Of a DNA stretch of 64,000 bases, positions 1-64,000 are shown one piece after another. The stretch lies in contig NZ_CP090349.1 in the NCBI RefSeq assembly GCF_021398735.1, forward strand, positions 5,103,001-5,167,000. Reading direction: 5' to 3'. This DNA comes from Methylobacterium oryzae. Its GTDB lineage: Bacteria; Pseudomonadota; Alphaproteobacteria; Rhizobiales; Beijerinckiaceae. A program made the translations under genes and the position numbers. How positions within the stretch are numbered: the stretch's first letter is position 1; every line of letters begins with the position of its first letter. A model generated the notes under the pieces. That model was not told where the DNA came from. It searched no databases and worked only from the letters and a program-made list of their open reading frames with translations.

Positions 1-43
1 GAGCGGGACGGGTGACGGGGCGCGGGACACGGTGCGCGGCGCG

Positions 44-2389
44 ATGATCCGCGGGTTGGGGAGGTCCGGGATCGCGCGCCGCGTCCTCGTGGTCGGCGCG
101 ATCCCGATTCTCGTCGCGGCCGCCATCGCGCTGGGCGCCTGGATCCTGCTCTACGAGGCCGAGCGGGCCCGGACCGGCGCCGTGGTGGCGACGGAGACCG
201 CACAGACGCTGACGTCGATGAACCGGGCGCGGGCGGATGCCGTCAGCGGCGGCACCGCGCGGCGGGACGAGGCCGAGCGTCGCTTCGACGAGCGGGCCGC
301 CACGGCGGCCGGGCAGCTCGAACGCCTGGAGGGTCTCGCGCGCACGCGCGGCCAGTCGGCTCTCGTGGCGACCGTCACGGGCGATCTGAACTCGCAGGTG
401 ACGCGCATGCGCTCGCTCCTGCTCTCCGAGCGGACCGCGAACGCGACGATCGCCGATATGGCCCGGCGGGCGGACGCCCTGGTGGCCCTGACCGACGTTG
501 CGCGCCGGCGCCAGCAGCAGGACAACGCTCAGCTGATCGCCGTCCTGGCCGTCAAGGATGCCGAGCTGGAGCGGAACCAGGGCGTCGTCACGGCTCTCCG
601 GGAGCTCCGGGAGGCGATCAGCACCGCGGAGCTGAACCGGGCGCGCATCGGTCGCCCGGTCTTCCCGATCGAGTTCGATGAGCTCGCCGCCGACCTTCGG
701 CAGCTCGATGCGGTGGGCGACCGGCTACGCCGCGTCCTGCGGGTCGACGGCGAGGCGGGGGCGGCGGACCGGGCGACAAAGCTCCTGAAGGCGTACCGCG
801 ACCGGAGCCGGACCGAGGACGGCCTCAACAGGGTGCTCTCCGAGGGCTTCGAGCTGACCCGCGCGACCCAGGCCGGCCGCGTCCTGGTCGAGTGGTGCGA
901 CCAGCTCGTCCAAGTGAACGTCACCCGGCAGAACCGGCTGTACGAGGAGGTCGCGCTCCTGATCCGTCACTCGGTCCTCTCGAACGAGGCCGAGCTCTCC
1001 GCCCAGGACATCGCCCTCACGGCCCTGCGCCTGGCCCGGCGGACGGATGCGGCCCTGGCGCGCCGGGATACTGCGGAAGCGTCGCGGGTGCTGGAGGCGG
1101 GCGCGGAGCTGTCGGGCACGTCCCGGACGCTGCTCATCCCGGTGAGCATCCGGGACGAGATGGCGGAGGCGATCGACGGGTGGCGCACGCAGCTCGCCGC
1201 GACGATCGGGAAGATCGGCGAGCAGAACGAGACCATCGCCGACATGGACAGCCGCGCCGCCACGATGAGCGCCAACGCGCAGACCTTGAGCCGGGCCTTC
1301 ATCGACGATGCCGACCAGTTCGGCAGCGTGATCCGGCAGTTGCTGGTCGTGGGGGCGGTCGGCGCCCTGTGCCTGGGGATCGGCGCCGCCGCCGCGGTGG
1401 CGCGCTCGATCACCCGGCCGCTGCACGCGCTCCAGCACAGCATCGTCACCGCCGCCGCCGCGCCCGCCCCCGAGGATATCGGCCGCGACAGTCACCTGCT
1501 CACCCGACGCGACGAACTCGGCGACATCGCCAGGGCGACCAACGCGTTCCTGGAGCAGATCCGCCGCCGCGAAGCGGACCGGCGCAACGCCTCCCAGCGC
1601 GCCGACGACGCGCTCACGACCCTGCGGCAGGCCCAGGAGGACCTGATCCGCGCCGAACGGCTCGCCTCGCTCGGGCAGCTCGTGGCGGGCGTCTCGCACG
1701 AGATCAGCACCCCGCTCGGCATCGCCCTGACCACGGCGACGCAGGTCCAGTCCGACTCGGCGGCGTTCGCGCGCATGGTCGGGGACAACCAGCTCTCCCG
1801 GTCGCGGCTGACCCAGTATGCCGGGCGGATGCGGGAGGGCGCGCAGCTCCTGACCAGCAACCTGATGCGCGCGGCCGATCTCCTCTACAGCTTCAAGCAG
1901 GTGGCGGCCGATCAGGCCATCGAGGACCGCCGCCCGCTGAACCTCGCGGACTGGATCGACGAGCTCCTGAAGAGCCTGCGCGCCCTGGCGCGGCCGGGCC
2001 GCCACGTCTTCGAGGTCGACTGCCCGCCCGATCTCGTCGTCGACACCCTGCCGGGGATCCTGGCGCAGGTCGTCTCGAACGCCGTCAAGAACGCGATCGA
2101 GCACGGCTTCCAGGATCGGGAGGGCGGCCGCATCACCATCACGGGGATCCGGTCCGGGGACGGCATCGGCCTCTCCATCGCCGATGACGGGCGCGGCATC
2201 GACGGGGCCGACCTCGGCCGCGTGTTCGACCCGTTCTTCACGACGGCCCGCGCCCGCGGCGGCACGGGCCTGGGCCTGCACATCGTCCACAACCTCGTGG
2301 TGAACCGCCTCCAGGGGCGGGTCGAACTGCAGAGCAGCGCGGGTGCCGGCACGGTGCTGCGGCTGTGGCTACCGGAGCGGCTGGCATGA
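44..2389 (+). CDS. Membrane sensor histidine kinase, TorS-like, coupled to a UgpB-like binding protein
   Basis: A 781-aa inner-membrane histidine kinase. The first hydrophobic helix is at about residues 14-36, followed by a long helical periplasmic region and a second membrane helix near 430-455. A HAMP-like linker, a short coiled coil and the kinase core come next. The phospho-accepting His is about residue 552 in LVAGVSHEISTPLG, the N-box is SNAVKNAIEHGF (about 680), and the G-boxes are DDGRGID and GGTGLGLHIV. It has no receiver domain. It is clearly paralogous to the kinase at 5535-7862, with shared RADxLxxLTDxARxRQQ in the sensor and a shared STPLGIALTT kinase segment. ATG 44 is preferred to the in-frame GTG 32. 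The stop overlaps the next gene as ATGA, so the kinase and a periplasmic binding protein are probably made together. The sensor type (TorS/MCP-like helical bundle) is inferred from layout. Confidence 0.9.
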   Translation: MIRGLGRSGIARRVLVVGAIPILVAAAIALGAWILLYEAERARTGAVVATETAQTLTSMNRARADAVSGGTARRDEAERRFDERAATAAGQLERLEGLARTRGQSALVATVTGDLNSQVTRMRSLLLSERTANATIADMARRADALVALTDVARRRQQQDNAQLIAVLAVKDAELERNQGVVTALRELREAISTAELNRARIGRPVFPIEFDELAADLRQLDAVGDRLRRVLRVDGEAGAADRATKLLKAYRDRSRTEDGLNRVLSEGFELTRATQAGRVLVEWCDQLVQVNVTRQNRLYEEVALLIRHSVLSNEAELSAQDIALTALRLARRTDAALARRDTAEASRVLEAGAELSGTSRTLLIPVSIRDEMAEAIDGWRTQLAATIGKIGEQNETIADMDSRAATMSANAQTLSRAFIDDADQFGSVIRQLLVVGAVGALCLGIGAAAAVARSITRPLHALQHSIVTAAAAPAPEDIGRDSHLLTRRDELGDIARATNAFLEQIRRREADRRNASQRADDALTTLRQAQEDLIRAERLASLGQLVAGVSHEISTPLGIALTTATQVQSDSAAFARMVGDNQLSRSRLTQYAGRMREGAQLLTSNLMRAADLLYSFKQVAADQAIEDRRPLNLADWIDELLKSLRALARPGRHVFEVDCPPDLVVDTLPGILAQVVSNAVKNAIEHGFQDREGGRITITGIRSGDGIGLSIADDGRGIDGADLGRVFDPFFTTARARGGTGLGLHIVHNLVVNRLQGRVELQSSAGAGTVLRLWLPERLA

Positions 2390-3771
2390 GCGGCGCGACG
2401 CAACCCATCCGGCGCGGCGTCGGCCGCTCGAGGCTGCCGAGCGCCGGCCTGCTCATGACGCTGCTCGTCGGGCTATTCGTCGGGCTGCCCGCCGCGCTGC
2501 GCCCGCTGCCCGCCGCGGCCCTCACCGAGATCCAGTTCTGGCACGCCCTGGACGGGCCGAACGGCGAGCTGGTGACCCGCCTCGCCGACACCTTCAACGC
2601 CTCCCAGCCGGACTACCGGGTCGTGCCGGTCTACAAGGGCTCCTACGCCGAGACGATCAGCAGCGGCATCACGGCCTACCGCACCGGCGCGGCGCCGCAC
2701 CTGCTGCAGGTCTTCGAGGTCGGCAACGGCACCATGGCGGCCGCCGTCGGCGCCGTCAGATCCGTCGCCACCGTGATGCGGGAGGCCGGGCTCTCGGTGA
2801 CGCCCGAGGACTTCCTGCCGGTCGTCGCCACCAACTATCGGGATGCCGAGGGCGGGATGCTGTCGCTCCCCTTCAACGTCTCCTCGACGGTGATGTGGAT
2901 CAACCGCGACCGGTTCCGTCTGGCGGGACTCGACGCCAAGCAGCCCCCGGCGACTTGGCCCGAGGTCTTCGAGGCCGCGCGGCGGCTCAAGGCGGCGGAC
3001 GGCAAGCGGTGCGCCCTGTCCTCCGCCTGGCCGACCTGGGTGCATCTCGAGCAGCTGTCCGTCTGGCACGACCGGCCGCTCGCGACCCGTTCCAACGGCC
3101 TGGACGGCTACGATGCCGAACTCGTCTTCAACGGCCCGCTCCAGGTCCGCCACCTGCAGAACCTCGTCGACCTGAAGCGCGCGGGCGTGTTCGAGTACAA
3201 CGACCGCGTCAATCGCGGCGAGAGCCGGTTCGTCTCGGGCGACTGCGCGATCTTCCTCACCTCGTCCAGCCTGTACGGCAAGGTCGCCACCGCCGCCCGG
3301 TTCGACTGGACGGTCGTGCCCATGCCCTTCTATCCCGACGTCGTGCCGGAGCCGCAGAACGCGATCCTGGGCGGCGGCTCGCTCTACGTGATGCAGGGCA
3401 AGACAGCGGACGAGTACCGCGGCGTCGCCCGGTTCCTGGCCTTCCTGATGGACGGGCGGCAGCAGGCCGCGATGTACCGGAACACTGGCTACATCCCCAC
3501 CACGCGCGCCGCCTACGACGACGCGGTGGCGGAGGGCTTCTTCGAGCGGCACCCGCAGCTCCACGTCGCCGTGCAGGAACTCACCCGGCGGCCGCCGACA
3601 CGCAACACCGCCGGTCTGCGTCTGGGCAACATGCTGCAGATCCGGGACATCTGGGCCGAGGAACTGGAGGCGGCGCTCGACGGCGCGAAGGCGCCGCAGC
3701 GGGCCCTCGACGACGCCGTGGCGCGGGGCAATCAGGTGCTGCGGGTCTTCCAGCAGCGGACCAAGAAGTGA
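2386..3771 (+). CDS. Orphan periplasmic binding protein, UgpB-like (ABC family 1)
   Basis: A 461-aa exported solute-binding protein with an N-terminal signal segment ending near AAALTEIQFWHA. It resembles glycerol-3-phosphate/glycerophosphodiester binding protein UgpB along its whole length; landmarks are VPVYKGSYAETISSGI, YRTGAAPHLLQVFEVG, QNAILGGGSLYVMQGK and GLRLGNMLQIR. It starts inside the stop codon of the upstream kinase (ATGA). No permease or ATPase gene lies nearby, so it probably presents ligand to the kinase rather than feeding an importer, as TorT does for TorS or LuxP for LuxQ. The ligand is unknown; a glycerol-phosphate-type or sugar compound is the natural guess from family. 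Confidence 0.88.
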   Translation: MSGATQPIRRGVGRSRLPSAGLLMTLLVGLFVGLPAALRPLPAAALTEIQFWHALDGPNGELVTRLADTFNASQPDYRVVPVYKGSYAETISSGITAYRTGAAPHLLQVFEVGNGTMAAAVGAVRSVATVMREAGLSVTPEDFLPVVATNYRDAEGGMLSLPFNVSSTVMWINRDRFRLAGLDAKQPPATWPEVFEAARRLKAADGKRCALSSAWPTWVHLEQLSVWHDRPLATRSNGLDGYDAELVFNGPLQVRHLQNLVDLKRAGVFEYNDRVNRGESRFVSGDCAIFLTSSSLYGKVATAARFDWTVVPMPFYPDVVPEPQNAILGGGSLYVMQGKTADEYRGVARFLAFLMDGRQQAAMYRNTGYIPTTRAAYDDAVAEGFFERHPQLHVAVQELTRRPPTRNTAGLRLGNMLQIRDIWAEELEAALDGAKAPQRALDDAVARGNQVLRVFQQRTKK

Positions 3772-3794
3772 GCGTGGCGGGCGGTCGGCCCACA

Positions 3795-3886
3795 CCGTCA
3801 TCGCGAGCGCCGCGAAGCGACCCAGGGATGCGCGCCGTGAGTGAACGTGGCGCTGCTGGATTGCTTCGCTCCGCTCGCGAGGACGG
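3795..3886. repeat. 92-bp palindromic repeat, copy A
   Basis: Imperfect inverted repeat between two convergent binding-protein genes. The left arm begins CCGTCATCGCGAGCG and includes GCGAAGCGACCCA; the right arm runs GGATTGCTTCGCTCCGC to GAGGACGG and is the reverse complement with a few mismatches. A second copy of exactly the same length lies at 7988-8079 in the same orientation. It resembles the REP-like palindromic units scattered in genomes of this group, but the family name was not checked. Confidence 0.75.
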
Positions 3887-3900
3887 TGCTGTCGTTGCCG

Positions 3901-5538
3901 TCAGCGCGGGTCGCGGAACCGTACCGTCTCGAACAGGTGGCGGCCGAGGGGATCCATCGTCAGGCCGAGCACGTCGTCGCGGAGCGCCAGATGCACCTTG
4001 GTGTGGGCCAGGGGCACCCAGGGCATCGCGCGCCGGGCGATGGCCTGAGCCTGCCGGTACAGAGCCTGGCGCGCTTCCCGGTCGCCGGTTCGGCGGGCGG
4101 CCTCGACCAGCCGGTCGTAGGCCGGGTCGCACCAGCGGGCGAGGTTGGCGCCGCCGGTCTGGGCGGCCTTGCAGCCGAGCAGGACGTTCAGGAAGTTGTC
4201 CGGGTCGCCGTTGTCGCTCGTCCAGCCGTAGAGCATCAGCGTGGGCTCTCCGCCGTACAGGGCGGCGCGGTACGCGTTCCAGGGACGCGTGACCGGGCGC
4301 GCGCGGATGCCCACCTGCGCGAGGTCGGCCTGGATCATGTCGGCGACGCGCCGGCCATTCGGGTTGTAGGGTCGGCTGACTGGCGGATACCACAGATCCA
4401 CGTCGAAGCCGTCGGCGAGCCCGGCCTCGGCCAGCAGGCGCAGCGCCTCGCCGCGATCGAAGGGGGTGTCCGGCAGGTCCGCGTCGTGGGCCCAGATCCC
4501 GGGCGGCAGCGGCCCCTGCGCCAGGATCCCGGCGTCGCCGTAGACGCCCGCCACGATCGCCCGCCGGTCGATGGCGAGGTTGACCGCGCGCCGCACCCGG
4601 ACGTCGCCGAAGGGCGCGCGGGTCGTGTTGAGGGCGAGATAGGCGACGTTCAGCTCGGCCAGCGCGAGCAGCGTCAGGCCCGGCTCCGCCCGGATCGCGT
4701 CGAGGTCGCCGGTCGCCGGGAACGCCATGGCGTGGCACTCGCCGGCCCGCAGCTTGTTCAGCCGGACCGCCGCGTTCGGCGTGATCGCGAAGACAAGACC
4801 GTCGGGGCGCTCGCCCGGCTCGTTCCCGTCCGCGGCGCGGCGCCAGTAATCCGGGAAGGCGCGGTAGCGGAGGACCTGATCCGGCCGGTACCCCTCGAAG
4901 ACGAACGGGCCCGTCCCGATGGGCGCCCGGGCGAGGTCGTCCGACGCGTTGCCGGCCGCGAGGGCGGCCGCGTACTCGAGGGACAGGATGGCGCCGAAGG
5001 CCTGCGCGATGTTGGCGAGGAAGGTGGTGTCGGCCTCGCGCAACCGGAAGCGGACGTGGCGCGGATCCGGGGCGTCGACGGTCTCGATCAGGTCGGCGAG
5101 GCCGAGATCGTGGAAGTAGGTGAAGCCCTGCGCGGCGCCGTCGGGCCCGGAGCGCCGCTGCCGGGTGAACGAGAACACCACGTCGTCGGCGTTCAGGGCG
5201 CGCGTGGGGGTGAAGCGCGCGTTGGCGTGGAAGCGGACGCCGTCCCGCAGAGCGAAGACGTAGGTCCGGCCGTCTTCCGAGACCGTCCAGGATTCGGCGA
5301 GGGCCGGGCGGATCGTCGTGGTGCCGGGCACGAACTCCACGAGCGTATTGTAGACCTGCCACGCGGCGTTCATCGTGGTGGTGGTCGTGGCGCGGGCGGG
5401 ATCGAAGGTTTCCGGGCTGCCTTCCGAGCAGAACACGAAGGTGCGCGCCGATGCCGGGCCGTGCCCCAGGAGCACCGCCGAGATGAAGCCGGCCGCCAGG
5501 GCGCGCTGGCCGGCGCGGTATGCCGCGGCCGGCCTCAC
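3901..5538 (-). CDS. Orphan periplasmic binding protein, DppA-like (ABC family 5)
   Basis: A 545-aa exported oligopeptide-type binding protein with a signal peptide ending near PASARTFVFCSEG. It matches the dipeptide-binding protein DppA in many landmarks: CSEGSPETFDP, YNTLVEFVPGTT, LNADDVVFSFTRQ, PIGTGPFVFEGY, RPYNPNGRRVADMIQ, GWTSDNGDPDNF and VDPLGRHxFE-type C-terminus (MDPLGRHLFETV). It starts at a GTG that overlaps the upstream kinase stop as GTGA. There is no DppBCDF set nearby. The coupling to a kinase mirrors the UgpB-like pair at 44-3771, so a sensing role is inferred. DppA-type proteins are known to act as chemotaxis ligand presenters in enterobacteria, which makes this plausible but not proven. 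Confidence 0.88.
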   Translation of the reverse strand: MRPAAAYRAGQRALAAGFISAVLLGHGPASARTFVFCSEGSPETFDPARATTTTTMNAAWQVYNTLVEFVPGTTTIRPALAESWTVSEDGRTYVFALRDGVRFHANARFTPTRALNADDVVFSFTRQRRSGPDGAAQGFTYFHDLGLADLIETVDAPDPRHVRFRLREADTTFLANIAQAFGAILSLEYAAALAAGNASDDLARAPIGTGPFVFEGYRPDQVLRYRAFPDYWRRAADGNEPGERPDGLVFAITPNAAVRLNKLRAGECHAMAFPATGDLDAIRAEPGLTLLALAELNVAYLALNTTRAPFGDVRVRRAVNLAIDRRAIVAGVYGDAGILAQGPLPPGIWAHDADLPDTPFDRGEALRLLAEAGLADGFDVDLWYPPVSRPYNPNGRRVADMIQADLAQVGIRARPVTRPWNAYRAALYGGEPTLMLYGWTSDNGDPDNFLNVLLGCKAAQTGGANLARWCDPAYDRLVEAARRTGDREARQALYRQAQAIARRAMPWVPLAHTKVHLALRDDVLGLTMDPLGRHLFETVRFRDPR

Positions 5539-7862
5539 GGCGTCCGGATCGCGCCGGTCCGCGGCCGGGCGGCCGCTCCAGCACCCTGGGCGGGAAAGTC
5601 GACCTGCACGACGGTCCCCTGGCCGGGCTCGCTGCTGACCGCGATGCGGCCGCCGAGCTTGGCGGTCACGAGATTGTGGACGATGTGCATGCCGAGCCCC
5701 GTGCTGCCGGCGCTGCGGGCCGTCGTGAAGAACGGGTCGAAGATCCGGTCGAGGTGCTCCGGCGGGATGCCCTGACCGGTGTCGCGGACCTCCATCCGCA
5801 CGAGGCCGCCCTCCCGCTCCGACACATCCACGGTGATCCGGCCCGGCTCGCCCGCCCGGAACCCGTGCACGACCGCGTTCGCGATGAGGTTGGTCACGAT
5901 CTGCGCGAGCACGCCGGGATTGGTGTCGATGACGAGGTCCGCGGGGCAGGCGCGCTCCACCGTATGGCCGCCCTTGCGCAGCATCGGCCTGAGGCTCGCC
6001 AGCAGGTCGTCGAGCCAGGTCGCCAGCACGACGCTGCGGCTCTCGTCGCTGACGCGGTCCACCGCGACCTGCTTGAAGCCCTGGACGAGGTCGGCGGCCC
6101 GGGTGAGATTCGTGCAGAGCAGGGTGGCGCCCTCCTCGACCCGGTCGACGAAGTGGTTCAGCCGGGACCGCGACAGCGTGCCGGCAGACAGGCCGGTGCG
6201 GAAGGCCCGCGCCTCGTCGCTCATGAGCGTCCCGGTGGTGAGCGCGATGCCCAGCGGCGTGTTGATCTCGTGGGCGACCCCGGCCACGAGCTGCCCGAGG
6301 GAGGCGAGCTTCTCGGCCCGGACGAGGTTGTCCTGGGTCCGGCGCAGCTCGACCAGGGCGACGTCCGCCTGATCCTTGGCCCGGCGCAGCGCGCCTTCCC
6401 GGCGGGTGATCTCGGAGACGAACACCGCGGTGGCGCGGGCGATGTCGCCGAGCTCGTCCCGGCGCGCCGTGCCCCGCACGGCCGCCCCCGCCGGGTTACC
6501 GGTCAGCATGACCATGTCGCCCTGGAGGGCGCGCAACGGCACCAGGATCGAGCGGGCGACGAGGATCACGACCAGCGCGCCGAACAGCAGGAGCCCGGCC
6601 GCGCCGGCGAGCAGGATCCGCTGGATGACGATGCCGGACCGGTCGGCGTCCTCCACGAAGGCGTCGTTGAGCGCCTTGGCGCTGTCGATCATCGTCGCGG
6701 CGAGCCCGTCCATCGCGACGATCATGGCGTTCTGCTGCCGCAGGCCCCCGATGGTGGTGGTGAGGCGCCCGCGCCACCCGTCGAGGGCCTGGACCATCTC
6801 GGCCTGGATCAGCGGCGAGATCGGCAGCGAGGCGGCGCTCCGGGCGAGGCGCTCGCCCTCGTCGCGCATCCGCTCGGCGAGGGCCGCGTCCCGGTGCAGG
6901 AGGGCGCCCGCGGTGCGCGGCCCCAGCTTGAGGGTGCTGATCGCGACGTTCTGGGTGGCGCGCTCGATCTCGTTGGCCTCCACGGAATAGGCCAGCAGCT
7001 GCGCCACCTCGTCGTGCAGGCTCTCCTGGCCGGACGTCTCGATCTTCAAGGTGCGCTCGATCCAGGCGTCGAGCCTCGCGCGGAGGTCCGGCTTCGACCC
7101 CGCCGTCTCGGCGGTGAGCGCGTCGAGGGCCTCCGCGTCGGCGTCCCGGCCGTCGGCCCGCAGCGCCGCCGCGAGGTCGCGGCTGGCGGCGCGGAAGAGG
7201 CCCTGCGCGCGCGGGCCGTCGCCCTCCGAGACCGCCGCTCCGGCGGGGCCGGCCGCGGGCGCATCGCTCCGGGCCGCGGCCTGGGCGGCGAGCACGGCGC
7301 TCTCCGCGCTCCGGGCTCGCAGGGCGTTGAGGCGGGCGACGAGGCCCCGGGCGACCCGCAGCGCCTCGACCTTCTCGGCCGTCGAGCGCGCGAGGTCGGC
7401 GTTCGAGGCCTGCTGCCGCAGGCGCGCCCGGTCGGTGAGGTCGATCAGGGTGTCGGCCCGCTGCGTCATCTCGCGGATCAGGCCGTCATTCTCCCGGGTC
7501 CGGCGGACGAAGGCGTCCATCTCGCCCCGGTAGCCGGCCAGCGCCCGCTCTACCGAGGCGGTCCGCGCGCGCTGCTCGTCGATGCGGGCGAAGCCGGCGA
7601 GCCGGCCGAGGCCGGCCTCGGCCCGTGCCGTCAGGCTGGCGAAGCGCTCGGCGTAGGCGGGCCGGTCCTGCGCGTCCGCGGCGGCGTACTGGTCGCGGAC
7701 CAGGCGGGCGGTGGCGATGTCGTGGTACACGTCGGCGGCCAGGACCGCGCCGCGCCGGGCGCGCTCCTCCTGCGCCAGGAGGAGCCAGCCGGCCATGGCG
7801 ATCGCGCCGGCGGCGAGGATCGGCACGCCACCGACCAGGGCGATCTTGGGTCCAACCCGCAT
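5535..7862 (-). CDS. Membrane sensor histidine kinase, TorS-like, coupled to a DppA-like binding protein
   Basis: A 775-aa paralogue of the kinase at 44-2389. ATG 7862 (MRVGPKIALVGGVPIL) is chosen because a membrane helix starts there; the open frame continues upstream through a repeat element and is not coding. Layout is helix 1 at about 6-27, a long helical sensor region, helix 2 near 415-440 (ILLAGAAGLLLFGALVVILV), a HAMP-like linker, and a HisKA domain with His about 531 in VAGVAHEINTPLG. ATPase boxes are TNLIANAVVHGF, DTGQGIP and GSTGLGMHIVHNLV. There is no receiver domain, so a separate regulator is needed; the OmpR-type gene at 8749-9513 is the nearest candidate. The stop overlaps the GTG of the DppA-like gene. 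Confidence 0.9.
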   Translation of the reverse strand: MRVGPKIALVGGVPILAAGAIAMAGWLLLAQEERARRGAVLAADVYHDIATARLVRDQYAAADAQDRPAYAERFASLTARAEAGLGRLAGFARIDEQRARTASVERALAGYRGEMDAFVRRTRENDGLIREMTQRADTLIDLTDRARLRQQASNADLARSTAEKVEALRVARGLVARLNALRARSAESAVLAAQAAARSDAPAAGPAGAAVSEGDGPRAQGLFRAASRDLAAALRADGRDADAEALDALTAETAGSKPDLRARLDAWIERTLKIETSGQESLHDEVAQLLAYSVEANEIERATQNVAISTLKLGPRTAGALLHRDAALAERMRDEGERLARSAASLPISPLIQAEMVQALDGWRGRLTTTIGGLRQQNAMIVAMDGLAATMIDSAKALNDAFVEDADRSGIVIQRILLAGAAGLLLFGALVVILVARSILVPLRALQGDMVMLTGNPAGAAVRGTARRDELGDIARATAVFVSEITRREGALRRAKDQADVALVELRRTQDNLVRAEKLASLGQLVAGVAHEINTPLGIALTTGTLMSDEARAFRTGLSAGTLSRSRLNHFVDRVEEGATLLCTNLTRAADLVQGFKQVAVDRVSDESRSVVLATWLDDLLASLRPMLRKGGHTVERACPADLVIDTNPGVLAQIVTNLIANAVVHGFRAGEPGRITVDVSEREGGLVRMEVRDTGQGIPPEHLDRIFDPFFTTARSAGSTGLGMHIVHNLVTAKLGGRIAVSSEPGQGTVVQVDFPAQGAGAAARPRTGAIRTP

Positions 7863-7987
7863 CCGCGTCCCGACATAGGGGTCCGGCAGCAACTTAAGGC
7901 CGTGCCGGAGAGCGGTGCAATCGGGCGGCGTTCCGGCGACCGGATCACCCGGTGTCCGCGCGCAGTCTTCGGTCGCTGCCGCCCGCT

Positions 7988-8079
7988 CCGTCATCGCGCG
8001 CGCAGCGAAGCGACCCAGGGCTGCGCGCGTCCGGCCGATACGGCGCCGCCGGATCGCTTCGCTGCGCGCGCAGAGACGG
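7988..8079. repeat. 92-bp palindromic repeat, copy B
   Basis: Second copy of the element at 3795-3886, with the same length and orientation. The left arm begins CCGTCATCGCGCGCGCAGCG; the right arm runs GGATCGCTTCGCTGCGC to AGAGACGG. It lies about 125 bp upstream of the second kinase start, so the two copies enclose the kinase/DppA-like pair. The central 20-30 bases differ between copies while both arms are conserved. Confidence 0.75.
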
Positions 8080-8106
8080 CGTCGAAGCCATCCGCCACGG
8101 GTGGTC

Positions 8107-8322
8107 TCAGCGATGTCGGGATCGGGGCGGCCGCGGGTCCGGGCCGGCCAGCACGGCATCCTGCGCGTCACGCGCGCGATCGCGCGGCGCCGGCACGCCG
8201 AACCGCTCGGCGCAGGTCGGCAGGCGCCGCGGAGCGCGTTCTCCGCCGTGCAGCATGCGGCGCAGCGCGCCGAGCAGGTCGGGATCTTCGTCGGCACCGG
8301 GGTCGTCGCTGAAGTGCGGCAT
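8107..8322 (-). CDS. Small hypothetical protein, 71 aa
   Basis: A short, charged, soluble protein (MPHFSDDPGADEDPDLLG start) with an acidic N-terminus and a basic, Arg/Pro-rich tail. No domain is recognised. It begins 15 bases after the stop of the small secreted protein upstream, with a GAGGGG sequence ahead of ATG 8322, so the two may form a mini-operon. High G+C leaves many false frames open here, and the tail looks like low-complexity read-through, so the call is moderate to weak. Confidence 0.4.
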   Translation of the reverse strand: MPHFSDDPGADEDPDLLGALRRMLHGGERAPRRLPTCAERFGVPAPRDRARDAQDAVLAGPDPRPPRSRHR

Positions 8323-8337
8323 GGCGGTTCGCGCCCC

Positions 8338-8607
8338 TCATCGACGGCCGGGCGCGGCGTCGACCGCGATGAGCCGGACGCGACGGCCCGCCGGGTCGCC
8401 GACCGGGCCGGCACCCGCGCAGGCGCCGGGCGGGTACGGCCAGGCCGCCCCGCCACAGGCGGCGCCGTCACGGGCCGCCGCGGAGGCTTTTGCGCCCCCG
8501 CTGGCCTGCATCGGCACCGTGCTGGCCGCTTGGGTCCAGCCGACGAGCGCCAGGACGCAGAGCGTGCCGAAAGCCGCGGCCGACGAGGTACCGATCACGT
8601 GTCGCAT
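8338..8607 (-). CDS. Small exported protein, 89 aa, unknown function
   Basis: It starts at ATG 8607 behind a strong Shine-Dalgarno (CGGAGGA, 6 bases upstream). The N-terminus MRHVIGTSSAAAFGTLCVLALVGWTQA is cut short here to its gist: a positive start, a hydrophobic core and an AxA-type cleavage region near residue 28. The mature part is short, Ala/Gly rich and contains two cysteines in AACGGAAWPYPPGAC. No family is recognised. It lies downstream of a perfect 9-bp inverted repeat (8706-8733) that could control it. Confidence 0.55.
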   Translation of the reverse strand: MRHVIGTSSAAAFGTLCVLALVGWTQAASTVPMQASGGAKASAAARDGAACGGAAWPYPPGACAGAGPVGDPAGRRVRLIAVDAAPGRR

Positions 8608-8705
8608 GGCCCGTCCTCCGGGCACTTGCGGCCCTCGGTCCTGCCACGCTGATAGGGACGCTCCGTACCGCGGATATTGCTTTCAGCCCGATCTGGAGCG
8701 TGAAT

Positions 8706-8733
8706 TGTTGCGTCACCCCATCACGACGCAACA
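8706..8733. promoter_or_regulatory. Inverted repeat TGTTGCGTC-N10-GACGCAACA
   Basis: Two perfect 9-bp arms separated by 10 bases, in the 140 bp between the response-regulator gene's end and the start of the small exported protein. There is no T-run on either side, so an operator is more likely than a terminator. The adjacent OmpR-type regulator is an obvious candidate binder, although OmpR-family sites are usually direct repeats. Confidence 0.45.
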
Positions 8734-8748
8734 TTGATCCGGGTCGCA

Positions 8749-9513
8749 TCAGTCTCCCTCGGGGCGGAATATGTATCCGAGGCCCCGCACGGTGCGGATG
8801 TAGCGCGGATTGCCGGGGTCCGGCTCGACCTTCTTGCGGATGCGGTTGATCCGTACGTCGATGGCGCGGTCGAACGCGTCCGGGTCGCGGGCGTCCGCGA
8901 GGTCGAGCAGGCGCTCGCGCGAGAGCGCCCGCCGCGGATTGTCGGCGAACGCCTTCAGCAGGTCGAATTCCGAGCGGGTGAGCGCCTGCTCCAGACCGGC
9001 ATCGTCGCTGAGGCGCAGGGCGTCGAGCTCCAGCCATTTCGTGCCGAACCGGATGCGGCGCCCGCTCACGGGAACCGGGGCCGGCGCGGCGGCGGTCGGC
9101 GTCTGCACGCGGCGCAGGACCGAGCGCACGCGGGCGACCAGCTCGCGCAACTCGCAGGGCTTGGGCAAGTAATCGTCGGCCCCGAGCTCCAGCCCGACCA
9201 CGCGGTCGATCGCGCTCGCCGTGGCGGTGAGCATGATGATCGGGATCGCGGTCCGGGCCTTGAGGTCGCGCACGATGGAGAGCCCGTCCTCCTCGGGCAT
9301 GTTCAGGTCGAGCACGATCAGGTCCGGGCTGTGGCCGGCGAGGTGCTCCCGCAAGGAGCGCCCGCCGTCGCACAGGACCACCGAGAACCCGTGGAGCTTC
9401 AGGTAATCCCCGACCATCTCACGGGTCGCCGCCTCGTCGTCCACCACGGCGATCGACGGGATCGCCGCACCGCCGCGGGCGGCGCCGGGGGCGGGGCTGT
9501 CTGGTATGGTCAT
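8749..9513 (-). CDS. OmpR/TorR-type two-component response regulator
   Basis: About 254 aa. The N-terminal receiver domain has the acidic pair in VVDDEAA, the phospho-accepting Asp in LIVLDLNMPEEDG and the conserved Lys in DYLPKPCELREL. The C-terminal winged-helix DNA-binding domain has SEFDLLKAF, RALSRERLL and the end motif YIRTVRGLGYIFRPEG. ATG 9513 is used; an in-frame GTG at 9528 is possible, and neither has a strong ribosome site. It is divergent from the DUF3369 hybrid kinase. It is the closest DNA-binding output for the two kinases at 44-7862, which lack receivers; this pairing is inferred from position only. Confidence 0.92.
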   Translation of the reverse strand: MTIPDSPAPGAARGGAAIPSIAVVDDEAATREMVGDYLKLHGFSVVLCDGGRSLREHLAGHSPDLIVLDLNMPEEDGLSIVRDLKARTAIPIIMLTATASAIDRVVGLELGADDYLPKPCELRELVARVRSVLRRVQTPTAAAPAPVPVSGRRIRFGTKWLELDALRLSDDAGLEQALTRSEFDLLKAFADNPRRALSRERLLDLADARDPDAFDRAIDVRINRIRKKVEPDPGNPRYIRTVRGLGYIFRPEGD

Positions 9514-9647
9514 CGCAGCGGTGCGCACTTTCCGGGTTCGCTCTTGAACGAATGCAGGAATCGTATCGGCTCACGGTAGCGTGACAAGTTTTCAACACGA
9601 TTTCTAGCGTAGTCGTCCGATTGCGAGCAGCATTTCAGGTCATAGCC

Positions 9648-11402
9648 ATGGACGATGACACCCTCACGCTGATCCCTGACGACCTCGACGAGGCGCAGCC
9701 GACCGCGGGAGCCTGGGTGATCGCCGTGATCGACGACGATCCGGCCGTGCATGACGGCACGCGCTACGCGCTGGCGAGCTACACCCTCGACGGGCGCGGC
9801 CTGGAGATTCTCACCGCCCGTTCGGCCGCGGAGGCGCGGGTGCTGCTCGCCGAGCGCCGCGACGTGGCGGTGGTGCTGCTCGACGTGGTGATGGAGACCG
9901 ACAATGCCGGGCTGGAGCTGGTGGACTACATCCGGCGCGAGCTCCGGCAGGAGACCGTGCGCATCATCCTGAGGACCGGCCAGCCCGGGCAGGCGCCGGA
10001 GCGGCGGATCATCGTCGACTACGACATCAACGACTACAAGGCGAAGACCGAGCTGACCGCCGACAAGCTGTTCACCAGCCTCACCGCGGCCCTGCGCGCC
10101 CATCAGCAGCTCAAGCGCCTCGACGAGACCCGGCGCGGGCTCGAGATCATCATCGACGCCGCGCCGATGCTCCTCGATCACAAGTCGATGCAGCGCTTGG
10201 CGGAGGGTGTCCTCACCCAGGTCGCCTCGCTCCTGAACGTCGCCTGCGCCGGCATCTTGGTCCTGCGCGAGACCGCCGCCCCGCAGGAGCGCTTCTGCGT
10301 TCTGGCCGGCTCCGGCTGTTACGGCCACTACGCCGGCCGCGAGCCGTGCTGGCCGCTGGAGGAGCGGGTGCAACCCCTCGTCGAACGCGCCTTTGCCGAG
10401 CGCCGGCACAGCTTCGGCGAGCACTGGTCGACCCTGTATCTGCACACGGCGAGCGGCAGCGAGATCGTCGCGCTGATCGAGGCCGACCGCCAGTTGTCCG
10501 AGACCGACCGGTCGCTCATCGCCCTGTTCACGAGCCGGCTGTCGATCGCCTTCGACAACGTCATCCTCTACGAGCGGCTACAGCTGACCAACGCCGACCT
10601 CGAGCGGCGGGTCGTCGAGCGGACCGCCGAGCTGATCCGGGCGAATCGCCGGCTGGACCTGCAGCGCTCGGACCTGCGGCGCGCCAACAGCCTGAAGACC
10701 GAGATCCTCGGCACGATCGCGCACGATCTGAAGAACCCGCTGGCGGTCATCCTCGGCCGCGCCGAGATGCTGTCCGACCTGATCGACATGCAGGGCGACC
10801 GGGAGCAGATGCGGGCGCAGGTGCAGCACGTGCGCACCAGCGCCAAGGGGCTGACGACCATGATCGACAGCCTCATGGCCGACGCGATGAACGACGCCCT
10901 CGACATCAGCCTGCGCCGGGAACCGGTCGACCTCGCGGGCCTCGCCCGGGAGGTCTGCGAGGCCGACCGGCCGCTCGCCGACGCGAAGGACCAGACCCTG
11001 GTCTGCGAAGGCCCGGACGAGCTGTTCCTCTGCGGCGACGCCGAGCGCCTGCGCGAGGCCCTCGACAACCTCGTCTCGAACGCCATCAAGTACAGCCCGA
11101 CGGGCGGGGCGATCACGGTCCGGGTCAGCCGCGAGCCGGGCCCGCGCGGCGCGGAACTGATCTGCGCCGTCGCCGACCACGGGCCCGGCCTCTCGCCGGA
11201 GGATTCGGCCCGCGTGTTCGGGCGGTTCCAGCGCCTGTCGGCCAAGCCCACCGGCGGCGAGAATTCGACCGGTCTCGGGCTCTCGATCGTCCGTCGGATC
11301 GCCGAGCTTCACGGCGGCCGCGCCACGGCGGAGAGCGCCGGTCCCGGGCTGGGGGCGGTCTTCGCGATCCGCTTCCCGGAAGAATCCGTCGGGCTGATCT
11401 GA
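9648..11402 (+). CDS. Hybrid response regulator / histidine kinase with DUF3369 domain
   Basis: About 584 aa, cytoplasmic, no membrane helix. The order is a receiver-like domain (VIDDDPAVHDGTRYAL, Asp in VVLLDVVMETDNAG, ILRTGQPGQAPE), a DUF3369 sensor region (about 180-320, with MLLDHKSMQRLAEGVL), a coiled coil near 325-350, and a HisKA/HATPase core. The His is in GTIAHDLKNPLAVI; ATPase boxes are DNLVSNAIKYSP, ADHGPGLS and NSTGLGLSIVRRIA. Receiver-first kinases of this class take a signal through phosphorylation of their own receiver, so this one may sit downstream of another kinase. ATG 9648 is chosen over a TTG at 9621. It shares a 134-bp divergent promoter region with the OmpR-type regulator. 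Confidence 0.88.
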   Translation: MDDDTLTLIPDDLDEAQPTAGAWVIAVIDDDPAVHDGTRYALASYTLDGRGLEILTARSAAEARVLLAERRDVAVVLLDVVMETDNAGLELVDYIRRELRQETVRIILRTGQPGQAPERRIIVDYDINDYKAKTELTADKLFTSLTAALRAHQQLKRLDETRRGLEIIIDAAPMLLDHKSMQRLAEGVLTQVASLLNVACAGILVLRETAAPQERFCVLAGSGCYGHYAGREPCWPLEERVQPLVERAFAERRHSFGEHWSTLYLHTASGSEIVALIEADRQLSETDRSLIALFTSRLSIAFDNVILYERLQLTNADLERRVVERTAELIRANRRLDLQRSDLRRANSLKTEILGTIAHDLKNPLAVILGRAEMLSDLIDMQGDREQMRAQVQHVRTSAKGLTTMIDSLMADAMNDALDISLRREPVDLAGLAREVCEADRPLADAKDQTLVCEGPDELFLCGDAERLREALDNLVSNAIKYSPTGGAITVRVSREPGPRGAELICAVADHGPGLSPEDSARVFGRFQRLSAKPTGGENSTGLGLSIVRRIAELHGGRATAESAGPGLGAVFAIRFPEESVGLI

Positions 11403-11718
11403 GGGATCGCCGGGTCAGTCCGTGCCGCCACGCGAGACGTCGCGCAATCCGGCGGCAGAGGAGCTTGACCACAACGCCGCTCCGAGGCGGCCGATCACCG
11501 GCCGCGACCGCGAGGGGACGGCCGATGGCGACGCGCAGGATGACGAAACCGCGTCCGGATCCGACCGGCTCGTCGCTTGGTCGATGATCGCGGGTCTCGC
11601 ACCAACTCTGATCCAGTACGCGCACGGCGTCGCCCTGCCCACGCGCTTCGTCGGACCGGCAGGACGATCCCGACTCCGATCGCGTCGCGAAGGACGCGCG
11701 ATGCCGCCGGGGAGCCGC
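11403..11718. other. Non-coding gap between convergent genes
   Basis: 316 bases between the convergent ends of the DUF3369 kinase and the cytochrome c gene. Open frames here are Arg/Pro-rich shadows with no family resemblance. No hairpin with a T-run, repeat or promoter motif was found. Confidence 0.5.
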
Positions 11719-12228
11719 TCAAGGCCGCGACGGGTGCGCCTCTGCGTCACCGTCCCCCGGTGACCGGGTCCGGAGATAGGCGATGAGATCCCCCCGATCG
11801 AGGGGATCGGGAAGGCCGCGGAAGGTCATGCGCGTGCCGGGCGCCAGCTTCGCCGGGGCGGCGAGCCAGAGGTCCATCCGCTCCGGTGTCCAGACGCCGC
11901 CCAGCGCCCGGAGCGCCCCGGTATAGCCGTAGCGCCGGCTGTTGTTGGCGACCGGCTTGCCGAGCACGCCGTAGAGTTCGGGTCCGTTCCGATCGCCCGC
12001 CCCCGGGCTGATCGTGTGGCAGGCGGCGCACTGACCGAACAGCCGCCCGCCGCGCTCCGCGTCGGCCACCCGCATGACGTCGTCGAACGTCGGGGTCTCG
12101 CCCAGGGCGCGGCGGCGCTCCCGTCCGTCGTCCGAGCAGGCTGACGCGAGCAGTGCCAGCGCCAGTGCCGAGACGCGCGAGGGACGACGCGGGATGCGCG
12201 GGCGCGTCCGCCTGAGACACCGGAGCAT
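11719..12228 (-). CDS. Class I cytochrome c, probably a lipoprotein
   Basis: 169 aa. The N-terminal hydrophobic segment ends in LLASACSD, a plausible lipobox, so it is probably lipid-anchored facing the periplasm. The single haem site is CAACH (about residue 67) within GGRLFGQCAACHTIS, and the distal Met ligand is likely in GTRMTFRGL. NGPELYGVLGKPVANN and the C-terminal DRGDLIAYLRT are typical of small cytochrome c552/c550-like electron carriers. ATG 12228 follows AAGGGA at good spacing. The gene stands alone between a hybrid kinase and a MocR regulator, so its redox partner is not shown by context. Confidence 0.9.
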   Translation of the reverse strand: MLRCLRRTRPRIPRRPSRVSALALALLASACSDDGRERRRALGETPTFDDVMRVADAERGGRLFGQCAACHTISPGAGDRNGPELYGVLGKPVANNSRRYGYTGALRALGGVWTPERMDLWLAAPAKLAPGTRMTFRGLPDPLDRGDLIAYLRTRSPGDGDAEAHPSRP

Positions 12229-12282
12229 CGCGTTCCCTTCGCGGTCAGAGGGGTCGGACCGGCACGCGCCGCCTCTGCCGGC

Positions 12283-13674
12283 TCAGACAACGGTGGAGAT
12301 CGCGCCGGGCGGGTGCGCCAGCAGCGTCGCGAGCAGGCTGAGGCCGTACCGGAGCGTCTCGGCGTCCGGCGCCGCGCCCAGGGAGACGCGGATCGCTTCC
12401 GGGGCGGCCCCGACCGCGAAGGCGTCGCTCGGGACGACCGACACGCCGAGCTGGCGCGCGTGGGCGCCGAACTCGCCGCGACGCCAGGGATCGGGCAGCC
12501 GGAGCCACAGATGGTGCCCGCACGGATGCGCCCAGACGTCTAGGTCCCGGAGCGTCTCGCGCGCGACCGCCTGCCTGAGCTCGTTCTCCTGCCGGATCGC
12601 CGCGACGATGCCGTCGAGTTCGCCCTCGGCGATCCAGTGCGAGGCGAGCGCGGCCGTGAGGGGCGAGGCCATCATGTTGATCGCGCGCAGCTCGGCCGCC
12701 AGCCGCACCGCCTCGTTCGTTCCCGGGACCGCGACGTAGGCGATGCGCAGGCCGGGACTCGCGCATTTGGACAGCGTCGCGATGTGCCACGTGATGTCGC
12801 TCGCCTGAGACGCGATGGGAGCCGGCGCGTCGTGGGGCAAGGCGCCGTACGCGTCGTCCTCGATGATGGCGACGCCGTGCGTGCGGGCGATCTCGGCGAT
12901 CCGCCGACGCCGGATTGCCGGCAGGGTCGCGGTGGTCGGGTTGTCGAGGGTCGGCACGAGGTACAGGGCCCGCGGCCGATCGGATCGGCACCGCTCGAGC
13001 AGGGCGTCCGGGTCGAGCCCCTCCGCGTCGCCGACCACAGGCAGGAGGCGGACGCCGCGGCGCTCCGCGGCCATGCGCAGCCCGGGATAGGTGAGCGCCG
13101 GGACGCAGAGGGCGTCGCCCGGCTTCAGGACGGCAGCGAGCACGGCGGCGAGCACGACCTGGGCACCACCGGCCACGAGGACGCGCTGCATCGGGAGCGC
13201 CCCGAGCCGTTGACCGAGCCAGTGGGCCGCCGCCGCCCGGTCGGCGAGGTTCCCGGCACTGTCCTGGTACTGCATCCGGGCCAGGAAGGTCGACGAACCG
13301 GCCAACCGCGACAGACCCGCCTCCAGGCGCTCCGCCAGCCGCGCCGCCTCCGGCTGGGGCGGCATGTTCATGCTGAAATCGACGCTGCCGGACGGATCGG
13401 GCCTGCGCATCTCCGCGGCCGGCGAACGGGACGCCCGGACGAAGCTGCCCCGGCCCGCGGTCGCGTCGATCAGGCCCGTTCGGCGCGCCTCGTTGAAGGC
13501 GCGCGTGACCGTCGTGAGATCGACGTTGAGGTGCTTCGCCAGGGCGCGCTGCGGCGGAAGGCGCGCTCCCGGCGAGAGCCGGCCGGCCCGGATGTCCTCG
13601 GCCAACGCCCGGACGATGGCGAGGTACTTGGGCCCCGTGTCGCCGGCGATTGTCGGGCTCCAGGATTCCATCAT
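12283..13674 (-). CDS. MocR/PdxR-type GntR regulator with aminotransferase-like domain
   Basis: About 463 aa. The N-terminal GntR winged helix (about 15-85) has LSPGARLPPQRALAKHL and the recognition helix NVDLTTVTRAFNEAR. The fold-type-I aminotransferase-like domain follows, with VPTLDNPTTATLP, IIEDDAYGALP and the PLP-binding Lys in ATLSKCASPGLRIAY. The family uses PLP or an aldimine as effector and controls vitamin B6, GABA or related genes. Two ATGs at 13674/13671 follow AGGGG, which is preferred over ATG 13704, since that codon lies inside a palindromic operator. It is divergent from a DUF983 gene, and both inverted repeats between them are good auto-regulatory sites. The target pathway is unknown. 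Confidence 0.9.
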   Translation of the reverse strand: MMESWSPTIAGDTGPKYLAIVRALAEDIRAGRLSPGARLPPQRALAKHLNVDLTTVTRAFNEARRTGLIDATAGRGSFVRASRSPAAEMRRPDPSGSVDFSMNMPPQPEAARLAERLEAGLSRLAGSSTFLARMQYQDSAGNLADRAAAAHWLGQRLGALPMQRVLVAGGAQVVLAAVLAAVLKPGDALCVPALTYPGLRMAAERRGVRLLPVVGDAEGLDPDALLERCRSDRPRALYLVPTLDNPTTATLPAIRRRRIAEIARTHGVAIIEDDAYGALPHDAPAPIASQASDITWHIATLSKCASPGLRIAYVAVPGTNEAVRLAAELRAINMMASPLTAALASHWIAEGELDGIVAAIRQENELRQAVARETLRDLDVWAHPCGHHLWLRLPDPWRRGEFGAHARQLGVSVVPSDAFAVGAAPEAIRVSLGAAPDAETLRYGLSLLATLLAHPPGAISTVV

Positions 13675-13695
13675 TGACCCCTGTAATCCCACCAC

Positions 13696-13707
13696 TGTAT
13701 GCATACA
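13696..13707. promoter_or_regulatory. Perfect palindrome TGTATGCATACA, candidate MocR operator
   Basis: A 12-bp perfect palindrome about 22 bp upstream of the MocR start codon, in the divergent promoter region. It shares the GTATG/CATAC core with the longer inverted repeat at 13791-13817, which argues that both are sites for the same protein. Confidence 0.55.
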
Positions 13708-13790
13708 TTGAGCGTGCGGCCAGAGCGCTCAGTGTTCCAAACCGGCCGCGATCCGCCAGAAACCTGTCGGATGGCTCAGTCTCAACCGCG

Positions 13791-13817
13791 ATTGTATGGC
13801 TTGATATGCCATACAAT
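13791..13817. promoter_or_regulatory. Inverted repeat ATTGTATGGC-N7-GCCATACAAT, candidate MocR operator
   Basis: Perfect 10-bp arms with a 7-bp spacer, centred about 70 bp upstream of the DUF983 start and 130 bp upstream of the MocR start. The arms carry the same GTATG half-site as 13696-13707. The spacing between the centres (about 102 bp) would allow looping. Binding by the neighbouring regulator is inferred. Confidence 0.6.
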
Positions 13818-13876
13818 CGGCAGGCGCAAGGCCGGTCGATCAGGGATCGGCGCCGGCCTGTTGCTCAGGACCGTCG

Positions 13877-14284
13877 ATGATGCAGAGGACCACCGACCAA
13901 TCGCTCATGTCCGTCGGCCTGCGCTGCCGCTGCCCGCGCTGCGGGACAGGACGCCTGTTCGACGGCTTCATCACCCTGCGGCCGCGCTGCGAGGCGTGCG
14001 GGCTGGACTACGGCTTCGCCGATCCGGCGGACGGGCCCGCCTTCTTCATCATGATGACGATGGCGTTCCCCGTCACCGCTTTCGGGATCTGGCTGGAACT
14101 CACCTACGATCCGCCGCTCTGGGTCCACGCCGTGGTGACGCTGCCGCTGCTCCTCCTGGCCTGCGTGCCGATCATCCGGCCGCTGAAGGGGCTCTTCATC
14201 GCCAGCCAGTACATCAACAAGGCCGAGGAGGGACGCCTCGCGGTCCCGAAGGCGCCGGTCTCCGGTCCGACGTCGCGGGACTGA
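13877..14284 (+). CDS. DUF983 membrane protein
   Basis: 135 aa. The N-terminal cytoplasmic part has paired cysteines in CRCPRCGTGRLFDG and RCEACGLDYGFAD, a zinc-ribbon-like arrangement typical of DUF983. Two hydrophobic segments follow (about 55-75 and 85-105, FFIMMTMAFPVTAFGIW and VVTLPLLLLACVPII). AGGA lies 5 bases before ATG 13877. The family has no established function; members sit near cytochrome oxidase and membrane-assembly genes in some genomes. Here it is divergent from a MocR regulator and may be its target. Confidence 0.85.
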   Translation: MMQRTTDQSLMSVGLRCRCPRCGTGRLFDGFITLRPRCEACGLDYGFADPADGPAFFIMMTMAFPVTAFGIWLELTYDPPLWVHAVVTLPLLLLACVPIIRPLKGLFIASQYINKAEEGRLAVPKAPVSGPTSRD

Positions 14285-14662
14285 CCGCGTCGCCGGTGCG
14301 TGCGCGCCGCCGCGATGGTCAGGCGGCGGTCGCGGCACGTTGACCGGAAGTCGACCGCCGGGCTAGCCTCGCGGAATCAGAGTATTCCGGGATGTCTCGT
14401 GGTCAGAATGTTTCGCCTGATCGTCCCGGCGCCGGGGCTGCGCGACGATAGTGGGACGCGTACACGGGCAGATTTGGCATCTCGGCAGATGCCGATGATC
14501 GGGACGCGCGGCCGCACAGGAAAGTCTTCGGTCCGGCCGCGCCTCACGTCACGGGACGGGCTCCGTGAGGCGCCCGCCGCCGGCTCGACGGCGCAGCGCG
14601 GGACGGCACCGCGACCGATCGCCCTGTCGCGGCGAGCGGGCCGAACCTGACGGGAGGGGGGT
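14285..14662. other. Intergenic region ahead of the MoxR operon
   Basis: About 380 bases with no convincing gene. The stretch 14385-14480 is less G+C-rich than its surroundings and may hold the operon promoter, but no clear -35/-10 pair was found. GGGAGGGGG at 14652-14660 is the ribosome site of the next gene. Confidence 0.45.
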
Positions 14663-15820
14663 ATCGATACCGCGATCGCACGCCTGGAGCGCGCCATCAG
14701 CCGCGCGGCCCGCGGCCTCGTCGGGCGTCGCCACGTGGTGGAGCTGGTGCACCTCGCGCTGGTGGCGCGCGAGCATCTCCTTCTGATCGGACCGCCCGGC
14801 ACCGGCAAGTCGGCCGCGGTGCGGGCCTGCGCCGCCGGGACCGGGGCGCGCTGCTTCGAGTACCTGATCGGGCGCTTCACGGAACCGGCCGAACTGTTCG
14901 GCCCGCTGGACCTCGAAGCCCTGCGCGCGGGCAAGCTGCGGCCGGACATCTCCGGCATGCTGCCGGAGGCCGAGTTCGCCTTCCTCGATGAGGTCTTCCT
15001 CGGCTCGACCGCGATCCTGAACGCGCTTCTCGGCGTGCTGAACGAGCGCCGCTACCGCCGGGGGCATTTCGACACCGCCGTCCCGCTGCGCTGCTGCGTC
15101 GGCGCCAGCAACGCCCTGCCGGAGGATCCCGGTCTCGCGGCCTTCGCCGACCGCTTCCTCGTCACGGCCTTCGTCGATCCCCTGGCCGACACCGACCTGG
15201 AGGCCCTGCTCGCCGGCGATCCGGTCGCGTCCGTCGAACCCGGCGACGGGGAGGCGCCGCTGACGCTCGCGGAGATCGACGCCCTCGCCGAGGCCGCCGC
15301 GCGGATCGACCTCTCGCCGGTCCGGCCCGCCTACGCGCAGGTGGTGCGCAAGCTGCGCGCCCGCGGCGTGCGGCTGAGCGACCGGCGCGTAGTGCGGGGC
15401 CAGTCGCTCGTCGCGGCGGCGGCGCTCATCGCGGGCCGGACGGCTGCGGAGGAGGCCGACTTGTGGCCAATGATCCACCTCGTCCAGGACCGGATCGCGC
15501 AGGACGAGGCCCGCGACCTGCTGCGCGTCGAGCTCGGCGCCGCGGCGAGCCCCGTCCTGCCCGCCGCCGCCAAGGCGGCGGGCTACGGTCCGGCCGCACG
15601 GGCCGCGGACCTCGCCAAGGAGGGGGAGGCTCTGGCCGCCTCCGCCCCGGACGACCGCACCGCCCCCGCCTTCGAGGCCTGGCTGGTCCGCGCCGAATCC
15701 TTCCTCGTGCAGATCGACGCCGCCTTCGGGGCGGAGGAGCGCCCGCGGGCCCTCGCCGCGGCGCGGGACGCGCTGCTGACGCGCTGCCGGGCACCGGTCG
15801 CGGGCGTGACCCCGGCGTGA
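14663..15820 (+). CDS. MoxR-family AAA+ ATPase of a bpX-type ternary system
   Basis: About 385 aa. Walker A is IGPPGTGKS; Walker B is AEFAFLDEVFLGSTAILNAL, the MoxR signature, followed by LNERRYRRG and the sensor region VGASNALPED. The normal MoxR N-terminal helix (DTAIARLERAISRAARGLVG) is encoded upstream of the first usual start, GTG 14735, with no ATG, GTG or TTG in frame before a stop at 14648. An ATC at 14663 sits five bases after a near-perfect GGAGG, so it is taken as the start; a base error or ATG-to-ATC change is equally possible. The C-terminal part is helical. The stop overlaps the next gene as GTGA. MoxR ATPases remodel partner complexes with vWA proteins, and both kinds of partner follow here. 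Confidence 0.85.
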   Translation: MDTAIARLERAISRAARGLVGRRHVVELVHLALVAREHLLLIGPPGTGKSAAVRACAAGTGARCFEYLIGRFTEPAELFGPLDLEALRAGKLRPDISGMLPEAEFAFLDEVFLGSTAILNALLGVLNERRYRRGHFDTAVPLRCCVGASNALPEDPGLAAFADRFLVTAFVDPLADTDLEALLAGDPVASVEPGDGEAPLTLAEIDALAEAAARIDLSPVRPAYAQVVRKLRARGVRLSDRRVVRGQSLVAAAALIAGRTAAEEADLWPMIHLVQDRIAQDEARDLLRVELGAAASPVLPAAAKAAGYGPAARAADLAKEGEALAASAPDDRTAPAFEAWLVRAESFLVQIDAAFGAEERPRALAAARDALLTRCRAPVAGVTPA

Positions 15821-16269
15821 TCCCGGATCCGGCGCGTCTTCCCCTGCGGTTGATGCCGGCGGCCGGCGGCTCGCCGGTGGGTCTGCGCCTCACCCGCAGC
15901 GACGCGGCCGGTCTCTTGGCGCGGATCGCCCCGCGGATCGGCCGCTACGCCACCCTGCGCCTGGCGCTGGCGGGCGGCGAGGCCGTCCTGTTCGCCCCCG
16001 ACACAGGCTCGGGCCGGCCGGCGCTGCCCTGGTGCGCGACGCCGCTCGGGTGGCTGGCGGCCGACGGGCCGCTGCTCCTGCCCTTCGGGTGCCGCCTCGC
16101 CGTGCCGGCGCCCTGGCGCGCCGAGGTCGCGCGCCGCCTGCTCGACCGGCACGGTCTGGGCGGTCCGGCCCTGCTCGTCCCCGAGGGCGAAACCCTGCGC
16201 CTGCTCGACCTCGCCGGTTCGCGCGCCGTGCCGGACATCGATACCGGCCGCCTGGGAGAGGCGGCGTGA
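15817..16269 (+). CDS. Small bpX-type ternary-system protein
   Basis: 150 aa, starting at a GTG within the MoxR stop (GTGA) and ending in a GTGA overlap with the next gene, so it is tightly coupled to both. Predicted to be a compact alpha/beta domain: LRLTRSDAAGLLARIAPRIGRYATLRLAL, given here only in outline, then a proline-rich turn (LPWCATPLGWLAADG) and LRLLDLAGSRAVPD. No signal peptide or membrane helix. Small non-enzymatic subunits between the MoxR and vWA genes are characteristic of the MoxR/vWA/beta-propeller systems; the exact bpX family number was not assigned. Confidence 0.7.
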   Translation: MIPDPARLPLRLMPAAGGSPVGLRLTRSDAAGLLARIAPRIGRYATLRLALAGGEAVLFAPDTGSGRPALPWCATPLGWLAADGPLLLPFGCRLAVPAPWRAEVARRLLDRHGLGGPALLVPEGETLRLLDLAGSRAVPDIDTGRLGEAA

Positions 16270-18178
16270 GCGCCGCATCGACCGGTCCGCGGACGACCCT
16301 TCCGCCGGCGCTGGCATCCTGGACGACGCTCTTCTCCGACATGGCGGAACCGGATCTGCGGATCCTCGCGGCGCTGGTCGAGGCGCTGCGGCCCCTCGTC
16401 GAGCGGGCCGACGGCGCGGGCGGGCAACCGCAGGGCGAGATCGACGGGCTGGGGGGCCTCGGAACACGCGGCGGGATCGAGCGCCTCGTCGCCTCGGAGT
16501 GGCTCTGGCGCGACCTCGATTCGGACGCCTTCCTGCAGCGCGCGGCCGAGCGCGACCTGCTGACCCTGGAGCCGGTCTACCGTCAGGCGGCGGATGCGGG
16601 CGCCGTGCTGGTCGTGGTCGATGCCGGGCCGGAACTTCTCGGCGCCCCCCGCCTCGTGGCCTTCGCGGCGCTGCTCTGCCTCGCCGGTCTCGCCCGGCGG
16701 CGCGGCGCGCGCCTGCTCTGGGCCTCGACCGCCACGCCGGAGCGGCGCTGGCTCGGCGCGTTGAAGCGGTCCGACGCCGCGGTCCTTCTCCGCGAGAGCG
16801 CCGCCACATCCCTCGACGCGGTCGAACTCGAACGGGTCGTGGCCGAGCCGGTCGCGACCCGCGCGGCCGGGCGGCCCGGCGCCAGCCTCTGGCTCATCGG
16901 CGGGTCCGACCTGCCCGAAGCGGCGCGACCGTGCCGGCGGATCACCATCGAGGAGCGGCCGCGTCTCGGGCCGGACGGCCTCGCCGTGGCCGCCGACGTC
17001 ACCGTGCTGGACGCCACCGGCCCTGTCGCCGCCGCGCGCCTCGACCTCCCGCCGGAGCGCGAGGCGGTGGCGCTGTTGCGCGACCCGTTCCGGCCCCGTC
17101 CGGCTCCCGGACGCCCGCCGCCCCGGCGGTCCGCGCCCGACCGGAGCGCGGCGCCTCCGGACTGGGCGCCCCGCGGGCTGGCCTTCGCGCCCTGCGGCGA
17201 GCACCTCCTGGTGGCGCGGCCCGACGGCATTCTCATCGTCCCCGTCACCGGCACCTCCGGCGCGCTGCGCCTGCCGGTCGCACCCCACGAGCGCCTCGTG
17301 GGCTCGCCGTCGGCCGGTCGCGGATCCGGGCCGCGTGCCTCAACGTCTACGCCGACGACGCGCGCCTGACGCTCCGCAGCTGGACCTTCGACCGCTCGGG
17401 CGCCGCTGCGACGCTCGACCGGCGGATCCCGCGGGATCATCCCCTGGTGAGCCCGCGCCTGCCGAAGGCGGTTCTGCCGCCCCTCGGGACGCTGAAACGC
17501 CGCAACCGGTCCTGGCTCCTGGCGGCCGACGGCACGGCCTTCCTGGTCTCGGAGACGCGGCTGATCGACTACGCGCCGCTCGCGGGCGAGCTTCCCCTCG
17601 CGGTCACGCCCGCCGGTCTGCTGATGCGCGATCGCGCGGATGGGGTGATCGCGCGGCGGCCGTCCGACGGGAAGGTCGTGGCGCGGTTCCCCGGCCGGGC
17701 CGGATCGCTGCGGCCGGGCGGCGGCCTCGCCCTCTGCGCGGTGCGCGGGCAGCCCACCCTGGGGATCGAGCAGGCGGGCGGGCACTGGCACGTGGTGAGC
17801 GCCGCGGACGGAGCGGTCGCGCACCTCGGGCCGCAGGGCCGGATCATCGGCATCGTGCCCCCGTACGACGGCGTGAGCGCCCAGGCCGTCGAGGGCCCCC
17901 TGGCCCTCCATCTCGACCGCGACGAGGCGGGCTCGGCGCGCCTGACGTTCCGGACCCCGGACGGCGCGGCGGCGTGCGATCCCCTGACGCTTCCGGACGC
18001 GACCCTCGAGGCGGTGCGCGTCGCCGTCGATGCCGATGCCGTCCCGTGCATCGCGGCCGCGCGGTGCGACGCCGCGGGCTTCGTCGACGCGCTCGCCTTC
18101 GGCCAGCTCGACCGCGGATGGTCCCACCTGAGAGATCTCGGCGCGTTCGCGGAAACCGTCCCGTGCCTGGGCGCCTGA
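16266..18178 (+). pseudogene. vWA-like / beta-propeller protein of the ternary system, interrupted by an apparent one-base frameshift
   Basis: One gene read in two frames. From GTG 16266 the first frame gives about 345 aa: a helical lead, then a degenerate vWA domain (AGAVLVVVDAGPELLG where DxSxS is usual, then CLAGLARRRGARLLWAS), a linker, and the first propeller strand (WAPRGLAFAPCGEHLLVARPDGI). Near 17303 the sensible sequence shifts frame: HERLVG continues as LAVGRSRIRAACLNVYADD. Adding one C at GGGC-TCGCC restores it. The second part (to 18178) carries propeller-like repeats such as SWLLAADGTAFLVSETR. It has no start codon of its own near the break, so this is a frameshift rather than two genes. 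A sequencing indel in a GC run is as likely as real decay. Left uncorrected, the first frame stops at 17369. Confidence 0.75.
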
Positions 18179-21138
18179 GGCCGCCGCCGGTCCCCGATGC
18201 CCGGGAGCCGCTCGCGGCCCTGCGCCCGCGCGGCTGGATGCATGCCGGCACGATCCCCCTCGACGGGATCCTGATGGCGCGCGGCTCCGCGGGGCCGGAC
18301 TGGCGCGCCCGGCTCCTTCCCTGGCTCGAGCACGCCGCGGAGGTGCGATCACGCGGCGATCGCGTGCTCGTGCTGTTCGCCGCGCCCGTCACGCGGGACT
18401 GCGCGGCCCTCGGACCGGTCCTGCCGGTCGTGCGCAGTGCCGGGATCCTGACCGCCGTACCCCTCGCCGAGCCGGAGCCGCCCGTCGCCGCGGCCCTGCG
18501 GGACCATGTCGTCCACATGACGGGGGGACGCCTCGCCGCCGAGCCGCTGGCGGCCTTCGCTAGTCTCGACATCGCCGGTTGGTGGGATCTCGACGCGATC
18601 GCGGTACATCCGGCCGAACGCCTGCCGGTCCTGCGACCGGCGGCGCCGGCGCGCCGCCTCGTCAACGCCCCCGCCCTCGTCGCCGACGCGGACCCCCTCG
18701 CGCCGGTCCGCGACGCCGTGACCCGGCGGCCGCGGCGCCGGACGAAGCACGTCCTCGGCGATCTCGTCACCCGCTTCCGGCGCCTGATCGGCGGCGCGTT
18801 GGGGCTCCTCTGGACCGCCTACGTCGTCCTGCTGGCCTCCATCATGGTCGGCGCCATGGTGCTTGGCTTCGCCGAGAACGTCCGGACGACGGCGGAGCAC
18901 GGGGCCGCCGCGGCCCACTGGGGCAGCCTCGCGCTGCCGGTGCTGGTCCTTCTCGTCATCGCGTGGTTCGCGTTCCGGCGCCGCGGAGCGCGGGCCGGGC
19001 GTGAGGGCGCCGCGCCCTCGGCCAGCCAGCCCGCCGGAACCGGCAGCGGACGCACGCCCATCTGGTGCCGGGCGGCGGCGTGGCTCGCGTGGCGCTCGCC
19101 CTACGCGGTCCATCTTCGCCGCCTCTATGCCCGGCGGCTCACCGAGGTCGAGCGGCTGTTCGCGGCGGGGCGCGTCGACGAGGCCCTGTACCGGGCGATC
19201 GGTCTCGGCGGCGCGGCGCGGCGCGGGAGCGCCTTCGCCGACCTGCCGCTGACCGGGCCCGGGCTGCGCAGGAGCCTCGACCTCGATCTCGGGCCGCAGC
19301 GGGCGAGCGGACTGAGCCTCGCGCCCGCGGACGAGATCCGGCTCGCGGCGCTCTACCGCGCGCAGGCCGTGGCGATGGCCGGACGCGGCGACACGGATCG
19401 CGCGGCCTTCGTGCTCGACAGCCTGGTCGGGAACCCGCACGAGGCGGTGCGCCTCCTCGCGGAATCCGGGCGCCTGGAGACCGCCGCCCGTCTGGCCGAG
19501 GCGCGCCGCCTCCCGCCCGCGACGACCGTCCCGCTCTGGTTCCGGGCGGGGCAGACCGAGCGGGCCCTGGCACTCGCCGCCCGCCACGAGGCCCACGCGG
19601 AGCTCTGGAAGGAACTCGGGGCCGACGATCCGTTCCGACCGGTCCTGGCCGAGGCCTGGGCCGCGCGCCTCGTCGGGATCGGCGCCCTGGATCGCGCCGC
19701 CGCGGTCACCTTCGGCCTGCCGGCTCTGGCCGAGCGGCGACTGGACTGGATCCGGCAAGCCCTCGACGCCGAGACGCCGGTGCCGGCCGCGCCGCTCGCC
19801 CGGGCCCTGCGCGCCCTGCCCTGGGAGGGACGGGACGGCGACCGGCTGCACGCCGCCTTCGCGGACCTGGTGAGCGCGACCGGGGCCGAGGCGGCGGCGC
19901 GCCGGAGCGCGGTGGCCGCGCTCCTGCTCGACGCGCAGTTCGAGGGCGGTCCGGAGCGGCCGCCGACGCCCGCCTTCGCGCTCCTCTGCCGCGGCCTCGC
20001 GCGCCGCCTCGCCGCGGATGACGGCATCCTCGGCCACGATGCGGAGCGCGCCCGGCTCGCCGGGCGCTTCGCGGAAGCCGGTGGACAGGTCGCCCTGCGC
20101 CAGCATCTCCGGCAGCTCAGGACGCGCACCGCACCGTCCGCCTCCCGCCTGGCGGGCCCGCTCGTCGTCCCTGACGGCCCGGCGCTCTCCGAGATCGCCG
20201 ATGCCGCGCTCCTGTCGGGCGGGCGGCTGCTCCTGGGCTACCGCTCCGGGCTCGTGCGCCTCCTCGGCCGCGCCGGCCGCGAGCGCTGGCGGGGACAGGT
20301 GGATGGCCTGACGGGCTTCGCGCGTCTCGGCGCGGGCGACCGGGCCCTCGTTCTGCGCGAGACGCTCGACGGCCCCGACGTCCAGCTCTTCGACGCCGGC
20401 ACCGGACGGCTCCTGCCGCTCGGTCCGCTGCCGATCACGCACTGGCATGGTCAGGCGGACGAGACCGGCTGGCTCGTCTTCGACGGGGAGGCGCTCGTCC
20501 GGCTGGACACCGCCTCGCTCCTCGGTCGCGCGGGCGGCGCGCCCGGCTCCGACGGCGCCCTGGCGCACCATTGGCGCCTGCCCATGACCGAACCGGGCCG
20601 GCCGCTGCTGCTCGCCGCCTTCGCGGACGCGAGCGCCCTGATCTACGCCCGGCACGACGGCCTGATCGAGTGGTGGAGCCTGTCCTCCCGCACCCTTGCG
20701 GTGACGTGCCGGTTCTGGACGCCGCCCGATCGCGGCGTCGGCGTGCTCGGCCTGACCGAGGCCGTCGCTTGGTCCCTCGAGGGGACCGGCGCGCATCCGC
20801 ACCTGCGGGCGCATCCCCACGCTTTCACGACGGCCTCCCGGGAGCAGGAGCGCGCGTTGATCGAGGCCGCCGCGCGCGCGGAGCCCGCGGACCCGCCGCG
20901 CCTAGTCGCGGCGGAGAACGGCCGCCTCTGGGCCGCGACCGCCACCGAGGAGGGGACGCTCTGGGCCAGCGTGCCCGGCGCGAACCGGATCCGCGGACCG
21001 GCCGTCCTGTGGCAGGGCAGCGGGAGCCTGCGCGCGCGCTTCGCTCCCGAGGGCGACGCCGCGGCCGTCTTCGACGGGCGGGGTCGCCTGATCGTGTTCG
21101 AGACCGTCACCGGACAGGTGATCCTGCGCCTGATCTGA
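18163..21138 (+). CDS. Large bpX6-type membrane protein with beta-propeller, ternary system
   Basis: 991 aa from GTG 18163, overlapping the previous stop by 16 bases. The N-terminal domain (about 1-190; GWMHAGTIPLDGILM, GDRVLVLFAAPV) matches the bpX6-type region of MoxR/vWA/propeller systems. A conserved basic stretch leads into two membrane helices (about 208-235, LLWTAYVVLLASIMVGAMVLG, and 246-266, LPVLVLLVIAWFAF). A long TPR-like helical solenoid follows (about 290-640, e.g. VERLFAAGRVDEALYRAI, LLAESGRLETAARLAEAR), then a beta-propeller (about 650-991, with VQLFDAGTGRLLPLG, IEWWSLSSRTLAV). It probably anchors the MoxR/vWA machinery at the inner membrane. The role of such systems is unproven; they are proposed to act in NTP-dependent stress or conflict responses. 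Confidence 0.85.
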   Translation: MPGRLRPPPVPDAREPLAALRPRGWMHAGTIPLDGILMARGSAGPDWRARLLPWLEHAAEVRSRGDRVLVLFAAPVTRDCAALGPVLPVVRSAGILTAVPLAEPEPPVAAALRDHVVHMTGGRLAAEPLAAFASLDIAGWWDLDAIAVHPAERLPVLRPAAPARRLVNAPALVADADPLAPVRDAVTRRPRRRTKHVLGDLVTRFRRLIGGALGLLWTAYVVLLASIMVGAMVLGFAENVRTTAEHGAAAAHWGSLALPVLVLLVIAWFAFRRRGARAGREGAAPSASQPAGTGSGRTPIWCRAAAWLAWRSPYAVHLRRLYARRLTEVERLFAAGRVDEALYRAIGLGGAARRGSAFADLPLTGPGLRRSLDLDLGPQRASGLSLAPADEIRLAALYRAQAVAMAGRGDTDRAAFVLDSLVGNPHEAVRLLAESGRLETAARLAEARRLPPATTVPLWFRAGQTERALALAARHEAHAELWKELGADDPFRPVLAEAWAARLVGIGALDRAAAVTFGLPALAERRLDWIRQALDAETPVPAAPLARALRALPWEGRDGDRLHAAFADLVSATGAEAAARRSAVAALLLDAQFEGGPERPPTPAFALLCRGLARRLAADDGILGHDAERARLAGRFAEAGGQVALRQHLRQLRTRTAPSASRLAGPLVVPDGPALSEIADAALLSGGRLLLGYRSGLVRLLGRAGRERWRGQVDGLTGFARLGAGDRALVLRETLDGPDVQLFDAGTGRLLPLGPLPITHWHGQADETGWLVFDGEALVRLDTASLLGRAGGAPGSDGALAHHWRLPMTEPGRPLLLAAFADASALIYARHDGLIEWWSLSSRTLAVTCRFWTPPDRGVGVLGLTEAVAWSLEGTGAHPHLRAHPHAFTTASREQERALIEAAARAEPADPPRLVAAENGRLWAATATEEGTLWASVPGANRIRGPAVLWQGSGSLRARFAPEGDAAAVFDGRGRLIVFETVTGQVILRLI

Positions 21139-21248
21139 CCGGCCGGGCGCACGCACCGCCTTGGGCACGCGACACCATCCGGGCTAGCTTCCCCGTCGGA
21201 CGACGACGTCGCTGCCCCGGCGACCGGCAGGCTCACCCCGACGATCCC

Positions 21249-22175
21249 ATGCGGCCCCGCACGCCTCCCCTCTCCACGCTCAGGCTCTTCGAAGCGGCCG
21301 GCCGCCATCTCAGCTTCGCCCGCGCGGCGTCCGAACTGAACCTGACGCCGAGCGCCGTGAGCCACGGGATCGTCGGCCTCGAGAAGGCGCTGGGCGTCAA
21401 GCTGTTCGTCCGGGAGCCGGGCCGGCTGGCGCTGACGCGCGAGGGGGCCGAGTACCTGACCTACGTGTCCGAGGCGCTGTCCCTCATCCTGATCGGCACG
21501 CGCCGCCTGCCCACGCCGCGGTCCGGCAGGACCCTGGCCATCAGCTGCGCACCGACCCTGGCGACGCGGTGGCTGCTGCCCCGGCTCCCGGCCTTTCGCA
21601 GCCGCCACCCGCAGATCGCGATCCGGATCGACACCTCCCACCGGCAGGTCGGCTTCCCGATCGACGGCTTCGACTTCGCCCTCCGTCTCGGCCGGGTTCC
21701 GACTCCGCGCCACCGCAGCGTCCGCCTGTTCGAGGATTGGCTGCTCCCCGTCTGCAGCCCGGCCCAGCGCGGGGCCGTCACCGGTCCGGACGGCGCCCTC
21801 GACCTCCGGCGCGCGACGACGATCCACGTCACCTCCGCGACCGAGGACTGGCAGGCCTGGAGCGACGCGTCGGGGGCGGTGGAGCTGGCCTCGGCCGACA
21901 CCCTGCACGTCGACACGTTCGCGATGGCGCTCCAGGCCGCGGCCGCGGGCCTCGGCATCGCCCTCGGCCGGGGGGCGCTCATGGACCGGGAGCTGCGCGA
22001 GGGTACGCTCGTCGGGGTCGGCCCCGCCGTCCCGGCGGCGACCTCCCACTGGCTCGTGAGCGCCGAGGGCGACGACGACCGGCCGGAGCCCGACCTGTTC
22101 CGGACCTGGCTGCTGGCAGAGGCGCGCCGGTTCGCGGCCGAGCAGAAGCGGCGCTTCCCGACCGGCGCCGCCTGA
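21249..22175 (+). CDS. LysR-family regulator, GcvA-like
   Basis: 308 aa. N-terminal winged helix: LSTLRLFEAAGRHLSFARAA, then the recognition helix in LNLTPSAVSHGIVGLEKALG and FVREPGRLALTREG. The effector domain (about 95-300) has IAISCAPT-type and IDGFDFALRLGRV landmarks of the GcvA/AmpR branch. ATG 21249 starts exactly at the conserved N-terminus. It lies 110 bp after the ternary operon and 130 bp before an MFS gene on the same strand, so its usual divergent target is not evident. It may act on the MFS/hydrolase pair. Confidence 0.9.
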   Translation: MRPRTPPLSTLRLFEAAGRHLSFARAASELNLTPSAVSHGIVGLEKALGVKLFVREPGRLALTREGAEYLTYVSEALSLILIGTRRLPTPRSGRTLAISCAPTLATRWLLPRLPAFRSRHPQIAIRIDTSHRQVGFPIDGFDFALRLGRVPTPRHRSVRLFEDWLLPVCSPAQRGAVTGPDGALDLRRATTIHVTSATEDWQAWSDASGAVELASADTLHVDTFAMALQAAAAGLGIALGRGALMDRELREGTLVGVGPAVPAATSHWLVSAEGDDDRPEPDLFRTWLLAEARRFAAEQKRRFPTGAA

Positions 22176-22304
22176 GGGCCCGACGGGACCGGGACGGCGC
22201 GCCCCGCCCGTGAGCGGCGTTCACTGCCCGTGGAAATCTTCTCGTTTGTCGCGCCGGCCACCGGCTGCGACCGTCTCCGAAGGCGACAGCCAACGGAGGC
22301 CGCG

Positions 22305-23549
22305 ATGGCAACGATCGGGCGCGCGCGCGCAGGGCGACGGGGCGGGTTGCCGGTGGTGCCGGTGGCGGTCGCGGCCGGCCTGGTTCTGAGCGGCGCGATG
22401 GGCATCCGGCAGACCTTCGGGCTGTTCCTCGGGCCCTTCTCCCTCGAGACCGGCATCCCGGTGGCGACGACCGCCCTCGCCATCGCCCTGCACAACCTCG
22501 TCTGGGGCTTCGCGCAGCCCTTCGCGGGCGCGGCGGCGGACCGCTACGGGGCCGCGCCGGTCGTCGCCCTCGGCGCACTGGTCTACGCGGGCGGCCTCGT
22601 CCTGACGGCGCTCGCGCCGGCGGCGCCGACGCTGCTGCTCGGCCTGGGGCTGCTGGTCGGGATCGGGATCAGCTGTACCAGCTTCGGCGTCGTCCTGACC
22701 GCGGTCGGTCGCGCCTCCGCACCGGAGCGTCGCAGCGCGGCTCTGGGCCTCGCGAGCGCCGGCGGCTCGCTCGGCCAGGTGCTGCTCGTCCCGTTCGCGC
22801 AGTCCGTGACCGCGGTCGCGGGCGTGAGCGCGGGGCTCCTCGCGCTCGCGGCGATCATCGTCGCGCTCGCGCCGCTCGGTGTCGCGCTCGACCGCGCGCC
22901 CCGCGCCGGCGTGCCGGACGGCTCTTCGGCGGCCGGCAGCCTGTCCGAGGCGCTCCTGCGGGCGTGGCGGCACCCGGGCTACCGGCTGCTGACGCTCGGC
23001 TTCTTCACCTGCGGCTTCCAGCTCGCCTTCATCGCGACCCACCTTCCGGGGTACCTCGCCCTCTGCCACATGCCGGCGGGCCTGGGCGCGACCGCGCTGG
23101 CGCTGATCGGCCTTTTCAACATGGCCGGGAGCTGGGGGTGCGGCTGGCTCGGCGGCCGGTACCGGCCGCAGCACGTCCTGGTCTGGCTCTACCTCATCCG
23201 CGCCGCCGCGATCGGCACCTTCCTCGTCGCGCCGAAATCCGAGGCTGTCGTCCTGGCGTTCGCGGCCGTGATGGGCCTGACCTGGCTGGGCACGGTCCCG
23301 CTGACGAGCGGCCTGGTGGCGCGGGTCTTCGGGATCCGTCACCTCGGGACGCTGTTCGGGATCGTCTTCCTCAGCCACCAGATCGGCTCGTTCCTCGGGG
23401 CGTGGCTGGGGGGCGTGGTTCTGGAGGTCTCCGGATCCTACGATGGGGTCTGGCTCGCCACGGCCCTCGCGGGCCTGATCGCCGCGCTCCTCCACCTCCC
23501 GATCGACGATCGTCCGGTCCCGGCGGCCACCGCCGAGGGGGTCCGATGA
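22305..23549 (+). CDS. MFS transporter, oxalate/formate antiporter-like
   Basis: 414 aa with about 12 membrane helices. The start is ATG 22305 behind ACGGAGG. MGIRQTFGLFLGPF near the N-terminus and the loop 2-3 motif GAAADRYGAAPV are typical of the monocarboxylate/OFA-like MFS group; the central loop (about 200-215) is hydrophilic. Substrate is not deducible. It overlaps the downstream hydrolase by ATGA, so the carrier may import the hydrolase's substrate or export its product. Confidence 0.88.
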   Translation: MATIGRARAGRRGGLPVVPVAVAAGLVLSGAMGIRQTFGLFLGPFSLETGIPVATTALAIALHNLVWGFAQPFAGAAADRYGAAPVVALGALVYAGGLVLTALAPAAPTLLLGLGLLVGIGISCTSFGVVLTAVGRASAPERRSAALGLASAGGSLGQVLLVPFAQSVTAVAGVSAGLLALAAIIVALAPLGVALDRAPRAGVPDGSSAAGSLSEALLRAWRHPGYRLLTLGFFTCGFQLAFIATHLPGYLALCHMPAGLGATALALIGLFNMAGSWGCGWLGGRYRPQHVLVWLYLIRAAAIGTFLVAPKSEAVVLAFAAVMGLTWLGTVPLTSGLVARVFGIRHLGTLFGIVFLSHQIGSFLGAWLGGVVLEVSGSYDGVWLATALAGLIAALLHLPIDDRPVPAATAEGVR

Positions 23550-24499
23550 CGCCCGTCCGCCACGCGCCCGCCGCGACCGCCGGTGTCGACGCGCGACCCG
23601 TGGCGATCGCCTGCCGCGACGGCTACCGGCTCCGCGGTCACCTCTGGCGCCCGGGCGCGAGCGGGTCGCCGGGCCGGGGCACGATCGTCGTCAACCCGGC
23701 GACCGGCGTCCGCGCGCGCTACTACTACGCCTACGCGCGGTTCCTGGCCGAGCGGGGCTTCGTCGTGCTCACCTACGATTACCGCGGCATCGGCGAATCG
23801 CGGCCCGCGCGCCTGAGGGGATCCGGCATCCGCTGGCGGGACTGGGGCGAGCTCGACTTCGACGCCGCCGTCCGATGGATTCGGCAGCGCGAGGCGGGGC
23901 CGCTCACGGTCGTCGGCCACAGCATCGGCGGCTTCCTCCCCGGCTTCGCCGAGGCCGCGGGCGCGGTGGACCGCATCCTCACCGTCGGCGCGCAATTCGC
24001 CTATCGCCGCGATTATCGCGCCCGCGAGAGGCTCAGCATGATCGCGAAGTGGCACCTGCTGATGCCGTGCGTCACCGCCGTCGTCGGCTACTTTCCCGGC
24101 CGTCGGCTCGGATGGCTCGAGGATCTGCCGGCCGGCGTGGCCTACGAGTGGGCATTCCGCGGGCGGCGCATGGAGGCGAGCTACCCGGCCGCCGAGCGCC
24201 CCGCCCTCCTCGCCCGCTTCGCCGCCGTCCGCGCCCCGATCCTGGCGGTCGGTACGCCGGACGACCCGTTCGGCACGCCGGCGGCGATCCGCCGGGCCCT
24301 CGGCTACTACGTGTCGAGCCCGCGCATCCAGGTACAGCTGACCCCGTCCGCGATCGGCGCGGAGGCGCCCGGCCATTTCGGCCTGTTCCACGCGCGCAGG
24401 AGCGGCGGATTCTGGGCCGACACGCTGCGCTGGCTGAGCGACGGGCAGAATCCCTGGCCGGACTCCGTGATCGATCCGGGTCGCCCGATCCCCGCCTGA
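23546..24499 (+). CDS. Alpha/beta hydrolase family protein
   Basis: 317 aa, cytoplasmic. The fold is shown by GTIVVNPATGVRARYYYAYA, the oxyanion-type GFVVLTYDYRGIGES, and the nucleophile elbow VVGHSIGGFLPGF with Ser in GHSIG. The probable acid is in VGTPDDPFGTP and the base His in APGHFGLFH. It belongs to the YheT/YfhR-like esterase group often called alpha/beta hydrolase YpfH-type; the substrate is unknown. It starts in the stop codon of the MFS gene (ATGA) and ends 45 bp from the convergent MucR gene. Confidence 0.88.
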   Translation: MTPVRHAPAATAGVDARPVAIACRDGYRLRGHLWRPGASGSPGRGTIVVNPATGVRARYYYAYARFLAERGFVVLTYDYRGIGESRPARLRGSGIRWRDWGELDFDAAVRWIRQREAGPLTVVGHSIGGFLPGFAEAAGAVDRILTVGAQFAYRRDYRARERLSMIAKWHLLMPCVTAVVGYFPGRRLGWLEDLPAGVAYEWAFRGRRMEASYPAAERPALLARFAAVRAPILAVGTPDDPFGTPAAIRRALGYYVSSPRIQVQLTPSAIGAEAPGHFGLFHARRSGGFWADTLRWLSDGQNPWPDSVIDPGRPIPA

Positions 24500-24543
24500 C
24501 CGCGTGTATCGCGGCGAACCGCTCCGGACGCGATTGAGAGGGC

Positions 24544-24978
24544 CTATCCCGCCCTGTGTCGCAGCTGCAGCGATCGCGCGATCTCCGAGCGCTTGGCGGC
24601 GTAACCCGGAGCCACCATCGGATAGTCGCGCGGCAGCCCGTACTTGGCGCGATACTCTTCCGGTGTCAGCCCGTAAGCCGTCAGGTGACGCTTGAGCGTC
24701 TTGTAGGACCTGCCGTCGATGAAGCTGATCAGGCCCTCGGCCTGGATGGACGCGCGGATCTCCCGCGCGGTGGCGGCCTCGGGCGTCGCGACCGCGCGCG
24801 CCGGTCCCGCGCTGATCTGGCTAAGCATTTCGTACGTACTGGCTAAAATCTCACAGAGTTGGACAGGGGATACCGGATTCCGGATCACGTAGGCGCAGAC
24901 GATCTTGATTGAATTTCTCAAGGACGAGTCAGAAAATTCTCCCGCACTGGCACCAACCTCAGGTAGCATACCTGCCAT
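24544..24978 (-). CDS. MucR/Ros-type transcriptional regulator lacking zinc ligands
   Basis: 144 aa. The C-terminal Ros/MucR domain is clear: YKTLKRHLTAYGLTPEEYRAKYGLP, then DYPMVAPGYAAKRSEIARSLQL. The N-terminal oligomerisation region is usual in length. The zinc finger, normally C-x2-C ahead of LKRHL, reads SFIDGRSYKTLKRHL here, so both Cys are missing and the second His is Tyr (HLTAY). Some rhizobial paralogues fold without metal, so function may be kept. MucR proteins are H-NS-like silencers of AT-rich DNA; the upstream 150 bp is unusually AT-rich and may be its own target. Confidence 0.9.
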   Translation of the reverse strand: MAGMLPEVGASAGEFSDSSLRNSIKIVCAYVIRNPVSPVQLCEILASTYEMLSQISAGPARAVATPEAATAREIRASIQAEGLISFIDGRSYKTLKRHLTAYGLTPEEYRAKYGLPRDYPMVAPGYAAKRSEIARSLQLRHRAG

Positions 24979-25442
24979 TCTCCCTCTAAACGCACCTCAC
25001 GAGAGTTGTATATCAATTTTCGCATGTCAATCCTTCATCTTGATTGAGCTTCAAAAAAGAACATCGTGACCACTATTCTACTTATAGAAACAGTGGCTAC
25101 AAAATTTCTCAACCAGAAAGTGGCTCCATCCTCCCCGCTGATCTGGGTACCGAACAGGTTGCTGGACTGGATCTGCGAGACGTCCGTGGCGGCGACTTTG
25201 TCGGAAGCGATCGCGCCGGTCCCGCACGGGACGCCCACGGACGCGGATGGAAGCGCGATCGGCGGAGTTCGCGCACGGCGGACGGTCGCCGACGACGCTG
25301 GCGCGACCGTTGCACCTCGGGTCCCAGGTCTGCGAAGAGCCCAGCCGGCACGGGACCGGATGCGGGGCGCCGGATCGCGTCGAGAGAGGATCATGACGGA
25401 TCAATCCGCACGGACACGGGCGACAGAGTCCGGACGCCGTCC
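24979..25442. other. Intergenic region with AT-rich segment
   Basis: 464 bases between the divergent MucR and GntR genes. Positions 24979-25140 are much richer in A+T than anything else in the window, with TCAAT/ATTGA elements and CTTGATTGA at 25039-25047 repeated inside mucR at 24904-24912. This looks like a MucR-responsive promoter region. The rest (25150-25440) is G+C-rich without a convincing gene; a 17-codon open frame at 25393-25446 behind GAGAGGA overlaps the GntR start as ATGA and could be a leader peptide. Confidence 0.5.
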
Positions 25443-26144
25443 ATGAAGGCGGGAGACGAGGGCGATCGCGTCGGGGCGATCTGCCAGGCCCTGAGGCGGG
25501 CCATCGTGGAACGGGCGCTCGCCCCCGGCGACCGGCTGCCGGAGGACGCCCTCGGCGAGCGGTTCGGGGTGAGCCGCACCATCGCCCGGCAGGCCCTGCT
25601 GCGGCTGGCCGGGGAAGGCTTGGTCGATCTGCGCCGCAACCGCATCGCCGTCGTGGCGACGCCGAGCTGGGAGGAGGCGCGCGACACCTTCGACGTGCGC
25701 CTCGGCCTGGAGCGGCTCGTGGTCCGCCGCCTCGCCGGGCGGCTCAGCGCGGAGCAGCGTCAGGTCCTGCTGGACCAGATCGCGCGCGAGGAGGCCGCAC
25801 GGGGCGGCCCCGAGGCGCTGTCGATCCGGCTCGCCACGGAGTTCCACCTGATGCTCGCCGAGATGACCGGCAGCGCCGTGCTGATCCGGTACGTCGCGGA
25901 ACTCGGCTATCGCTGCGCCCTGATTCTGTCCCTCTACAGCCGCCCGCATTCCTCGGACTGCGCCGTGAGCGAGCACCGGGACATCGTCGCCGCCCTGGTC
26001 TCGGGCGATGCCGAGCGCGCCGCCGCGCTCATGGACCACCACCTCGACGCGGTCGCCGACCGGGCGCGGATCGTGCCCCCGGCCCCGCGCGAGCGCGATC
26101 TGGCACGCCTGCTGGCGCCCTACGTCGCGGGCGGCGGGGCCTGA
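25443..26144 (+). CDS. GntR-family regulator, FadR/FCD subfamily
   Basis: 233 aa. GntR winged helix: RRAIVERALAPGDRLPEDAL and the helix FGVSRTIARQALLRLAGEGL. The FCD effector domain (about 85-215) ends with EHRDIVAALVSGDAERAAAL, with metal-ligand-type His residues in EFHLMLAEMTG, SEHRDIV and MDHHLDAV. This subfamily senses small carboxylates or amino acids. It converges with the NTF2-like gene (10 bp apart). The likely operator (26614-26636) lies in front of the NTF2-like and transporter genes. Confidence 0.9.
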   Translation: MKAGDEGDRVGAICQALRRAIVERALAPGDRLPEDALGERFGVSRTIARQALLRLAGEGLVDLRRNRIAVVATPSWEEARDTFDVRLGLERLVVRRLAGRLSAEQRQVLLDQIAREEAARGGPEALSIRLATEFHLMLAEMTGSAVLIRYVAELGYRCALILSLYSRPHSSDCAVSEHRDIVAALVSGDAERAAALMDHHLDAVADRARIVPPAPRERDLARLLAPYVAGGGA

Positions 26145-26154
26145 GCCCGCCGCG

Positions 26155-26571
26155 TCAGGCCGTGAGGCCGTGCTTGGTCAGCAGGCGCTCGGCGCTGTCG
26201 TTCCAGACCTCCATGCCGACGATCAGCCCGTCGCGCACGGTGAAGCGGTCGACGTAGCGGTTGCCCTCGAAGGGCGTGCCGTCCGGCCACGCGCCGTACA
26301 GGGTCCCGAGGCTGTAGACCGTGGTGACGCCGTCGCCCGGCACCACGTCCAGCCGCTCCATCCGCTTCTTCACCCAGGCGTAGCGGCCGGCATTGAAGGC
26401 CGTGACCTCGGACGGATGGTTGAACACCCGGGCGCCGGTGAACACGATCCGGGTGCCCGGGGCCATGTAGCGTGCGGCCGTCTCGGGATCGGGCACCATC
26501 GAGGCCTCGAGATAGGCGGTGACGTTGGCGGCATCGCGGGCGGTCGCCGCATCGTGGGTCATGTCGGTCAT
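26155..26571 (-). CDS. NTF2-like (SnoaL-type) protein
   Basis: 138 aa, a single cone-shaped NTF2-like domain: VTAYLEASMVPDPETAARYMAPGT is given here in outline, then FNAGRYAWVKKRMERLDVV, VYSLGTLYGAWPDGTPFEGNRYVDRFTV and VGMEVWNDSAE. The start is ATG 26571 behind a perfect AGGAGG. Members bind or isomerise small hydrophobic molecules or act as accessory subunits. It is divergent from the transporter operon at 26768, sharing its control region, so a link to the transported compound is likely. Confidence 0.85.
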   Translation of the reverse strand: MTDMTHDAATARDAANVTAYLEASMVPDPETAARYMAPGTRIVFTGARVFNHPSEVTAFNAGRYAWVKKRMERLDVVPGDGVTTVYSLGTLYGAWPDGTPFEGNRYVDRFTVRDGLIVGMEVWNDSAERLLTKHGLTA

Positions 26572-26613
26572 GCAGGCCTCCTGTCGGCCCAACGTGCCGC
26601 AAAAGGCCGGCCC

Positions 26614-26636
26614 GTGCATGCAGGAAGTGTATGCAC
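26614..26636. promoter_or_regulatory. Inverted repeat GTGCAT-N11-ATGCAC, candidate GntR operator
   Basis: It lies between the divergent NTF2-like and transporter genes and includes the 8-bp palindrome TGCATGCA and the near-palindrome TGTATGCA. GntR/FCD sites are commonly short TG-rich palindromes of this form. The GntR gene next door is the natural candidate regulator. Confidence 0.45.
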
Positions 26637-26716
26637 TTTGACGCCAGATTGAGCACAGATTGCCTCCGAGGATACAGGCACCGGTCTGTGCAGCGGCCGA
26701 AGCGGCCAATTCCTGG

Positions 26717-26731
26717 TGGCATGGAGGTTGC
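26717..26731 (+). promoter_or_regulatory. Sigma-54 promoter TGGCATG-N4-TTGC
   Basis: Match to the RpoN consensus TGGCACG-N4-TTGC with one mismatch. The invariant GG and GC are at the required 12-base offset (26718 and 26730). It lies 37 bp upstream of the binding-protein start codon. This implies activation by an NtrC-type enhancer-binding protein and nitrogen control of the transporter. Confidence 0.7.
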
Positions 26732-26767
26732 GCAAAGCAGGCTGCGCCCCGCCCTCGGAGACATGCC

Positions 26768-27949
26768 ATGGCCTCCTTCCTGCCCCCGACCCTGCGCCGC
26801 TTCGCGGTGACGACGAGCGCGCTGCTCGGCCTCGCCGTCTCGACCGCGCAGGCGGCCGACACCGTCAAGATCGGCCTCGTGACCGCCCTGAGCGGCCAGT
26901 CCGCGAAATCCGGCGAGGCGATCTCCCGCGGGATCGGGCTCGCCATCGACGAGATCAACGCCAGGGGCGGCGTCCTCGGACGCCCCCTCGAGCTCGTGGC
27001 CCGCGACGACGAGGCCAACCCGTCCAAGGGCGTGCTGGCGACCCGCGAGTTGATCCAGCGGGTCGGCGTCGTCGCGGTGGTCGGCGGCCTCGACACGCCG
27101 GTCTCGATGGCGATCGTGCCGATCGCCAACCAGATGAAGGTGCCGTTCATCGGCCCCTGGGCGGCCGGCACCGGCATCACCCGCAACGGCGCCGCCGACA
27201 ACTACGCCTTCCGGGTCTCCGCGGTCGACGCCCTCGTCGACGAGGCGCTGGTCGCCTACGCGGTGAAGACCTACGGGGCGAAGAAGCCCGGCATGATCCT
27301 CGTCAACAACGCCTGGGGCGAGTCGAACCAGAAGGGCCTCAAGGACGCCCTGCAGGCGGCCAACCTCCCGGCGGCGGGCATCGAGAAGTACGAGGCCAAC
27401 GACGTCGACATGGTGCCCCAGCTGTCCCGGCTGAAGGAGGCCGGGGCCGACGCGCTGTTCCTCGTCGGCAATGTCGGGCCCTCGGCCCAGGTGGTGAAGT
27501 CGCTGGACCGGATGGGCTGGTCGGTGCCGGTCGTCTCGCACTGGGGCCCGGCGGGCGGCCGCTTCGACGAGCTCGCCGGCCCGAGCGCCGGCAAGGTCCA
27601 TTTCATCCAGACCTTCACCTTCGCGGGCAACGCGTCGCCGAAGGCGAGCGCGGTGCTCGACGCGCTCAAGGCCAAGTACCCGGCGATCAAGTCGATGGCC
27701 GATGTCACCCCCGCCGTCGGCATCGCCAACGCCTACGACGCGACGCACCTGCTGGCCCTCGCCATCCAGGCCGCCGGCTCCACCGAGGGCCCGAAGGTCC
27801 GCGACGGCTTCTACAAGATCGGCACCTATCCGGGCCTGATCAAAACCTACTCCACGCCCTTCACGCCCGGCCAGCACGACGCGCTCGGGCCGAACGACTA
27901 CGTGTTCACCCGCTTCAAGGACGGTGAGATCGTCGCGGTGACCAACTGA
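26768..27949 (+). CDS. Branched-chain-amino-acid-type ABC substrate-binding protein
   Basis: 393 aa with a signal peptide (cleavage near AQAADTVKIG). The mature fold is type I (LivK-like): IGLVTALSGQSAKSGEA, LAIDEINARGGVLGRPLEL, ARDDEANPSKGVLATRELI, PFIGPWAAGTG and FTPGQHDALGPNDYVFTR. First gene of a + strand operon with LivH and a fused LivM-G-F, behind a sigma-54 promoter. The ligand is unknown; amino acids, amides, urea or other small N compounds are all taken by this family. The neighbouring PuuE-like deacetylase hints at a purine- or amide-related substrate. Confidence 0.9.
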   Translation: MASFLPPTLRRFAVTTSALLGLAVSTAQAADTVKIGLVTALSGQSAKSGEAISRGIGLAIDEINARGGVLGRPLELVARDDEANPSKGVLATRELIQRVGVVAVVGGLDTPVSMAIVPIANQMKVPFIGPWAAGTGITRNGAADNYAFRVSAVDALVDEALVAYAVKTYGAKKPGMILVNNAWGESNQKGLKDALQAANLPAAGIEKYEANDVDMVPQLSRLKEAGADALFLVGNVGPSAQVVKSLDRMGWSVPVVSHWGPAGGRFDELAGPSAGKVHFIQTFTFAGNASPKASAVLDALKAKYPAIKSMADVTPAVGIANAYDATHLLALAIQAAGSTEGPKVRDGFYKIGTYPGLIKTYSTPFTPGQHDALGPNDYVFTRFKDGEIVAVTN

Positions 27950-27957
27950 GCCCGGCG

Positions 27958-28827
27958 ATGCTGACCTCCATCCTCGTCAGCGGCCTCGGCCTCGGCAGCA
28001 TGTACGGGCTCGTGGCCCTGGGCTTCCACGTGACCTACGCGGTGTCGGGGACCGTGAACTTCGCGCAGGGGAGCGTCGTCACCCTGGGCGCGGTCCTGGC
28101 CTACGCGCTCGGCGTCACCCTCGGCTGGCCGATGCCGGCCGCGATCGTCCTGGCGCTCGCCGGCTGCGCCCTGTTCGGCCTCGTGGTCGAGCGGGCGCTG
28201 GTCCGCCCGTTCGTTGCGCGCGGCTCGGACGCGTGGCTCCTGGCGACGGTGGCGGGCGGCATCGTGCTCGACAACACCGTGCTGTTCACCTTCGGCAAGG
28301 AGCCGCGCAGCCTGCCCTCGCCGCTGGCCACGAAGCCGGTGGAGATTCTCGGGACCGGCATCTACCCGCTGCAGCTCGTGATCCCGGTGGTCGGGATCGC
28401 CCTTGCCTTCGCGATCCGCACGGTGTTCCGGAAGACCGATCTCGGCCGCGTCCTGCTCGCCGTGGCGCAGAACGCCGACGCCGCCCGGCTGATGGGGATC
28501 GACGTGCGCCGCACCGTGGCCTGCGCCTTCGCGCTCTCGGCAGTGCTCGCCGGCATCGCGGGCCTGCTGATCGCGCCGCTCTTCTCGGTCTCGGCCGAGC
28601 TCGGCACGCTGTTCGGCATCAAGGCCTTCGCGGTCGCGATCCTCGGCGGCATCGGTTCCGCCACCGGGGTGATCCTGGCGGGGCTGCTCTACGGCCTCGT
28701 CGAGGCCGGCGTCACCGCGACCCTGGGCTCGACCTACACGCAGCTCGTGGTGTTCTCGGTGATCATCCTGGCCCTCACCCTGCGCCCCGACGGCCTGCTC
28801 GGCCGCGCCGCGGTCAACAAGGTCTGA
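27958..28827 (+). CDS. livH: LivH-type ABC permease
   Basis: 289 aa with about eight membrane helices. LivH features are LGLGSMYGLVALGFHVTY, VNFAQGSVVTLGA, the cytoplasmic coupling-loop region ADAARLMGIDVRRTVACAF and GIKAFAVAILGGIGSATG. It follows the binding protein by 8 bases and precedes the fusion gene by 4 bases. It forms the permease heterodimer with the LivM part of that fusion. Confidence 0.92.
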   Translation: MLTSILVSGLGLGSMYGLVALGFHVTYAVSGTVNFAQGSVVTLGAVLAYALGVTLGWPMPAAIVLALAGCALFGLVVERALVRPFVARGSDAWLLATVAGGIVLDNTVLFTFGKEPRSLPSPLATKPVEILGTGIYPLQLVIPVVGIALAFAIRTVFRKTDLGRVLLAVAQNADAARLMGIDVRRTVACAFALSAVLAGIAGLLIAPLFSVSAELGTLFGIKAFAVAILGGIGSATGVILAGLLYGLVEAGVTATLGSTYTQLVVFSVIILALTLRPDGLLGRAAVNKV

Positions 28828-28831
28828 CGCG

Positions 28832-31300
28832 ATGCCGTACCTGCGCTCAGGCCCGGCGATGCGGCTCGGCATCGCCGGCCTCACCGCCGCCGCGCTCGGC
28901 CTCGTGGCGCTGACCGCCGGCTACAGCCACTTCGTGATCGCCCTCATGGCGCTGACCACGGTCGCGGGCGTCGGCCTCAACGTGCTCCTCGGCCTGACGG
29001 GGCTGATCTCTTTCGGCCAGGCCGGCTTCTACGCGATCGGCGCCTACGCGAGCGCGATCCTGACGCTCCACGGCGTCAGCTTCTGGCTGGCGCTCCCGGC
29101 GGCGGCCCTGATCGCGGCGCTCGTCGGCGGCCTCGTGGCGGTGCCGGCGATGCGGGTGAAGGGCCCCTACCTCGCCATGCTGACGATCGCCTTCGGCTTC
29201 ATCGTCGAGCACGGCCTGATCGAGGGCGGCGAGCTGACCGGCGGCCAGAACGGCCTCGTTGTGACCGACGCGCCGAGCCTCCTCGGCGAGCCGCTCTCGC
29301 CGGCCGGCCTCGCGGTGCTGGCGGTGCTCGCCGCCGGGGCGAGCCTCGCCGTGTTCGACATCCTCGCCCGCAGCCGCCTCGGCCGGGCGATGCGCGCCGT
29401 GCGCGACGCCGACGTCGCCGCGGCGGCTCTGGGCTTCGACCCGGTCCGGGTGAAGACCCTGGCCTTCGCGATCTCCGCCGCCCTGACCGGCCTCGCGGGG
29501 GCTGTCCTGCCGCCGCTGATGCTGTTCATCGCGCCGAGCTCGTTCCCGTTCTCGCAGTCGATCCTGTTCGTCCTCTCGGTGATCGTCGGCGGCGCCGGCA
29601 CGGTGCTCGGCCCGCTCCTCGGGGCCCTCGTCACCGTGCTGCTGCCGGAGGCGCTGTCCGGCCTCGCCGAGTACCGCCTGCTGTTCTTCGGCGTCGCGAC
29701 CCTCGCGGTGCTGTGGCTGGTGCCCTCGGGGCTGGTCGGCAGCCTCGCCCGCCTGCTGCCCCGGGGCCGGGACGCGCCGGCCGCCGCCGAGGGCGAGGAG
29801 GTGCCGCTGCCCGGCACGGCGGCGCGCGAGGCCCTCGTCCTCGAGGGCCTCGGCATCCGCTTCGGCGGCATCACGGCGGCGGACGGCGTCGACCTCACGG
29901 CGCGGCCGGCGGCCGTCACCAGCGTGATCGGCCCGAACGGGGCCGGCAAGACCACCGTGCTCAACATGGTTTCGGGCTTCTACCGCCCGAGCGCCGGGGC
30001 GATCCGGCTGGGCGGGCGCGACCTCGCCGGGCGGCCGGCCCACGTCGTCGCCCGCGCCGGCATCGCGCGCACCTATCAGACCACGCGCCTGTTCGGCTCG
30101 CTGCCGGTGGCCGACAACGTCGCCCTCGGCCTCGCGCCGGGCCGGCTGTGGCGCCGCGCGCGGGCGCGGGACCGCGCGACGGCCGCCGCGCTCCTCGCCT
30201 TCGTCGGCTACCGGGGCGCCCTCGACCGCCCGGCCGCCGAGCTGCCCCACGTCGACCGGCGGCTCGTGGAGATCGCTCGAGCGCTCGCCGGCAGCCCCGC
30301 GGTGCTACTCCTCGACGAGCCCGCCGCCGGCCTGTCGCGGGCCGACACCGACCGGCTGGCCCGGCTGATCCGCCGGATCGCCGACAGCGGCGTCGCGGTG
30401 GTGCTGGTCGAGCACGACATGCCGCTGGTGATGGGCATCTCCGACCACATCCTCGTCATGGATGCCGGCCGCCCGATCGCGCGCGGCACGCCCGCTGAGA
30501 TCCGGCGCGACCCGGCGGTGCTGCGCGCGTATCTCGGCGGCGCCGACACCCCGGCCCGGCCGCGGAGCGCGCCGTGGCAGGGACCGGCGGACGCCGTCCT
30601 CTCGGTCCTCGACCTGACCGCCGGCTACGGCGCCGCGCCCGTCCTCGACGGCGTCCATCTCGACGTGCGGCCCGGCGAGACCGTCGCGCTCCTGGGCGCG
30701 AATGGGGCCGGCAAGTCCACGGCGATGCGGGCGCTGGCGGGGCTGCTGCGCCCGGTCGCGGGATCGGTCGTGTTCGACGACCGGCGCGTCGACGCGCTGC
30801 CCGCCCACCGGATCGCCCGCGGCGGCCTCGTCCTGGTGCCAGAGGGGCGGCAGGTCTTCCCGGAGCTCACCGTCGTCGAGAACATCCGCCTCGGCGCCTT
30901 CGGGCGCGGGTCGCCGATCGACCCGGCCGAGGTCGAGCGCCTGCTCGACCGGTTCCCGCGGCTGCGCGACCGGGCGGCGAGCCGGGCGGGCCTGCTCTCC
31001 GGCGGCGAGCAGCAGATGCTGGCCATCGCCCGCGGGTTGATGGCGCACCCGCGCATCCTGCTCCTCGACGAGCCGTCGCTGGGCCTCGCCCCGGCGATGA
31101 TCAACGCCCTCTACGCGACCGTGGCCGAGCTGCGCGACGAGGGCGTCACCATCCTGATCGTGGACCAGATGGCGGCGCTGGCCCTCACGGTCGCCGACCG
31201 CGGCTACGTGCTGGAGCAGGGCCGGGTCGTCGCGCGCGGAACCGCCGCGGAGCTGTCGGCGGACAAGGGGCTGGAAGCGGCCTATCTCGGTGCGGCGTAA
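28832..31300 (+). CDS. Fused LivM permease - LivG ATPase - LivF ATPase
   Basis: 822 aa, three usual proteins in one chain. Residues about 1-310 are the LivM permease (LLGLTGLISFGQAGFYAIGA, ARSRLGRAMRAVRDADVAA). Residues about 330-570 are LivG: Walker A GPNGAGKTT, Walker B VLLLDEPAAGLS, H-loop VEHDM. Residues about 585-822 are LivF: Walker A GANGAGKST, signature LLSGGEQQMLAIARGL, Walker B ILLLDEPSLGLAP. The LivG signature is degenerate (LPHVDRRLVEIARAL instead of LSxGQ), so one of the two ATP sites may be non-canonical. The fusion fixes stoichiometry at one permease to two ATPases. Permease-ATPase fusions of this family are known, the triple one less often. Confidence 0.9.
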   Translation: MPYLRSGPAMRLGIAGLTAAALGLVALTAGYSHFVIALMALTTVAGVGLNVLLGLTGLISFGQAGFYAIGAYASAILTLHGVSFWLALPAAALIAALVGGLVAVPAMRVKGPYLAMLTIAFGFIVEHGLIEGGELTGGQNGLVVTDAPSLLGEPLSPAGLAVLAVLAAGASLAVFDILARSRLGRAMRAVRDADVAAAALGFDPVRVKTLAFAISAALTGLAGAVLPPLMLFIAPSSFPFSQSILFVLSVIVGGAGTVLGPLLGALVTVLLPEALSGLAEYRLLFFGVATLAVLWLVPSGLVGSLARLLPRGRDAPAAAEGEEVPLPGTAAREALVLEGLGIRFGGITAADGVDLTARPAAVTSVIGPNGAGKTTVLNMVSGFYRPSAGAIRLGGRDLAGRPAHVVARAGIARTYQTTRLFGSLPVADNVALGLAPGRLWRRARARDRATAAALLAFVGYRGALDRPAAELPHVDRRLVEIARALAGSPAVLLLDEPAAGLSRADTDRLARLIRRIADSGVAVVLVEHDMPLVMGISDHILVMDAGRPIARGTPAEIRRDPAVLRAYLGGADTPARPRSAPWQGPADAVLSVLDLTAGYGAAPVLDGVHLDVRPGETVALLGANGAGKSTAMRALAGLLRPVAGSVVFDDRRVDALPAHRIARGGLVLVPEGRQVFPELTVVENIRLGAFGRGSPIDPAEVERLLDRFPRLRDRAASRAGLLSGGEQQMLAIARGLMAHPRILLLDEPSLGLAPAMINALYATVAELRDEGVTILIVDQMAALALTVADRGYVLEQGRVVARGTAAELSADKGLEAAYLGAA

Positions 31301-31311
31301 CGGGGGCTCTG

Positions 31312-32202
31312 ATGGACACGAATGCCGGACACGGTCGCTACGGCTACAGCGCCCTCCCCGACCGCCCGGTCTACGACTGGCCGGAGGGCAAGCGGCTGGC
31401 CGTCTATGTCGGGCTGAACCTCGAGACCTTCGCGTTCGGCGAGGGCCTGGGCGCCGAGCTGGCGCCCGGCGGCCCGCAGCCGGACGTGCTCAACTACGCG
31501 TGGCGCGACTGGGGCAACCGGGTCGGCGCGTGGCGGATCGCCGAGATGCTGGACGCTCTGGCGATGCCGGCGAGCGTGCTCGTCAACAGCAACCTCTACC
31601 GGGACTGCCCCGGGCTGATCGAGGCGTTCCGGGCGCGGGGCGACGAGATCGTCGGCCACGGACGCACCAACGCCGAGCGGCAGGGTACCCTCGACGAGGA
31701 CGCGGAGCGGGCCCTGATCGCCGAGACGACCCGCGAGATCGCCGCGCGGGAGGGCCGCCCCCCCGCCGGGTGGCTCGGGCCGTGGATCTCGCAGTCGCGG
31801 GTGACGCCCGATCTCCTCGCCGAGGCCGGGTACCGCTACCTGCTCGACTGGGACCACGACGACCAGCCGACCTGGTTCAAGACCCGCGGCGGCGGCCGCA
31901 TCCTGACGGTGCCCTACCCGCAGGAACTCAACGACATCCCCGCGATCGTCGCCCGCAAGGAGACGGGCCGCCAGTTCGCCGAAGCCATCGTCGACGCCTT
32001 CGAAGAAATGCTGGAGCAGTCTCGGGGCGCGCCGCTGGTGATGGGCATCGCGCTCCATCCCTACATCGTCGGGCGCCCGCACCGGCTGCGGCCCCTGCGG
32101 CAGGCGCTCCGGCACATCGCAGACCGCCGCGACGCCATTTGGCTCACCACCGCCGGGGCGATCGCCGACCACATCGTGGCGCGGGAGGCCGCGCCGCGCT
32201 GA
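31312..32202 (+). CDS. Polysaccharide-deacetylase-family hydrolase, PuuE (allantoinase)-like
   Basis: 296 aa. The NodB-like barrel is shown by KRLAVYVGLNLETFAFGEG, NRVGAWRIAEMLDALAMPAS, DEIVGHGRTNAERQ and LAEAGYRYLLDWDHDDQPTWF. The usual HxxxH metal motif appears as HGRTN, as in PuuE-type members that act on small cyclic amides rather than on polysaccharides. No signal peptide, so it is cytoplasmic. It lies 11 bp after the fused transporter gene, in the same operon, and probably acts on the imported compound. The specific reaction is not established. Confidence 0.82.
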   Translation: MDTNAGHGRYGYSALPDRPVYDWPEGKRLAVYVGLNLETFAFGEGLGAELAPGGPQPDVLNYAWRDWGNRVGAWRIAEMLDALAMPASVLVNSNLYRDCPGLIEAFRARGDEIVGHGRTNAERQGTLDEDAERALIAETTREIAAREGRPPAGWLGPWISQSRVTPDLLAEAGYRYLLDWDHDDQPTWFKTRGGGRILTVPYPQELNDIPAIVARKETGRQFAEAIVDAFEEMLEQSRGAPLVMGIALHPYIVGRPHRLRPLRQALRHIADRRDAIWLTTAGAIADHIVAREAAPR

Positions 32203-32224
32203 CGCGGCCCTGACCCCGGCGGGC

Positions 32225-33004
<780 letters not shown>

Positions 33005-33008
33005 GGTC

Positions 33009-33860
33009 TCAGCGGGTCTCGAAGCGGCGTTCCAGGGCGGCGGTGAACCGGTCGATCGGGTAGCAGTAGAGGAAGAAGCAGAGCAGCGCGAAGCCGTAGA
33101 GCGGCGCGAACAGCTCGGGGCGGCCGCCCTCGGCGGCGTGCACCTGCGCGGTCAGCGTCAGCATCTCGGTGACGCCGACGATGGAGGCCTGCACGGTGGC
33201 CATCGCGATGAGCGAGTAGACGTTCATCCAGGGCGGCAGCATGCGCTTCGCGCACTGGGGCAGGATGATGCGCCACATCGTCTGGCGCCGGGTGAAGGCC
33301 AGGGATTCGGCGGCCTCCCACTGGGTGTTGGGCACCGAGCGCACCGCACCGCGGACGATCTCGGCGACGTTGGCCATGACCGGCAGGCTGAAGCCGAAGG
33401 TCGCCTTGACCCAGTCGGGCAGCGGCACGCGGACGCCGAACACAGTGACCTGGAACGGGACCAGGAACATCACGAAGAACAGCAGGACCAGCCAGGGCAC
33501 GTTGCGGAAGACCTGCGTGGCGCACCACGCGAGACGGGGCAGGACCCGGCCCTCCGCCAGCATGGCCAGACCGAGCCCGATGCCCGCCACCGTGCCGATC
33601 GCCATCGCCATCAGCGAGATCGCGACGTTGAAGGCGAAGCCCGTGAGCAGGAGGGGCGCCCACTTGATCACCACCTCCAGCGGCGACAGCGCGGCGGCCC
33701 CGCCCTGCGCCCAGGCCGGGACGGCGACGAGGGCGAGCGCGGTGAGCAGCCAGAGATGGGCCGGGCGCAGGCGCGCCGCCGCGCGGTCCCTCGGGAGCGC
33801 GAAGGGCAGCAGCACCGGCAGGTCGCCCGGTCGCCCGCCCCGCGGATCGGCAGCTTTCAT
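33009..33860 (-). CDS. Polar amino acid ABC permease (GltK/GlnP type)
   Basis: 283 aa. A basic N-terminal tail precedes an early hydrophobic segment (about 32-52) that resembles a signal anchor, an extension beyond the usual length. The HisM-type core follows: LLTGFAFNVAISLMAMAIG, QVFRNVPWLVLLFF, EIVRGAVRSVPNTQWEAAESL and WRIILPQCAKRMLPPWMN (the EAA-type coupling loop). It starts in an ATGA overlap with the other permease, with which it should form the heterodimer. Confidence 0.9.
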   Translation of the reverse strand: MKAADPRGGRPGDLPVLLPFALPRDRAAARLRPAHLWLLTALALVAVPAWAQGGAAALSPLEVVIKWAPLLLTGFAFNVAISLMAMAIGTVAGIGLGLAMLAEGRVLPRLAWCATQVFRNVPWLVLLFFVMFLVPFQVTVFGVRVPLPDWVKATFGFSLPVMANVAEIVRGAVRSVPNTQWEAAESLAFTRRQTMWRIILPQCAKRMLPPWMNVYSLIAMATVQASIVGVTEMLTLTAQVHAAEGGRPELFAPLYGFALLCFFLYCYPIDRFTAALERRFETR

Positions 33861-34606
33861 CGGCCGTATCCCGGGATCCGCAGGGCGCGTTCCCAGCGGT
33901 GCATGATCCAGACGAGCACGCCGACGAGGACCGCGTAGGTCGCGAGCAGCACCAGCATCATCTCCAGCACGTTCTGCGATTCGGACCAGATCTGCTTGAC
34001 CGCGTACAGCGTCTCCGGGACCGCGATGGCGTAGGCCAGCGTGGTGGTCTTGAGGAGGTTGATCAGGTTGTTGTTGAGCGCCGGCAGGCAGACGCGCAGG
34101 GCCAGCGGCAGGACGACGTACCGGTAGGCCTTGAAGCGGGTGTAGCCCAGGGCCTCCGCGGCCTCGACCGTGGTCCGCGGCACCGCCTCGATGCCGGAGC
34201 GGAAGATCTCCACGTTGAACGCGCCCGCGAACAGCGACAGCGAGATGATCGCCCACTGGACGTTGTTGAGGATCGGCGCGCGCAGCCCGTCCGCCGAGCG
34301 GATGTCCGGCAGCAGCGTCCCGAGGCCGAAATAGAAGAAGAAGATCTGCACGAGCGGCGGCGTGTTCCGGAAGACCACCACGAAGCCGTTGACCAGCGCC
34401 CGCAGGACGCGCGACGGCCCGCTCTGCAGGAGCGCGCCGACGGCGCCGATGACGAGGCTCGCCAGGATCGTGCTGATCCCGAGGAGCAGCGTCATCCGCA
34501 GGCCGGCCACGTACCGGCCCCAGTCGTAGGGATCGTAGAAGACCGTGAAGTTGAAGCCCGTGGTCTCGTAGAGCTGCTGGAACCACGCCTGGATCGTGGC
34601 GATCAT
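33857..34606 (-). CDS. Polar amino acid ABC permease (GltJ/GlnP type)
   Basis: 249 aa. Membrane core MTLLLGISTILASLVIGAVG, periplasmic-side VVVFRNTPPLVQIFFFYF, and coupling loop FRSGIEAVPRTTVEAAEALG with FKAYRYVVLPLALRVCLPAL. It lies 37 bp after the binding protein. The N-terminal region before the first helix (QQLYETTGFNFTVFYDPYDW) is periplasmic, as in GltJ. Confidence 0.92.
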   Translation of the reverse strand: MIATIQAWFQQLYETTGFNFTVFYDPYDWGRYVAGLRMTLLLGISTILASLVIGAVGALLQSGPSRVLRALVNGFVVVFRNTPPLVQIFFFYFGLGTLLPDIRSADGLRAPILNNVQWAIISLSLFAGAFNVEIFRSGIEAVPRTTVEAAEALGYTRFKAYRYVVLPLALRVCLPALNNNLINLLKTTTLAYAIAVPETLYAVKQIWSESQNVLEMMLVLLATYAVLVGVLVWIMHRWERALRIPGYGR

Positions 34607-34643
34607 CGCGGGCTAACGCTCGGTGTTGTCGCGCAGAACCGCA

Positions 34644-35486
34644 TCAGTTGGTCGCGTTCTTGTACTTCTCGTGCATCGCCTTCGAGTAAGCGGTCGGCTC
34701 GATGCCCCACTTCTTCTCCTCGTTGACGATGAAGCCGGTCTTCATCCAGTCCTTGGTGGCGTCCTCGACCGCGGCCTGGAGCGTGGTGTTGCCCTGCGCC
34801 ACCGCCATCATCCACGGGGCGTCGAGGATGCCCTTGAGCGGCAGCGCGTAGTTGGCCTTCCAGTCGTCGTCGAGCAGCTTACCCTGCAGCATGCTCTGGT
34901 CGTAGACGTAGCCGATGCAGTTGCCCTGCTTGAGCGCGAAGAGCGGCTTCTCGGACCCGTCGAAGGCGACGATCTCCGCCCCGTAGGTCCGCGCGACGTC
35001 CTTGTTGTACCAAGCGCCCGAGGTGGCGCAGAGCGGCTTGCCCTTGAGCTGCGCCCAGTCGGTGATGCCGGACGACTTGGGCAGCAGGACGTTCACGAAG
35101 TCGGAATAGTAGTTCGGGTCGATCGCCTGCACCACGCGGCGGCGCTCCGGCTTGTCCGACAGGGTGGCGATCAGCAGATCGACCTTGCCCTGCTGCAGGA
35201 ACTCGATCCGGTTGGCCGAGACGACCGGCACGAGCTCGAGCTTCACGCCGAGCCGCTTGGCGAGGTCGGCGGCGAGGTCGGGCTCCAGGCCGATGATGGT
35301 CCCGCTCGGGTCGCGGAAGCCGAACGGCTTGTAATCCGCCTTCACGCCGACGATCAGCGTTCCGCGCTTCTTGATCGCGTCGACGCCGTCGGCGGCCGTG
35401 GCCCGGCCGGGCAGCGCGACGGTCGAGAACGCCGCGAGCGCGGCCAGCGCACCGGTGGTCAGAAGGGTGCGGACGGTGAGACGCAT
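34644..35486 (-). CDS. Polar amino acid ABC substrate-binding protein
   Basis: 280 aa, family 3. The start is ATG 35486 behind AGGAAAG; the signal peptide ends near GRATAADGV. Landmarks are GTLIVGVKADYKPFGFRD, IGLEPDLAADLAKRLGVKLE, NRIEFLQQGKVDLLIATLS and the lid region GIEPTAYSKAM. It lies between the oxidase and permease genes, so its ligand may be the oxidase substrate, an N-methylated amino acid; that is inference. Confidence 0.92.
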   Translation of the reverse strand: MRLTVRTLLTTGALAALAAFSTVALPGRATAADGVDAIKKRGTLIVGVKADYKPFGFRDPSGTIIGLEPDLAADLAKRLGVKLELVPVVSANRIEFLQQGKVDLLIATLSDKPERRRVVQAIDPNYYSDFVNVLLPKSSGITDWAQLKGKPLCATSGAWYNKDVARTYGAEIVAFDGSEKPLFALKQGNCIGYVYDQSMLQGKLLDDDWKANYALPLKGILDAPWMMAVAQGNTTLQAAVEDATKDWMKTGFIVNEEKKWGIEPTAYSKAMHEKYKNATN

Positions 35487-35557
35487 CGGATCTTTCCTGC
35501 TCGGGTCGACGGATCTTGGCATGGTTTCAAGCAATCCACGAGCCATTGGCCGGCGCA

Positions 35558-36721
35558 TCAACTGAAACGTGCCAGAGCGAAGGGCTTGAGATCGACGGTG
35601 CTACCGGTCCCAGCCAGCTCCGCGGCGACGGCCTCGCCGATGCCGGCCGAGTGCTTGAAGCCGTGCCCCGAGCAGGCGGAGACGACCAGGATCCGCTCCA
35701 TCGCGGGATGCCGGTCGATGATGAAGCCGCGGTCGGGGGTCACCGTGTAGACGCAGGCGGCGGCCTGGACGACCTCCGGGGTCGCGCCGGCCAGCCGGTT
35801 CGCGACGCGCAGCCGGTACATGTCGTCGGATTCCGACGGATCGACGCGGCGCTCCACCCCGTCGGCGGTGGTGGTGGTGCTGTACTGCTCCGTCGCGACC
35901 TTGATGGACCCGTCGAGCGGCGGGAAGCCGTAGAGGTATTCCGTGTCGCTCGTCCCGTACATCCAGATGAAGACCGGCGCGTGCGGCCCGTAGGCGGTCT
36001 CGTCCGCGAGCGCGTACCAGTGCAGCAGTTGGCGACGGACGGTCAGGAGCCGGTCGAAGGGGCTCCCGAGCAGGGGGGCCGTCCAGGCGCCCGCGGCCAC
36101 GACGGCGCGGTCGGCCAGGATGGTCTCCTCCGCCGTCTCGATGCGGACGCCGCTCCCGTCCTGCTGCAGCCCGACCACCGTGCAGTTGGTGCGGATCTCG
36201 GCGCCCGCGGCACCCGCGCGGCCGAGCTGCGCCGCGAGGCATCGCTCCGGGAACACGTAGCCGCCGCCCGGCTCGTAATAGGCCTTCTCGTCGCCCGCGA
36301 GGTTCAGGAATTGCGGGAAGCGGCGGGCCACCTCCGCCCCTGTCAGCACCTCGTGGACGATGCCGGCGCCCTCCGCGGCGCTGATGGACCGGCCCACGAA
36401 GTCCGGTTTGCCGTGGTGCGAGGAGACGCCGTGGCCCGGGGCCATGACGAGCGCCCCGCAGGCGTTCAGCAGGGTCTCGCCCGTCTCGGCCTCCAGCTCG
36501 CGCCAGATGCAGTGCGAGGCGGTGACGAAGGGGACGTAGTCGGCGCCCTCACCGACCGCCTGACGGGTGATCCGCGTCTCGCCGTGGCTCGACCCGAGCG
36601 CGTGGGGCGGCGCGAAGCGGTCGAGCCCGATGACCGCGGCGCCCCGCTTCGCCAGCTGGTAGAGCGCGGCGCTGCCCATCGCGCCGAGACCCAGCACGGC
36701 GACGTCGTAGCGGCGGCTCAC
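35558..36721 (-). CDS. solA: SolA/MTOX-type N-methyl amino acid oxidase
   Basis: About 387 aa, FAD-dependent oxidative demethylase giving an amino acid, formaldehyde and hydrogen peroxide. The Rossmann motif is DVAVLGLGAMGSAALYQLAK; RFAPPHALGSSHGETRITRQ is the signature of sarcosine oxidase/N-methyltryptophan oxidase. The covalent-flavin region is SACSGHGFKHSAGIGE, where the Cys preceding SGHGFK is the expected 8-alpha... flavin-linked residue. GTG 36721, eight bases after GGGAG, is preferred to a long non-homologous extension to 36952. First gene of the operon with a polar amino-acid transporter, divergent from a GlxA-type regulator. Formaldehyde release would suit a methylotroph. Sarcosine and N-methyltryptophan cannot be told apart by eye. 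Confidence 0.85.
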   Translation of the reverse strand: MSRRYDVAVLGLGAMGSAALYQLAKRGAAVIGLDRFAPPHALGSSHGETRITRQAVGEGADYVPFVTASHCIWRELEAETGETLLNACGALVMAPGHGVSSHHGKPDFVGRSISAAEGAGIVHEVLTGAEVARRFPQFLNLAGDEKAYYEPGGGYVFPERCLAAQLGRAGAAGAEIRTNCTVVGLQQDGSGVRIETAEETILADRAVVAAGAWTAPLLGSPFDRLLTVRRQLLHWYALADETAYGPHAPVFIWMYGTSDTEYLYGFPPLDGSIKVATEQYSTTTTADGVERRVDPSESDDMYRLRVANRLAGATPEVVQAAACVYTVTPDRGFIIDRHPAMERILVVSACSGHGFKHSAGIGEAVAAELAGTGSTVDLKPFALARFS

Positions 36722-36859
36722 GGCCGACACTCCCGCTCGATTCCGGGACGGGCCGCCGCGGCGGCGCGGAACGGAGGAAGATCGGCAGGTCGAGGCATCC
36801 GGAAGCGATCTCGCGCGGGACGGGGTAACGGCACACAGCATGATCAATGCCGAGGCGGG

Positions 36860-36895
36860 CGTTTGACTGAAACGGACGGTTTCCTGCACGTTTGA
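36860..36895 (+). promoter_or_regulatory. Direct repeat CGTTTGA x2, candidate AraC-type site
   Basis: CGTTTGA occurs at 36860-36866 and 36889-36895, 29 bp apart (about three helical turns), in the 200-bp region between solA and glxA. A small inverted repeat GAAAC-N5-GTTTC lies between the two copies. AraC-family proteins commonly bind direct repeats, so this is a reasonable site for the adjacent regulator. Confidence 0.4.
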
Positions 36896-36924
36896 GCCAT
36901 CGAGGAGCGGAGGGGGCGTCCGAG

Positions 36925-37881
36925 ATGGAGGCGGAGACCGGGGATCGCCCACAGGAGATCGGCTTCATCCTCGTGCCCGGCTTCGCGCTGCTGTCCTTCG
37001 CTTCGGGGTGCGAGCCGTTCCGGGCGGCCAACGAACTTGCCGGGCGGCCGCTCTACCGCCTGCGCTACTTCGGCGAGTCGGAGGGCCGGGTGGCCGCCTC
37101 GTCGGGCGCCGAGGTCCCCACCGAGGCGCTGCCGCGCCAGCGCGGCCACCTCCACACCCTCTTCGTCTGCGCGGGCGGCGAGCCGACCGGGTGGGACAGG
37201 CCCGAGATCCACGCGACCCTGCGGCGGATGGCCCGACTCGGCGTCCGCATCGGCGGCATCTCGGGCGGTCCCTACCTGATGGCCGAAGCGGGCCTGCTGG
37301 CCGATCGCGCGTTCACGCTCCACTGGGAATATGCCGGTGCCACGGTCGAGACCTTCCCGGAGGCGCGCCTGAGCCGGGCGCGCTACGTCGCCGACGGCGA
37401 TCGCCTGACCTGCGGCGGCGGCGTCGCGCCCCTGGAGATGGCCCACGCCCTGATCGCCGAACGCATGGGCGAGGCCTTCGCCCGGCGCGTCTCCGACTGG
37501 TTCCTCCACACCGCCATCGGCGCCGCCGACGACCCGCAGCGGGCCTCCGCGGTCGAGCGCTACGGAATCCACCATCCGGCTCTGCTGGCGGTGCTGGAGA
37601 CGATGGAGAAGACCGTGGAGGCGCCGCTCGGCCGCCTCGCCATGGCGCGCCTCGCGGCGATCAGCCCGCGCCACCTCGACCGGCTGTTCCTCGACAAGCT
37701 CGGGCTCAGCTTCTCGGCCCAGTACAGGGCGATTCGCCTCGCCCACGGACGCCGCCTTCTGCGCCAGAGCCCGCTCAGGATCGGGGAGATCGCGACGGCC
37801 TGCGGCTTCACGAGCGCGGCCCATTTCGCCCGCTGCTACCGGTCCCATTTCGGCTGCAGCCCGTCCGCGGAGCGCGCGTGA
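36925..37881 (+). CDS. GlxA-family AraC-type regulator
   Basis: 318 aa. The N-terminal DJ-1/PfpI-like domain (about 1-190) has IGFILVPGFALLSFASGCEPF, HTLFVCAGGEPT, GGISGGPYLMAEAGLL and TCGGGVAPLEMAHALI. The C-terminal double helix-turn-helix AraC domain (about 215-318) has LAAISPRHLDRLFLDKLG and IGEIATACGFTSAAHFARCYRSHFG. Relatives such as GbdR, SouR and ArgR-like proteins control betaine, sarcosine and amino-acid catabolism. Divergence from the solA operon on one side and convergence with eutCB on the other fits such a role. Confidence 0.9.
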   Translation: MEAETGDRPQEIGFILVPGFALLSFASGCEPFRAANELAGRPLYRLRYFGESEGRVAASSGAEVPTEALPRQRGHLHTLFVCAGGEPTGWDRPEIHATLRRMARLGVRIGGISGGPYLMAEAGLLADRAFTLHWEYAGATVETFPEARLSRARYVADGDRLTCGGGVAPLEMAHALIAERMGEAFARRVSDWFLHTAIGAADDPQRASAVERYGIHHPALLAVLETMEKTVEAPLGRLAMARLAAISPRHLDRLFLDKLGLSFSAQYRAIRLAHGRRLLRQSPLRIGEIATACGFTSAAHFARCYRSHFGCSPSAERA

Positions 37882-37905
37882 CGTCCGCCCGGGTCGTCCG
37901 AGCGG

Positions 37906-38685
37906 TCAGTCCCGCGCGTCCGGCAGCGCCTTCGGGTCTGCGGGATCGTCCCGGCGCAGCGCGACGCCGCTAGTGCCCTGGGCCAGCATCGCCCGTAGCA
38001 GCGCCTCCATCTGCCCGGCGGCCGCCTCGACCGCCAGGCCGCCCTCCCGGATGTTCGAGATGCAGTTCCGCCGGGAATCGGGCAGCCCCGGCGCCGGGCC
38101 GAACGTGACGTAGCAGCCCAGGCTGTCGGAGGCCGACAGACCCGGCCGCTCCCCGATCAGAACCACGACGCAGCGCGCCCCGAGTCGCGCCCCGATCGGA
38201 TCGCCGATCGCTACACGTCCCTGGCTCGCGACGACCACCGGCGCGAGGCGCCAGCCGGCCTGCCACACCCGCGCTGCCAGCGCCGCCGCCGCCGGGACCG
38301 CGTTCAGCGCGACGGCCGTCGCCGACAGCCCGTCCGCGATCACGATCGCCACGTCGAAGCCCGGCCCGTGCCCGTCGAGCACCGACCCGGAGTCCGGATC
38401 GAGGGTGCGGCCCCTGTCCGGCCGGCGCAGGTACTCCGCCCGGTCGGCCACGGCGGAGCGGACCTCCACCGCGTCGAGGCCCTGCGCCCGCAGCCCTTCG
38501 CGGATCGCGGCCGCGTCGAGGGGCGTCCACACCGCCTCGCGGGCGCGGGCATGGTCGAGCCCGAAGGCGAGCGCCGCGCCGGTCGGCAGGCCAGCGCCGT
38601 GCGCGCCGAGCGCGATGCGCGCCTGGGTCAGCCCGCGCAAGTCGCGCAGCGTCGGGGGGCCCAGACGGGCCGGCTCGCCGCTCAC
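37906..38685 (-). CDS. eutC: Ethanolamine ammonia-lyase light chain
   Basis: 259 aa, small subunit of adenosylcobalamin-dependent ethanolamine ammonia-lyase. Landmarks are LRDLTQAR-like LRDLRGLTQARIALG, RPDRGRTLD, VIADGLSATAV and the C-terminal CISNIREGGLAVEAAA. The GTG start overlaps the eutB stop (GTGA), the usual arrangement. The product with EutB converts ethanolamine to acetaldehyde and ammonia. No microcompartment genes are nearby. Confidence 0.93.
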   Translation of the reverse strand: MSGEPARLGPPTLRDLRGLTQARIALGAHGAGLPTGAALAFGLDHARAREAVWTPLDAAAIREGLRAQGLDAVEVRSAVADRAEYLRRPDRGRTLDPDSGSVLDGHGPGFDVAIVIADGLSATAVALNAVPAAAALAARVWQAGWRLAPVVVASQGRVAIGDPIGARLGARCVVVLIGERPGLSASDSLGCYVTFGPAPGLPDSRRNCISNIREGGLAVEAAAGQMEALLRAMLAQGTSGVALRRDDPADPKALPDARD

Positions 38686-40085
38686 GCGGCCCGCCCAGGC
38701 AGGAGTCGGGACGCCTCCGCCAGGGCCGGGGGCAGCGCGCCCGTCGCGCTGGCCAGCCTGCCCTGCCCGTCCGTGATGCCCACGGCCCGCAGCCACGCCT
38801 CGAATTCCGGGGCCGGACGGCGACCCAGGGTCTCGCGGGCGTAGACAACGTCGTGGTGCGACAATGACTGGTAGTTCAGCATCACGTCGTCTGCCCCCGG
38901 CACGGTGATGACGAAGTTGACGCCGGCCGCGCACAAGAGGGTAAGGAGGGCGTCCATGTCTTCGCCGTCGGCGTCGGCATGGTTGGTGTAGCAGACGTCC
39001 ACGCCCATCGGCAGGCCGAGCAGCTTGCCGCAGAAGTGGTCCTCGAGTCCGGCGCGGATGATCTGCTTGCCGTTGAAGAGGTACTCGGGACCGATGAAGC
39101 CCACGACCGTGTTGACGAGCAGCGGGTCGAACTCCCGCGCCACCGCGTAGGCGCGCGCCTCCATGGTCTGCTGATCGACGCCCCAGTTGGCGTCCGCGGA
39201 GAGGGCCGAACCCTGCCCGGTCTCGAAATACATGAACTGACCGCCCGCCGGGCAGCGGCCCAGCGACCGGGCCGCCTCGGAGGCCTCGCGCAGGACGGCG
39301 AGATCGACGCCGAAGCCGGCATTGGCCTTCTGCGAGCCCGCCACCGACTGGAACACGAGATCGACGGGCGCCCCGCGCGCCATGGCCTCGATCGCCACCG
39401 TGACGTGGCCGAGGCAGCAGTGCTGGGTCGGCACGTCGAGGCGCAGCCGCAGGGTCTCCAGGAGCTCGACGATGCGGATGTAGTCGGGGAGGGAATCGGT
39501 CGCCGGATTGACCCCGATGACCGCGTCGCCGGAGCCCATCAGCAGGCCGTCGAGGGCCGAGATCAGGATGCCCTCGGACGAGTCGGTCGGGTGATTGGGC
39601 TGGTTGCGGGTCGCGAGCCGGCCGGGCAGGCCGATGGTCGAGCGGAATCGCGTCACCACCGGCCGCTTGGCGGCGACGGCGACGAGGTCCTGCAGCCGGC
39701 AGATCTTGGAGACCGCCGCGACCATCTCGGGCGTGAGGCCGGGCGACAGGGCGGCGAGCGCCGTTGCGTCGGCGGCGGGGGAGAGCAGCCACTCGCGGAA
39801 GGCGCCGACCGTGAGGGCGGAGACCAACGCGAAGGCGGCCGCGTCGTGCCGGCGGGCGATGAGGTCCGAGACCTCGTCCTGATCGGAGGGGATCAGCTCC
39901 TCGGCCAGGAAGGTCTTGAGCGGCAGGTCCGCGAGGGCGATCTGCGCGGCCAGGCGCTCCACCGGCCCGTCGGCGCAGAGGCCGGCGAGCTGGTCGCCCG
40001 AGCGCTCCGGCGTGGCCTTGGCGAGCAGGCTGCGCAGGTCGGGGAAAGTGAAGCGTGTGCCTTCGATCGTCGTCGCGTAGGCCAT
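38682..40085 (-). CDS. eutB: Ethanolamine ammonia-lyase heavy chain
   Basis: 467 aa, catalytic barrel subunit. Landmarks are TRFRSTIGLPGRLATRNQPN, DGLLMGSGDAVIGVNPATDS, PTQHCCLGHVTVAIEAM, FQSVAGSQKANAGFG, FETGQGSALSADAN and HADADGEDMDALLTLL, with the substrate-binding Arg/Glu/Gln set of the family in place. It starts at ATG 40085, 97 bp from the L,D-transpeptidase gene, with a 12-bp palindrome between. EutA reactivase and acetaldehyde dehydrogenase are not encoded in the window. Confidence 0.94.
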   Translation of the reverse strand: MAYATTIEGTRFTFPDLRSLLAKATPERSGDQLAGLCADGPVERLAAQIALADLPLKTFLAEELIPSDQDEVSDLIARRHDAAAFALVSALTVGAFREWLLSPAADATALAALSPGLTPEMVAAVSKICRLQDLVAVAAKRPVVTRFRSTIGLPGRLATRNQPNHPTDSSEGILISALDGLLMGSGDAVIGVNPATDSLPDYIRIVELLETLRLRLDVPTQHCCLGHVTVAIEAMARGAPVDLVFQSVAGSQKANAGFGVDLAVLREASEAARSLGRCPAGGQFMYFETGQGSALSADANWGVDQQTMEARAYAVAREFDPLLVNTVVGFIGPEYLFNGKQIIRAGLEDHFCGKLLGLPMGVDVCYTNHADADGEDMDALLTLLCAAGVNFVITVPGADDVMLNYQSLSHHDVVYARETLGRRPAPEFEAWLRAVGITDGQGRLASATGALPPALAEASRLLPGRAA

Positions 40086-40125
40086 GCGGGCGCTCCCGGC
40101 GCGCTGTCGGACGTCAGCGAACCCG

Positions 40126-40137
40126 ATCCTGCAGGAT
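40126..40137. promoter_or_regulatory. Perfect palindrome ATCCTGCAGGAT upstream of eutB
   Basis: A 12-bp palindrome about 40 bp before the eutB start codon in the short gap behind the L,D-transpeptidase gene. There is no loop or T-run, so an operator is more likely than a terminator. No binder is known. Confidence 0.3.
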
Positions 40138-40182
40138 GTCGGGGCCGCCGGGAAGCGGGGACGGCGCGGACGCTGCCCGCCC

Positions 40183-40887
40183 TCAGGCCGGCAGCACGAC
40201 CACCTTCGTCTTCACCGGCGTGCGCGCGTAGAGGTGGATCATGTCCTGGCTGAGCAGGCCGACGCAACCGCTGGTGATGCCCGTGCCGATCGATTCGGCG
40301 TCGCTGCTGGCGTAGATCGTGTAGAGCGTATAGGCGCCGTTCTGGTAGAGGTGGAGCGTGCGCGCGCCGAGCGGGTTGTCGAGGCCGCCGGGCATGCCGC
40401 GGGCGTATTTCGCGGCCTCGGGCTGGCGCCGGATCATCTCCTTGGGCGGGGTCCAAGTCGCCCACTCGGACTTGCGGCCGACATAGGCGTTCCCGTTCCA
40501 CAGGAAGCCCTGGCGGCCGACATTGGCGCCGTAGCGGGTTGCGGTGCCGTCACCCTCGATGCGGTAGACGTAGTAGTTGGCGGGATCGACCACGATCGTG
40601 CCGGGCGCCTCCGACGAGGCGTACTGGACCGTCCGCCGGTAGTATTTCGGGTTGACCTTGCTGACGTCGACCGCCGGGATCGGGAACTTCTCGTTCGGCA
40701 TCGGCCCGTAGGTCTTCGCCGCCTCGGCCATGAGCAGGGTGTCGGTCGTCCCGCACCCGCCGAGCGAGAGGGCGCCGATCCCCAGGGCCGAGCCGGCCAG
40801 GAACGACCGGCGGCTCAGACGCCCGGCCTCGCGCTCCGGATGCCCGCGCTCGTCGAGGCCGCCGGCCATGCGATCGTCCGTCATCAT
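40183..40887 (-). CDS. L,D-transpeptidase (YkuD), probable Tat-exported lipoprotein
   Basis: 234 aa. The N-terminal signal has a twin-arginine motif (LSRRSFLAGSALG) and a lipobox (SLGGC), so it is probably exported folded and lipid-anchored. The YkuD domain (about 95-232) has TIVVDPANYYVYRIEG, GFLWNGNAYVGRKSEWATW and the catalytic segment TGITSGCVGLLSQD with the nucleophile Cys. The usual S-H/R-G-C-x-R appears here as TSGCVGL. Such enzymes make 3-3 peptidoglycan cross-links or attach outer-membrane proteins, important in Hyphomicrobiales. ATG 40887 follows CAGGG. Confidence 0.92.
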   Translation of the reverse strand: MMTDDRMAGGLDERGHPEREAGRLSRRSFLAGSALGIGALSLGGCGTTDTLLMAEAAKTYGPMPNEKFPIPAVDVSKVNPKYYRRTVQYASSEAPGTIVVDPANYYVYRIEGDGTATRYGANVGRQGFLWNGNAYVGRKSEWATWTPPKEMIRRQPEAAKYARGMPGGLDNPLGARTLHLYQNGAYTLYTIYASSDAESIGTGITSGCVGLLSQDMIHLYARTPVKTKVVVLPA

Positions 40888-41146
40888 CGCCCTGGACTTC
40901 CCTGTCCTGCAGCCCGGCGCGACCGCGCGGCGTGCCTTTGCCGCGCGAACGGCCAAGCTCGAGAGTGCCGCGTGCCAGCGCACCTGGCAAGCTTGTCCTT
41001 ACAGAGCCGAGAGCGGCCGAAATGCGTCGCAAGTGTGGTGGATCCTCGCGATCTCCAGACTTCGTCGCCGAACTTGCGTATCGAATGTGCCGCGCGTGCT
41101 TCGACTGCCGCAGGCGCCCCCCGGACGGCGACGCCTGTCGGCGGAG

Positions 41147-41907
41147 TCAGAACTGCACGCCGCGGGTCAGGCTGCCGTCGACCACGAGGTTGGTGCCGGT
41201 GATGAAGCTCGCCGCCGGGCTCGCCAGGAACACGGCCGCGCGGGCCACCTCCTCCGGCCGCGCCATCCGTCCCGTCGGGTTCAGCCGGAGCGCCTCGGCG
41301 AACAGCGCGGGGTTGCCGGTCTCGATCTGGTGCCAGACGCCGCCCGCGAAGTAGGTGTTGCCGGGCGAGACCGAGTTGGCCCGGATGTTCCGGGGCGCGA
41401 GCTGGAAGGCCAGGCCCTGCGCGTAGTGGATCAGCGCCGCCTTGAAGGCGCCGTAGGGCCCCTCCGCGAAGTCGATCTCGCGCCCGGAGACGCTGGAGAT
41501 GACGACGATCGCGCCGGCCTCGGAGCGCTCGAGGTACGGCATCGCCGCCTCGACCGCCGTGACGGTGCCCATCATGTCGACCGCGAAACCGCTGCGCCAC
41601 GCCGCCTCGTCGCTGCCGACCGCCAGCGCGCTGACGTTCGGCACCACGATGTCGAGGCCGCCGAGCTCATCGGCGGCCTCGGCGACCCAGCCGCGCAGGG
41701 CGGCGGAATCGGCGACGTCGACGGCGCGCCCGGTCGCCGCCACGCCCCTGGCGCGGAGGGCCGCCACCTTGGCGGCGACCTCCGCTCCGTTGCGGGCGCA
41801 GAGGGCGACCGCCGCCCCCTCGTCGGCCAGCAGGTCGACGATCGCCGCGCCGATACCTTGGTGCCGCCGGTCACCAGCGCCCGGCGGCCACTGAGCCCGA
41901 GATCCAT
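41147..41907 (-). pseudogene. SDR-family oxidoreductase with an apparent one-base frameshift
   Basis: A short-chain dehydrogenase of about 253 aa if repaired. It starts at ATG 41907 behind GGAGGAGG with MDLGLSGRRALVTGGTK. The expected GIGAAIVDLLADEGAA then appears only in the next frame, because the CC at 41856-41857 should be CCC. After that the frame is intact: LCARNGAEVAAKV, PNVSALAVGS, the catalytic Ser in VISSVSGREI, YGAFKAALIHYAQGLA (Tyr and Lys) and IRANSVSPGNTYF. It ends the amide operon, 21 bp after the formamidase stop. A sequencing indel is as likely as true loss. Confidence 0.8.
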
Positions 41908-41928
41908 GCCGTCCTCCTCCGTCGCCGA

Positions 41929-42921
41929 TCAGGCGTGGGCGATCGCCTTCGTGATCGAGGCGCCGAGCGTGTATTTCGGATCGACCATGTTGCCGAGCCG
42001 CACGCGCCCGCACTGCGTGAGCAGCATGTAGGCGTCGATCTCGTCGAAGCCGAAATCGGCCGCGAGCCAGCGGATCAGCTCCCGGTAGGCGATGCGCGCC
42101 GCGTCCTCCATCGGCCGGGACGAGCCGATCGTCATGTAGAAGTCTTCGGTCTCGAGCCGCGGCCAGCGGAAGGTCCAGCCCTTGATCAGGTCGATCTGCA
42201 CCGTCGTGTGGGTCGGGTGCTCCACCGCGACGCCGCAGAGTTCGCCGTCGCCCTGCGCGGCGTGGCAGTCGCCGAGGTAGAGGAGTGCGCCCTTCGCATT
42301 CACCGGCAGGTAGATCACCGCGCCGACGCCCACGTCCGGCAGGTCCATGTTGCCGCCGTAATAGTCCGGCTGCAGCGAGGAGATCGCCTCGATCTCCGGC
42401 GAGGTGCCGATCGTGCCGATGAACGGCTGGTAGGGCAACGTGATCCGGTCGTTCCAGCGCACGCCGGTCTCGGCCGTGACCTCGAGCTTGCGCACCCGCT
42501 CGGGGAGCGGCGGATTGAGGAGCGCGGTGTCGCCGGTGGCGACGAGGCCGCCGAATTCCGGCATGATCAGCGTCGTGCCGCAGGGCTGCGGGCCGCGCGG
42601 CCGGATCGAGCGGATCGCCACCGCGAGGCAGTCGCCCTTCTCGGCGCCGTTGACGTAGATCGGCCCGTTCTGCGGGTTGAGGTAGGGGAAGTTCAGGATC
42701 TGCGTCGGGCTGTCGGTCTCGTGGCGGATCTTGCCCTCGAAGGCGTCGTGGGTCTCGACGGTGACGACCGCGCCGGGATCGACGGTCAGCACCGGCTCGG
42801 CGAAAGGCCCGTAGACGTAGTGGTAGCGGCCCTGCTCGACCTCGGTGATCCTGTACTCCCGGCCGGGCTTGCCGCCGGCGACGCCCTTGCGGGCCATGAT
42901 GGACTGGTCGAGCCACTGCAT
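41929..42921 (-). CDS. fmdA: Acetamidase/formamidase family amidohydrolase
   Basis: 330 aa, FmdA_AmdA family, hydrolysing short amides to acid and ammonia. Landmarks are DPGAVVTVETHDAFEGKI, YLNPQNGPIYVNGAEKGD, IMPEFGGLVATGD and LPVNAKGALLYLGDCHAAQGDGELCG, which holds the conserved metal-binding/catalytic region. Cytoplasmic. It lies 32 bp after the UrtE-like gene in an operon that starts with the amide sensor AmiC, so a short aliphatic amide such as formamide or acetamide is the likely substrate. Confidence 0.92.
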   Translation of the reverse strand: MQWLDQSIMARKGVAGGKPGREYRITEVEQGRYHYVYGPFAEPVLTVDPGAVVTVETHDAFEGKIRHETDSPTQILNFPYLNPQNGPIYVNGAEKGDCLAVAIRSIRPRGPQPCGTTLIMPEFGGLVATGDTALLNPPLPERVRKLEVTAETGVRWNDRITLPYQPFIGTIGTSPEIEAISSLQPDYYGGNMDLPDVGVGAVIYLPVNAKGALLYLGDCHAAQGDGELCGVAVEHPTHTTVQIDLIKGWTFRWPRLETEDFYMTIGSSRPMEDAARIAYRELIRWLAADFGFDEIDAYMLLTQCGRVRLGNMVDPKYTLGASITKAIAHA

Positions 42922-42953
42922 GGTCGTCTCTCCCTTGGTTGTCTGCCGTGTCG

Positions 42954-43664
42954 TCAGACGGCGAGGTGGCGCCGCACGAGGTCGCGGTCGTCGAGGTCGC
43001 GGGCCGTCAGCTCCGCGACGATCCGGCCCTTGTCCATGACGTAGCTGCGCTGGGCCATGGCGCGGATCAGGTCGAGGTTCTGCTCCACGAACACGATCGT
43101 CACCCCGGTGCGGTGGTTGAGATCGACCAGGGTGCGGCCGATCTGCTGCACCACCGAGGGCTGGATGCCCTCGGAGGGCTCGTCGAGGAGGATCAGCGCA
43201 GGTTCGCCGACGAGGACGCGGCCGATGGCGAGCTGCTGCTGCTGGCCGCCCGAGAGCGTCCCCGCCCGCTGCCCGCGCCGCTCCCGCAGGATCGGGAAAG
43301 GCCCGAAGGCGCGCTCGTAATCCGGCCGCTCCCCCTTCGGCAGCAGCGACGCTCCGACCGTCAGATTGTCGACGACGCTCATGCGCGGGAAGACATCGCG
43401 GCCTTGCGGCACGTAGCCGATGCCGAGGCGGGCGCGCCGGTGGGCGGCGAGCCCCTCGACCGCCGCACCCCGGAACGCGATGCCGCCCGCGGAGGCGGGC
43501 AGGAGCCCGACGAGGCTGCGCATCAGCGTCGACTTGCCGACGCCGTTGCGGCCGATCACCGCCACGATCTCGCCGGGCCGGACCGCGAGGTCGATGCCCT
43601 GCAGCACGGGCTTGCCGCCGTAGCCGGCGCGGAGGCCGGTCGTCGCGAGGAGCGCCTCAGGCAT
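42954..43664 (-). CDS. urtE: Urea/amide ABC transporter ATPase, UrtE-like
   Basis: 236 aa. Walker A GRNGVGKST, Q-loop YVPQGRDVFPRMSV, signature LSGGQQQQLAIGRVL, Walker B LILLDEPSEGIQPSV and VEQNLD are intact; the DEPSEGIQPS form is typical of UrtE. ATG 43664 overlaps the UrtD-like stop by 8 bases. Part of a five-gene UrtABCDE-like transporter, here set in an amide operon rather than a urease cluster. Confidence 0.9.
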   Translation of the reverse strand: MPEALLATTGLRAGYGGKPVLQGIDLAVRPGEIVAVIGRNGVGKSTLMRSLVGLLPASAGGIAFRGAAVEGLAAHRRARLGIGYVPQGRDVFPRMSVVDNLTVGASLLPKGERPDYERAFGPFPILRERRGQRAGTLSGGQQQQLAIGRVLVGEPALILLDEPSEGIQPSVVQQIGRTLVDLNHRTGVTIVFVEQNLDLIRAMAQRSYVMDKGRIVAELTARDLDDRDLVRRHLAV

Positions 43665-44403
43665 CGGCGACGCTCCGCAGCGGCGGCGCGTCCGCTTCCC
43701 CGAGGTAGATCGCGGCGACTCGCTCGTCCGCGATGATCGCGTCGGTGGTGCCCTGAGCGAAGATGCGCCCGACATGGAGCACGGTCACCCGCTGGGCGAT
43801 CTGCCGGACGAAGGCCATGTCGTGCTCGATGGCCAGCACGGCGACGCCGTCGCGGTTGAGCGCCTGCACCATCGCGCCGGTGGCGAAGGTCTCGTCCGGC
43901 GACATCCCGGCGGTGGGCTCGTCGAGGAGGAGCAGGCGCGGCTTGAGGCTGATCGCCATGCCGATCTCCAGCCACTGCTTCTGCCCGTGGCTGAGGTTAC
44001 CGGCGCGGTCGGAGGCCGCCGCGGTGAGATTGAGGAAGGCGAGCAGTCGGCGGATCTCGGCACCGAGCGAGGCGCCCTCGAGATGGTGCTGCAGGGCTAT
44101 CTCCAGGTTGTGCGCCACCGACAGGCTCGGGAAGATGCCCGGCACCTGGAACTTGACGCTCATGCCCCGCCGGATCCGCGCGAAGGGCTTGAGCGCGGTG
44201 ATGTCCTCGCCGGCGTAGAGGATCTGCCCCCGCTCCGGCGTGTACTCGCCGAGCAGCAGGCGGAAGAAGGTGCTCTTGCCGGCGCCGTTCGGCCCGATCA
44301 GGCAGTGGATCTCCCCCGCCGCGAGGGCGAAGTTCACGTCGTTGGTGACGTGGAGCCCGCCGAAATGCTTGCTCAGATCGCGGGTCTCGAGCAGCGGATT
44401 CAT
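43657..44403 (-). CDS. urtD: Urea/amide ABC transporter ATPase, UrtD-like
   Basis: 248 aa. Walker A GPNGAGKST, signature NLSHGQKQWLEIGMAISL (characteristic of UrtD), Walker B LLLLDEPTAGMSPDET and H-loop IEHDMAFVRQIA. It overlaps the UrtC-like gene as ATGA. FQVPGIFPSLSVAHNLEIAL is the Q-loop region. Confidence 0.92.
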   Translation of the reverse strand: MNPLLETRDLSKHFGGLHVTNDVNFALAAGEIHCLIGPNGAGKSTFFRLLLGEYTPERGQILYAGEDITALKPFARIRRGMSVKFQVPGIFPSLSVAHNLEIALQHHLEGASLGAEIRRLLAFLNLTAAASDRAGNLSHGQKQWLEIGMAISLKPRLLLLDEPTAGMSPDETFATGAMVQALNRDGVAVLAIEHDMAFVRQIAQRVTVLHVGRIFAQGTTDAIIADERVAAIYLGEADAPPLRSVADA

Positions 44404-45464
44404 CGGCCCACCTCCCGGCGGCGGAGGCGCCCGAGCCCGCGCATGGCCGCCACCACGAGGCCGTCGGGCGCCGCCAGCACCACCACGACGAGGAGCAGGC
44501 CCATCACCACCAGGGCGTACTGGCTGCCGTAGATCGTCAGCGCCTGGAAGCCGCCGAGGACCACGAGCGTGCCGATGAGCGTCGCCGTCAGGTCGCCGCG
44601 GCCGCCGACCGCGACCCAGATCACCGGCAGCGCGGCGGCGGTGAGCCCCATGCTGGAGGGCGTGATGTACTGGCCCCAGGCGGTGTAGAGGGTGCCGCTC
44701 AGCCCCGCGAGGGCCGAGCCGATCACGAAGGCGGCGAGCTGGTAGCGCCGCACGTCGTAGCCGAGCATCTCGGCCCGTTCCGGGTTCTCGCGGATCGCCA
44801 CCAGCACGTTGCCGAACCGGGCGTTCACCAGGATGCGCAGCGCGAGGTAGACGACGATCAGGAGGCCCAGGAGGCCGTAGTAGAGGGCGACGTCGGGAAA
44901 CAGCACGACGTCGCCGTCGAGCCACGGCACGGTCAGGGGCGGCATGCCGCTCATGCCGTTGTAGCCGTTGAGGCGCGCCGCCCCGATCTTCCATTCCGGA
45001 CCGGCGGTCTGCGCCATGAAGCGCTCCAGGGCGAGCGTCACCGACAGGGTGATGATGCCGAGGAACACCCCGCCGATCCGGCCGAAGAACAGGAAGTAGC
45101 CGAGGAGCGCCGCCATCACGGCCGAGAGCGCGACCGCCAGCACCAGGGCCGCCAGGGTGAAGCCGTAGGCCGCGCCAACATTGAGCGTGAGCACGCCGTA
45201 GGCGTAGCCGGAGAGGCCGAAGAAGGCGGTCTGGCCGAAGCTGAGCGCGCCGCCGTAGCCCCAGATCAGGCACAAGCCGAGCGCCATGAATACCCAGCAG
45301 AAGAAGTAGGCGGTGTTGCCGACCGTGTAGCCGTCCGCGAACCACGGGTAGGCCACGGCAGCCGCCACCGCGAGGGCGAAGGCGGTCCAGAAGGCCGGGC
45401 CGCGCCCCAGGGTCTGCGGGCCCTCGAGGCGCCGGAGCAGGGTCATCGCCGGAATCATCGCCAT
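44400..45464 (-). CDS. urtC: Urea/amide ABC transporter permease, UrtC-like
   Basis: 354 aa, LivM family, about ten helices. Landmarks are WGYGGALSFGQTAFFGLSGY, FGRIGGVFLGIITLSVTLAL, NARFGNVLVAIRENPERAEMLG (coupling loop) and WGQYITPSSMGLTAAALPVI. The ATG lies 4 bp after the UrtB-like stop region. It pairs with the UrtB-like permease. Confidence 0.92.
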   Translation of the reverse strand: MAMIPAMTLLRRLEGPQTLGRGPAFWTAFALAVAAAVAYPWFADGYTVGNTAYFFCWVFMALGLCLIWGYGGALSFGQTAFFGLSGYAYGVLTLNVGAAYGFTLAALVLAVALSAVMAALLGYFLFFGRIGGVFLGIITLSVTLALERFMAQTAGPEWKIGAARLNGYNGMSGMPPLTVPWLDGDVVLFPDVALYYGLLGLLIVVYLALRILVNARFGNVLVAIRENPERAEMLGYDVRRYQLAAFVIGSALAGLSGTLYTAWGQYITPSSMGLTAAALPVIWVAVGGRGDLTATLIGTLVVLGGFQALTIYGSQYALVVMGLLLVVVVLAAPDGLVVAAMRGLGRLRRREVGR

Positions 45465-45468
45465 GGCT

Positions 45469-46341
45469 TCAGGCCCGCTCGCGCAGGATCAGGCCCGAGA
45501 TGCCCCGCGGGAGCACCCGGATCACCAGGATCACCGCGACGAGGAGGCCGATCTGGCCGAAGAGCTGGCCCTGCCACGTCGTGAGCAGCGCCCGCACCGT
45601 GCCCAGCACGAGCGCCGCCGGCGCCGTGCCGAGGAAGATGTCGGCGCCGCCGACCACCACGGTGACGAAGGCCTCCATGATGAAGGTCGTCCCCATGGTC
45701 GGCACGATGGTCATGGTCGGCGCGTAGAGCCCGCCCGCGAGGCCCGCCAGCGCCGCGCCGAGGCCGAAGGTCAGGGCGTAGACCGTGCGGGTGTCGACGC
45801 CGAGGGCCTCGGCCATGTGCGGCACCTGGATGGTGGCGCGGGCGAGCGTGCCGAAGCGGGTGGCGTTGAAGGCGAGGTAGAGCCCGGCCAGCACCGCCAC
45901 GGCGGCGACCATCAGCACGACGCGGTAGGTCGAGTAGGAGTAGCCGCCGACCGTGAAGCTGCCGAGCGGCGTGCCGATCCCCGGCATGCTGGAGCCCAGC
46001 AGCATCAGCGTGCCCTGCGTCGCCGCGAGGCTGATGCCCCAGGTCGCCACGATCGTGTCGAGGGGCCGCCCGTAGAGATGGCGGATGACGAGGCGCTCCA
46101 TCACCATGCCGACGGCCCCGGCGACGAGTGCGCCGGCCAGGATGCCCAGCGGCAGCGGCAGCCCGGCCCGCGTGGACGCCGCCGTGACGTAGGCGCCGCA
46201 CATGATCAGCTCGCCGTGCGCGAGGTTGATCACGCCCATCATGCCGAACACCACCGCGAGGCCGCAGGCGGAGAGGACCAGGAACGAGAACGCATCGCCG
46301 ATCTGGTAGAGGAACGTGAAGGCGTGAGTCAGCAGATCCAT
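45469..46341 (-). CDS. urtB: Urea/amide ABC transporter permease, UrtB-like
   Basis: 290 aa, LivH family. GMMGVINLAHGELIMCGAY, ATWGISLAATQGTLMLLG, RATIQVPHMAEALGVDTRTV (coupling loop) and MEAFVTVVVGGADIFLGTAP are typical. It lacks the long periplasmic extension seen in classical UrtB (about 500 aa in some bacteria), so it may serve amides rather than urea. Confidence 0.9.
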   Translation of the reverse strand: MDLLTHAFTFLYQIGDAFSFLVLSACGLAVVFGMMGVINLAHGELIMCGAYVTAASTRAGLPLPLGILAGALVAGAVGMVMERLVIRHLYGRPLDTIVATWGISLAATQGTLMLLGSSMPGIGTPLGSFTVGGYSYSTYRVVLMVAAVAVLAGLYLAFNATRFGTLARATIQVPHMAEALGVDTRTVYALTFGLGAALAGLAGGLYAPTMTIVPTMGTTFIMEAFVTVVVGGADIFLGTAPAALVLGTVRALLTTWQGQLFGQIGLLVAVILVIRVLPRGISGLILRERA

Positions 46342-46444
46342 CCGGAGGCCCGATCGTGATGGCTGTGGGCCGGGGCCTCGGCCCCGGCGATGTCGCGTCG
46401 TCTCCGGCCCGGGGCCGCGGCGCGCGGATGACCGACCCGGCAGG

Positions 46445-47692
46445 TCAGGGCTTCGGCGGGTTGCTCGGCGTGTACTGCGCCATCGGATCCTTCTGCGTCA
46501 GGTCGCAGCCGGCCTTCCCGAGCCAGTAGGGCTGGATGTTGTCCCAGGTCTTCGGGAAGGAGATCGCGTGCTTCTCGTCGACCTTCGCGAGGTAGATCGT
46601 GTGGGAGGCGTGCTGGCTCTTCGGATCGATGCAGACCTTGCCCTCCGGCGCGTCCACGCAGACGTCGCCCGCCGCGATGACCTTGCGCAGGTCGGCGCGC
46701 TTGGTCGAGCCGTTCGCCCGCTCGACCATCTGCTTGTAGAGGTAGACCGCGAGGTAGGAGTTCTCTGCCTCCTGGTTCACGTACGGCTCGTTCGGGAACT
46801 TCGCCTTCCACTTGGCCAGGAACGCCTTGCTCGACGGGCTGTCGACCTCCTCGATGTAGTTCGTGGTCACGTACATGTTGGCGAGGCTCGGGGGCTGGAA
46901 GCGCTTGTGCTCGTAGCCCTGGCCGATATTGACCGAGGAGCCCATCGGCACCTTCAGGTTCGCGGCCGCCGCCTGCTCGTAGTAGGAGGCCTGCGCCGTC
47001 CCGACGAGCAGCGTCATCAGGATGTCGGGCTTGGCCTTCTGGATGTTCTGGATCGTCTGCGAGAATTGCGACACGCCGAGGGGGATAAATTCTTCCCCGA
47101 CCATCTCGCCGCCGTTCTCCTTGACGATGTTGCGCACCCACTCGGCCGAGATCTGACCGAAATTGTAGTCGGCCGCGATCGTGTAGACCCGCTTGCCGAA
47201 CTTCTCCATCATCCACGGGATCAGCGTCGAGAACTGCTGCTCCGGCACCGCGCCCGTGACGACCATGTGGCCGTCGCAGACGCCGCCCTCGTACTGGTTG
47301 TTGTAGAACGCGAAGCCGTCGAGCTGGTCGACGATCGGCCGGTAGGCCTCGCGGGACGCGCTGGAGAAGCCCGCGAAGACGGCGTTGACCTTGTCGCGCT
47401 GGAGCACCCGACGCATGAATTCCTGATAGCGCGTGTTGTCGGACTGCGTGTCGTAGATCACGAGCTCCAGCTTGCGCCCGGCGATGCCGCCCGCGGCGTT
47501 GATCTCGTCCGCGGCGAGCTGGATGCCGTGGACCTTGCCGATGGTGGCGACCGCGAAGTCGCCGGACTGGTCCTCGAGGACACCGAGCTTGATCGGGTCG
47601 GCGGCGCGCGCCGCCGGGGCGGCCAGGGATACGCTCGCGAGCAGGGCGGCCGCGAGGGCGGACAGGCGGGATCCGCGGGGCGTTCTCGTCAT
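46445..47692 (-). CDS. Urea/amide ABC substrate-binding protein, UrtA/FmdD-like
   Basis: 415 aa with a signal peptide ending near ARAADPIKLG. Type I fold: GVLEDQSGDFAVATIGKVHG, LAADEINAAGGIAGRKLELV, YDTQSDNTRYQEFMRRVL, YNFGQISAEWVRNIVKENGG and NGSTKRADLRKVIAAGDVCV. ATG 47692 follows GAGGA. It lies 35 bp after the AmiR gene. The family includes urea- and short-amide-binding proteins; the context of amiC, amiR and fmdA points to amides. Confidence 0.9.
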   Translation of the reverse strand: MTRTPRGSRLSALAAALLASVSLAAPAARAADPIKLGVLEDQSGDFAVATIGKVHGIQLAADEINAAGGIAGRKLELVIYDTQSDNTRYQEFMRRVLQRDKVNAVFAGFSSASREAYRPIVDQLDGFAFYNNQYEGGVCDGHMVVTGAVPEQQFSTLIPWMMEKFGKRVYTIAADYNFGQISAEWVRNIVKENGGEMVGEEFIPLGVSQFSQTIQNIQKAKPDILMTLLVGTAQASYYEQAAAANLKVPMGSSVNIGQGYEHKRFQPPSLANMYVTTNYIEEVDSPSSKAFLAKWKAKFPNEPYVNQEAENSYLAVYLYKQMVERANGSTKRADLRKVIAAGDVCVDAPEGKVCIDPKSQHASHTIYLAKVDEKHAISFPKTWDNIQPYWLGKAGCDLTQKDPMAQYTPSNPPKP

Positions 47693-47727
47693 CGGGTCGT
47701 CCTCGTCTACGGGGTGGAGTGCGTGCT

Positions 47728-48369
47728 TCAGGATCGGGCCAGCCGCGGCGAGAGGGCCGGCGCGGCGACGGACGGACGGGCGCGGACCAGCGCCTCGCAG
47801 TAGGCTTCCAGGGGCTGCCGGGCGCGCATGGCGTCGCGCCGCAGCGTCTCGTAGGCCGCGTCGTCGTCGAGGCCATGCTCCTGCATCAGCCGGAGGATCG
47901 CCTTGACGACGTGGCGCCGGCCGCGCCGCCGCTCCTCGTGGCGGGCAAGCCGTTCTTCGAGGAGACGGCGCCGGTTGTGCTCGTTCACCGCCAGGAACAG
48001 GGCGGCGTAGACCGAGGCGCCGTGGATCGGCTTGCGCAGCAGGCCGGTCGCGCCGAGCTGGAGCAGCCCCTTGAGCCGGCTCGGCGCCTCGACGCCCACG
48101 AGCCCGACCACCGGGACCGGCGGCAGGTCGGGCACGGCGCTCGCCGCGAGGCCCGGCAGCGGCAGGTCGCCGTCCACGATGACGATGTGGTGCTCGGGGT
48201 CGAGGATCTCGAAATCGAGCCACGGCGCCTCGCCGGCCGGGAGGACCGAGGCCACGGTCAGCCCGAGCTTCATCAGGGTGCCCGCCAGGACGTCCGTGGC
48301 GGTGCTCGGCGGCGCGATCAGCAGGGCCTGCGCACCGCTGAAATTCTGGATCAGCCGGGGCGTCGTCAT
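47728..48369 (-). CDS. amiR: AmiR-type ANTAR antiterminator
   Basis: 213 aa. The N-terminal half is a pseudo-receiver (HHIVIVDGDLPLP, VPVVGLVGVEAPSRLKGLLQLGATGLLRKPI) followed by a coiled coil (NEHNRRRLLEERLARHEE) and a C-terminal three-helix ANTAR RNA-binding domain (HVVKAILRLMQEHGLDDDAAYETLRRDAM). In Pseudomonas, AmiC holds AmiR inactive until an amide binds; free AmiR then stops termination in the operon leader. The gene starts inside the amiC stop (ATGA), and an intrinsic terminator lies just before amiC, exactly as that mechanism requires. Confidence 0.93.
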   Translation of the reverse strand: MTTPRLIQNFSGAQALLIAPPSTATDVLAGTLMKLGLTVASVLPAGEAPWLDFEILDPEHHIVIVDGDLPLPGLAASAVPDLPPVPVVGLVGVEAPSRLKGLLQLGATGLLRKPIHGASVYAALFLAVNEHNRRRLLEERLARHEERRRGRRHVVKAILRLMQEHGLDDDAAYETLRRDAMRARQPLEAYCEALVRARPSVAAPALSPRLARS

Positions 48370-49520
48370 GGCACCACCTTCAGGTGCGGGCGCCGGCTCA
48401 CCGGCACGACGCGCGGATCACTGCGCACCAGGTAGGGGTCCGGCGCGACCGGCGCCTCGGCCTGCGCCACGATGGTGAAGCGGGCCGCCGCCGTCGAGAG
48501 GCCGATCCGGGGGGTCAGGCAGGCGTGGAGGGTCGTCTCGTCGAGGCGCACCGGTCCCTGGGGCGCCTCGAACTCGTCGGCGCAGGCTGCCCGGCGCACC
48601 GTCGCGGCCTCCTCGGTCCCGGCCCGCGCCAGCGCCCGCGCCAGGAGATGCACCGCGATGTACGAGGATTCCGCATCCGCCGAGGGGGTCGGGCCTTCGG
48701 GGAAACGCGCCGCGTAGGCCGCCATGAAGGCGCGGTTGCGGGGCGTGTCGATCGACGTGAAGTAGACGCTGGAGGACAGGTGGCCGTCGACCGCCTCCGG
48801 CCCGATCGCCTCCAGTTCCGGCTCGGCGAGGCTGCAGCTCGCCACCGGCATGGTCCGCGCCTGGTCGATGCCGCGCGCCGCGCAGGCACTCCGGAAGTCG
48901 CGGAAGAACCGGTACGCCGAGATGCCGATCAGCGTGTTGAAGACGAAGTCCGGCTTCGCGGCCAGGATCGCCGCGATCACCTGATCGAAGGCAGTCTCGC
49001 CCACCGCGAGGTAGCGCTCGCCCGCGACGTCGCCGCCGGCGATCGCCAGCGTCTCCCGCAGGATCCGGTTGTTCTCCCAGGCCCAGATGTAGTTGGAGCC
49101 GACGCAGAAGGCCGTGCGGCCGCCCCGGGCGAGGAGGTGCCGCACCAGCGGGACGATGTGCTGATTCGGCGCCGCGCCGGTGTAGACCACGTTCGCCGAG
49201 GTCTCGAAGCCCTCGTAATGCGACGGATACCAGAGCAACGCGTCCCGCTTCTCGAAGATCGGGATGATCTCCTTGCGGCTCGACGAAGTGTAGCAGCCGA
49301 CGACGTGGCGGATCCCCGCGTCGAGGAGCCGCTCGGCGCCGGCGACGTAGCCCGCGAGGGCGCCCTGCGGATCGCGGATCACCGGCTCCAGGACGCAGTC
49401 GCCCCGCGCGTTCACCTCGTCGACCGCCAGGAGCGCGCCGTTCAGCATCGCCCGCCCGACGAGACCGTAGGGTCCGTCCGCGGAGAACAGGATTCCGATG
49501 CGGTGATGGCTGAGGCCCAT
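48366..49520 (-). CDS. amiC: Amide-sensing negative regulator AmiC
   Basis: 384 aa, cytoplasmic type I periplasmic-binding fold without a signal peptide (starts MGLSHHRIGILFSADG). Shared with Pseudomonas AmiC: HVVGCYTSSSRKEIIPIFEK, ALLWYPSHYEGFE, YTGAAPNQHIVPL, SSVYFTSIDTPRNRAFMAAY and EAPQGPVRLDE. It binds short amides and controls AmiR by complex formation. ATG 49520 is chosen; the longer frame runs through the leader terminator. First gene of a nine-gene minus-strand operon. Confidence 0.93.
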   Translation of the reverse strand: MGLSHHRIGILFSADGPYGLVGRAMLNGALLAVDEVNARGDCVLEPVIRDPQGALAGYVAGAERLLDAGIRHVVGCYTSSSRKEIIPIFEKRDALLWYPSHYEGFETSANVVYTGAAPNQHIVPLVRHLLARGGRTAFCVGSNYIWAWENNRILRETLAIAGGDVAGERYLAVGETAFDQVIAAILAAKPDFVFNTLIGISAYRFFRDFRSACAARGIDQARTMPVASCSLAEPELEAIGPEAVDGHLSSSVYFTSIDTPRNRAFMAAYAARFPEGPTPSADAESSYIAVHLLARALARAGTEEAATVRRAACADEFEAPQGPVRLDETTLHACLTPRIGLSTAAARFTIVAQAEAPVAPDPYLVRSDPRVVPVSRRPHLKVVP

Positions 49521-49537
49521 GCAATCCTTCAGAACGC

Positions 49538-49569
49538 AAAAAGCCCGCCAGTGCGGAAGCACTGCGGGC
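49538..49569 (-). terminator. Leader intrinsic terminator (attenuator) before amiC
   Basis: Read on the minus strand: GCCCGCAGTGC, loop TTCC, GCACTGGCGGGC (one bulged G), then TTTTT. It ends about 18 bases before the amiC start codon, so it would cut off the whole amide operon unless overridden. A second hairpin, GGCGATGCCGCC, lies immediately 5' and shares its last three bases with the terminator stem, so the two could be alternatives. A TTGACA hexamer at 49666-49661 could be the -35 of the operon promoter; no good -10 was seen. Confidence 0.8.
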
Positions 49570-49832
49570 GGCATCGCCGTGAAAGATGGTGACGTATTGG
49601 CGCGAAACTGGGCAGCTTTGCCCCGCGCCTGAAAACTAGGCTCCTCGGTAATGGCCTCGGTGTCAAGTCCCGCGCAGTCTTTTCGGAACCGGCGTCTTGA
49701 TGATTGCTTCCCGGGTCGCGGATCGGCGCCCGCGCCAGGCCCCTCCGCGGCGCCTGTACCCGCGGAGGCGAGGCGGATAACGGCCGCGCCAGGCCGGCGC
49801 AGGATCGCTCGGCACCTTTGGCCCGCGCGATT

Positions 49833-49849
49833 ATTCCGATTTCCGGAAT
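49833..49849. promoter_or_regulatory. Inverted repeat ATTCCG-N5-CGGAAT upstream of the GST gene
   Basis: Perfect 6-bp arms in an AT-richer patch about 100 bp before the glutathione-transferase start, in the 428-bp divergent region shared with the amide operon. The form and span are those of a LysR- or TetR-type operator; the LysR gene at 53078 is a possible binder. The rest of the region holds no gene. Confidence 0.4.
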
Positions 49850-49948
49850 TATGAACTGCGGAGAACGCCTATTCTGCTCGCCCGAACGCGGCGGCATTCT
49901 CCTCACACGGCCTGGGGCGATCCCGGCCCCCGACGGAGATCCACGGTC

Positions 49949-50566
49949 ATGAAGCTCTACCACCATCCCCTCTCGGGCCACGCGCATCGGGCCCGCCTGT
50001 TCCTCTCCCTGGTCGAGGCCCCGCACGAGCTGATCGAGGTTGACCTGAAGGCGGGCGGACACAAGACGCCGGCCTTCCTGGCCATGAACCCGTTCGGTCA
50101 GGTGCCGGTGCTCGACGACGACGGCGTGATCGTCTCCGATTCCAACGCCATCCTCGTCTACGTGGCGAAGCGGCTCGGCCGATCCGACTGGCTGCCCGAG
50201 GATCCGCGCGCCGCGGCGGCGGTCCAGCGCTGGCTCTCGGTCGCGGCGGGCGAACTCGCCTACGGGCCGGCGGCCGCGCGGCTGATCACGGTGTTCGGCG
50301 CCACGTTCCATCCGGAGGAGGTGATCGCCCGGGCGCACACGCTCCTGGGGCGGCTCGAGGCGCATCTCGATGGCCGGAACTGGCTCGCGGCCGAGCGGCC
50401 GACCGTCGCGGACGTGGCGGTCTACAGCTACCTCGCCCGCGCCCCGGAGGGGAACGTGGACCTGTCGGGCTACCCGCGGGTCGAGGCCTTCCTGCGCCGG
50501 ATCGAGGGCCTGCCGGGCTTCGTCCCCTTCGCCCAGACCCCCGCGGGCCTCACGGCCGCGGCGTGA
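49949..50566 (+). CDS. Glutathione S-transferase family protein
   Basis: 205 aa. The thioredoxin-like N-domain has [42 protein letters not shown] (cis-Pro loop and the glutathione-binding Ser/Asn region). The helical C-domain has [19 protein letters not shown] and the N-capping/hydrophobic staple [13 protein letters not shown]. Cytoplasmic. It lies 57 bp before a PNPOx/reductase gene, and the same pair with a LysR regulator is common in proteobacteria. Substrate unknown. Confidence 0.93.
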
Positions 50567-50623
50567 CCGGAAGGCCCCGGGCGCACCCGCGCCCGGGAGC
50601 GGATGCAGATGGAGGGCGCGAAG

Positions 50624-52687
50624 ATGGCTGACGGTCAGACCCTTGCGACGCTGCCGACCTGGCATGCCGGCGAGACGTCCATCCAGGAGACGGTCGGCGC
50701 CGCCGACCGGATGGCGGTGGTCGGCCAGCGGGTGGTGCGGGACTTCATGCCCGATCAGCACCGCGCCTTCTTCGCGGAGATCCCCTTCATCGTGCTGGGC
50801 AGCGTCGACCGGCAGGGCGACGCCTGGGCCACGCTCCTGGCCGGCCGTCCCGGCTTCATCTCCTCGCCGACCGCCACGACCCTCGACATCGCCGCGCGGC
50901 CGGACCCGGCCGACCCCGCGTTCGACGGCACGGGCGACGGCGGCGCAATCGGCCTCCTCGGGATCGCGCTGGACAGCCGCCGCCGCAACCGCGTCAACGG
51001 CCTCGTCCGCTCCACGGCCGGCGGCGTCCTGCACTTCGCCGTCGACCAGAGCTTCGGGAACTGCCCGCAATACATCCAGCTGCGCGACATGAGCTTCGTC
51101 CGCGAGCCGGGCGCCCCCGCTCCGGCCCCCGCCGAGGAGAGCGCGGAGCTCGACCCGGAAGCCCGCAGCCTGATCGCGGCGGCGGACACGTTCTTCGTGG
51201 CCTCCTACGCCGACCGGGAGGGCCGGCGGCAGGTCGACGTCTCGCATCGCGGCGGCAAGGCGGGGTTCGTCCGCATCGCCGCGGACGGCACGCTGACCAT
51301 CCCCGACTTCGCCGGCAACCTGTTCTTCGCCACGCTCGGGAACATCTTCCTGAACAGCAGGGCCGGCCTGGTCTTCACCGATTTCGAGACGGGCGATCTC
51401 CTGCAGCTGACCGGCGACGCCGCGGTGATCCTGGACTCGCCCGAGATCGCGGCCTTCCAGGGCGCCGAGCGGCTCTGGAGCTTCCGGCCGCGCCGGGTGA
51501 TCCGCCGACGCGGTGCCCTGCCGCTGCGCTGGTCGTTCCGGCCGGACGGCTGGTCGCCGAACGCGCTGATGACCGGCGACTGGGCGGAGGCCGCCGACCG
51601 CGTCCGGGCGGCCGAGCGCGCGACGCAGTGGCGGCCGTTCCGGGTAGCCGAGATCGTCGACGAGAGCCGCACGATCCGGTCCTTCCACCTGACCCCGGAC
51701 GACGGGGCCGGGCGGCTCCCGCACCGCGCGGGCCAGCACCTGCCGATCCGCGTCACGCTGCCGGGGGCAGACGCGCCAGTCATAAGAACCTACACGCTCT
51801 CGGTCGCGCCCTCGGACCCGACCTACCGGATCAGCGTGAAGCGCGACGGCACCGTCTCGCGGCACCTCCACGACCGAGTCCAGGTCGGCGACATCGTCGA
51901 GGCGCGCGCCCCCGGCGGCGGCTTCACCCTCGATGCGAGCGCGGCGCGCCCGGCCGTGCTGCTCGCCGGCGGCGTCGGGATCACGCCGCTCCTCGCGATG
52001 CTCCGGCACGTGGTCTACGAGGGCCTGCGCACCCGCAAGATCCGGCCGACCACGCTCGTCTACGCTGCCCGCACCCGCGCCGAGCGCGCCTTCGACCGGG
52101 AGTTGTCCGAACTCGCCGCGGCGGCGCAGGGAGCCGTGCGGATCGTGCGCGTCCTGAGCGATGTCTCCGATGCCGCGGCTGGCGTCGATTACGAGGCCGC
52201 GGGCCGGATCGACATGGCCCTGCTCACGCGGTTCCTGGCCTTCGCGGATTACGATTTCTACCTGTGCGGCCCGTCGGCCTTCACCCAGGCGCTCTATGAC
52301 GGCCTGCGCGGCTACAACGTGGCGGACGACCGGATCCACGCGGAGGCGTTCGGTCCATCGGGGCTCATCCGCGACACCGGAACGGCGGCGGCCGTGCCTC
52401 CGCGGCCACCGGCCTCCACGGAGACGGTGCCGGTCGCCTTCCTCGACACCGGCAAGGAAGCGCGCTGGACGCCGGATTCGGGCAGCCTCCTCGACCTCGC
52501 CGAGGCGCGGGGTCTCGCACCGGAGTTCAGCTGCCGCGAGGGCAGCTGCGGGACCTGCCGCACCAAGCTACTGGCCGGCGCGGTGACCTATCTGAGGGAA
52601 CCGAGCGCACCGGTGGCTGAGGACGAGGTGCTGATCTGCTCCGCGGTGCCCGCGGAGGGCACGGACCGGGTGCAGCTGGCGCTCTGA
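50624..52687 (+). CDS. PNPOx-like / ferredoxin reductase / 2Fe-2S multidomain protein
   Basis: 687 aa from ATG 50624 (an ATG at 50603 is possible). Residues about 40-300 are a PNPOx-like flavin-binding split barrel (FFAEIPFIVLGSVDRQGDAWA, VDVSHRGGKAGFVRI, NLFFATLGNIFLNSRAGLVF). About 330-430 is an FAD-binding barrel with RTYTLSVAP, and about 440-560 is the NAD-binding fold with LLAGGVGITPLLAM and YDFYLCGPSAF. The C-terminal ferredoxin has FSCREGSCGTCRTKLLAGAV and CSAVP, all four cluster Cys present. It could pass electrons from NAD(P)H through FAD and FeS to a flavin or substrate on the PNPOx part. Function is not established. Confidence 0.9.
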   Translation: MADGQTLATLPTWHAGETSIQETVGAADRMAVVGQRVVRDFMPDQHRAFFAEIPFIVLGSVDRQGDAWATLLAGRPGFISSPTATTLDIAARPDPADPAFDGTGDGGAIGLLGIALDSRRRNRVNGLVRSTAGGVLHFAVDQSFGNCPQYIQLRDMSFVREPGAPAPAPAEESAELDPEARSLIAAADTFFVASYADREGRRQVDVSHRGGKAGFVRIAADGTLTIPDFAGNLFFATLGNIFLNSRAGLVFTDFETGDLLQLTGDAAVILDSPEIAAFQGAERLWSFRPRRVIRRRGALPLRWSFRPDGWSPNALMTGDWAEAADRVRAAERATQWRPFRVAEIVDESRTIRSFHLTPDDGAGRLPHRAGQHLPIRVTLPGADAPVIRTYTLSVAPSDPTYRISVKRDGTVSRHLHDRVQVGDIVEARAPGGGFTLDASAARPAVLLAGGVGITPLLAMLRHVVYEGLRTRKIRPTTLVYAARTRAERAFDRELSELAAAAQGAVRIVRVLSDVSDAAAGVDYEAAGRIDMALLTRFLAFADYDFYLCGPSAFTQALYDGLRGYNVADDRIHAEAFGPSGLIRDTGTAAAVPPRPPASTETVPVAFLDTGKEARWTPDSGSLLDLAEARGLAPEFSCREGSCGTCRTKLLAGAVTYLREPSAPVAEDEVLICSAVPAEGTDRVQLAL

Positions 52688-52699
52688 CGCGCGCGACGG

Positions 52700-52715
52700 C
52701 ACGGCGCGCGCCGTG
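52700..52715. terminator. GC-rich perfect palindrome after the reductase gene
   Basis: CACGGCGCGCGCCGTG, 13 bases after the stop codon, followed only by GTTCC rather than a T-run. It may end transcription weakly or protect the message; it could also be chance in G+C-rich DNA. Confidence 0.3.
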
Positions 52716-52816
52716 TTCCGCCTCGCGGGACCGGCGCCGGCGGATCATCCTGCGCCGCTACCGGAGCCGGGCTGAACCTTCCCCGAGGACAAGGAGCCCA
52801 TCCTGTCCGTCCGCCG

Positions 52817-52996
52817 CTGCCGCCCTTCGACGCGCAGAGCACGATCACGAAGGTCCGCCTCGCCGAGGACGGGCTGATGCGCTATCGGCACAGCAGCATC
52901 AACGCGTTGCCGATCGCGGAATCGGACCGCGAGTTTCACTGGCCCCTCGGGCGCCGGCCGGACGACCATCCGGACCTGAGCCAATTCGTCTTCTGA
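52817..52996 (+). pseudogene. Collapsed remnant of a DUF1348 (NTF2-like) gene
   Basis: A 59-codon open stretch without a usual start. It reads [17 protein letters not shown], the normal N-terminus of DUF1348 proteins, joined directly to [18 protein letters not shown] and [18 protein letters not shown], their normal C-terminus. About 90 internal residues present in full-length relatives (about 150 aa) are missing, and the codon at the expected ATG is CTG (52817). The deletion is in frame and occurred around a GAGGACGGG that could have recombined with a similar GACGG downstream. It is probably dead. Intact relatives are often next to LysR and GST genes. Confidence 0.7.
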
Positions 52997-53077
52997 CCGA
53001 TCGGCCGGGACGCCGACGCGGCGGGCCGGATCGGGCGTGAGCGTCGCGACACGGCCGCGAGAACCCGGAGCGAGGCT

Positions 53078-53968
53078 ATGGATCGGTGGCAGGCCATGCG
53101 CATCTTCGCGAAGGTCGCCGAGACGGCGAGCTTCGCGCAGACCGCCCGCCTCCTGCACATGAGCCCGCCGGCCGTGACGCGCGCCGTGGCGGCGCTCGAG
53201 GAGACCATCGGCGCCCGCCTCCTGATCCGGACGACCCGCTCCGTGAAGCTCACGGAAGCGGGCAGCCGGTACTACGAGGATTGCCGGCGGATCCTGGCCG
53301 ACATCGCCGAGGCGGAATCGGCGGCGGCCGGCTCCAACGCGACACCGTCGGGCACGCTCGCGGTGACGGCCTCGGTCCTGTTCGGACGGATGCACGTGCT
53401 CCCGATCGTCACCGATTACCTCGACACCTACCCGACCATGGTGGCGCGGACCCTCTTCGTCGACCGGCCGGTCAGCATGGTGGAGGAGGGAATCGACGTG
53501 GCGATCCGCATCGGCCACCTGACCGATTCCGGGTTCACGGCCGCTCGGGTCGGGTCGGTGCGCCACGTCATCTGCGGCGCCCCGGACTACTTCGCGCGGC
53601 ACGGCGTGCCGGCGACCCCGGCAGATCTCAAGCGCCACCGGATCGCCGTCTCCACCGGGGCCTTCGCGTCGCCGGAGTGGCGGTTCGGCCGGAACGAGCG
53701 GGTGGTCGTCCGCCCCACTCTGGAGGGCAACACCAACGAGGTCTCGATCGGCGCCGCACGGTCGGGCTGGGGGCTGGCGCGTGTCCTGAACTACCAGATC
53801 GGCCCGGACCTGCGGGACGGCCGGCTGCAGATCGTGCTCGCCGATTACGAGGAAGCGCCGCTGCCCGTCCACGTCCTGTACCCGGAAGGCCGGCACGCGC
53901 CCGCGAAGGTGCGGACGTTCGTCGACCTGGCCGTGGCGCGGCTGCGCGCCAACCGGACGCTGAACTGA
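53078..53968 (+). CDS. LysR-family regulator
   Basis: 296 aa. HTH: MRIFAKVAETASFAQTARLLHMSPPAVTRAVAALEETIG, given here in outline only, then LLIRTTRSVKLTEAG. The effector domain (about 90-290) has LAVTASVLFGRMHVLPIVTDYL, VEEGIDVAIRIGHLTDSGF and ICGAPDYFARHGVPATPADL. This CrgA/DmlR-like branch is typically linked to GST, quinone or NTF2-like genes. Here it follows the DUF1348 remnant and the GST/reductase pair on the same strand, so it probably regulates the latter. Confidence 0.9.
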   Translation: MDRWQAMRIFAKVAETASFAQTARLLHMSPPAVTRAVAALEETIGARLLIRTTRSVKLTEAGSRYYEDCRRILADIAEAESAAAGSNATPSGTLAVTASVLFGRMHVLPIVTDYLDTYPTMVARTLFVDRPVSMVEEGIDVAIRIGHLTDSGFTAARVGSVRHVICGAPDYFARHGVPATPADLKRHRIAVSTGAFASPEWRFGRNERVVVRPTLEGNTNEVSIGAARSGWGLARVLNYQIGPDLRDGRLQIVLADYEEAPLPVHVLYPEGRHAPAKVRTFVDLAVARLRANRTLN

Positions 53969-54183
53969 GAGCAGCCCGGATCGACGACGGTCGCATTGGT
54001 CGCAGCCGCGGCCGGGGAAAGGATGGCTCAGTCTTAGGTTAGTTTTTTAGGATCTTCCGCATCTTCTGCGGGCAATGGGGGCCCATACGTGACGAGACCC
54101 GAGCGCGCGACCGTGGGCAACCGCCCCTCAGCGGCCATTCGCCTGGATGTCGACGCGGTGGCGCTCTGAGAGGAGTCAGGCGC

Positions 54184-55332
54184 ATGGATCAGTGGACCCG
54201 CCTGGATCCCGTCTACGATTCCGAGGCGGCCGCGCGCGCGATCGCCGCGTCGGCGCCCGCGCGCGCCGACGCCCAGGATCACGACGACGGCTTCCCACAG
54301 GACGATATCGCCGATCTCGCCCGCCTGGGGCTGCTCGCCGCGCCCGTACCGGTGGATCACGGCGGCGCGGGCCTCGGGACGGAGCCGGGCGCCGGTGCCC
54401 TGGCGGAGGTTCTGCGGCTGGTCGGCTACGGAAGCCTCGCTCTCGGCCGGCTCTACGAGGGTCACGTCAACGCCCTCCAGCTCGTCGCCCGTTACGGCTC
54501 ACCCGCCCAGCGCGTCCGCCTGTTCGCCGACGCGCGCGCCGGCCACCTGTTCGGTGTCTGGAACACCGAGCCGGGGGAAGGCGGCCTCACGATCGAGGCC
54601 TCGGACGTCGACGGCCATCTCCGCGGCGTGAAGACCTACGCGTCGGGCGCCGGCTTCGTCACCCGCGCCCTCGTCACCGCCCGGCATCCGGGACAGGGCG
54701 GCACGGCGATGATGGTGGTGCCGCTCGACGCCGGCACGCGGTCCGATCTCTCGGCGTGGCGGGCGCAGGGCATGCGCGCCTCGGCGACCGGCACGATCGA
54801 CTTCACCGGCCTCGCCTTCGCGGCCGACGATATCCTCGGCCAGCCCGACGATTACTTCCGGCAGCCGGCCTTCTCGGGCGGCGCGTGGCGCTTCGCGGCG
54901 GTGCAGCTCGGCGGCATCGAGGCCGTGTTCGATGCCTGGCGCGGCCATCTGCGCCGCCTCGGCCGGGGGAGCGATCCGCACCAGCTGGCGCGCCTCGGCG
55001 AGGGCGCTATCGCGGTCGAGGGCGCGCGTCTCTGGGTCGAGCGCGGGGCGCAGGTCGCGTCGGACGCGGCGATGCCGCCGGAGCGCGTCGTCGCCTACAT
55101 CAACCTGGTCCGCCTCGCGGTCGAGCGCGCCGGCCTCGACATCCTCCAGCTGGCCCAGCGCTCGGTCGGCCTCCAGGGTTTCCTGCGCGGCCATCCGCTG
55201 GAGCGGCTGTCGCGCGATCTCGCCACCTACCTGCGCCAGCCCGGACCGGATCACGCGCTCACCAGCGCGGCCTCCGAGATCCTGCGCGGGGACGGCCTGG
55301 CCGGTGACCTCTGGACCGAGAACGCCGCGTGA
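54184..55332 (+). CDS. Acyl-CoA dehydrogenase family protein
   Basis: 382 aa. N-terminal helical domain (FPQDDIADLARLGLLAAPVP), central beta domain (LFGVWNTEPGEGGLTIE, HLRGVKTYASGAGFVTRALV) and C-terminal four-helix bundle (AVQLGGIEAVFDAWRGHL, SVGLQGFLRGHPLERLSRDL). It resembles the DszC/SfnC-like monooxygenase branch more than beta-oxidation enzymes, as it lacks the usual catalytic Glu context. A flavin monooxygenase of the NtaA/SnaA type at 57572 is consistent with sulfur or aromatic oxidation chemistry. The stop overlaps the cytochrome b gene (GTGA). Confidence 0.82.
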   Translation: MDQWTRLDPVYDSEAAARAIAASAPARADAQDHDDGFPQDDIADLARLGLLAAPVPVDHGGAGLGTEPGAGALAEVLRLVGYGSLALGRLYEGHVNALQLVARYGSPAQRVRLFADARAGHLFGVWNTEPGEGGLTIEASDVDGHLRGVKTYASGAGFVTRALVTARHPGQGGTAMMVVPLDAGTRSDLSAWRAQGMRASATGTIDFTGLAFAADDILGQPDDYFRQPAFSGGAWRFAAVQLGGIEAVFDAWRGHLRRLGRGSDPHQLARLGEGAIAVEGARLWVERGAQVASDAAMPPERVVAYINLVRLAVERAGLDILQLAQRSVGLQGFLRGHPLERLSRDLATYLRQPGPDHALTSAASEILRGDGLAGDLWTENAA

Positions 55333-55895
55333 CGGAGCAGAGCGGCCACGCCACCGCATCGCGGACCGTCTGGCTGGACACGCCGGAGCGGTACGGTCGC
55401 GTCAGCCGCGGCTTCCACTGGGTGATGGCGGCCCTGTTCGCCTGGCAATTCACCGGGGCGCTGCTCTACGTCACGATCGGCGATGCGGCGCTCACCCGCC
55501 TCGTCGGCGGCAGCCACTTCACCCTCGGCTTCACCCTGTTCGTGCTCGTGCTCCTGCGCGGGGTGTGGGGCCTCGCGAACCTTCACCGGCGCCCCGCCCA
55601 TCCGGGCGCGCCGGGGCGCGCGGTCGCGGCCGGTCACGGCCTGATCTATCTCCTGATGGTCCTGGTCCCGAGCCTCGCGCTGCTGCGCCAGTACGGATCG
55701 GGCAAGCCCTTCGCGCCCTACGGCATCCCGGTCATGCCGGCGCGCGAAACGAAGATCGAGTGGATGATGCTGCCCGCCGACCTGTTTCACTACTGGCTGG
55801 GCTTCACGCTCCTCGTCGTCGTGCTCGGCCACGCCGCGATGGCGTTCCTGCACCGCAGGCTCTGGAACGAGACCGTCCTGACCCGCATGACCTGA
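55329..55895 (+). CDS. Cytochrome b561
   Basis: 188 aa with four membrane helices. Haem-ligand His candidates are in GRVSRGFHWVMAALFAW, GGSHFTLGFTLFVLVLLRG, LFHYWLGFTLLVVV and LGHAAMAFLHRRLW. The family moves electrons from ubiquinol or to superoxide. The GTG start lies in the stop of the acyl-CoA-dehydrogenase-like gene, which suggests co-production, although a direct electron link is only inferred. Confidence 0.9.
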   Translation: MTEQSGHATASRTVWLDTPERYGRVSRGFHWVMAALFAWQFTGALLYVTIGDAALTRLVGGSHFTLGFTLFVLVLLRGVWGLANLHRRPAHPGAPGRAVAAGHGLIYLLMVLVPSLALLRQYGSGKPFAPYGIPVMPARETKIEWMMLPADLFHYWLGFTLLVVVLGHAAMAFLHRRLWNETVLTRMT

Positions 55896-55923
55896 CCGGC
55901 GGCGGGCCCGCGGGACGCGATCC

Positions 55924-57411
55924 TCAGCCCGTCGCCTCCGCCGCGGCGGGCGCGCGGTCGGGCAGCGGCGCGTCCAGCGTGAAGACCACGCCGCGGGGGC
56001 GGTACTCGATCTCGGCCGAGCCGCCCATCTCGGCGGCCAGCGCCCGCTCGATGAGGCGCGTGCCGAACCCGCCGCGGGCCGGTGCCGTCACCGCGGGTCC
56101 GCCGACCTCCTCCCAGCGGAACCAGAGACGGGCCGGCGTCGCCCCGTCGACCACGTCCCAGTTCAGGACCACTCGCCCCCGGTCGTTCGACAGGGCGCCG
56201 TACTTCACGGCGTTGGTCGCCAGTTCGTGCAGCGCCATCGTGAAGGCGAGCGTCAGGCGCGGCGTCAGCCACACCTCCGGTCCGTTGATCAGGAAGCGCT
56301 GTCCCGCCCCGCCCCGGAACGCCTGGAGGGTGCCCTCCACGATGACGTCGAGCGTGGCCCCGATCCAGCTCTGGCGGGTCAGGACGTCGTGGGCCGCCGA
56401 GAGCGAGTGCAGCCGCGCGTCGAGGGTCCTGTGCGCCTCCTCCAGGGAGGCGGCGTTGCGCAGGGTCTGGTGCGCGATCGACTGCATAGTCGCCATCGAG
56501 TTCTTCACCCGGTGATTCAACTCGTCGGCCAGGAGGGCGCGGTGCTCCTCCGCGCGCTTGCGCTCGGTCACGTCGATGGAGACGCCGGCCATGCTCAGCG
56601 GCTGCCCGACCGAGTCGTAGAAGGTCTGACCCCGGATCTGCAGCCAGCGAAGCTCGCCGCCGGGCGTGCGCGCCCGGTACTCGATGTCGTAGTCGCTGTG
56701 CTCGCGGATCGAGGTCTGCACCGCGGCCTGCATGCGCGGCCGGTCCTCGGGCTCGATCGCGGCGATCAGGTCCTCGTAGCTGAACGCCTCGCCCGGCACC
56801 CGCCCGAAATTCTCCTTGCAGGTCTCGGAGGCCACGAGCCGCATGTCGGCGAGATCGAGGGTCCACGAGCCGAAACGTCCGGCCTTCAGGATGAATCGCA
56901 GCCGCTCCTCGCTGCGGGTGAGGTCGCTGGTGCGGCGCTCGATCTCCTGCTCGAGCGCCTCCCGGTCGCGCTGCATCCGCGCGAGCTTCTCCCGCTCCAG
57001 CGTCACGTCGAACTGCGACGCGAAGAAGTAGGTGAGCTCCCCGGCGCGATCGAAGACCGGCGAGATCAGCAGCCGGTTCCAGAAGAGCTCGCCGTTCTTC
57101 TTGTGGTTCAGGAGCTCGATCTCGATCGGCACGCGGCGGGCGATCGCCGCCCTGATCTTCGCGATGTCGGCCTTGCTGGTCTCAGGCCCCTGAAGGAACC
57201 GGCAGTTCCGGCCGATGATCTCGTCGTGGCCGTACCCGGTCAGCTTGGAGAAGGCGGCGTTGACGAAGACGATGGGGTTGTCCGGCTGATGGGGATCGGT
57301 GATCAGCATCGGCATCCGCGTCGCCCGGACGGCGGAGACGAAGGGGTCGGTGCTCGCGTCGGTCCGGGCGAATTCCGCCTCGAAACGCGTGCGTTCCTGC
57401 TGATCCGTCAA
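55924..57411 (-). CDS. LOV-domain HWE histidine kinase (blue-light sensor)
   Basis: About 495 aa. The N-terminal LOV domain (about 20-125) has the flavin-adduct motif GRNCRFLQGPET with the photoactive Cys, then LLNHKKNGELFWNRLLISPV and FFASQFDVT. A coiled coil and a second PAS/PAC domain (about 165-290, FILKAGRFGSWTLDL, WLQIRGQTFYD) follow. The HWE-type kinase has His in LADELNHRVKNSMATMQSIA, FTMALHELATNAVKYGALS (N-box) and LWFRWEEVGGP, the W-x-E that names the group. The start is uncertain: TTG 57411 (LTDQQ) or GTG 57477. Soluble. Alphaproteobacterial LOV-HWE kinases often feed the general stress response; no partner is encoded nearby. Confidence 0.9.
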   Translation of the reverse strand: MTDQQERTRFEAEFARTDASTDPFVSAVRATRMPMLITDPHQPDNPIVFVNAAFSKLTGYGHDEIIGRNCRFLQGPETSKADIAKIRAAIARRVPIEIELLNHKKNGELFWNRLLISPVFDRAGELTYFFASQFDVTLEREKLARMQRDREALEQEIERRTSDLTRSEERLRFILKAGRFGSWTLDLADMRLVASETCKENFGRVPGEAFSYEDLIAAIEPEDRPRMQAAVQTSIREHSDYDIEYRARTPGGELRWLQIRGQTFYDSVGQPLSMAGVSIDVTERKRAEEHRALLADELNHRVKNSMATMQSIAHQTLRNAASLEEAHRTLDARLHSLSAAHDVLTRQSWIGATLDVIVEGTLQAFRGGAGQRFLINGPEVWLTPRLTLAFTMALHELATNAVKYGALSNDRGRVVLNWDVVDGATPARLWFRWEEVGGPAVTAPARGGFGTRLIERALAAEMGGSAEIEYRPRGVVFTLDAPLPDRAPAAAEATG

Positions 57412-57571
57412 TGCCCGGTCGCCCCTGTCACGACTCGCCGATGGCGGCCTTCGGCCCTCGTGGCGTGGCTGTACCACAGCGGGGATAGCTTGTGCGCAAT
57501 CATGATGCGGTCCGAGACGCCGCAGGGGGTCGCGACGCCTCGCCCGATCGGACCCGGGAAGAGGCCCGCCG

Positions 57572-58927
57572 CTACACCGCGGCCCGACCGGGGCCGAACC
57601 CGGCCGGCGGGCGCGAGCCGAGATGGTCCCGCAGCGTCCGGCCCTCGTACTCGGTGCGGAACAGGCCGCGCCGCCGCAGCTCCGGCAGGACCAGCGCGAT
57701 GAAGTCGTCGAGGCCGCCGGGCAGCGTCGGCGGCATGATGTTGAAGCCGTCCGCCCCGCCGGCCCGGAACCGCGCCTCCATCTCGTCCACGATCTGGGCC
57801 GGCGTGCCGACGATCTGCGAGTGGCCGCGCGCGCCGGCGATGCGCAGGTAGAGTTGGCGCAGGGTCAGGCCCTCGCGGCGGGCGAGGTCGAACATGAGCT
57901 GCTGGCGGGACTTGATGCCTTCGGTCTCGGGCAACTCCGGCACCGGCCCCTCGGGATCGTAGCCCGACAGATCGTGGCCGCCGATCATGCGACCGAGCAG
58001 CGCCAGCCCGACCACCGGGTCGATCAGGTCCTGCAGCGCCTCGAACTTCGCCCGCGCCTCGGCCTCGCTGCGCCCGACGACGGGGAACAGGCCGGGCATG
58101 ATCTTCAGATCATCCGGCGCACGACCGAAGCCGGGCATGCGCCCCTTGAGATCGCCGTAGAACTCGACCGCCTCCTCCAGCGTCTGGTTCGCGGTGAAGA
58201 CGATCTCGGCGGTCCGCGCCGCGAGGTCCTTGCCGGGCCCGGAAGCGCCGGCCTGCACCAGCACGGGCTGGCCCTGCGGCGTCCGCGAGATGTTGAGCGG
58301 ACCGCGGACCTCGAAATGCTTGCCCCGGTGATCCAGCGGGCGGAAGCCGTCCGGCTTCGAGAACTGGCCGCTCGCGCGGTCGATGATCACGGCGCCGTCG
58401 TCCCAGGTGTTCCAGAGGCCGAGGACCACGTCCGCAAATTCCTCGGCGCGCTCGTAGCGGTCGGCGTGACGGCCGATCCGGTCGCCGCCGAAATTCGCCG
58501 CCTCCGCGTCGGTCGCGGAGGTCACGAGGTTCCAGCCGGCGCGCCCGCCGCTGAGATGGTCGAGGGAGGCGAACCGGCGCGCGACGTTGAAGGGCTCGTT
58601 GAAGCTGGTGGAGGTGGTGGCGACGAGACCGATCCGGCGCGTCACCGCCGCGAGGGCCGACAGCAGCGTCAGCGGCTCGAAATGGGTCGAGCGCGCGGTG
58701 CGCTCGCTCGACCGCAGGTCGAGGTCGCGGATCCCGCTCCCGTCCTCCAGGAAGATGAGGTCGAACTTCGCGGCCTCGGCGCGCTGCGCCCAGCCGACGT
58801 AGCGCTCCAGGACGAGCCCGCCGTCGGCCTCGCTGGAGGGATGGCGCCAGCCCGCGACGTGGTGGCCGGTCGCGTAGAAGAACGCGCCGAGGCGCAGGGT
58901 ACCCTGTCTCATCGAACCGACCGTCAT
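57572..58927 (-). CDS. LLM-class flavin-dependent monooxygenase, NtaA/SnaA/DszA family
   Basis: 451 aa. Landmarks are LGAFFYATGHHVAGWRHPSS, FDLIFLEDG, THFEPLTLLSALAAVTRRIGLVATTSTSF split across the active-site strand, LSGGRAGWNLVTSATD and PVLVQAGASGPGKDLAARTAE. FMNH2-dependent members hydroxylate sulfones, nitrilotriacetate or dibenzothiophene derivatives using a separate flavin reductase. ATG 58927 is chosen; an ATG at 58912 also fits. It follows the DUF4188-like gene on the same strand, 124 bp apart. Confidence 0.92.
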   Translation of the reverse strand: MTVGSMRQGTLRLGAFFYATGHHVAGWRHPSSEADGGLVLERYVGWAQRAEAAKFDLIFLEDGSGIRDLDLRSSERTARSTHFEPLTLLSALAAVTRRIGLVATTSTSFNEPFNVARRFASLDHLSGGRAGWNLVTSATDAEAANFGGDRIGRHADRYERAEEFADVVLGLWNTWDDGAVIIDRASGQFSKPDGFRPLDHRGKHFEVRGPLNISRTPQGQPVLVQAGASGPGKDLAARTAEIVFTANQTLEEAVEFYGDLKGRMPGFGRAPDDLKIMPGLFPVVGRSEAEARAKFEALQDLIDPVVGLALLGRMIGGHDLSGYDPEGPVPELPETEGIKSRQQLMFDLARREGLTLRQLYLRIAGARGHSQIVGTPAQIVDEMEARFRAGGADGFNIMPPTLPGGLDDFIALVLPELRRRGLFRTEYEGRTLRDHLGSRPPAGFGPGRAAV

Positions 58928-59051
58928 CGTGCCTGATCCGCTCCGTGCCTTCCGCGCGGGCCGGTGTCCAGCCGAACCGTGCGCACGGGCGGACCCCGCG
59001 TCGCGCACGGCTCATCCGCCGCACCGGAACTCCGGCCGGGCGGCCGGAGCC

Positions 59052-59567
59052 TCAGCGCGGGACTGCGGCGTCCGGCGCGTTGTCGGCGGGGAGGTCGCGC
59101 AGGTCGGACGAGGCGTAACGCCCGTGCCGGGCCGCCAGCGAGCCCCTCGCCTCCTGCATCGGCATGAAGGCCGCGAATCCGACCGGCTCGGCCACGTCGT
59201 GGTAGATCGCCTCCATGCCGCCGCGCATGTGGTAGGTCTCGTGCCAGATGCCGACGCCGCGCGTGTCGCGCAGGAAATCCCGCCACCAGATCCGGTGCGG
59301 CTCGGACTTGGACCACGCGACCATGCTGTCCATGTCCCGCCAGTACCAGCGCATGCCGACATGGAGCGGGCGCAGGCTGAAGATGATGTTGTTCTCGTAG
59401 TGCAGGAGGCCCTCTGGCCGCGCCGCGCCGACCCTGTCGATCCGCGGCCCGAAGCCGAGCAGGGTCTTCACGCCGGCCAGGGTGCGGACCTTCATCCCGA
59501 GATAGATCACGACGAGGTCCGGGTAGCCCGAGAAGTCCGGGACCGCGTGTCGCCGGTTCGCGCCCAT
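59052..59567 (-). CDS. DUF4188-like (monooxygenase-related) protein
   Basis: 171 aa. LVVIYLGMKVRTLAGVKTLLGFGPRI, seen as two pieces, then EGLLHYENNIIFSLRPLHVGMRWYWRDMDSM in short stretches, and GVGIWHETYHMRGGMEAIYHDV. This is a ferredoxin-like dimeric alpha/beta barrel related to DUF4188 proteins and to phenylacetaldoxime-type haem enzymes; HETY is a plausible haem-contact segment. Cytoplasmic. It is upstream of the LLM monooxygenase on the same strand, so a shared oxidative pathway is possible. Confidence 0.7.
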   Translation of the reverse strand: MGANRRHAVPDFSGYPDLVVIYLGMKVRTLAGVKTLLGFGPRIDRVGAARPEGLLHYENNIIFSLRPLHVGMRWYWRDMDSMVAWSKSEPHRIWWRDFLRDTRGVGIWHETYHMRGGMEAIYHDVAEPVGFAAFMPMQEARGSLAARHGRYASSDLRDLPADNAPDAAVPR

Positions 59568-59834
59568 GTTCGCGCCCTCATTCGCCGGCCGGTCCTGGCG
59601 GGCCTTCAGCGTCGAGAATAGGCGACGACGCGGTCGGCGAGCAATATTCGTGGACCGCGTTGCTTACGACCTGCGAAGTCCGGCAGTATCGGACGAACCC
59701 GGTCGACCTCCGTCACGGCCGCCGCGATCCGGGCGGACGCCCCCGCCCGCACCGCCGCGGAGATCCTCGAGGTTCGCGCCGACCGCCTCGGAGATCTCCG
59801 CTCCGTCGCCGGATCGTTCGGGATCGTGCGCGGC

Positions 59835-59981
59835 TCAGCGCGTGCGCTCCCCGCAATCCGGGCCATTCTGCCGGGAGCGCGGCCAGGCGCGGGTGCGGAT
59901 GTACTGTTCGACCACGAGAGCCCCTCCTCCAAGAACAACCACAGCGAGAATGGCTTCGCGGAAAGTGCCAGGATCGATCAT
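59835..59981 (-). CDS. Small single-helix membrane protein, 48 aa
   Basis: It starts at ATG 59981 behind AGGGAG at ideal spacing (MIDPGTFREAILAVVVLG...). One hydrophobic helix (about 9-24, AILAVVVLGGGALVVEQY) is followed by a basic tail (IRTRAWPRSRQNG). The longer open frame to 60209 is rejected because its N-terminal part is unstructured and lacks a ribosome site. Function unknown. The flanking 270-295 bases on each side contain no other gene. Confidence 0.6.
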   Translation of the reverse strand: MIDPGTFREAILAVVVLGGGALVVEQYIRTRAWPRSRQNGPDCGERTR

Positions 59982-60276
59982 CGTCTCGACTCCCTGAAGT
60001 GAATCGCCCCTGCTGGGGCCTGAGAGCTCTTCAAGTCTGCTCCCCCTCGTCAATCCCTGACCGCTTCCCGGGTTGCGCTGCCTAGCTGACAATTGCCCTT
60101 CGACGACGTGAACATTCTGTAAGACTGAGGATCGAGAGAGCGGCGCGTCGGCGCAGAGCGCGCGGCCGGACAATGGGCCCGTCCACCGCGTGCGCCGGCC
60201 GACTGGCATCGTGTCGACGGCGCAAGGCCTTCGACATTTCGCGCGACGCGCCCGTGTCGGATGCTAGGATCCGACG

Positions 60277-60699
60277 ATGCAGCAGCAGATCTCAGTCATC
60301 ACGCTCGGCGTCTCATCGCTCGGCCGGTCGCGCGCCTTCTACGGCGACGGCTTCGGCTGGGCTCCCGTGTTCGAGAACGACGAGATCGTCTTCTACCAGA
60401 TGAACGGGTTCATGCTCGGAACCTGGCAGAACCCCAACCTCGACCAGGACATGCGGCGCGCGAGCGAACCGAGCCCGAGCGCGTTCTGCCTCGCCCACAA
60501 CGTCCCGAACCGCGGCGACGTCGCGCCCACCATCGCGCGGCTCGTCGCGGCGGGCGGGACGCTCCTGCGCGCGGCCGACGAACCGCCCCACGGCGGATAC
60601 CGCGGATATCTGAGCGATCCGGACGGACATGCCTGGGAGATCGCCTGGAACCCGGCCTGGCGGATCGATGAACGCGGTCGGGTGACGTTCGGACTCTGA
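60277..60699 (+). CDS. VOC-family (glyoxalase/bleomycin-resistance-like) protein
   Basis: 140 aa, one vicinal-oxygen-chelate module: ISVITLGVSSLGRSRAFYGDGFGW, EIVFYQMNGFMLGTW, IARLVAAGGTLLRAADEPPHGGYRGYLSDPDGHAWEIAWN in short parts. Candidate metal ligands are few, since the first position is Thr rather than His, so it may be a binding protein rather than an enzyme. It stands alone. Confidence 0.88.
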   Translation: MQQQISVITLGVSSLGRSRAFYGDGFGWAPVFENDEIVFYQMNGFMLGTWQNPNLDQDMRRASEPSPSAFCLAHNVPNRGDVAPTIARLVAAGGTLLRAADEPPHGGYRGYLSDPDGHAWEIAWNPAWRIDERGRVTFGL

Positions 60700-60749
60700 G
60701 CGGGCGCGGAGGCCGCCGAGGAGATCGGCCGTGCCGGGAAGGCCGCGCC

Positions 60750-61100
60750 TCAGAGGTGGGTGAGCCGCAGGCGCCACCCGGACGAATCCGCGACGATGGC
60801 CGGGTCGAGGGCCGGATCGGGCGGCCGCGCCGCGGCCGGCGCGGCCGTCGGAGGCTCCGCCACGGCGATGTCGGCGGACGGGACGCGGCCGGAGACGCAG
60901 CCGCAGAGGGGCAGCGCCAGGGCGAGTGCCGCGACGGCGACAGACCGGATCGGTACGGTCCACCCGCGGATCGGCGATGCGGCCTCGACCGCGCGGGAGA
61001 CCGCGGCGCTCCGTCCTCGGCGCGGAGCGCATCCGGCAACGGGTTCCGGCGGACGGCCCGAAGCGGCGCCACGGTGGGGCCGGGAGCCCGACGCGGCCAT
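60750..61100 (-). CDS. Small lipoprotein, unknown function
   Basis: The confident part is the C-terminal 65 residues: a hydrophobic core IRSVAVAALALALPLCGCVSG with a lipobox ending in Cys, then a Pro/Ala-rich linker and SSGWRLRLTHL. The only usual start, ATG 61100, puts about 50 residues of Arg-rich sequence before the core, which is too long for a signal; the true start may be a rare codon nearer 60980. No family is recognised. Confidence 0.4.
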   Translation of the reverse strand: MAASGSRPHRGAASGRPPEPVAGCAPRRGRSAAVSRAVEAASPIRGWTVPIRSVAVAALALALPLCGCVSGRVPSADIAVAEPPTAAPAAARPPDPALDPAIVADSSGWRLRLTHL

Positions 61101-61122
61101 GGCCCGGCCCCGGCCCTCGGCC

Positions 61123-61800
61123 TCAGGCGCCCGCAGGCCCGCGGCTCACGTGGCCGCCCAGAAGGAGCGCCTTGGCGGCCGCGTCGATCCGGCCGAGCCA
61201 CTTCTCCGCCGTCTCCGCGCGCAGGTCGGCGACGCGGACCTGCTCCTCGGCGGCCCGAACCCAGGCTTCGGCCTCCGCGTGGATCGTCCGGACGCGCGCC
61301 TCGGCCTCCGCGCGGATGTCCTGCACCTGGGCGTCCGCCTCGGCCTGGACGCGCTGCAGCCGGATATCGGCGCGGGCCTCGACCTCGCGGACGCGCATCT
61401 CGGACAGTTGCAGGCGGTGCCGGGTCTCCGCCAGCGCGCGCTGCGCGGCGGCCAGGGCGGCCTCGTGCGACATGCTCTGCTCCTGCAGGCGCTGCTTCTG
61501 CGCTTCGGCACGGCCGGCCATGCCGGTGATGATGTCGAGCGTGCTCATCCAGTCCGACACCGCCTCGGACTCGCAGGGGACGGGCGCGGGACCCGCGTCG
61601 TTGACCGCGGGTTCCGGCAGGATTGGCGGGTGCGCGACGGGCTCGATGCGCGGCGCGGACAGCGCGGCCGGCCCCTCGACCGTGTCGAAGGACGGCTTGA
61701 GCTTCAGGATCTCGGCGGACGGTCCCTCGACGAAGCGGTCCAGGCTGTCGGCGACCTGCGAGAGGATGTGGGACCACGTGGCTGTGGGGGCCGCGACCAT
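61123..61800 (-). CDS. Coiled-coil protein behind a CtrA box, unknown function
   Basis: 225 aa. The N-terminal third is Pro-rich (LKPSFDTVEGPAALSAPRIE, HPPILPEPAVNDAGPAPVP). From about residue 100 to 215 it is a long uninterrupted coiled coil rich in Glu/Ala/Arg with heptad-like repeats (ARADIRLQRVQAEADAQVQ, DIRAEAEARVRTIHAEAEA). No signal or membrane helix. ATG 61800 begins at MVAAPTATW. A perfect CtrA site lies 55 bp upstream, suggesting cell-cycle or polarity control. Confidence 0.65.
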   Translation of the reverse strand: MVAAPTATWSHILSQVADSLDRFVEGPSAEILKLKPSFDTVEGPAALSAPRIEPVAHPPILPEPAVNDAGPAPVPCESEAVSDWMSTLDIITGMAGRAEAQKQRLQEQSMSHEAALAAAQRALAETRHRLQLSEMRVREVEARADIRLQRVQAEADAQVQDIRAEAEARVRTIHAEAEAWVRAAEEQVRVADLRAETAEKWLGRIDAAAKALLLGGHVSRGPAGA

Positions 61801-61854
61801 GATGGCTCTACCCTGGCGGGATTTTGGCAATGGCTAATACAATCTCCGGTATGG

Positions 61855-61869
61855 TTAATGTGTGGTTAA
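61855..61869. promoter_or_regulatory. CtrA-type box TTAA-N7-TTAA
   Basis: TTAATGTGTGGTTAA, an exact match to the CtrA consensus half-sites and spacing, in DNA otherwise near 70% G+C where chance occurrence is rare. It is 55 bp upstream of the coiled-coil gene on the minus strand. A TAATAC just 3' (61835-61840) adds to the AT-rich promoter character. The remaining 61870-62055 interval shows nothing else. Confidence 0.6.
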
Positions 61870-62055
61870 TCGGCGGCGCGGCGGCGCGAATCCCGGACGG
61901 TTCGTGGCGGCCCGATCAGTCTCGGCAGGCCCGGACGGGAAGGCTCGACAATCTTCCGCCGGATCGGTTCCAGTTTCCGAGGCGCTTCGAGCGGTTTCGG
62001 CAGGTTATCGACCGCCGAAGACCGGACTCCCGGACTGGCCGCGATCGGGCCGGCG

Positions 62056-63348
62056 TCATCGCGCGGCCTGCGTCGCGGGCGCGGCCTGGATGATCGGCGC
62101 GGCCGCGGCCAGGATGGACGCGGCGTCGCGGTCGAGGGGCGGATAGATGCGCGTGCCGTTGATGATTTGCTTCGTCGCCTTCGCGGCGGCGCCCGACGAG
62201 ACCAGCGTGCCGCGATCCCAGCCGGCGGTGTAGACCGCCCCCCAGGCGCCCAGATCCAGCACGGTGACGTAGTCGGGCGCGGCGAAGCGCAGCCGCCGCT
62301 CCGGCCGGCCGGCGAGATCGCAGACGGCGTTGAAACCCGCGAACCGACCCATCGGCCGGGCGTGCTGGCACGACATCACCGTGCGATGACCGGCATCGTC
62401 CGCCGCAGCCGAGGCGATGTCGCCGGCCGCGTAGACGCCAGCGAGCCCCTGGACGGCCAGGAAGGCGTCGACGGGCAGGCGCCCGAGCGGGTCGAGGGGG
62501 AGGCCGAGCGTGCCGCCCAGCGGGCTCGCCCGCATGCCGGTGGCGCAGACACTCGTCCACGCCGGCAGGCGCGTCCCGTCCGCCAGCGTCACCCCGGTGC
62601 GATCGACGGCACCGACCCGCGCACCGCCGATGCAGGTCACGCCGGCATCGCGCAAGGCCTCGCGGATCCCCGGCAGGGCCGCCGCGCCCATGGCGCTCCC
62701 GACTTCGCGCGCGTGGTCGATCAGGATGGTCCGCACCGGACCCGTGGCCCCGGCCCGGTCCCTGGCAGCGGCGAGCCGGGCGGGCAGCTCGCAGGCGAGT
62801 TCCAGTCCCACCAGGCCACCGCCGATGACGACGGCGGTCCAGCGGCCGGCCTCATCCGGCCCGCCCGCGTCACCGAGACGATCGAGATGCGCCGCGAGGG
62901 CCTGGGCCCCCGCGAAGGTGTCGACATCGAAGGCGCCCGCGATTCCCGGGATCTCGGGGCGCCACAGCAGGCTTCCGGCGGCGAGGATGAGGCGGTCGTA
63001 CGCCAGCGTCTCGACGACGCCCGACGACGCGGCGGACGACACCGCGGACGACACCGCGGACGCCGCCGCGGACTCGACCGTGACCGTGCGCGCCGCGGGG
63101 TCGATGTCGATCGCGCGCGCCTCGCGGCGTTCCACGCCGATCGGCCCGAGCACGTCGTCGAGGGGTACGCGCAGGGCGCCGAGATCGGCCTCGTAGCAGC
63201 GGACCCGGATGACGTGGAACGGGTCCGGCGCGATCACCGTGACCGCGACGCGGTCGCCGAGGCCGAACTCGGTCCGGGCGCGCGCCGCGGCGGCGGCGGC
63301 CCACAGACCGGCGAAGCCGCCGCCGATCACGACGATTCTCGAGTCCAT
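62056..63348 (-). CDS. NDH-2-like FAD-dependent NAD(P)H oxidoreductase
   Basis: 430 aa. Two Rossmann folds: the FAD site IVVIGGGFAGLWAAAAAA at the N-terminus and the NAD site AVVIGGGLVGLELACELPAR near 165. The second FAD contact is LAGVYAAGDIASAAADDAGH. DPFHVIRVRCYEADL and DYVTVLDLGAWGAVYTAGWDRG are typical of type II NADH dehydrogenase relatives. It lacks a C-terminal membrane-anchoring amphipathic helix that can be recognised by eye. ATG 63348 follows GGGGGGAA. A 12-bp tandem repeat inserts an (AVSS)n stretch near residue 95-110. Confidence 0.88.
   Translation of the reverse strand: MDSRIVVIGGGFAGLWAAAAAARARTEFGLGDRVAVTVIAPDPFHVIRVRCYEADLGALRVPLDDVLGPIGVERREARAIDIDPAARTVTVESAAASAVSSAVSSAASSGVVETLAYDRLILAAGSLLWRPEIPGIAGAFDVDTFAGAQALAAHLDRLGDAGGPDEAGRWTAVVIGGGLVGLELACELPARLAAARDRAGATGPVRTILIDHAREVGSAMGAAALPGIREALRDAGVTCIGGARVGAVDRTGVTLADGTRLPAWTSVCATGMRASPLGGTLGLPLDPLGRLPVDAFLAVQGLAGVYAAGDIASAAADDAGHRTVMSCQHARPMGRFAGFNAVCDLAGRPERRLRFAAPDYVTVLDLGAWGAVYTAGWDRGTLVSSGAAAKATKQIINGTRIYPPLDRDAASILAAAAPIIQAAPATQAAR
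63032..63067 (-). repeat. 12-bp tandem repeat inside the NDH-2-like gene
   Basis: Unit GCGGACGACACC repeated twice exactly and a third time with changes, followed by a partial GCGGAC. It is in frame and encodes AVSSAVSS on the minus strand. It sits in a surface loop between sheet regions, so copy-number changes would lengthen the loop without frameshift. Confidence 0.7.
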
Positions 63349-64000
63349 GGCAGAGTTCCCCCCGTGCCGGAGACATTGAACTCTGCACGTCGCTCGGCGA
63401 TGCGGCAACGGTTACAGTCCTGGCGCGGGCGAGGATCGCTTCCGACAGTCGAGCGCCGGCGGTTCAGCCGTCGTGGCAGCCGCCATCCTGGCACGCCTTC
63501 GGGCGCCGGAAGGACCCGTCAGCCCGAAGCCGCGGTCTCACGTGAGTGCGGGCCGCGCGGCTCCAGCGTGGCCGCGGCGCGGCCCGGGAGGACAGACGTT
63601 GCTCCTCGCGCGCGCGGACGCGTAATTTCTTCTCGTCCTGGGCTGGCCGACCGAAAATTCTTGCTTCGACGCCGCGAAGTAGAGAAAGCCCTTTTGTTGA
63701 CTCCGCGACCGGCCGACAGGATCTTGTATTCACAGTCACGCTGAGGGCCGCGCAGGTACGATGAAGACGCAGGGGCGGACCGGGCGTGATCCCGCAGCCG
63801 GGAGATGTGTCGGCGCGGATCGCGCGATCGGGGCGGTCCCGGGTCTCGGACGCGCCGGATGCGCCCGGCCGATCGTCTCGCCGACGGCGCCGCGTCCCTG
63901 AACCCAGCCGCCCGGACGAGACCGCTCGGGACCGCGCCGCGGCGCGGATCCCCTGCCCCGCGCCGGCCCCGCACCCCGCCCTCCGTTTCGCCACGACATC
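63349..64000. other. Terminal region without a supported gene
   Basis: 652 bases after the last gene start. The open frames are Arg/Pro-rich and match nothing recognisable. Positions 63620-63750 are lower in G+C, with a TTGACT hexamer at 63697-63702, and may be promoter DNA for a gene beyond the window. Confidence 0.4.

Follow-up and report, generated by a model that had tools for sequence, protein, structure and literature searches.

Related sensor kinases paired with unrelated periplasmic binding proteins beside an OmpR-type regulator and a DUF3369 kinase in Methylobacterium oryzae

The window, by which we mean the whole 64-kb stretch of Methylobacterium oryzae DNA analysed here (chromosome positions 5103001-5167000), contains near its start two membrane sensor histidine kinases, each joined to the gene of a periplasmic binding protein. 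K1 (44-2389, forward strand, 781 aa) runs through a 4-base ATGA stop/start overlap (2386-2389, forward) into a UgpB-like periplasmic binding protein (2386-3771, forward, 461 aa), and its paralogue K2 (7862-5535, reverse strand, 775 aa) runs through a 4-base GTGA overlap (5538-5535, reverse) into a DppA-like binding protein (5538-3901, reverse, 545 aa, GTG start, SBP_bac_5), so that the two pairs converge on each other. The first-pass annotation had described two related membrane histidine kinases of about 780 aa, overlapping by 4 bases with partners from the UgpB-like and DppA-like families, and all of this holds: the kinases are 41% identical (320/775, E 3e-159), both overlaps are present by coordinates, and Pfam separates the partners into SBP_bac_8/SBP_bac_1 and SBP_bac_5.

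K1 consists of a first transmembrane stretch at about residues 14-32, a periplasmic sensor, a second transmembrane stretch at about 434-452, an H-box with His552 and HATPase_c; in K2 the H-box histidine is His531, and both kinases have two transmembrane stretches by hydropathy and HATPase_c by Pfam. Identity between them is 157/293 (53.6%) in the catalytic core versus 134/380 (35.3%) in the sensor. They are the only full-length members of their family in the source genome, where the next match covers residues 429-778 at 29% identity, and homologues of K1 were found in M. longum (95%) and M. pseudosasicola (85%). Neither kinase reaches the NCBIfam cut-offs for TorS (NF008543, 61.5 for K1 and 61.7 for K2 vs 982; TIGR02956, 56 and 67 vs 676.5) or for the PgtB equivalog (NF047794, 55 and 73.9 bits vs 1000), PgtB being matched by K1 from residue 375 on and by K2 from residue 416 on. 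A third, partial kinase copy was seen in M. pseudosasicola (G021, L045:377-1741, reverse strand), where a 454-aa frame close to the end of a contig is similar to K1 over residues 505-781 only (67%) and adjoins DyP-peroxidase/imelysin genes.

The UgpB-like protein scores 94.1/70.5 bits with SBP_bac_8/SBP_bac_1, passes the NCBIfam cut-off of the UgpB equivalog (470.7 vs 411 bits), can be aligned from residue 46 to 460 with E. coli UgpB (4aq4; E 3.9e-120), and has a hydrophobic, signal-like stretch at its N-terminus by hydropathy. The DppA-like protein is a member of family 5 (PF00496, 297.4 bits vs a cut-off of 32.4) which stays below the NCBIfam cut-off of the DppA equivalog (481.5 vs 1005 bits) and matches the structures 8z1y (E 5.7e-141) and 1dpp (E 1.5e-139); hydropathy gives it no hydrophobic N-terminal stretch over threshold, and its homology to mature DppA begins at residue 32. 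Upstream of K2 lies an OmpR-type response regulator (8749-9513, reverse strand; REC and Trans_reg_C by Pfam), and divergent from it a REC-DUF3369-HisKA-HATPase protein, which we call HK3369 (9648-11402, forward strand; DUF3369 145.8 bits). This neighbour of the regulator was absent from the first-pass annotation.

To see how constant such pairs are, we followed the annotation's own suggestion and tabulated the gene next to each kinase. Forty-two distinct family members reach into the sensor, the window's two included: 25 from 41 relative genomes, 4 from a named genome collection and 13 from 297 genomes of the order, the duplicates L062 and L064 having been dropped; kinase L058 is truncated at the end of its contig and kinase L061 is frameshifted. 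The relatives gave 36 match rows, and the neighbours of nine core-only rows and of the contig-end fragment G021:C46:380-1222 were left out of the count; in the order sample the best 3 kinase candidates per genome were scored, which makes the numbers of kinases per genome lower bounds. K1-type kinases are followed by a UgpB homologue in 8/8 cases and K2-type kinases by an intact DppA homologue in 33/34, with L125 and L131, which score best to K1 yet adjoin DppA, counted as K2-type. The 34th, in G005, has an intact kinase frame and a remnant (L060:9926-10546, forward strand) whose alignment is limited to DppA residues 401-465, possibly a case of a kinase losing its binding protein. Pairing with an intact binding protein is thus kept in 41/42 members and, for this reason, is not a matter of chance. 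At 10 loci the order HK3369, regulator, kinase and DppA is seen with all genes in one direction (Chelatococcus L063, L065 and L066, the Hyphomicrobiales MAG L067, and L121, L122, L128, L129, L130 and L132).

More distant kinases share with K2 only the second transmembrane stretch, HAMP and the catalytic core; when the profiles of K2-type and DctP-type kinases are compared, the alignment starts only at residue 414 (TM2/HAMP). Among the 21 that were read out of 50 such core-only rows in the order sample, 14 adjoin a DctP or a divergent UgpB: a TRAP-type DctP precedes the kinase in 11 (PF03480 in 10/10 scanned; at L055, the remaining one, BLAST identifies DctP from an incomplete reading frame), and a divergent UgpB homologue stands beside 3 (L137, L140, L143), while L142 has both DctP and UgpB. 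BLAST to UgpB, DppA and DctP recognised no partner for the remaining 7/21, some of which carry an HK_sensor_dom_bact or MASE8 sensor. The Pfam scan of neighbours covers one of these seven loci, L149, where the DctP position before a kinase/HK3369/regulator set is taken by a frame of 357 aa (L149:8976-10049, reverse strand) that has a signal-like stretch, matches no Pfam family and is perhaps a fourth kind of partner. Near two DctP-type kinases there is a gene for a GlcD-like FAD oxidase, below the GlcD cut-off (L134:2745-4184, forward; L144:10436-11848, reverse), hinting at a 2-hydroxy acid as the DctP ligand. A class-wide sample (32/385 genomes, best 2 candidates per genome scored) gave kinase-core matches only, the source genome apart.

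The phylogeny of 62 kinase cores puts the 8 UgpB-paired kinases into one clade (100), which nests within a clade of 27 rows (99); the 19 others there, from Chelatococcus and Methylobacterium, are DppA-paired, the remnant-bearing L060 included. This tree was made by a quick method, with L045_a377 and L061_b6665 left out, and has long branches elsewhere. Since the UgpB-paired clade lies inside DppA-paired kinases, a swap of partners follows, and the simplest reading would be a kinase duplication in which one copy exchanged DppA for UgpB. The UgpB tree (26 rows), rooted on two importers, tells of the other side: UgpBs linked to K1-type kinases (8, 100/100) are nested in a clade that also contains 11 importer UgpBs (97/97), and the UgpBs of the type divergent from the kinase (5, 100/100) stand apart. 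Given the importer root, two separate kinase-linked clades mean that UgpB was recruited at least twice, and for UgpB the annotation's idea of a captured binding protein is borne out by the position of these proteins in a clade with importer UgpBs. A special covariation of sensor and DppA was considered and rejected: mirror distances for 31 of the 34 K2/DppA pairs (L058, L060 and L061 left out) gave r 0.835 for sensor and DppA vs 0.865 for core and DppA, the sensor doing no better than the core.

The other constant element is HK3369. At the loci where it matches at 46% or more, a relative of the OmpR-type regulator is near, and in the order sample of 297 genomes it is present in 42/46 genomes with the kinase core and in 0/251 without it; the four kinase-bearing exceptions (G041, G260, G277, G309) have weak core matches only. 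Fisher values overstate independence here, as these genomes share ancestry, and the pattern is still clean. With the best 4 candidates per genome scored, each of the 42 genomes has one HK3369 match. Seven genomes (the source genome G000, G002, G010, G014, G015, G017 and G021) combine two kinase/binding-protein pairs, or heads, with one HK3369. In G094, G130 and G253 it is a core-only kinase that adjoins the single HK3369, preceded in G094 by DctP (L146), and the K2/DppA pair is elsewhere. At L150, L151 and L152 core-only kinases, that of L151 having an HK_sensor_dom_bact sensor, also adjoin DUF3369-type proteins, though less similar ones that match at 33-36% along only some of their length, and a DUF3369-type partner may be a wider feature of this kinase core.

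Adjacency and co-occurrence thus support the regulator shared by both kinases that had been proposed from the window, and the DUF3369 kinase goes with it. One could still argue that the heads do pair with their binding proteins while K1 or K2 addresses another of the many regulators of the genome: the end of K1 is 6.4 kb from the regulator, heads are far from HK3369 in G019, G020 and G024, and in the draft genomes G006, G012, G014, G015 and G022 they are on other contigs. Yet among the 41 relative genomes HK3369 is found in all 18 with the kinase, those with unlinked heads included (in G009 as two pieces), and in none of the others, and in G011 it is a K1/UgpB pair that adjoins HK3369 and the regulator (L046), with no K2 among the matches of that genome. 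We therefore regard separate regulators as unlikely, if still worth keeping in mind.

Would the kinases need their binding proteins at all? Pfam searches of the two sensors at E up to 5, in which HMMER filters drop most weak matches, found no family, HBM (PF16591) included. With a full K2 model, kinase cores filled the Foldseek/VIA matches, McpS apart, and for this reason a model of the sensor only was made (residues 28-415; 6618-7781, reverse strand; mean pLDDT 94.1). It is predicted to be a long helical bundle resembling the sensor domains of McpS, TorS and LytS; LuxQ is absent among the structural matches listed. McpS, a chemoreceptor domain of the helical bimodular type, comes out on top at 11% identity; its structures, by their titles, contain its own ligands within the sensor, so a direct, McpS-like binding of small ligands by the kinase, with the neighbouring binding protein being no signalling partner, is possible. 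It would also agree with the excerpted text of PMC11113362, in which AgtS and AruS failed to bind the SBPs next to them, AgtS/AgtB showing that neighbours may be unlinked. Against it, the model matches the sensors of TorS and LytS, both known from solved complexes with a binding protein, nearly as well as McpS, and three unrelated binding-protein families recur by one kinase core. Direct sensing appears improbable to us, and the predicted K2 sensor has the fold of TorS, LytS and McpS, which in TorS and LytS is known to dock a binding protein.

As for transport, no ABC permease gene is near either pair, as had been noted earlier; PF00528 matches within the window are confined to about 33.0-34.4 kb and have, by eye, their own binding protein and ATPase. 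The UgpB-like protein is the only UgpB match in the source genome. No UgpA over the cut-off was found there (best 103.6 vs 335; in control genomes the same search gave one in 1/14), and the best candidate set has two permeases that score below both the UgpA and UgpE cut-offs. Importer UgpBs, by comparison, have a UgpA-like gene immediately downstream in 13/13 places (one, L193, cut by a contig end), and in a scan of five such genes four score above the UgpA cut-off, with one short of it by 5 bits. That the binding proteins are spares for distant ABC importers, with the co-transcribed kinases sensing something else, is very doubtful: the 62 PF00528 matches over the cut-off and 15 weaker DppA-like matches in the genome would allow a distant permease for the DppA-like protein, and against this stand the lack of UgpA, the permease neighbours of importer UgpBs, the mere 33% identity of the nearest DppA-like paralogue and the pairing kept throughout the family.

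Mapped on 4aq4, the UgpB-like protein keeps 9/9 site residues, namely seven contacts of glycerol-3-phosphate at their UniProt positions and the two tryptophans of the pocket, where the deposited variant 6x84 has Ser. All nine are kept in 12/12 kinase-linked UgpBs, the window's own and the divergent ones at 44-46% identity included. In the DppA-like protein R389 and D442 correspond to R355 and D408 of E. coli DppA, the residues that hold the dipeptide ends, and this Arg/Asp clamp is kept in 33/33 DppA partners, the remnant L060 left out. The kept residues speak in favour of, and are not proof of, glycerol-3-phosphate or its diesters as the K1 ligand and dipeptides as that of K2. At 8.6-12.7 kb upstream of K1 (L013:2311-6488, reverse strand) there are glpT and glpD, both above their NCBIfam cut-offs, together with a GlpR-like DeoR regulator that stays below its own; such a cluster for uptake and use of glycerol-3-phosphate is a possible distant output of the K1/UgpB sensor. 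We did not accept it as evidence for the ligand, as it is too far from K1 with other genes between.

Kinases coupled to binding proteins are known already. In TorT/TorS/TorR and XylFII/LytS, with solved complexes of binding protein and sensor kinase, the partners are of the TorT/XylF type, whereas here they are of UgpB, DppA and DctP type, no TorS equivalog is present and a DUF3369 kinase is added. Among the PgtA, PgtB and PgtC of Salmonella, a separate sensor, PgtC, acts on the kinase PgtB and the regulator PgtA, as the excerpts of PMC11077982 have it, and this division of labour is like that proposed here, K1 and K2 matching PgtB over part of their own length while staying below its cut-off of 1000. 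In the excerpts of PMC10384115, Ruminiclostridium CuaD is a family-1 binding protein dedicated to the kinase CuaS (of CuaD/CuaS/CuaR), binds its sensor with or without cellobiose, and differs from the importer's own binding protein; unlike here, it is a predicted lipoprotein with cellobiose as ligand, and no exchange of partners is described in that text. CBP of Vibrio likewise controls a membrane sensor, ChiS, which it represses without chitin (PMC10208484, in excerpt), and unlike the role proposed for the proteins considered here it also serves import (PMC8449061, in excerpt), with ChiS itself binding DNA. According to the excerpts of PMC11113362, at least 13 families of binding proteins activate receptors, SBP_bac_8 among them, and in 10/11 characterised couples the genes are close.

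CBP is of family 5, like DppA; PgtA differs from the regulator found here in being of NtrC type, and PgtC would differ from the partners found here in its binding-protein family. The earlier statement that no example with UgpB or DppA folds had been described is thus too strong, given CuaD/CuaS, the SBP_bac_8 receptor activators and CBP/ChiS. Among the matches listed from open-licence literature, by titles and the starts of abstracts, we found no UgpB- or DppA-coupled kinase, no kinase family exchanging three binding-protein families and no function for DUF3369 kinases. What is new is the exchange of whole binding-protein families on one kinase core.

Building on the gene pairs and their conservation, the nested swap, the co-occurrence with the hub, the kept ligand-site residues and the predicted fold of the K2 sensor, we consider it probable that each kinase/binding-protein pair is a receptor head which docks a ligand-catcher on a kinase, and that the heads feed one local hub. 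A secreted binding protein, the DppA-like one presumably included, would capture its ligand and dock on the helical periplasmic sensor, in a dimer, of the kinase co-translated with it; the docking would change autophosphorylation at His552 of K1 or His531 of K2, and the OmpR-type regulator would receive the phosphate, either straight from the kinase or through the DUF3369 receiver-kinase, so that several heads may share one output. K1 with the UgpB-like protein would report glycerol-3-phosphate or diesters, and K2 with the DppA-like protein dipeptides. Either the loaded or the empty binding protein may be the kinase-on form, the precedents of CuaD and CBP being different in this respect. New heads would arise by duplication of a kinase and capture of a new binding protein. 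The AgtS and AruS cases, the mirror r values, the G005 remnant, the 7/21 kinases with no recognised partner, the N-terminus of the DppA-like protein and the ligands of McpS count against this model. The census and the nested swap agree with the modular sensing first proposed, one kinase scaffold with different binding proteins.

On a larger scale, we would suggest, with about even confidence, a plug-in architecture in which a conserved alphaproteobacterial hub, made of the OmpR-type regulator and the DUF3369 kinase and present in one copy per genome, receives heads that exchange unrelated DctP, DppA and UgpB proteins, UgpB having been recruited at least 2 times. For the question of how sensor kinases acquire new specificities, a natural series is available here: a polarised swap from DppA to UgpB between close relatives, with the regulator and the DUF3369 kinase staying in place and the ligands of both partners guessable from the kept residues. 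Such a series lets one ask which residues of the sensor choose the binding protein and whether heads may be exchanged at will. Orphan binding proteins annotated as parts of importers gain a likely sensory role, and DUF3369 kinases gain a defined context.
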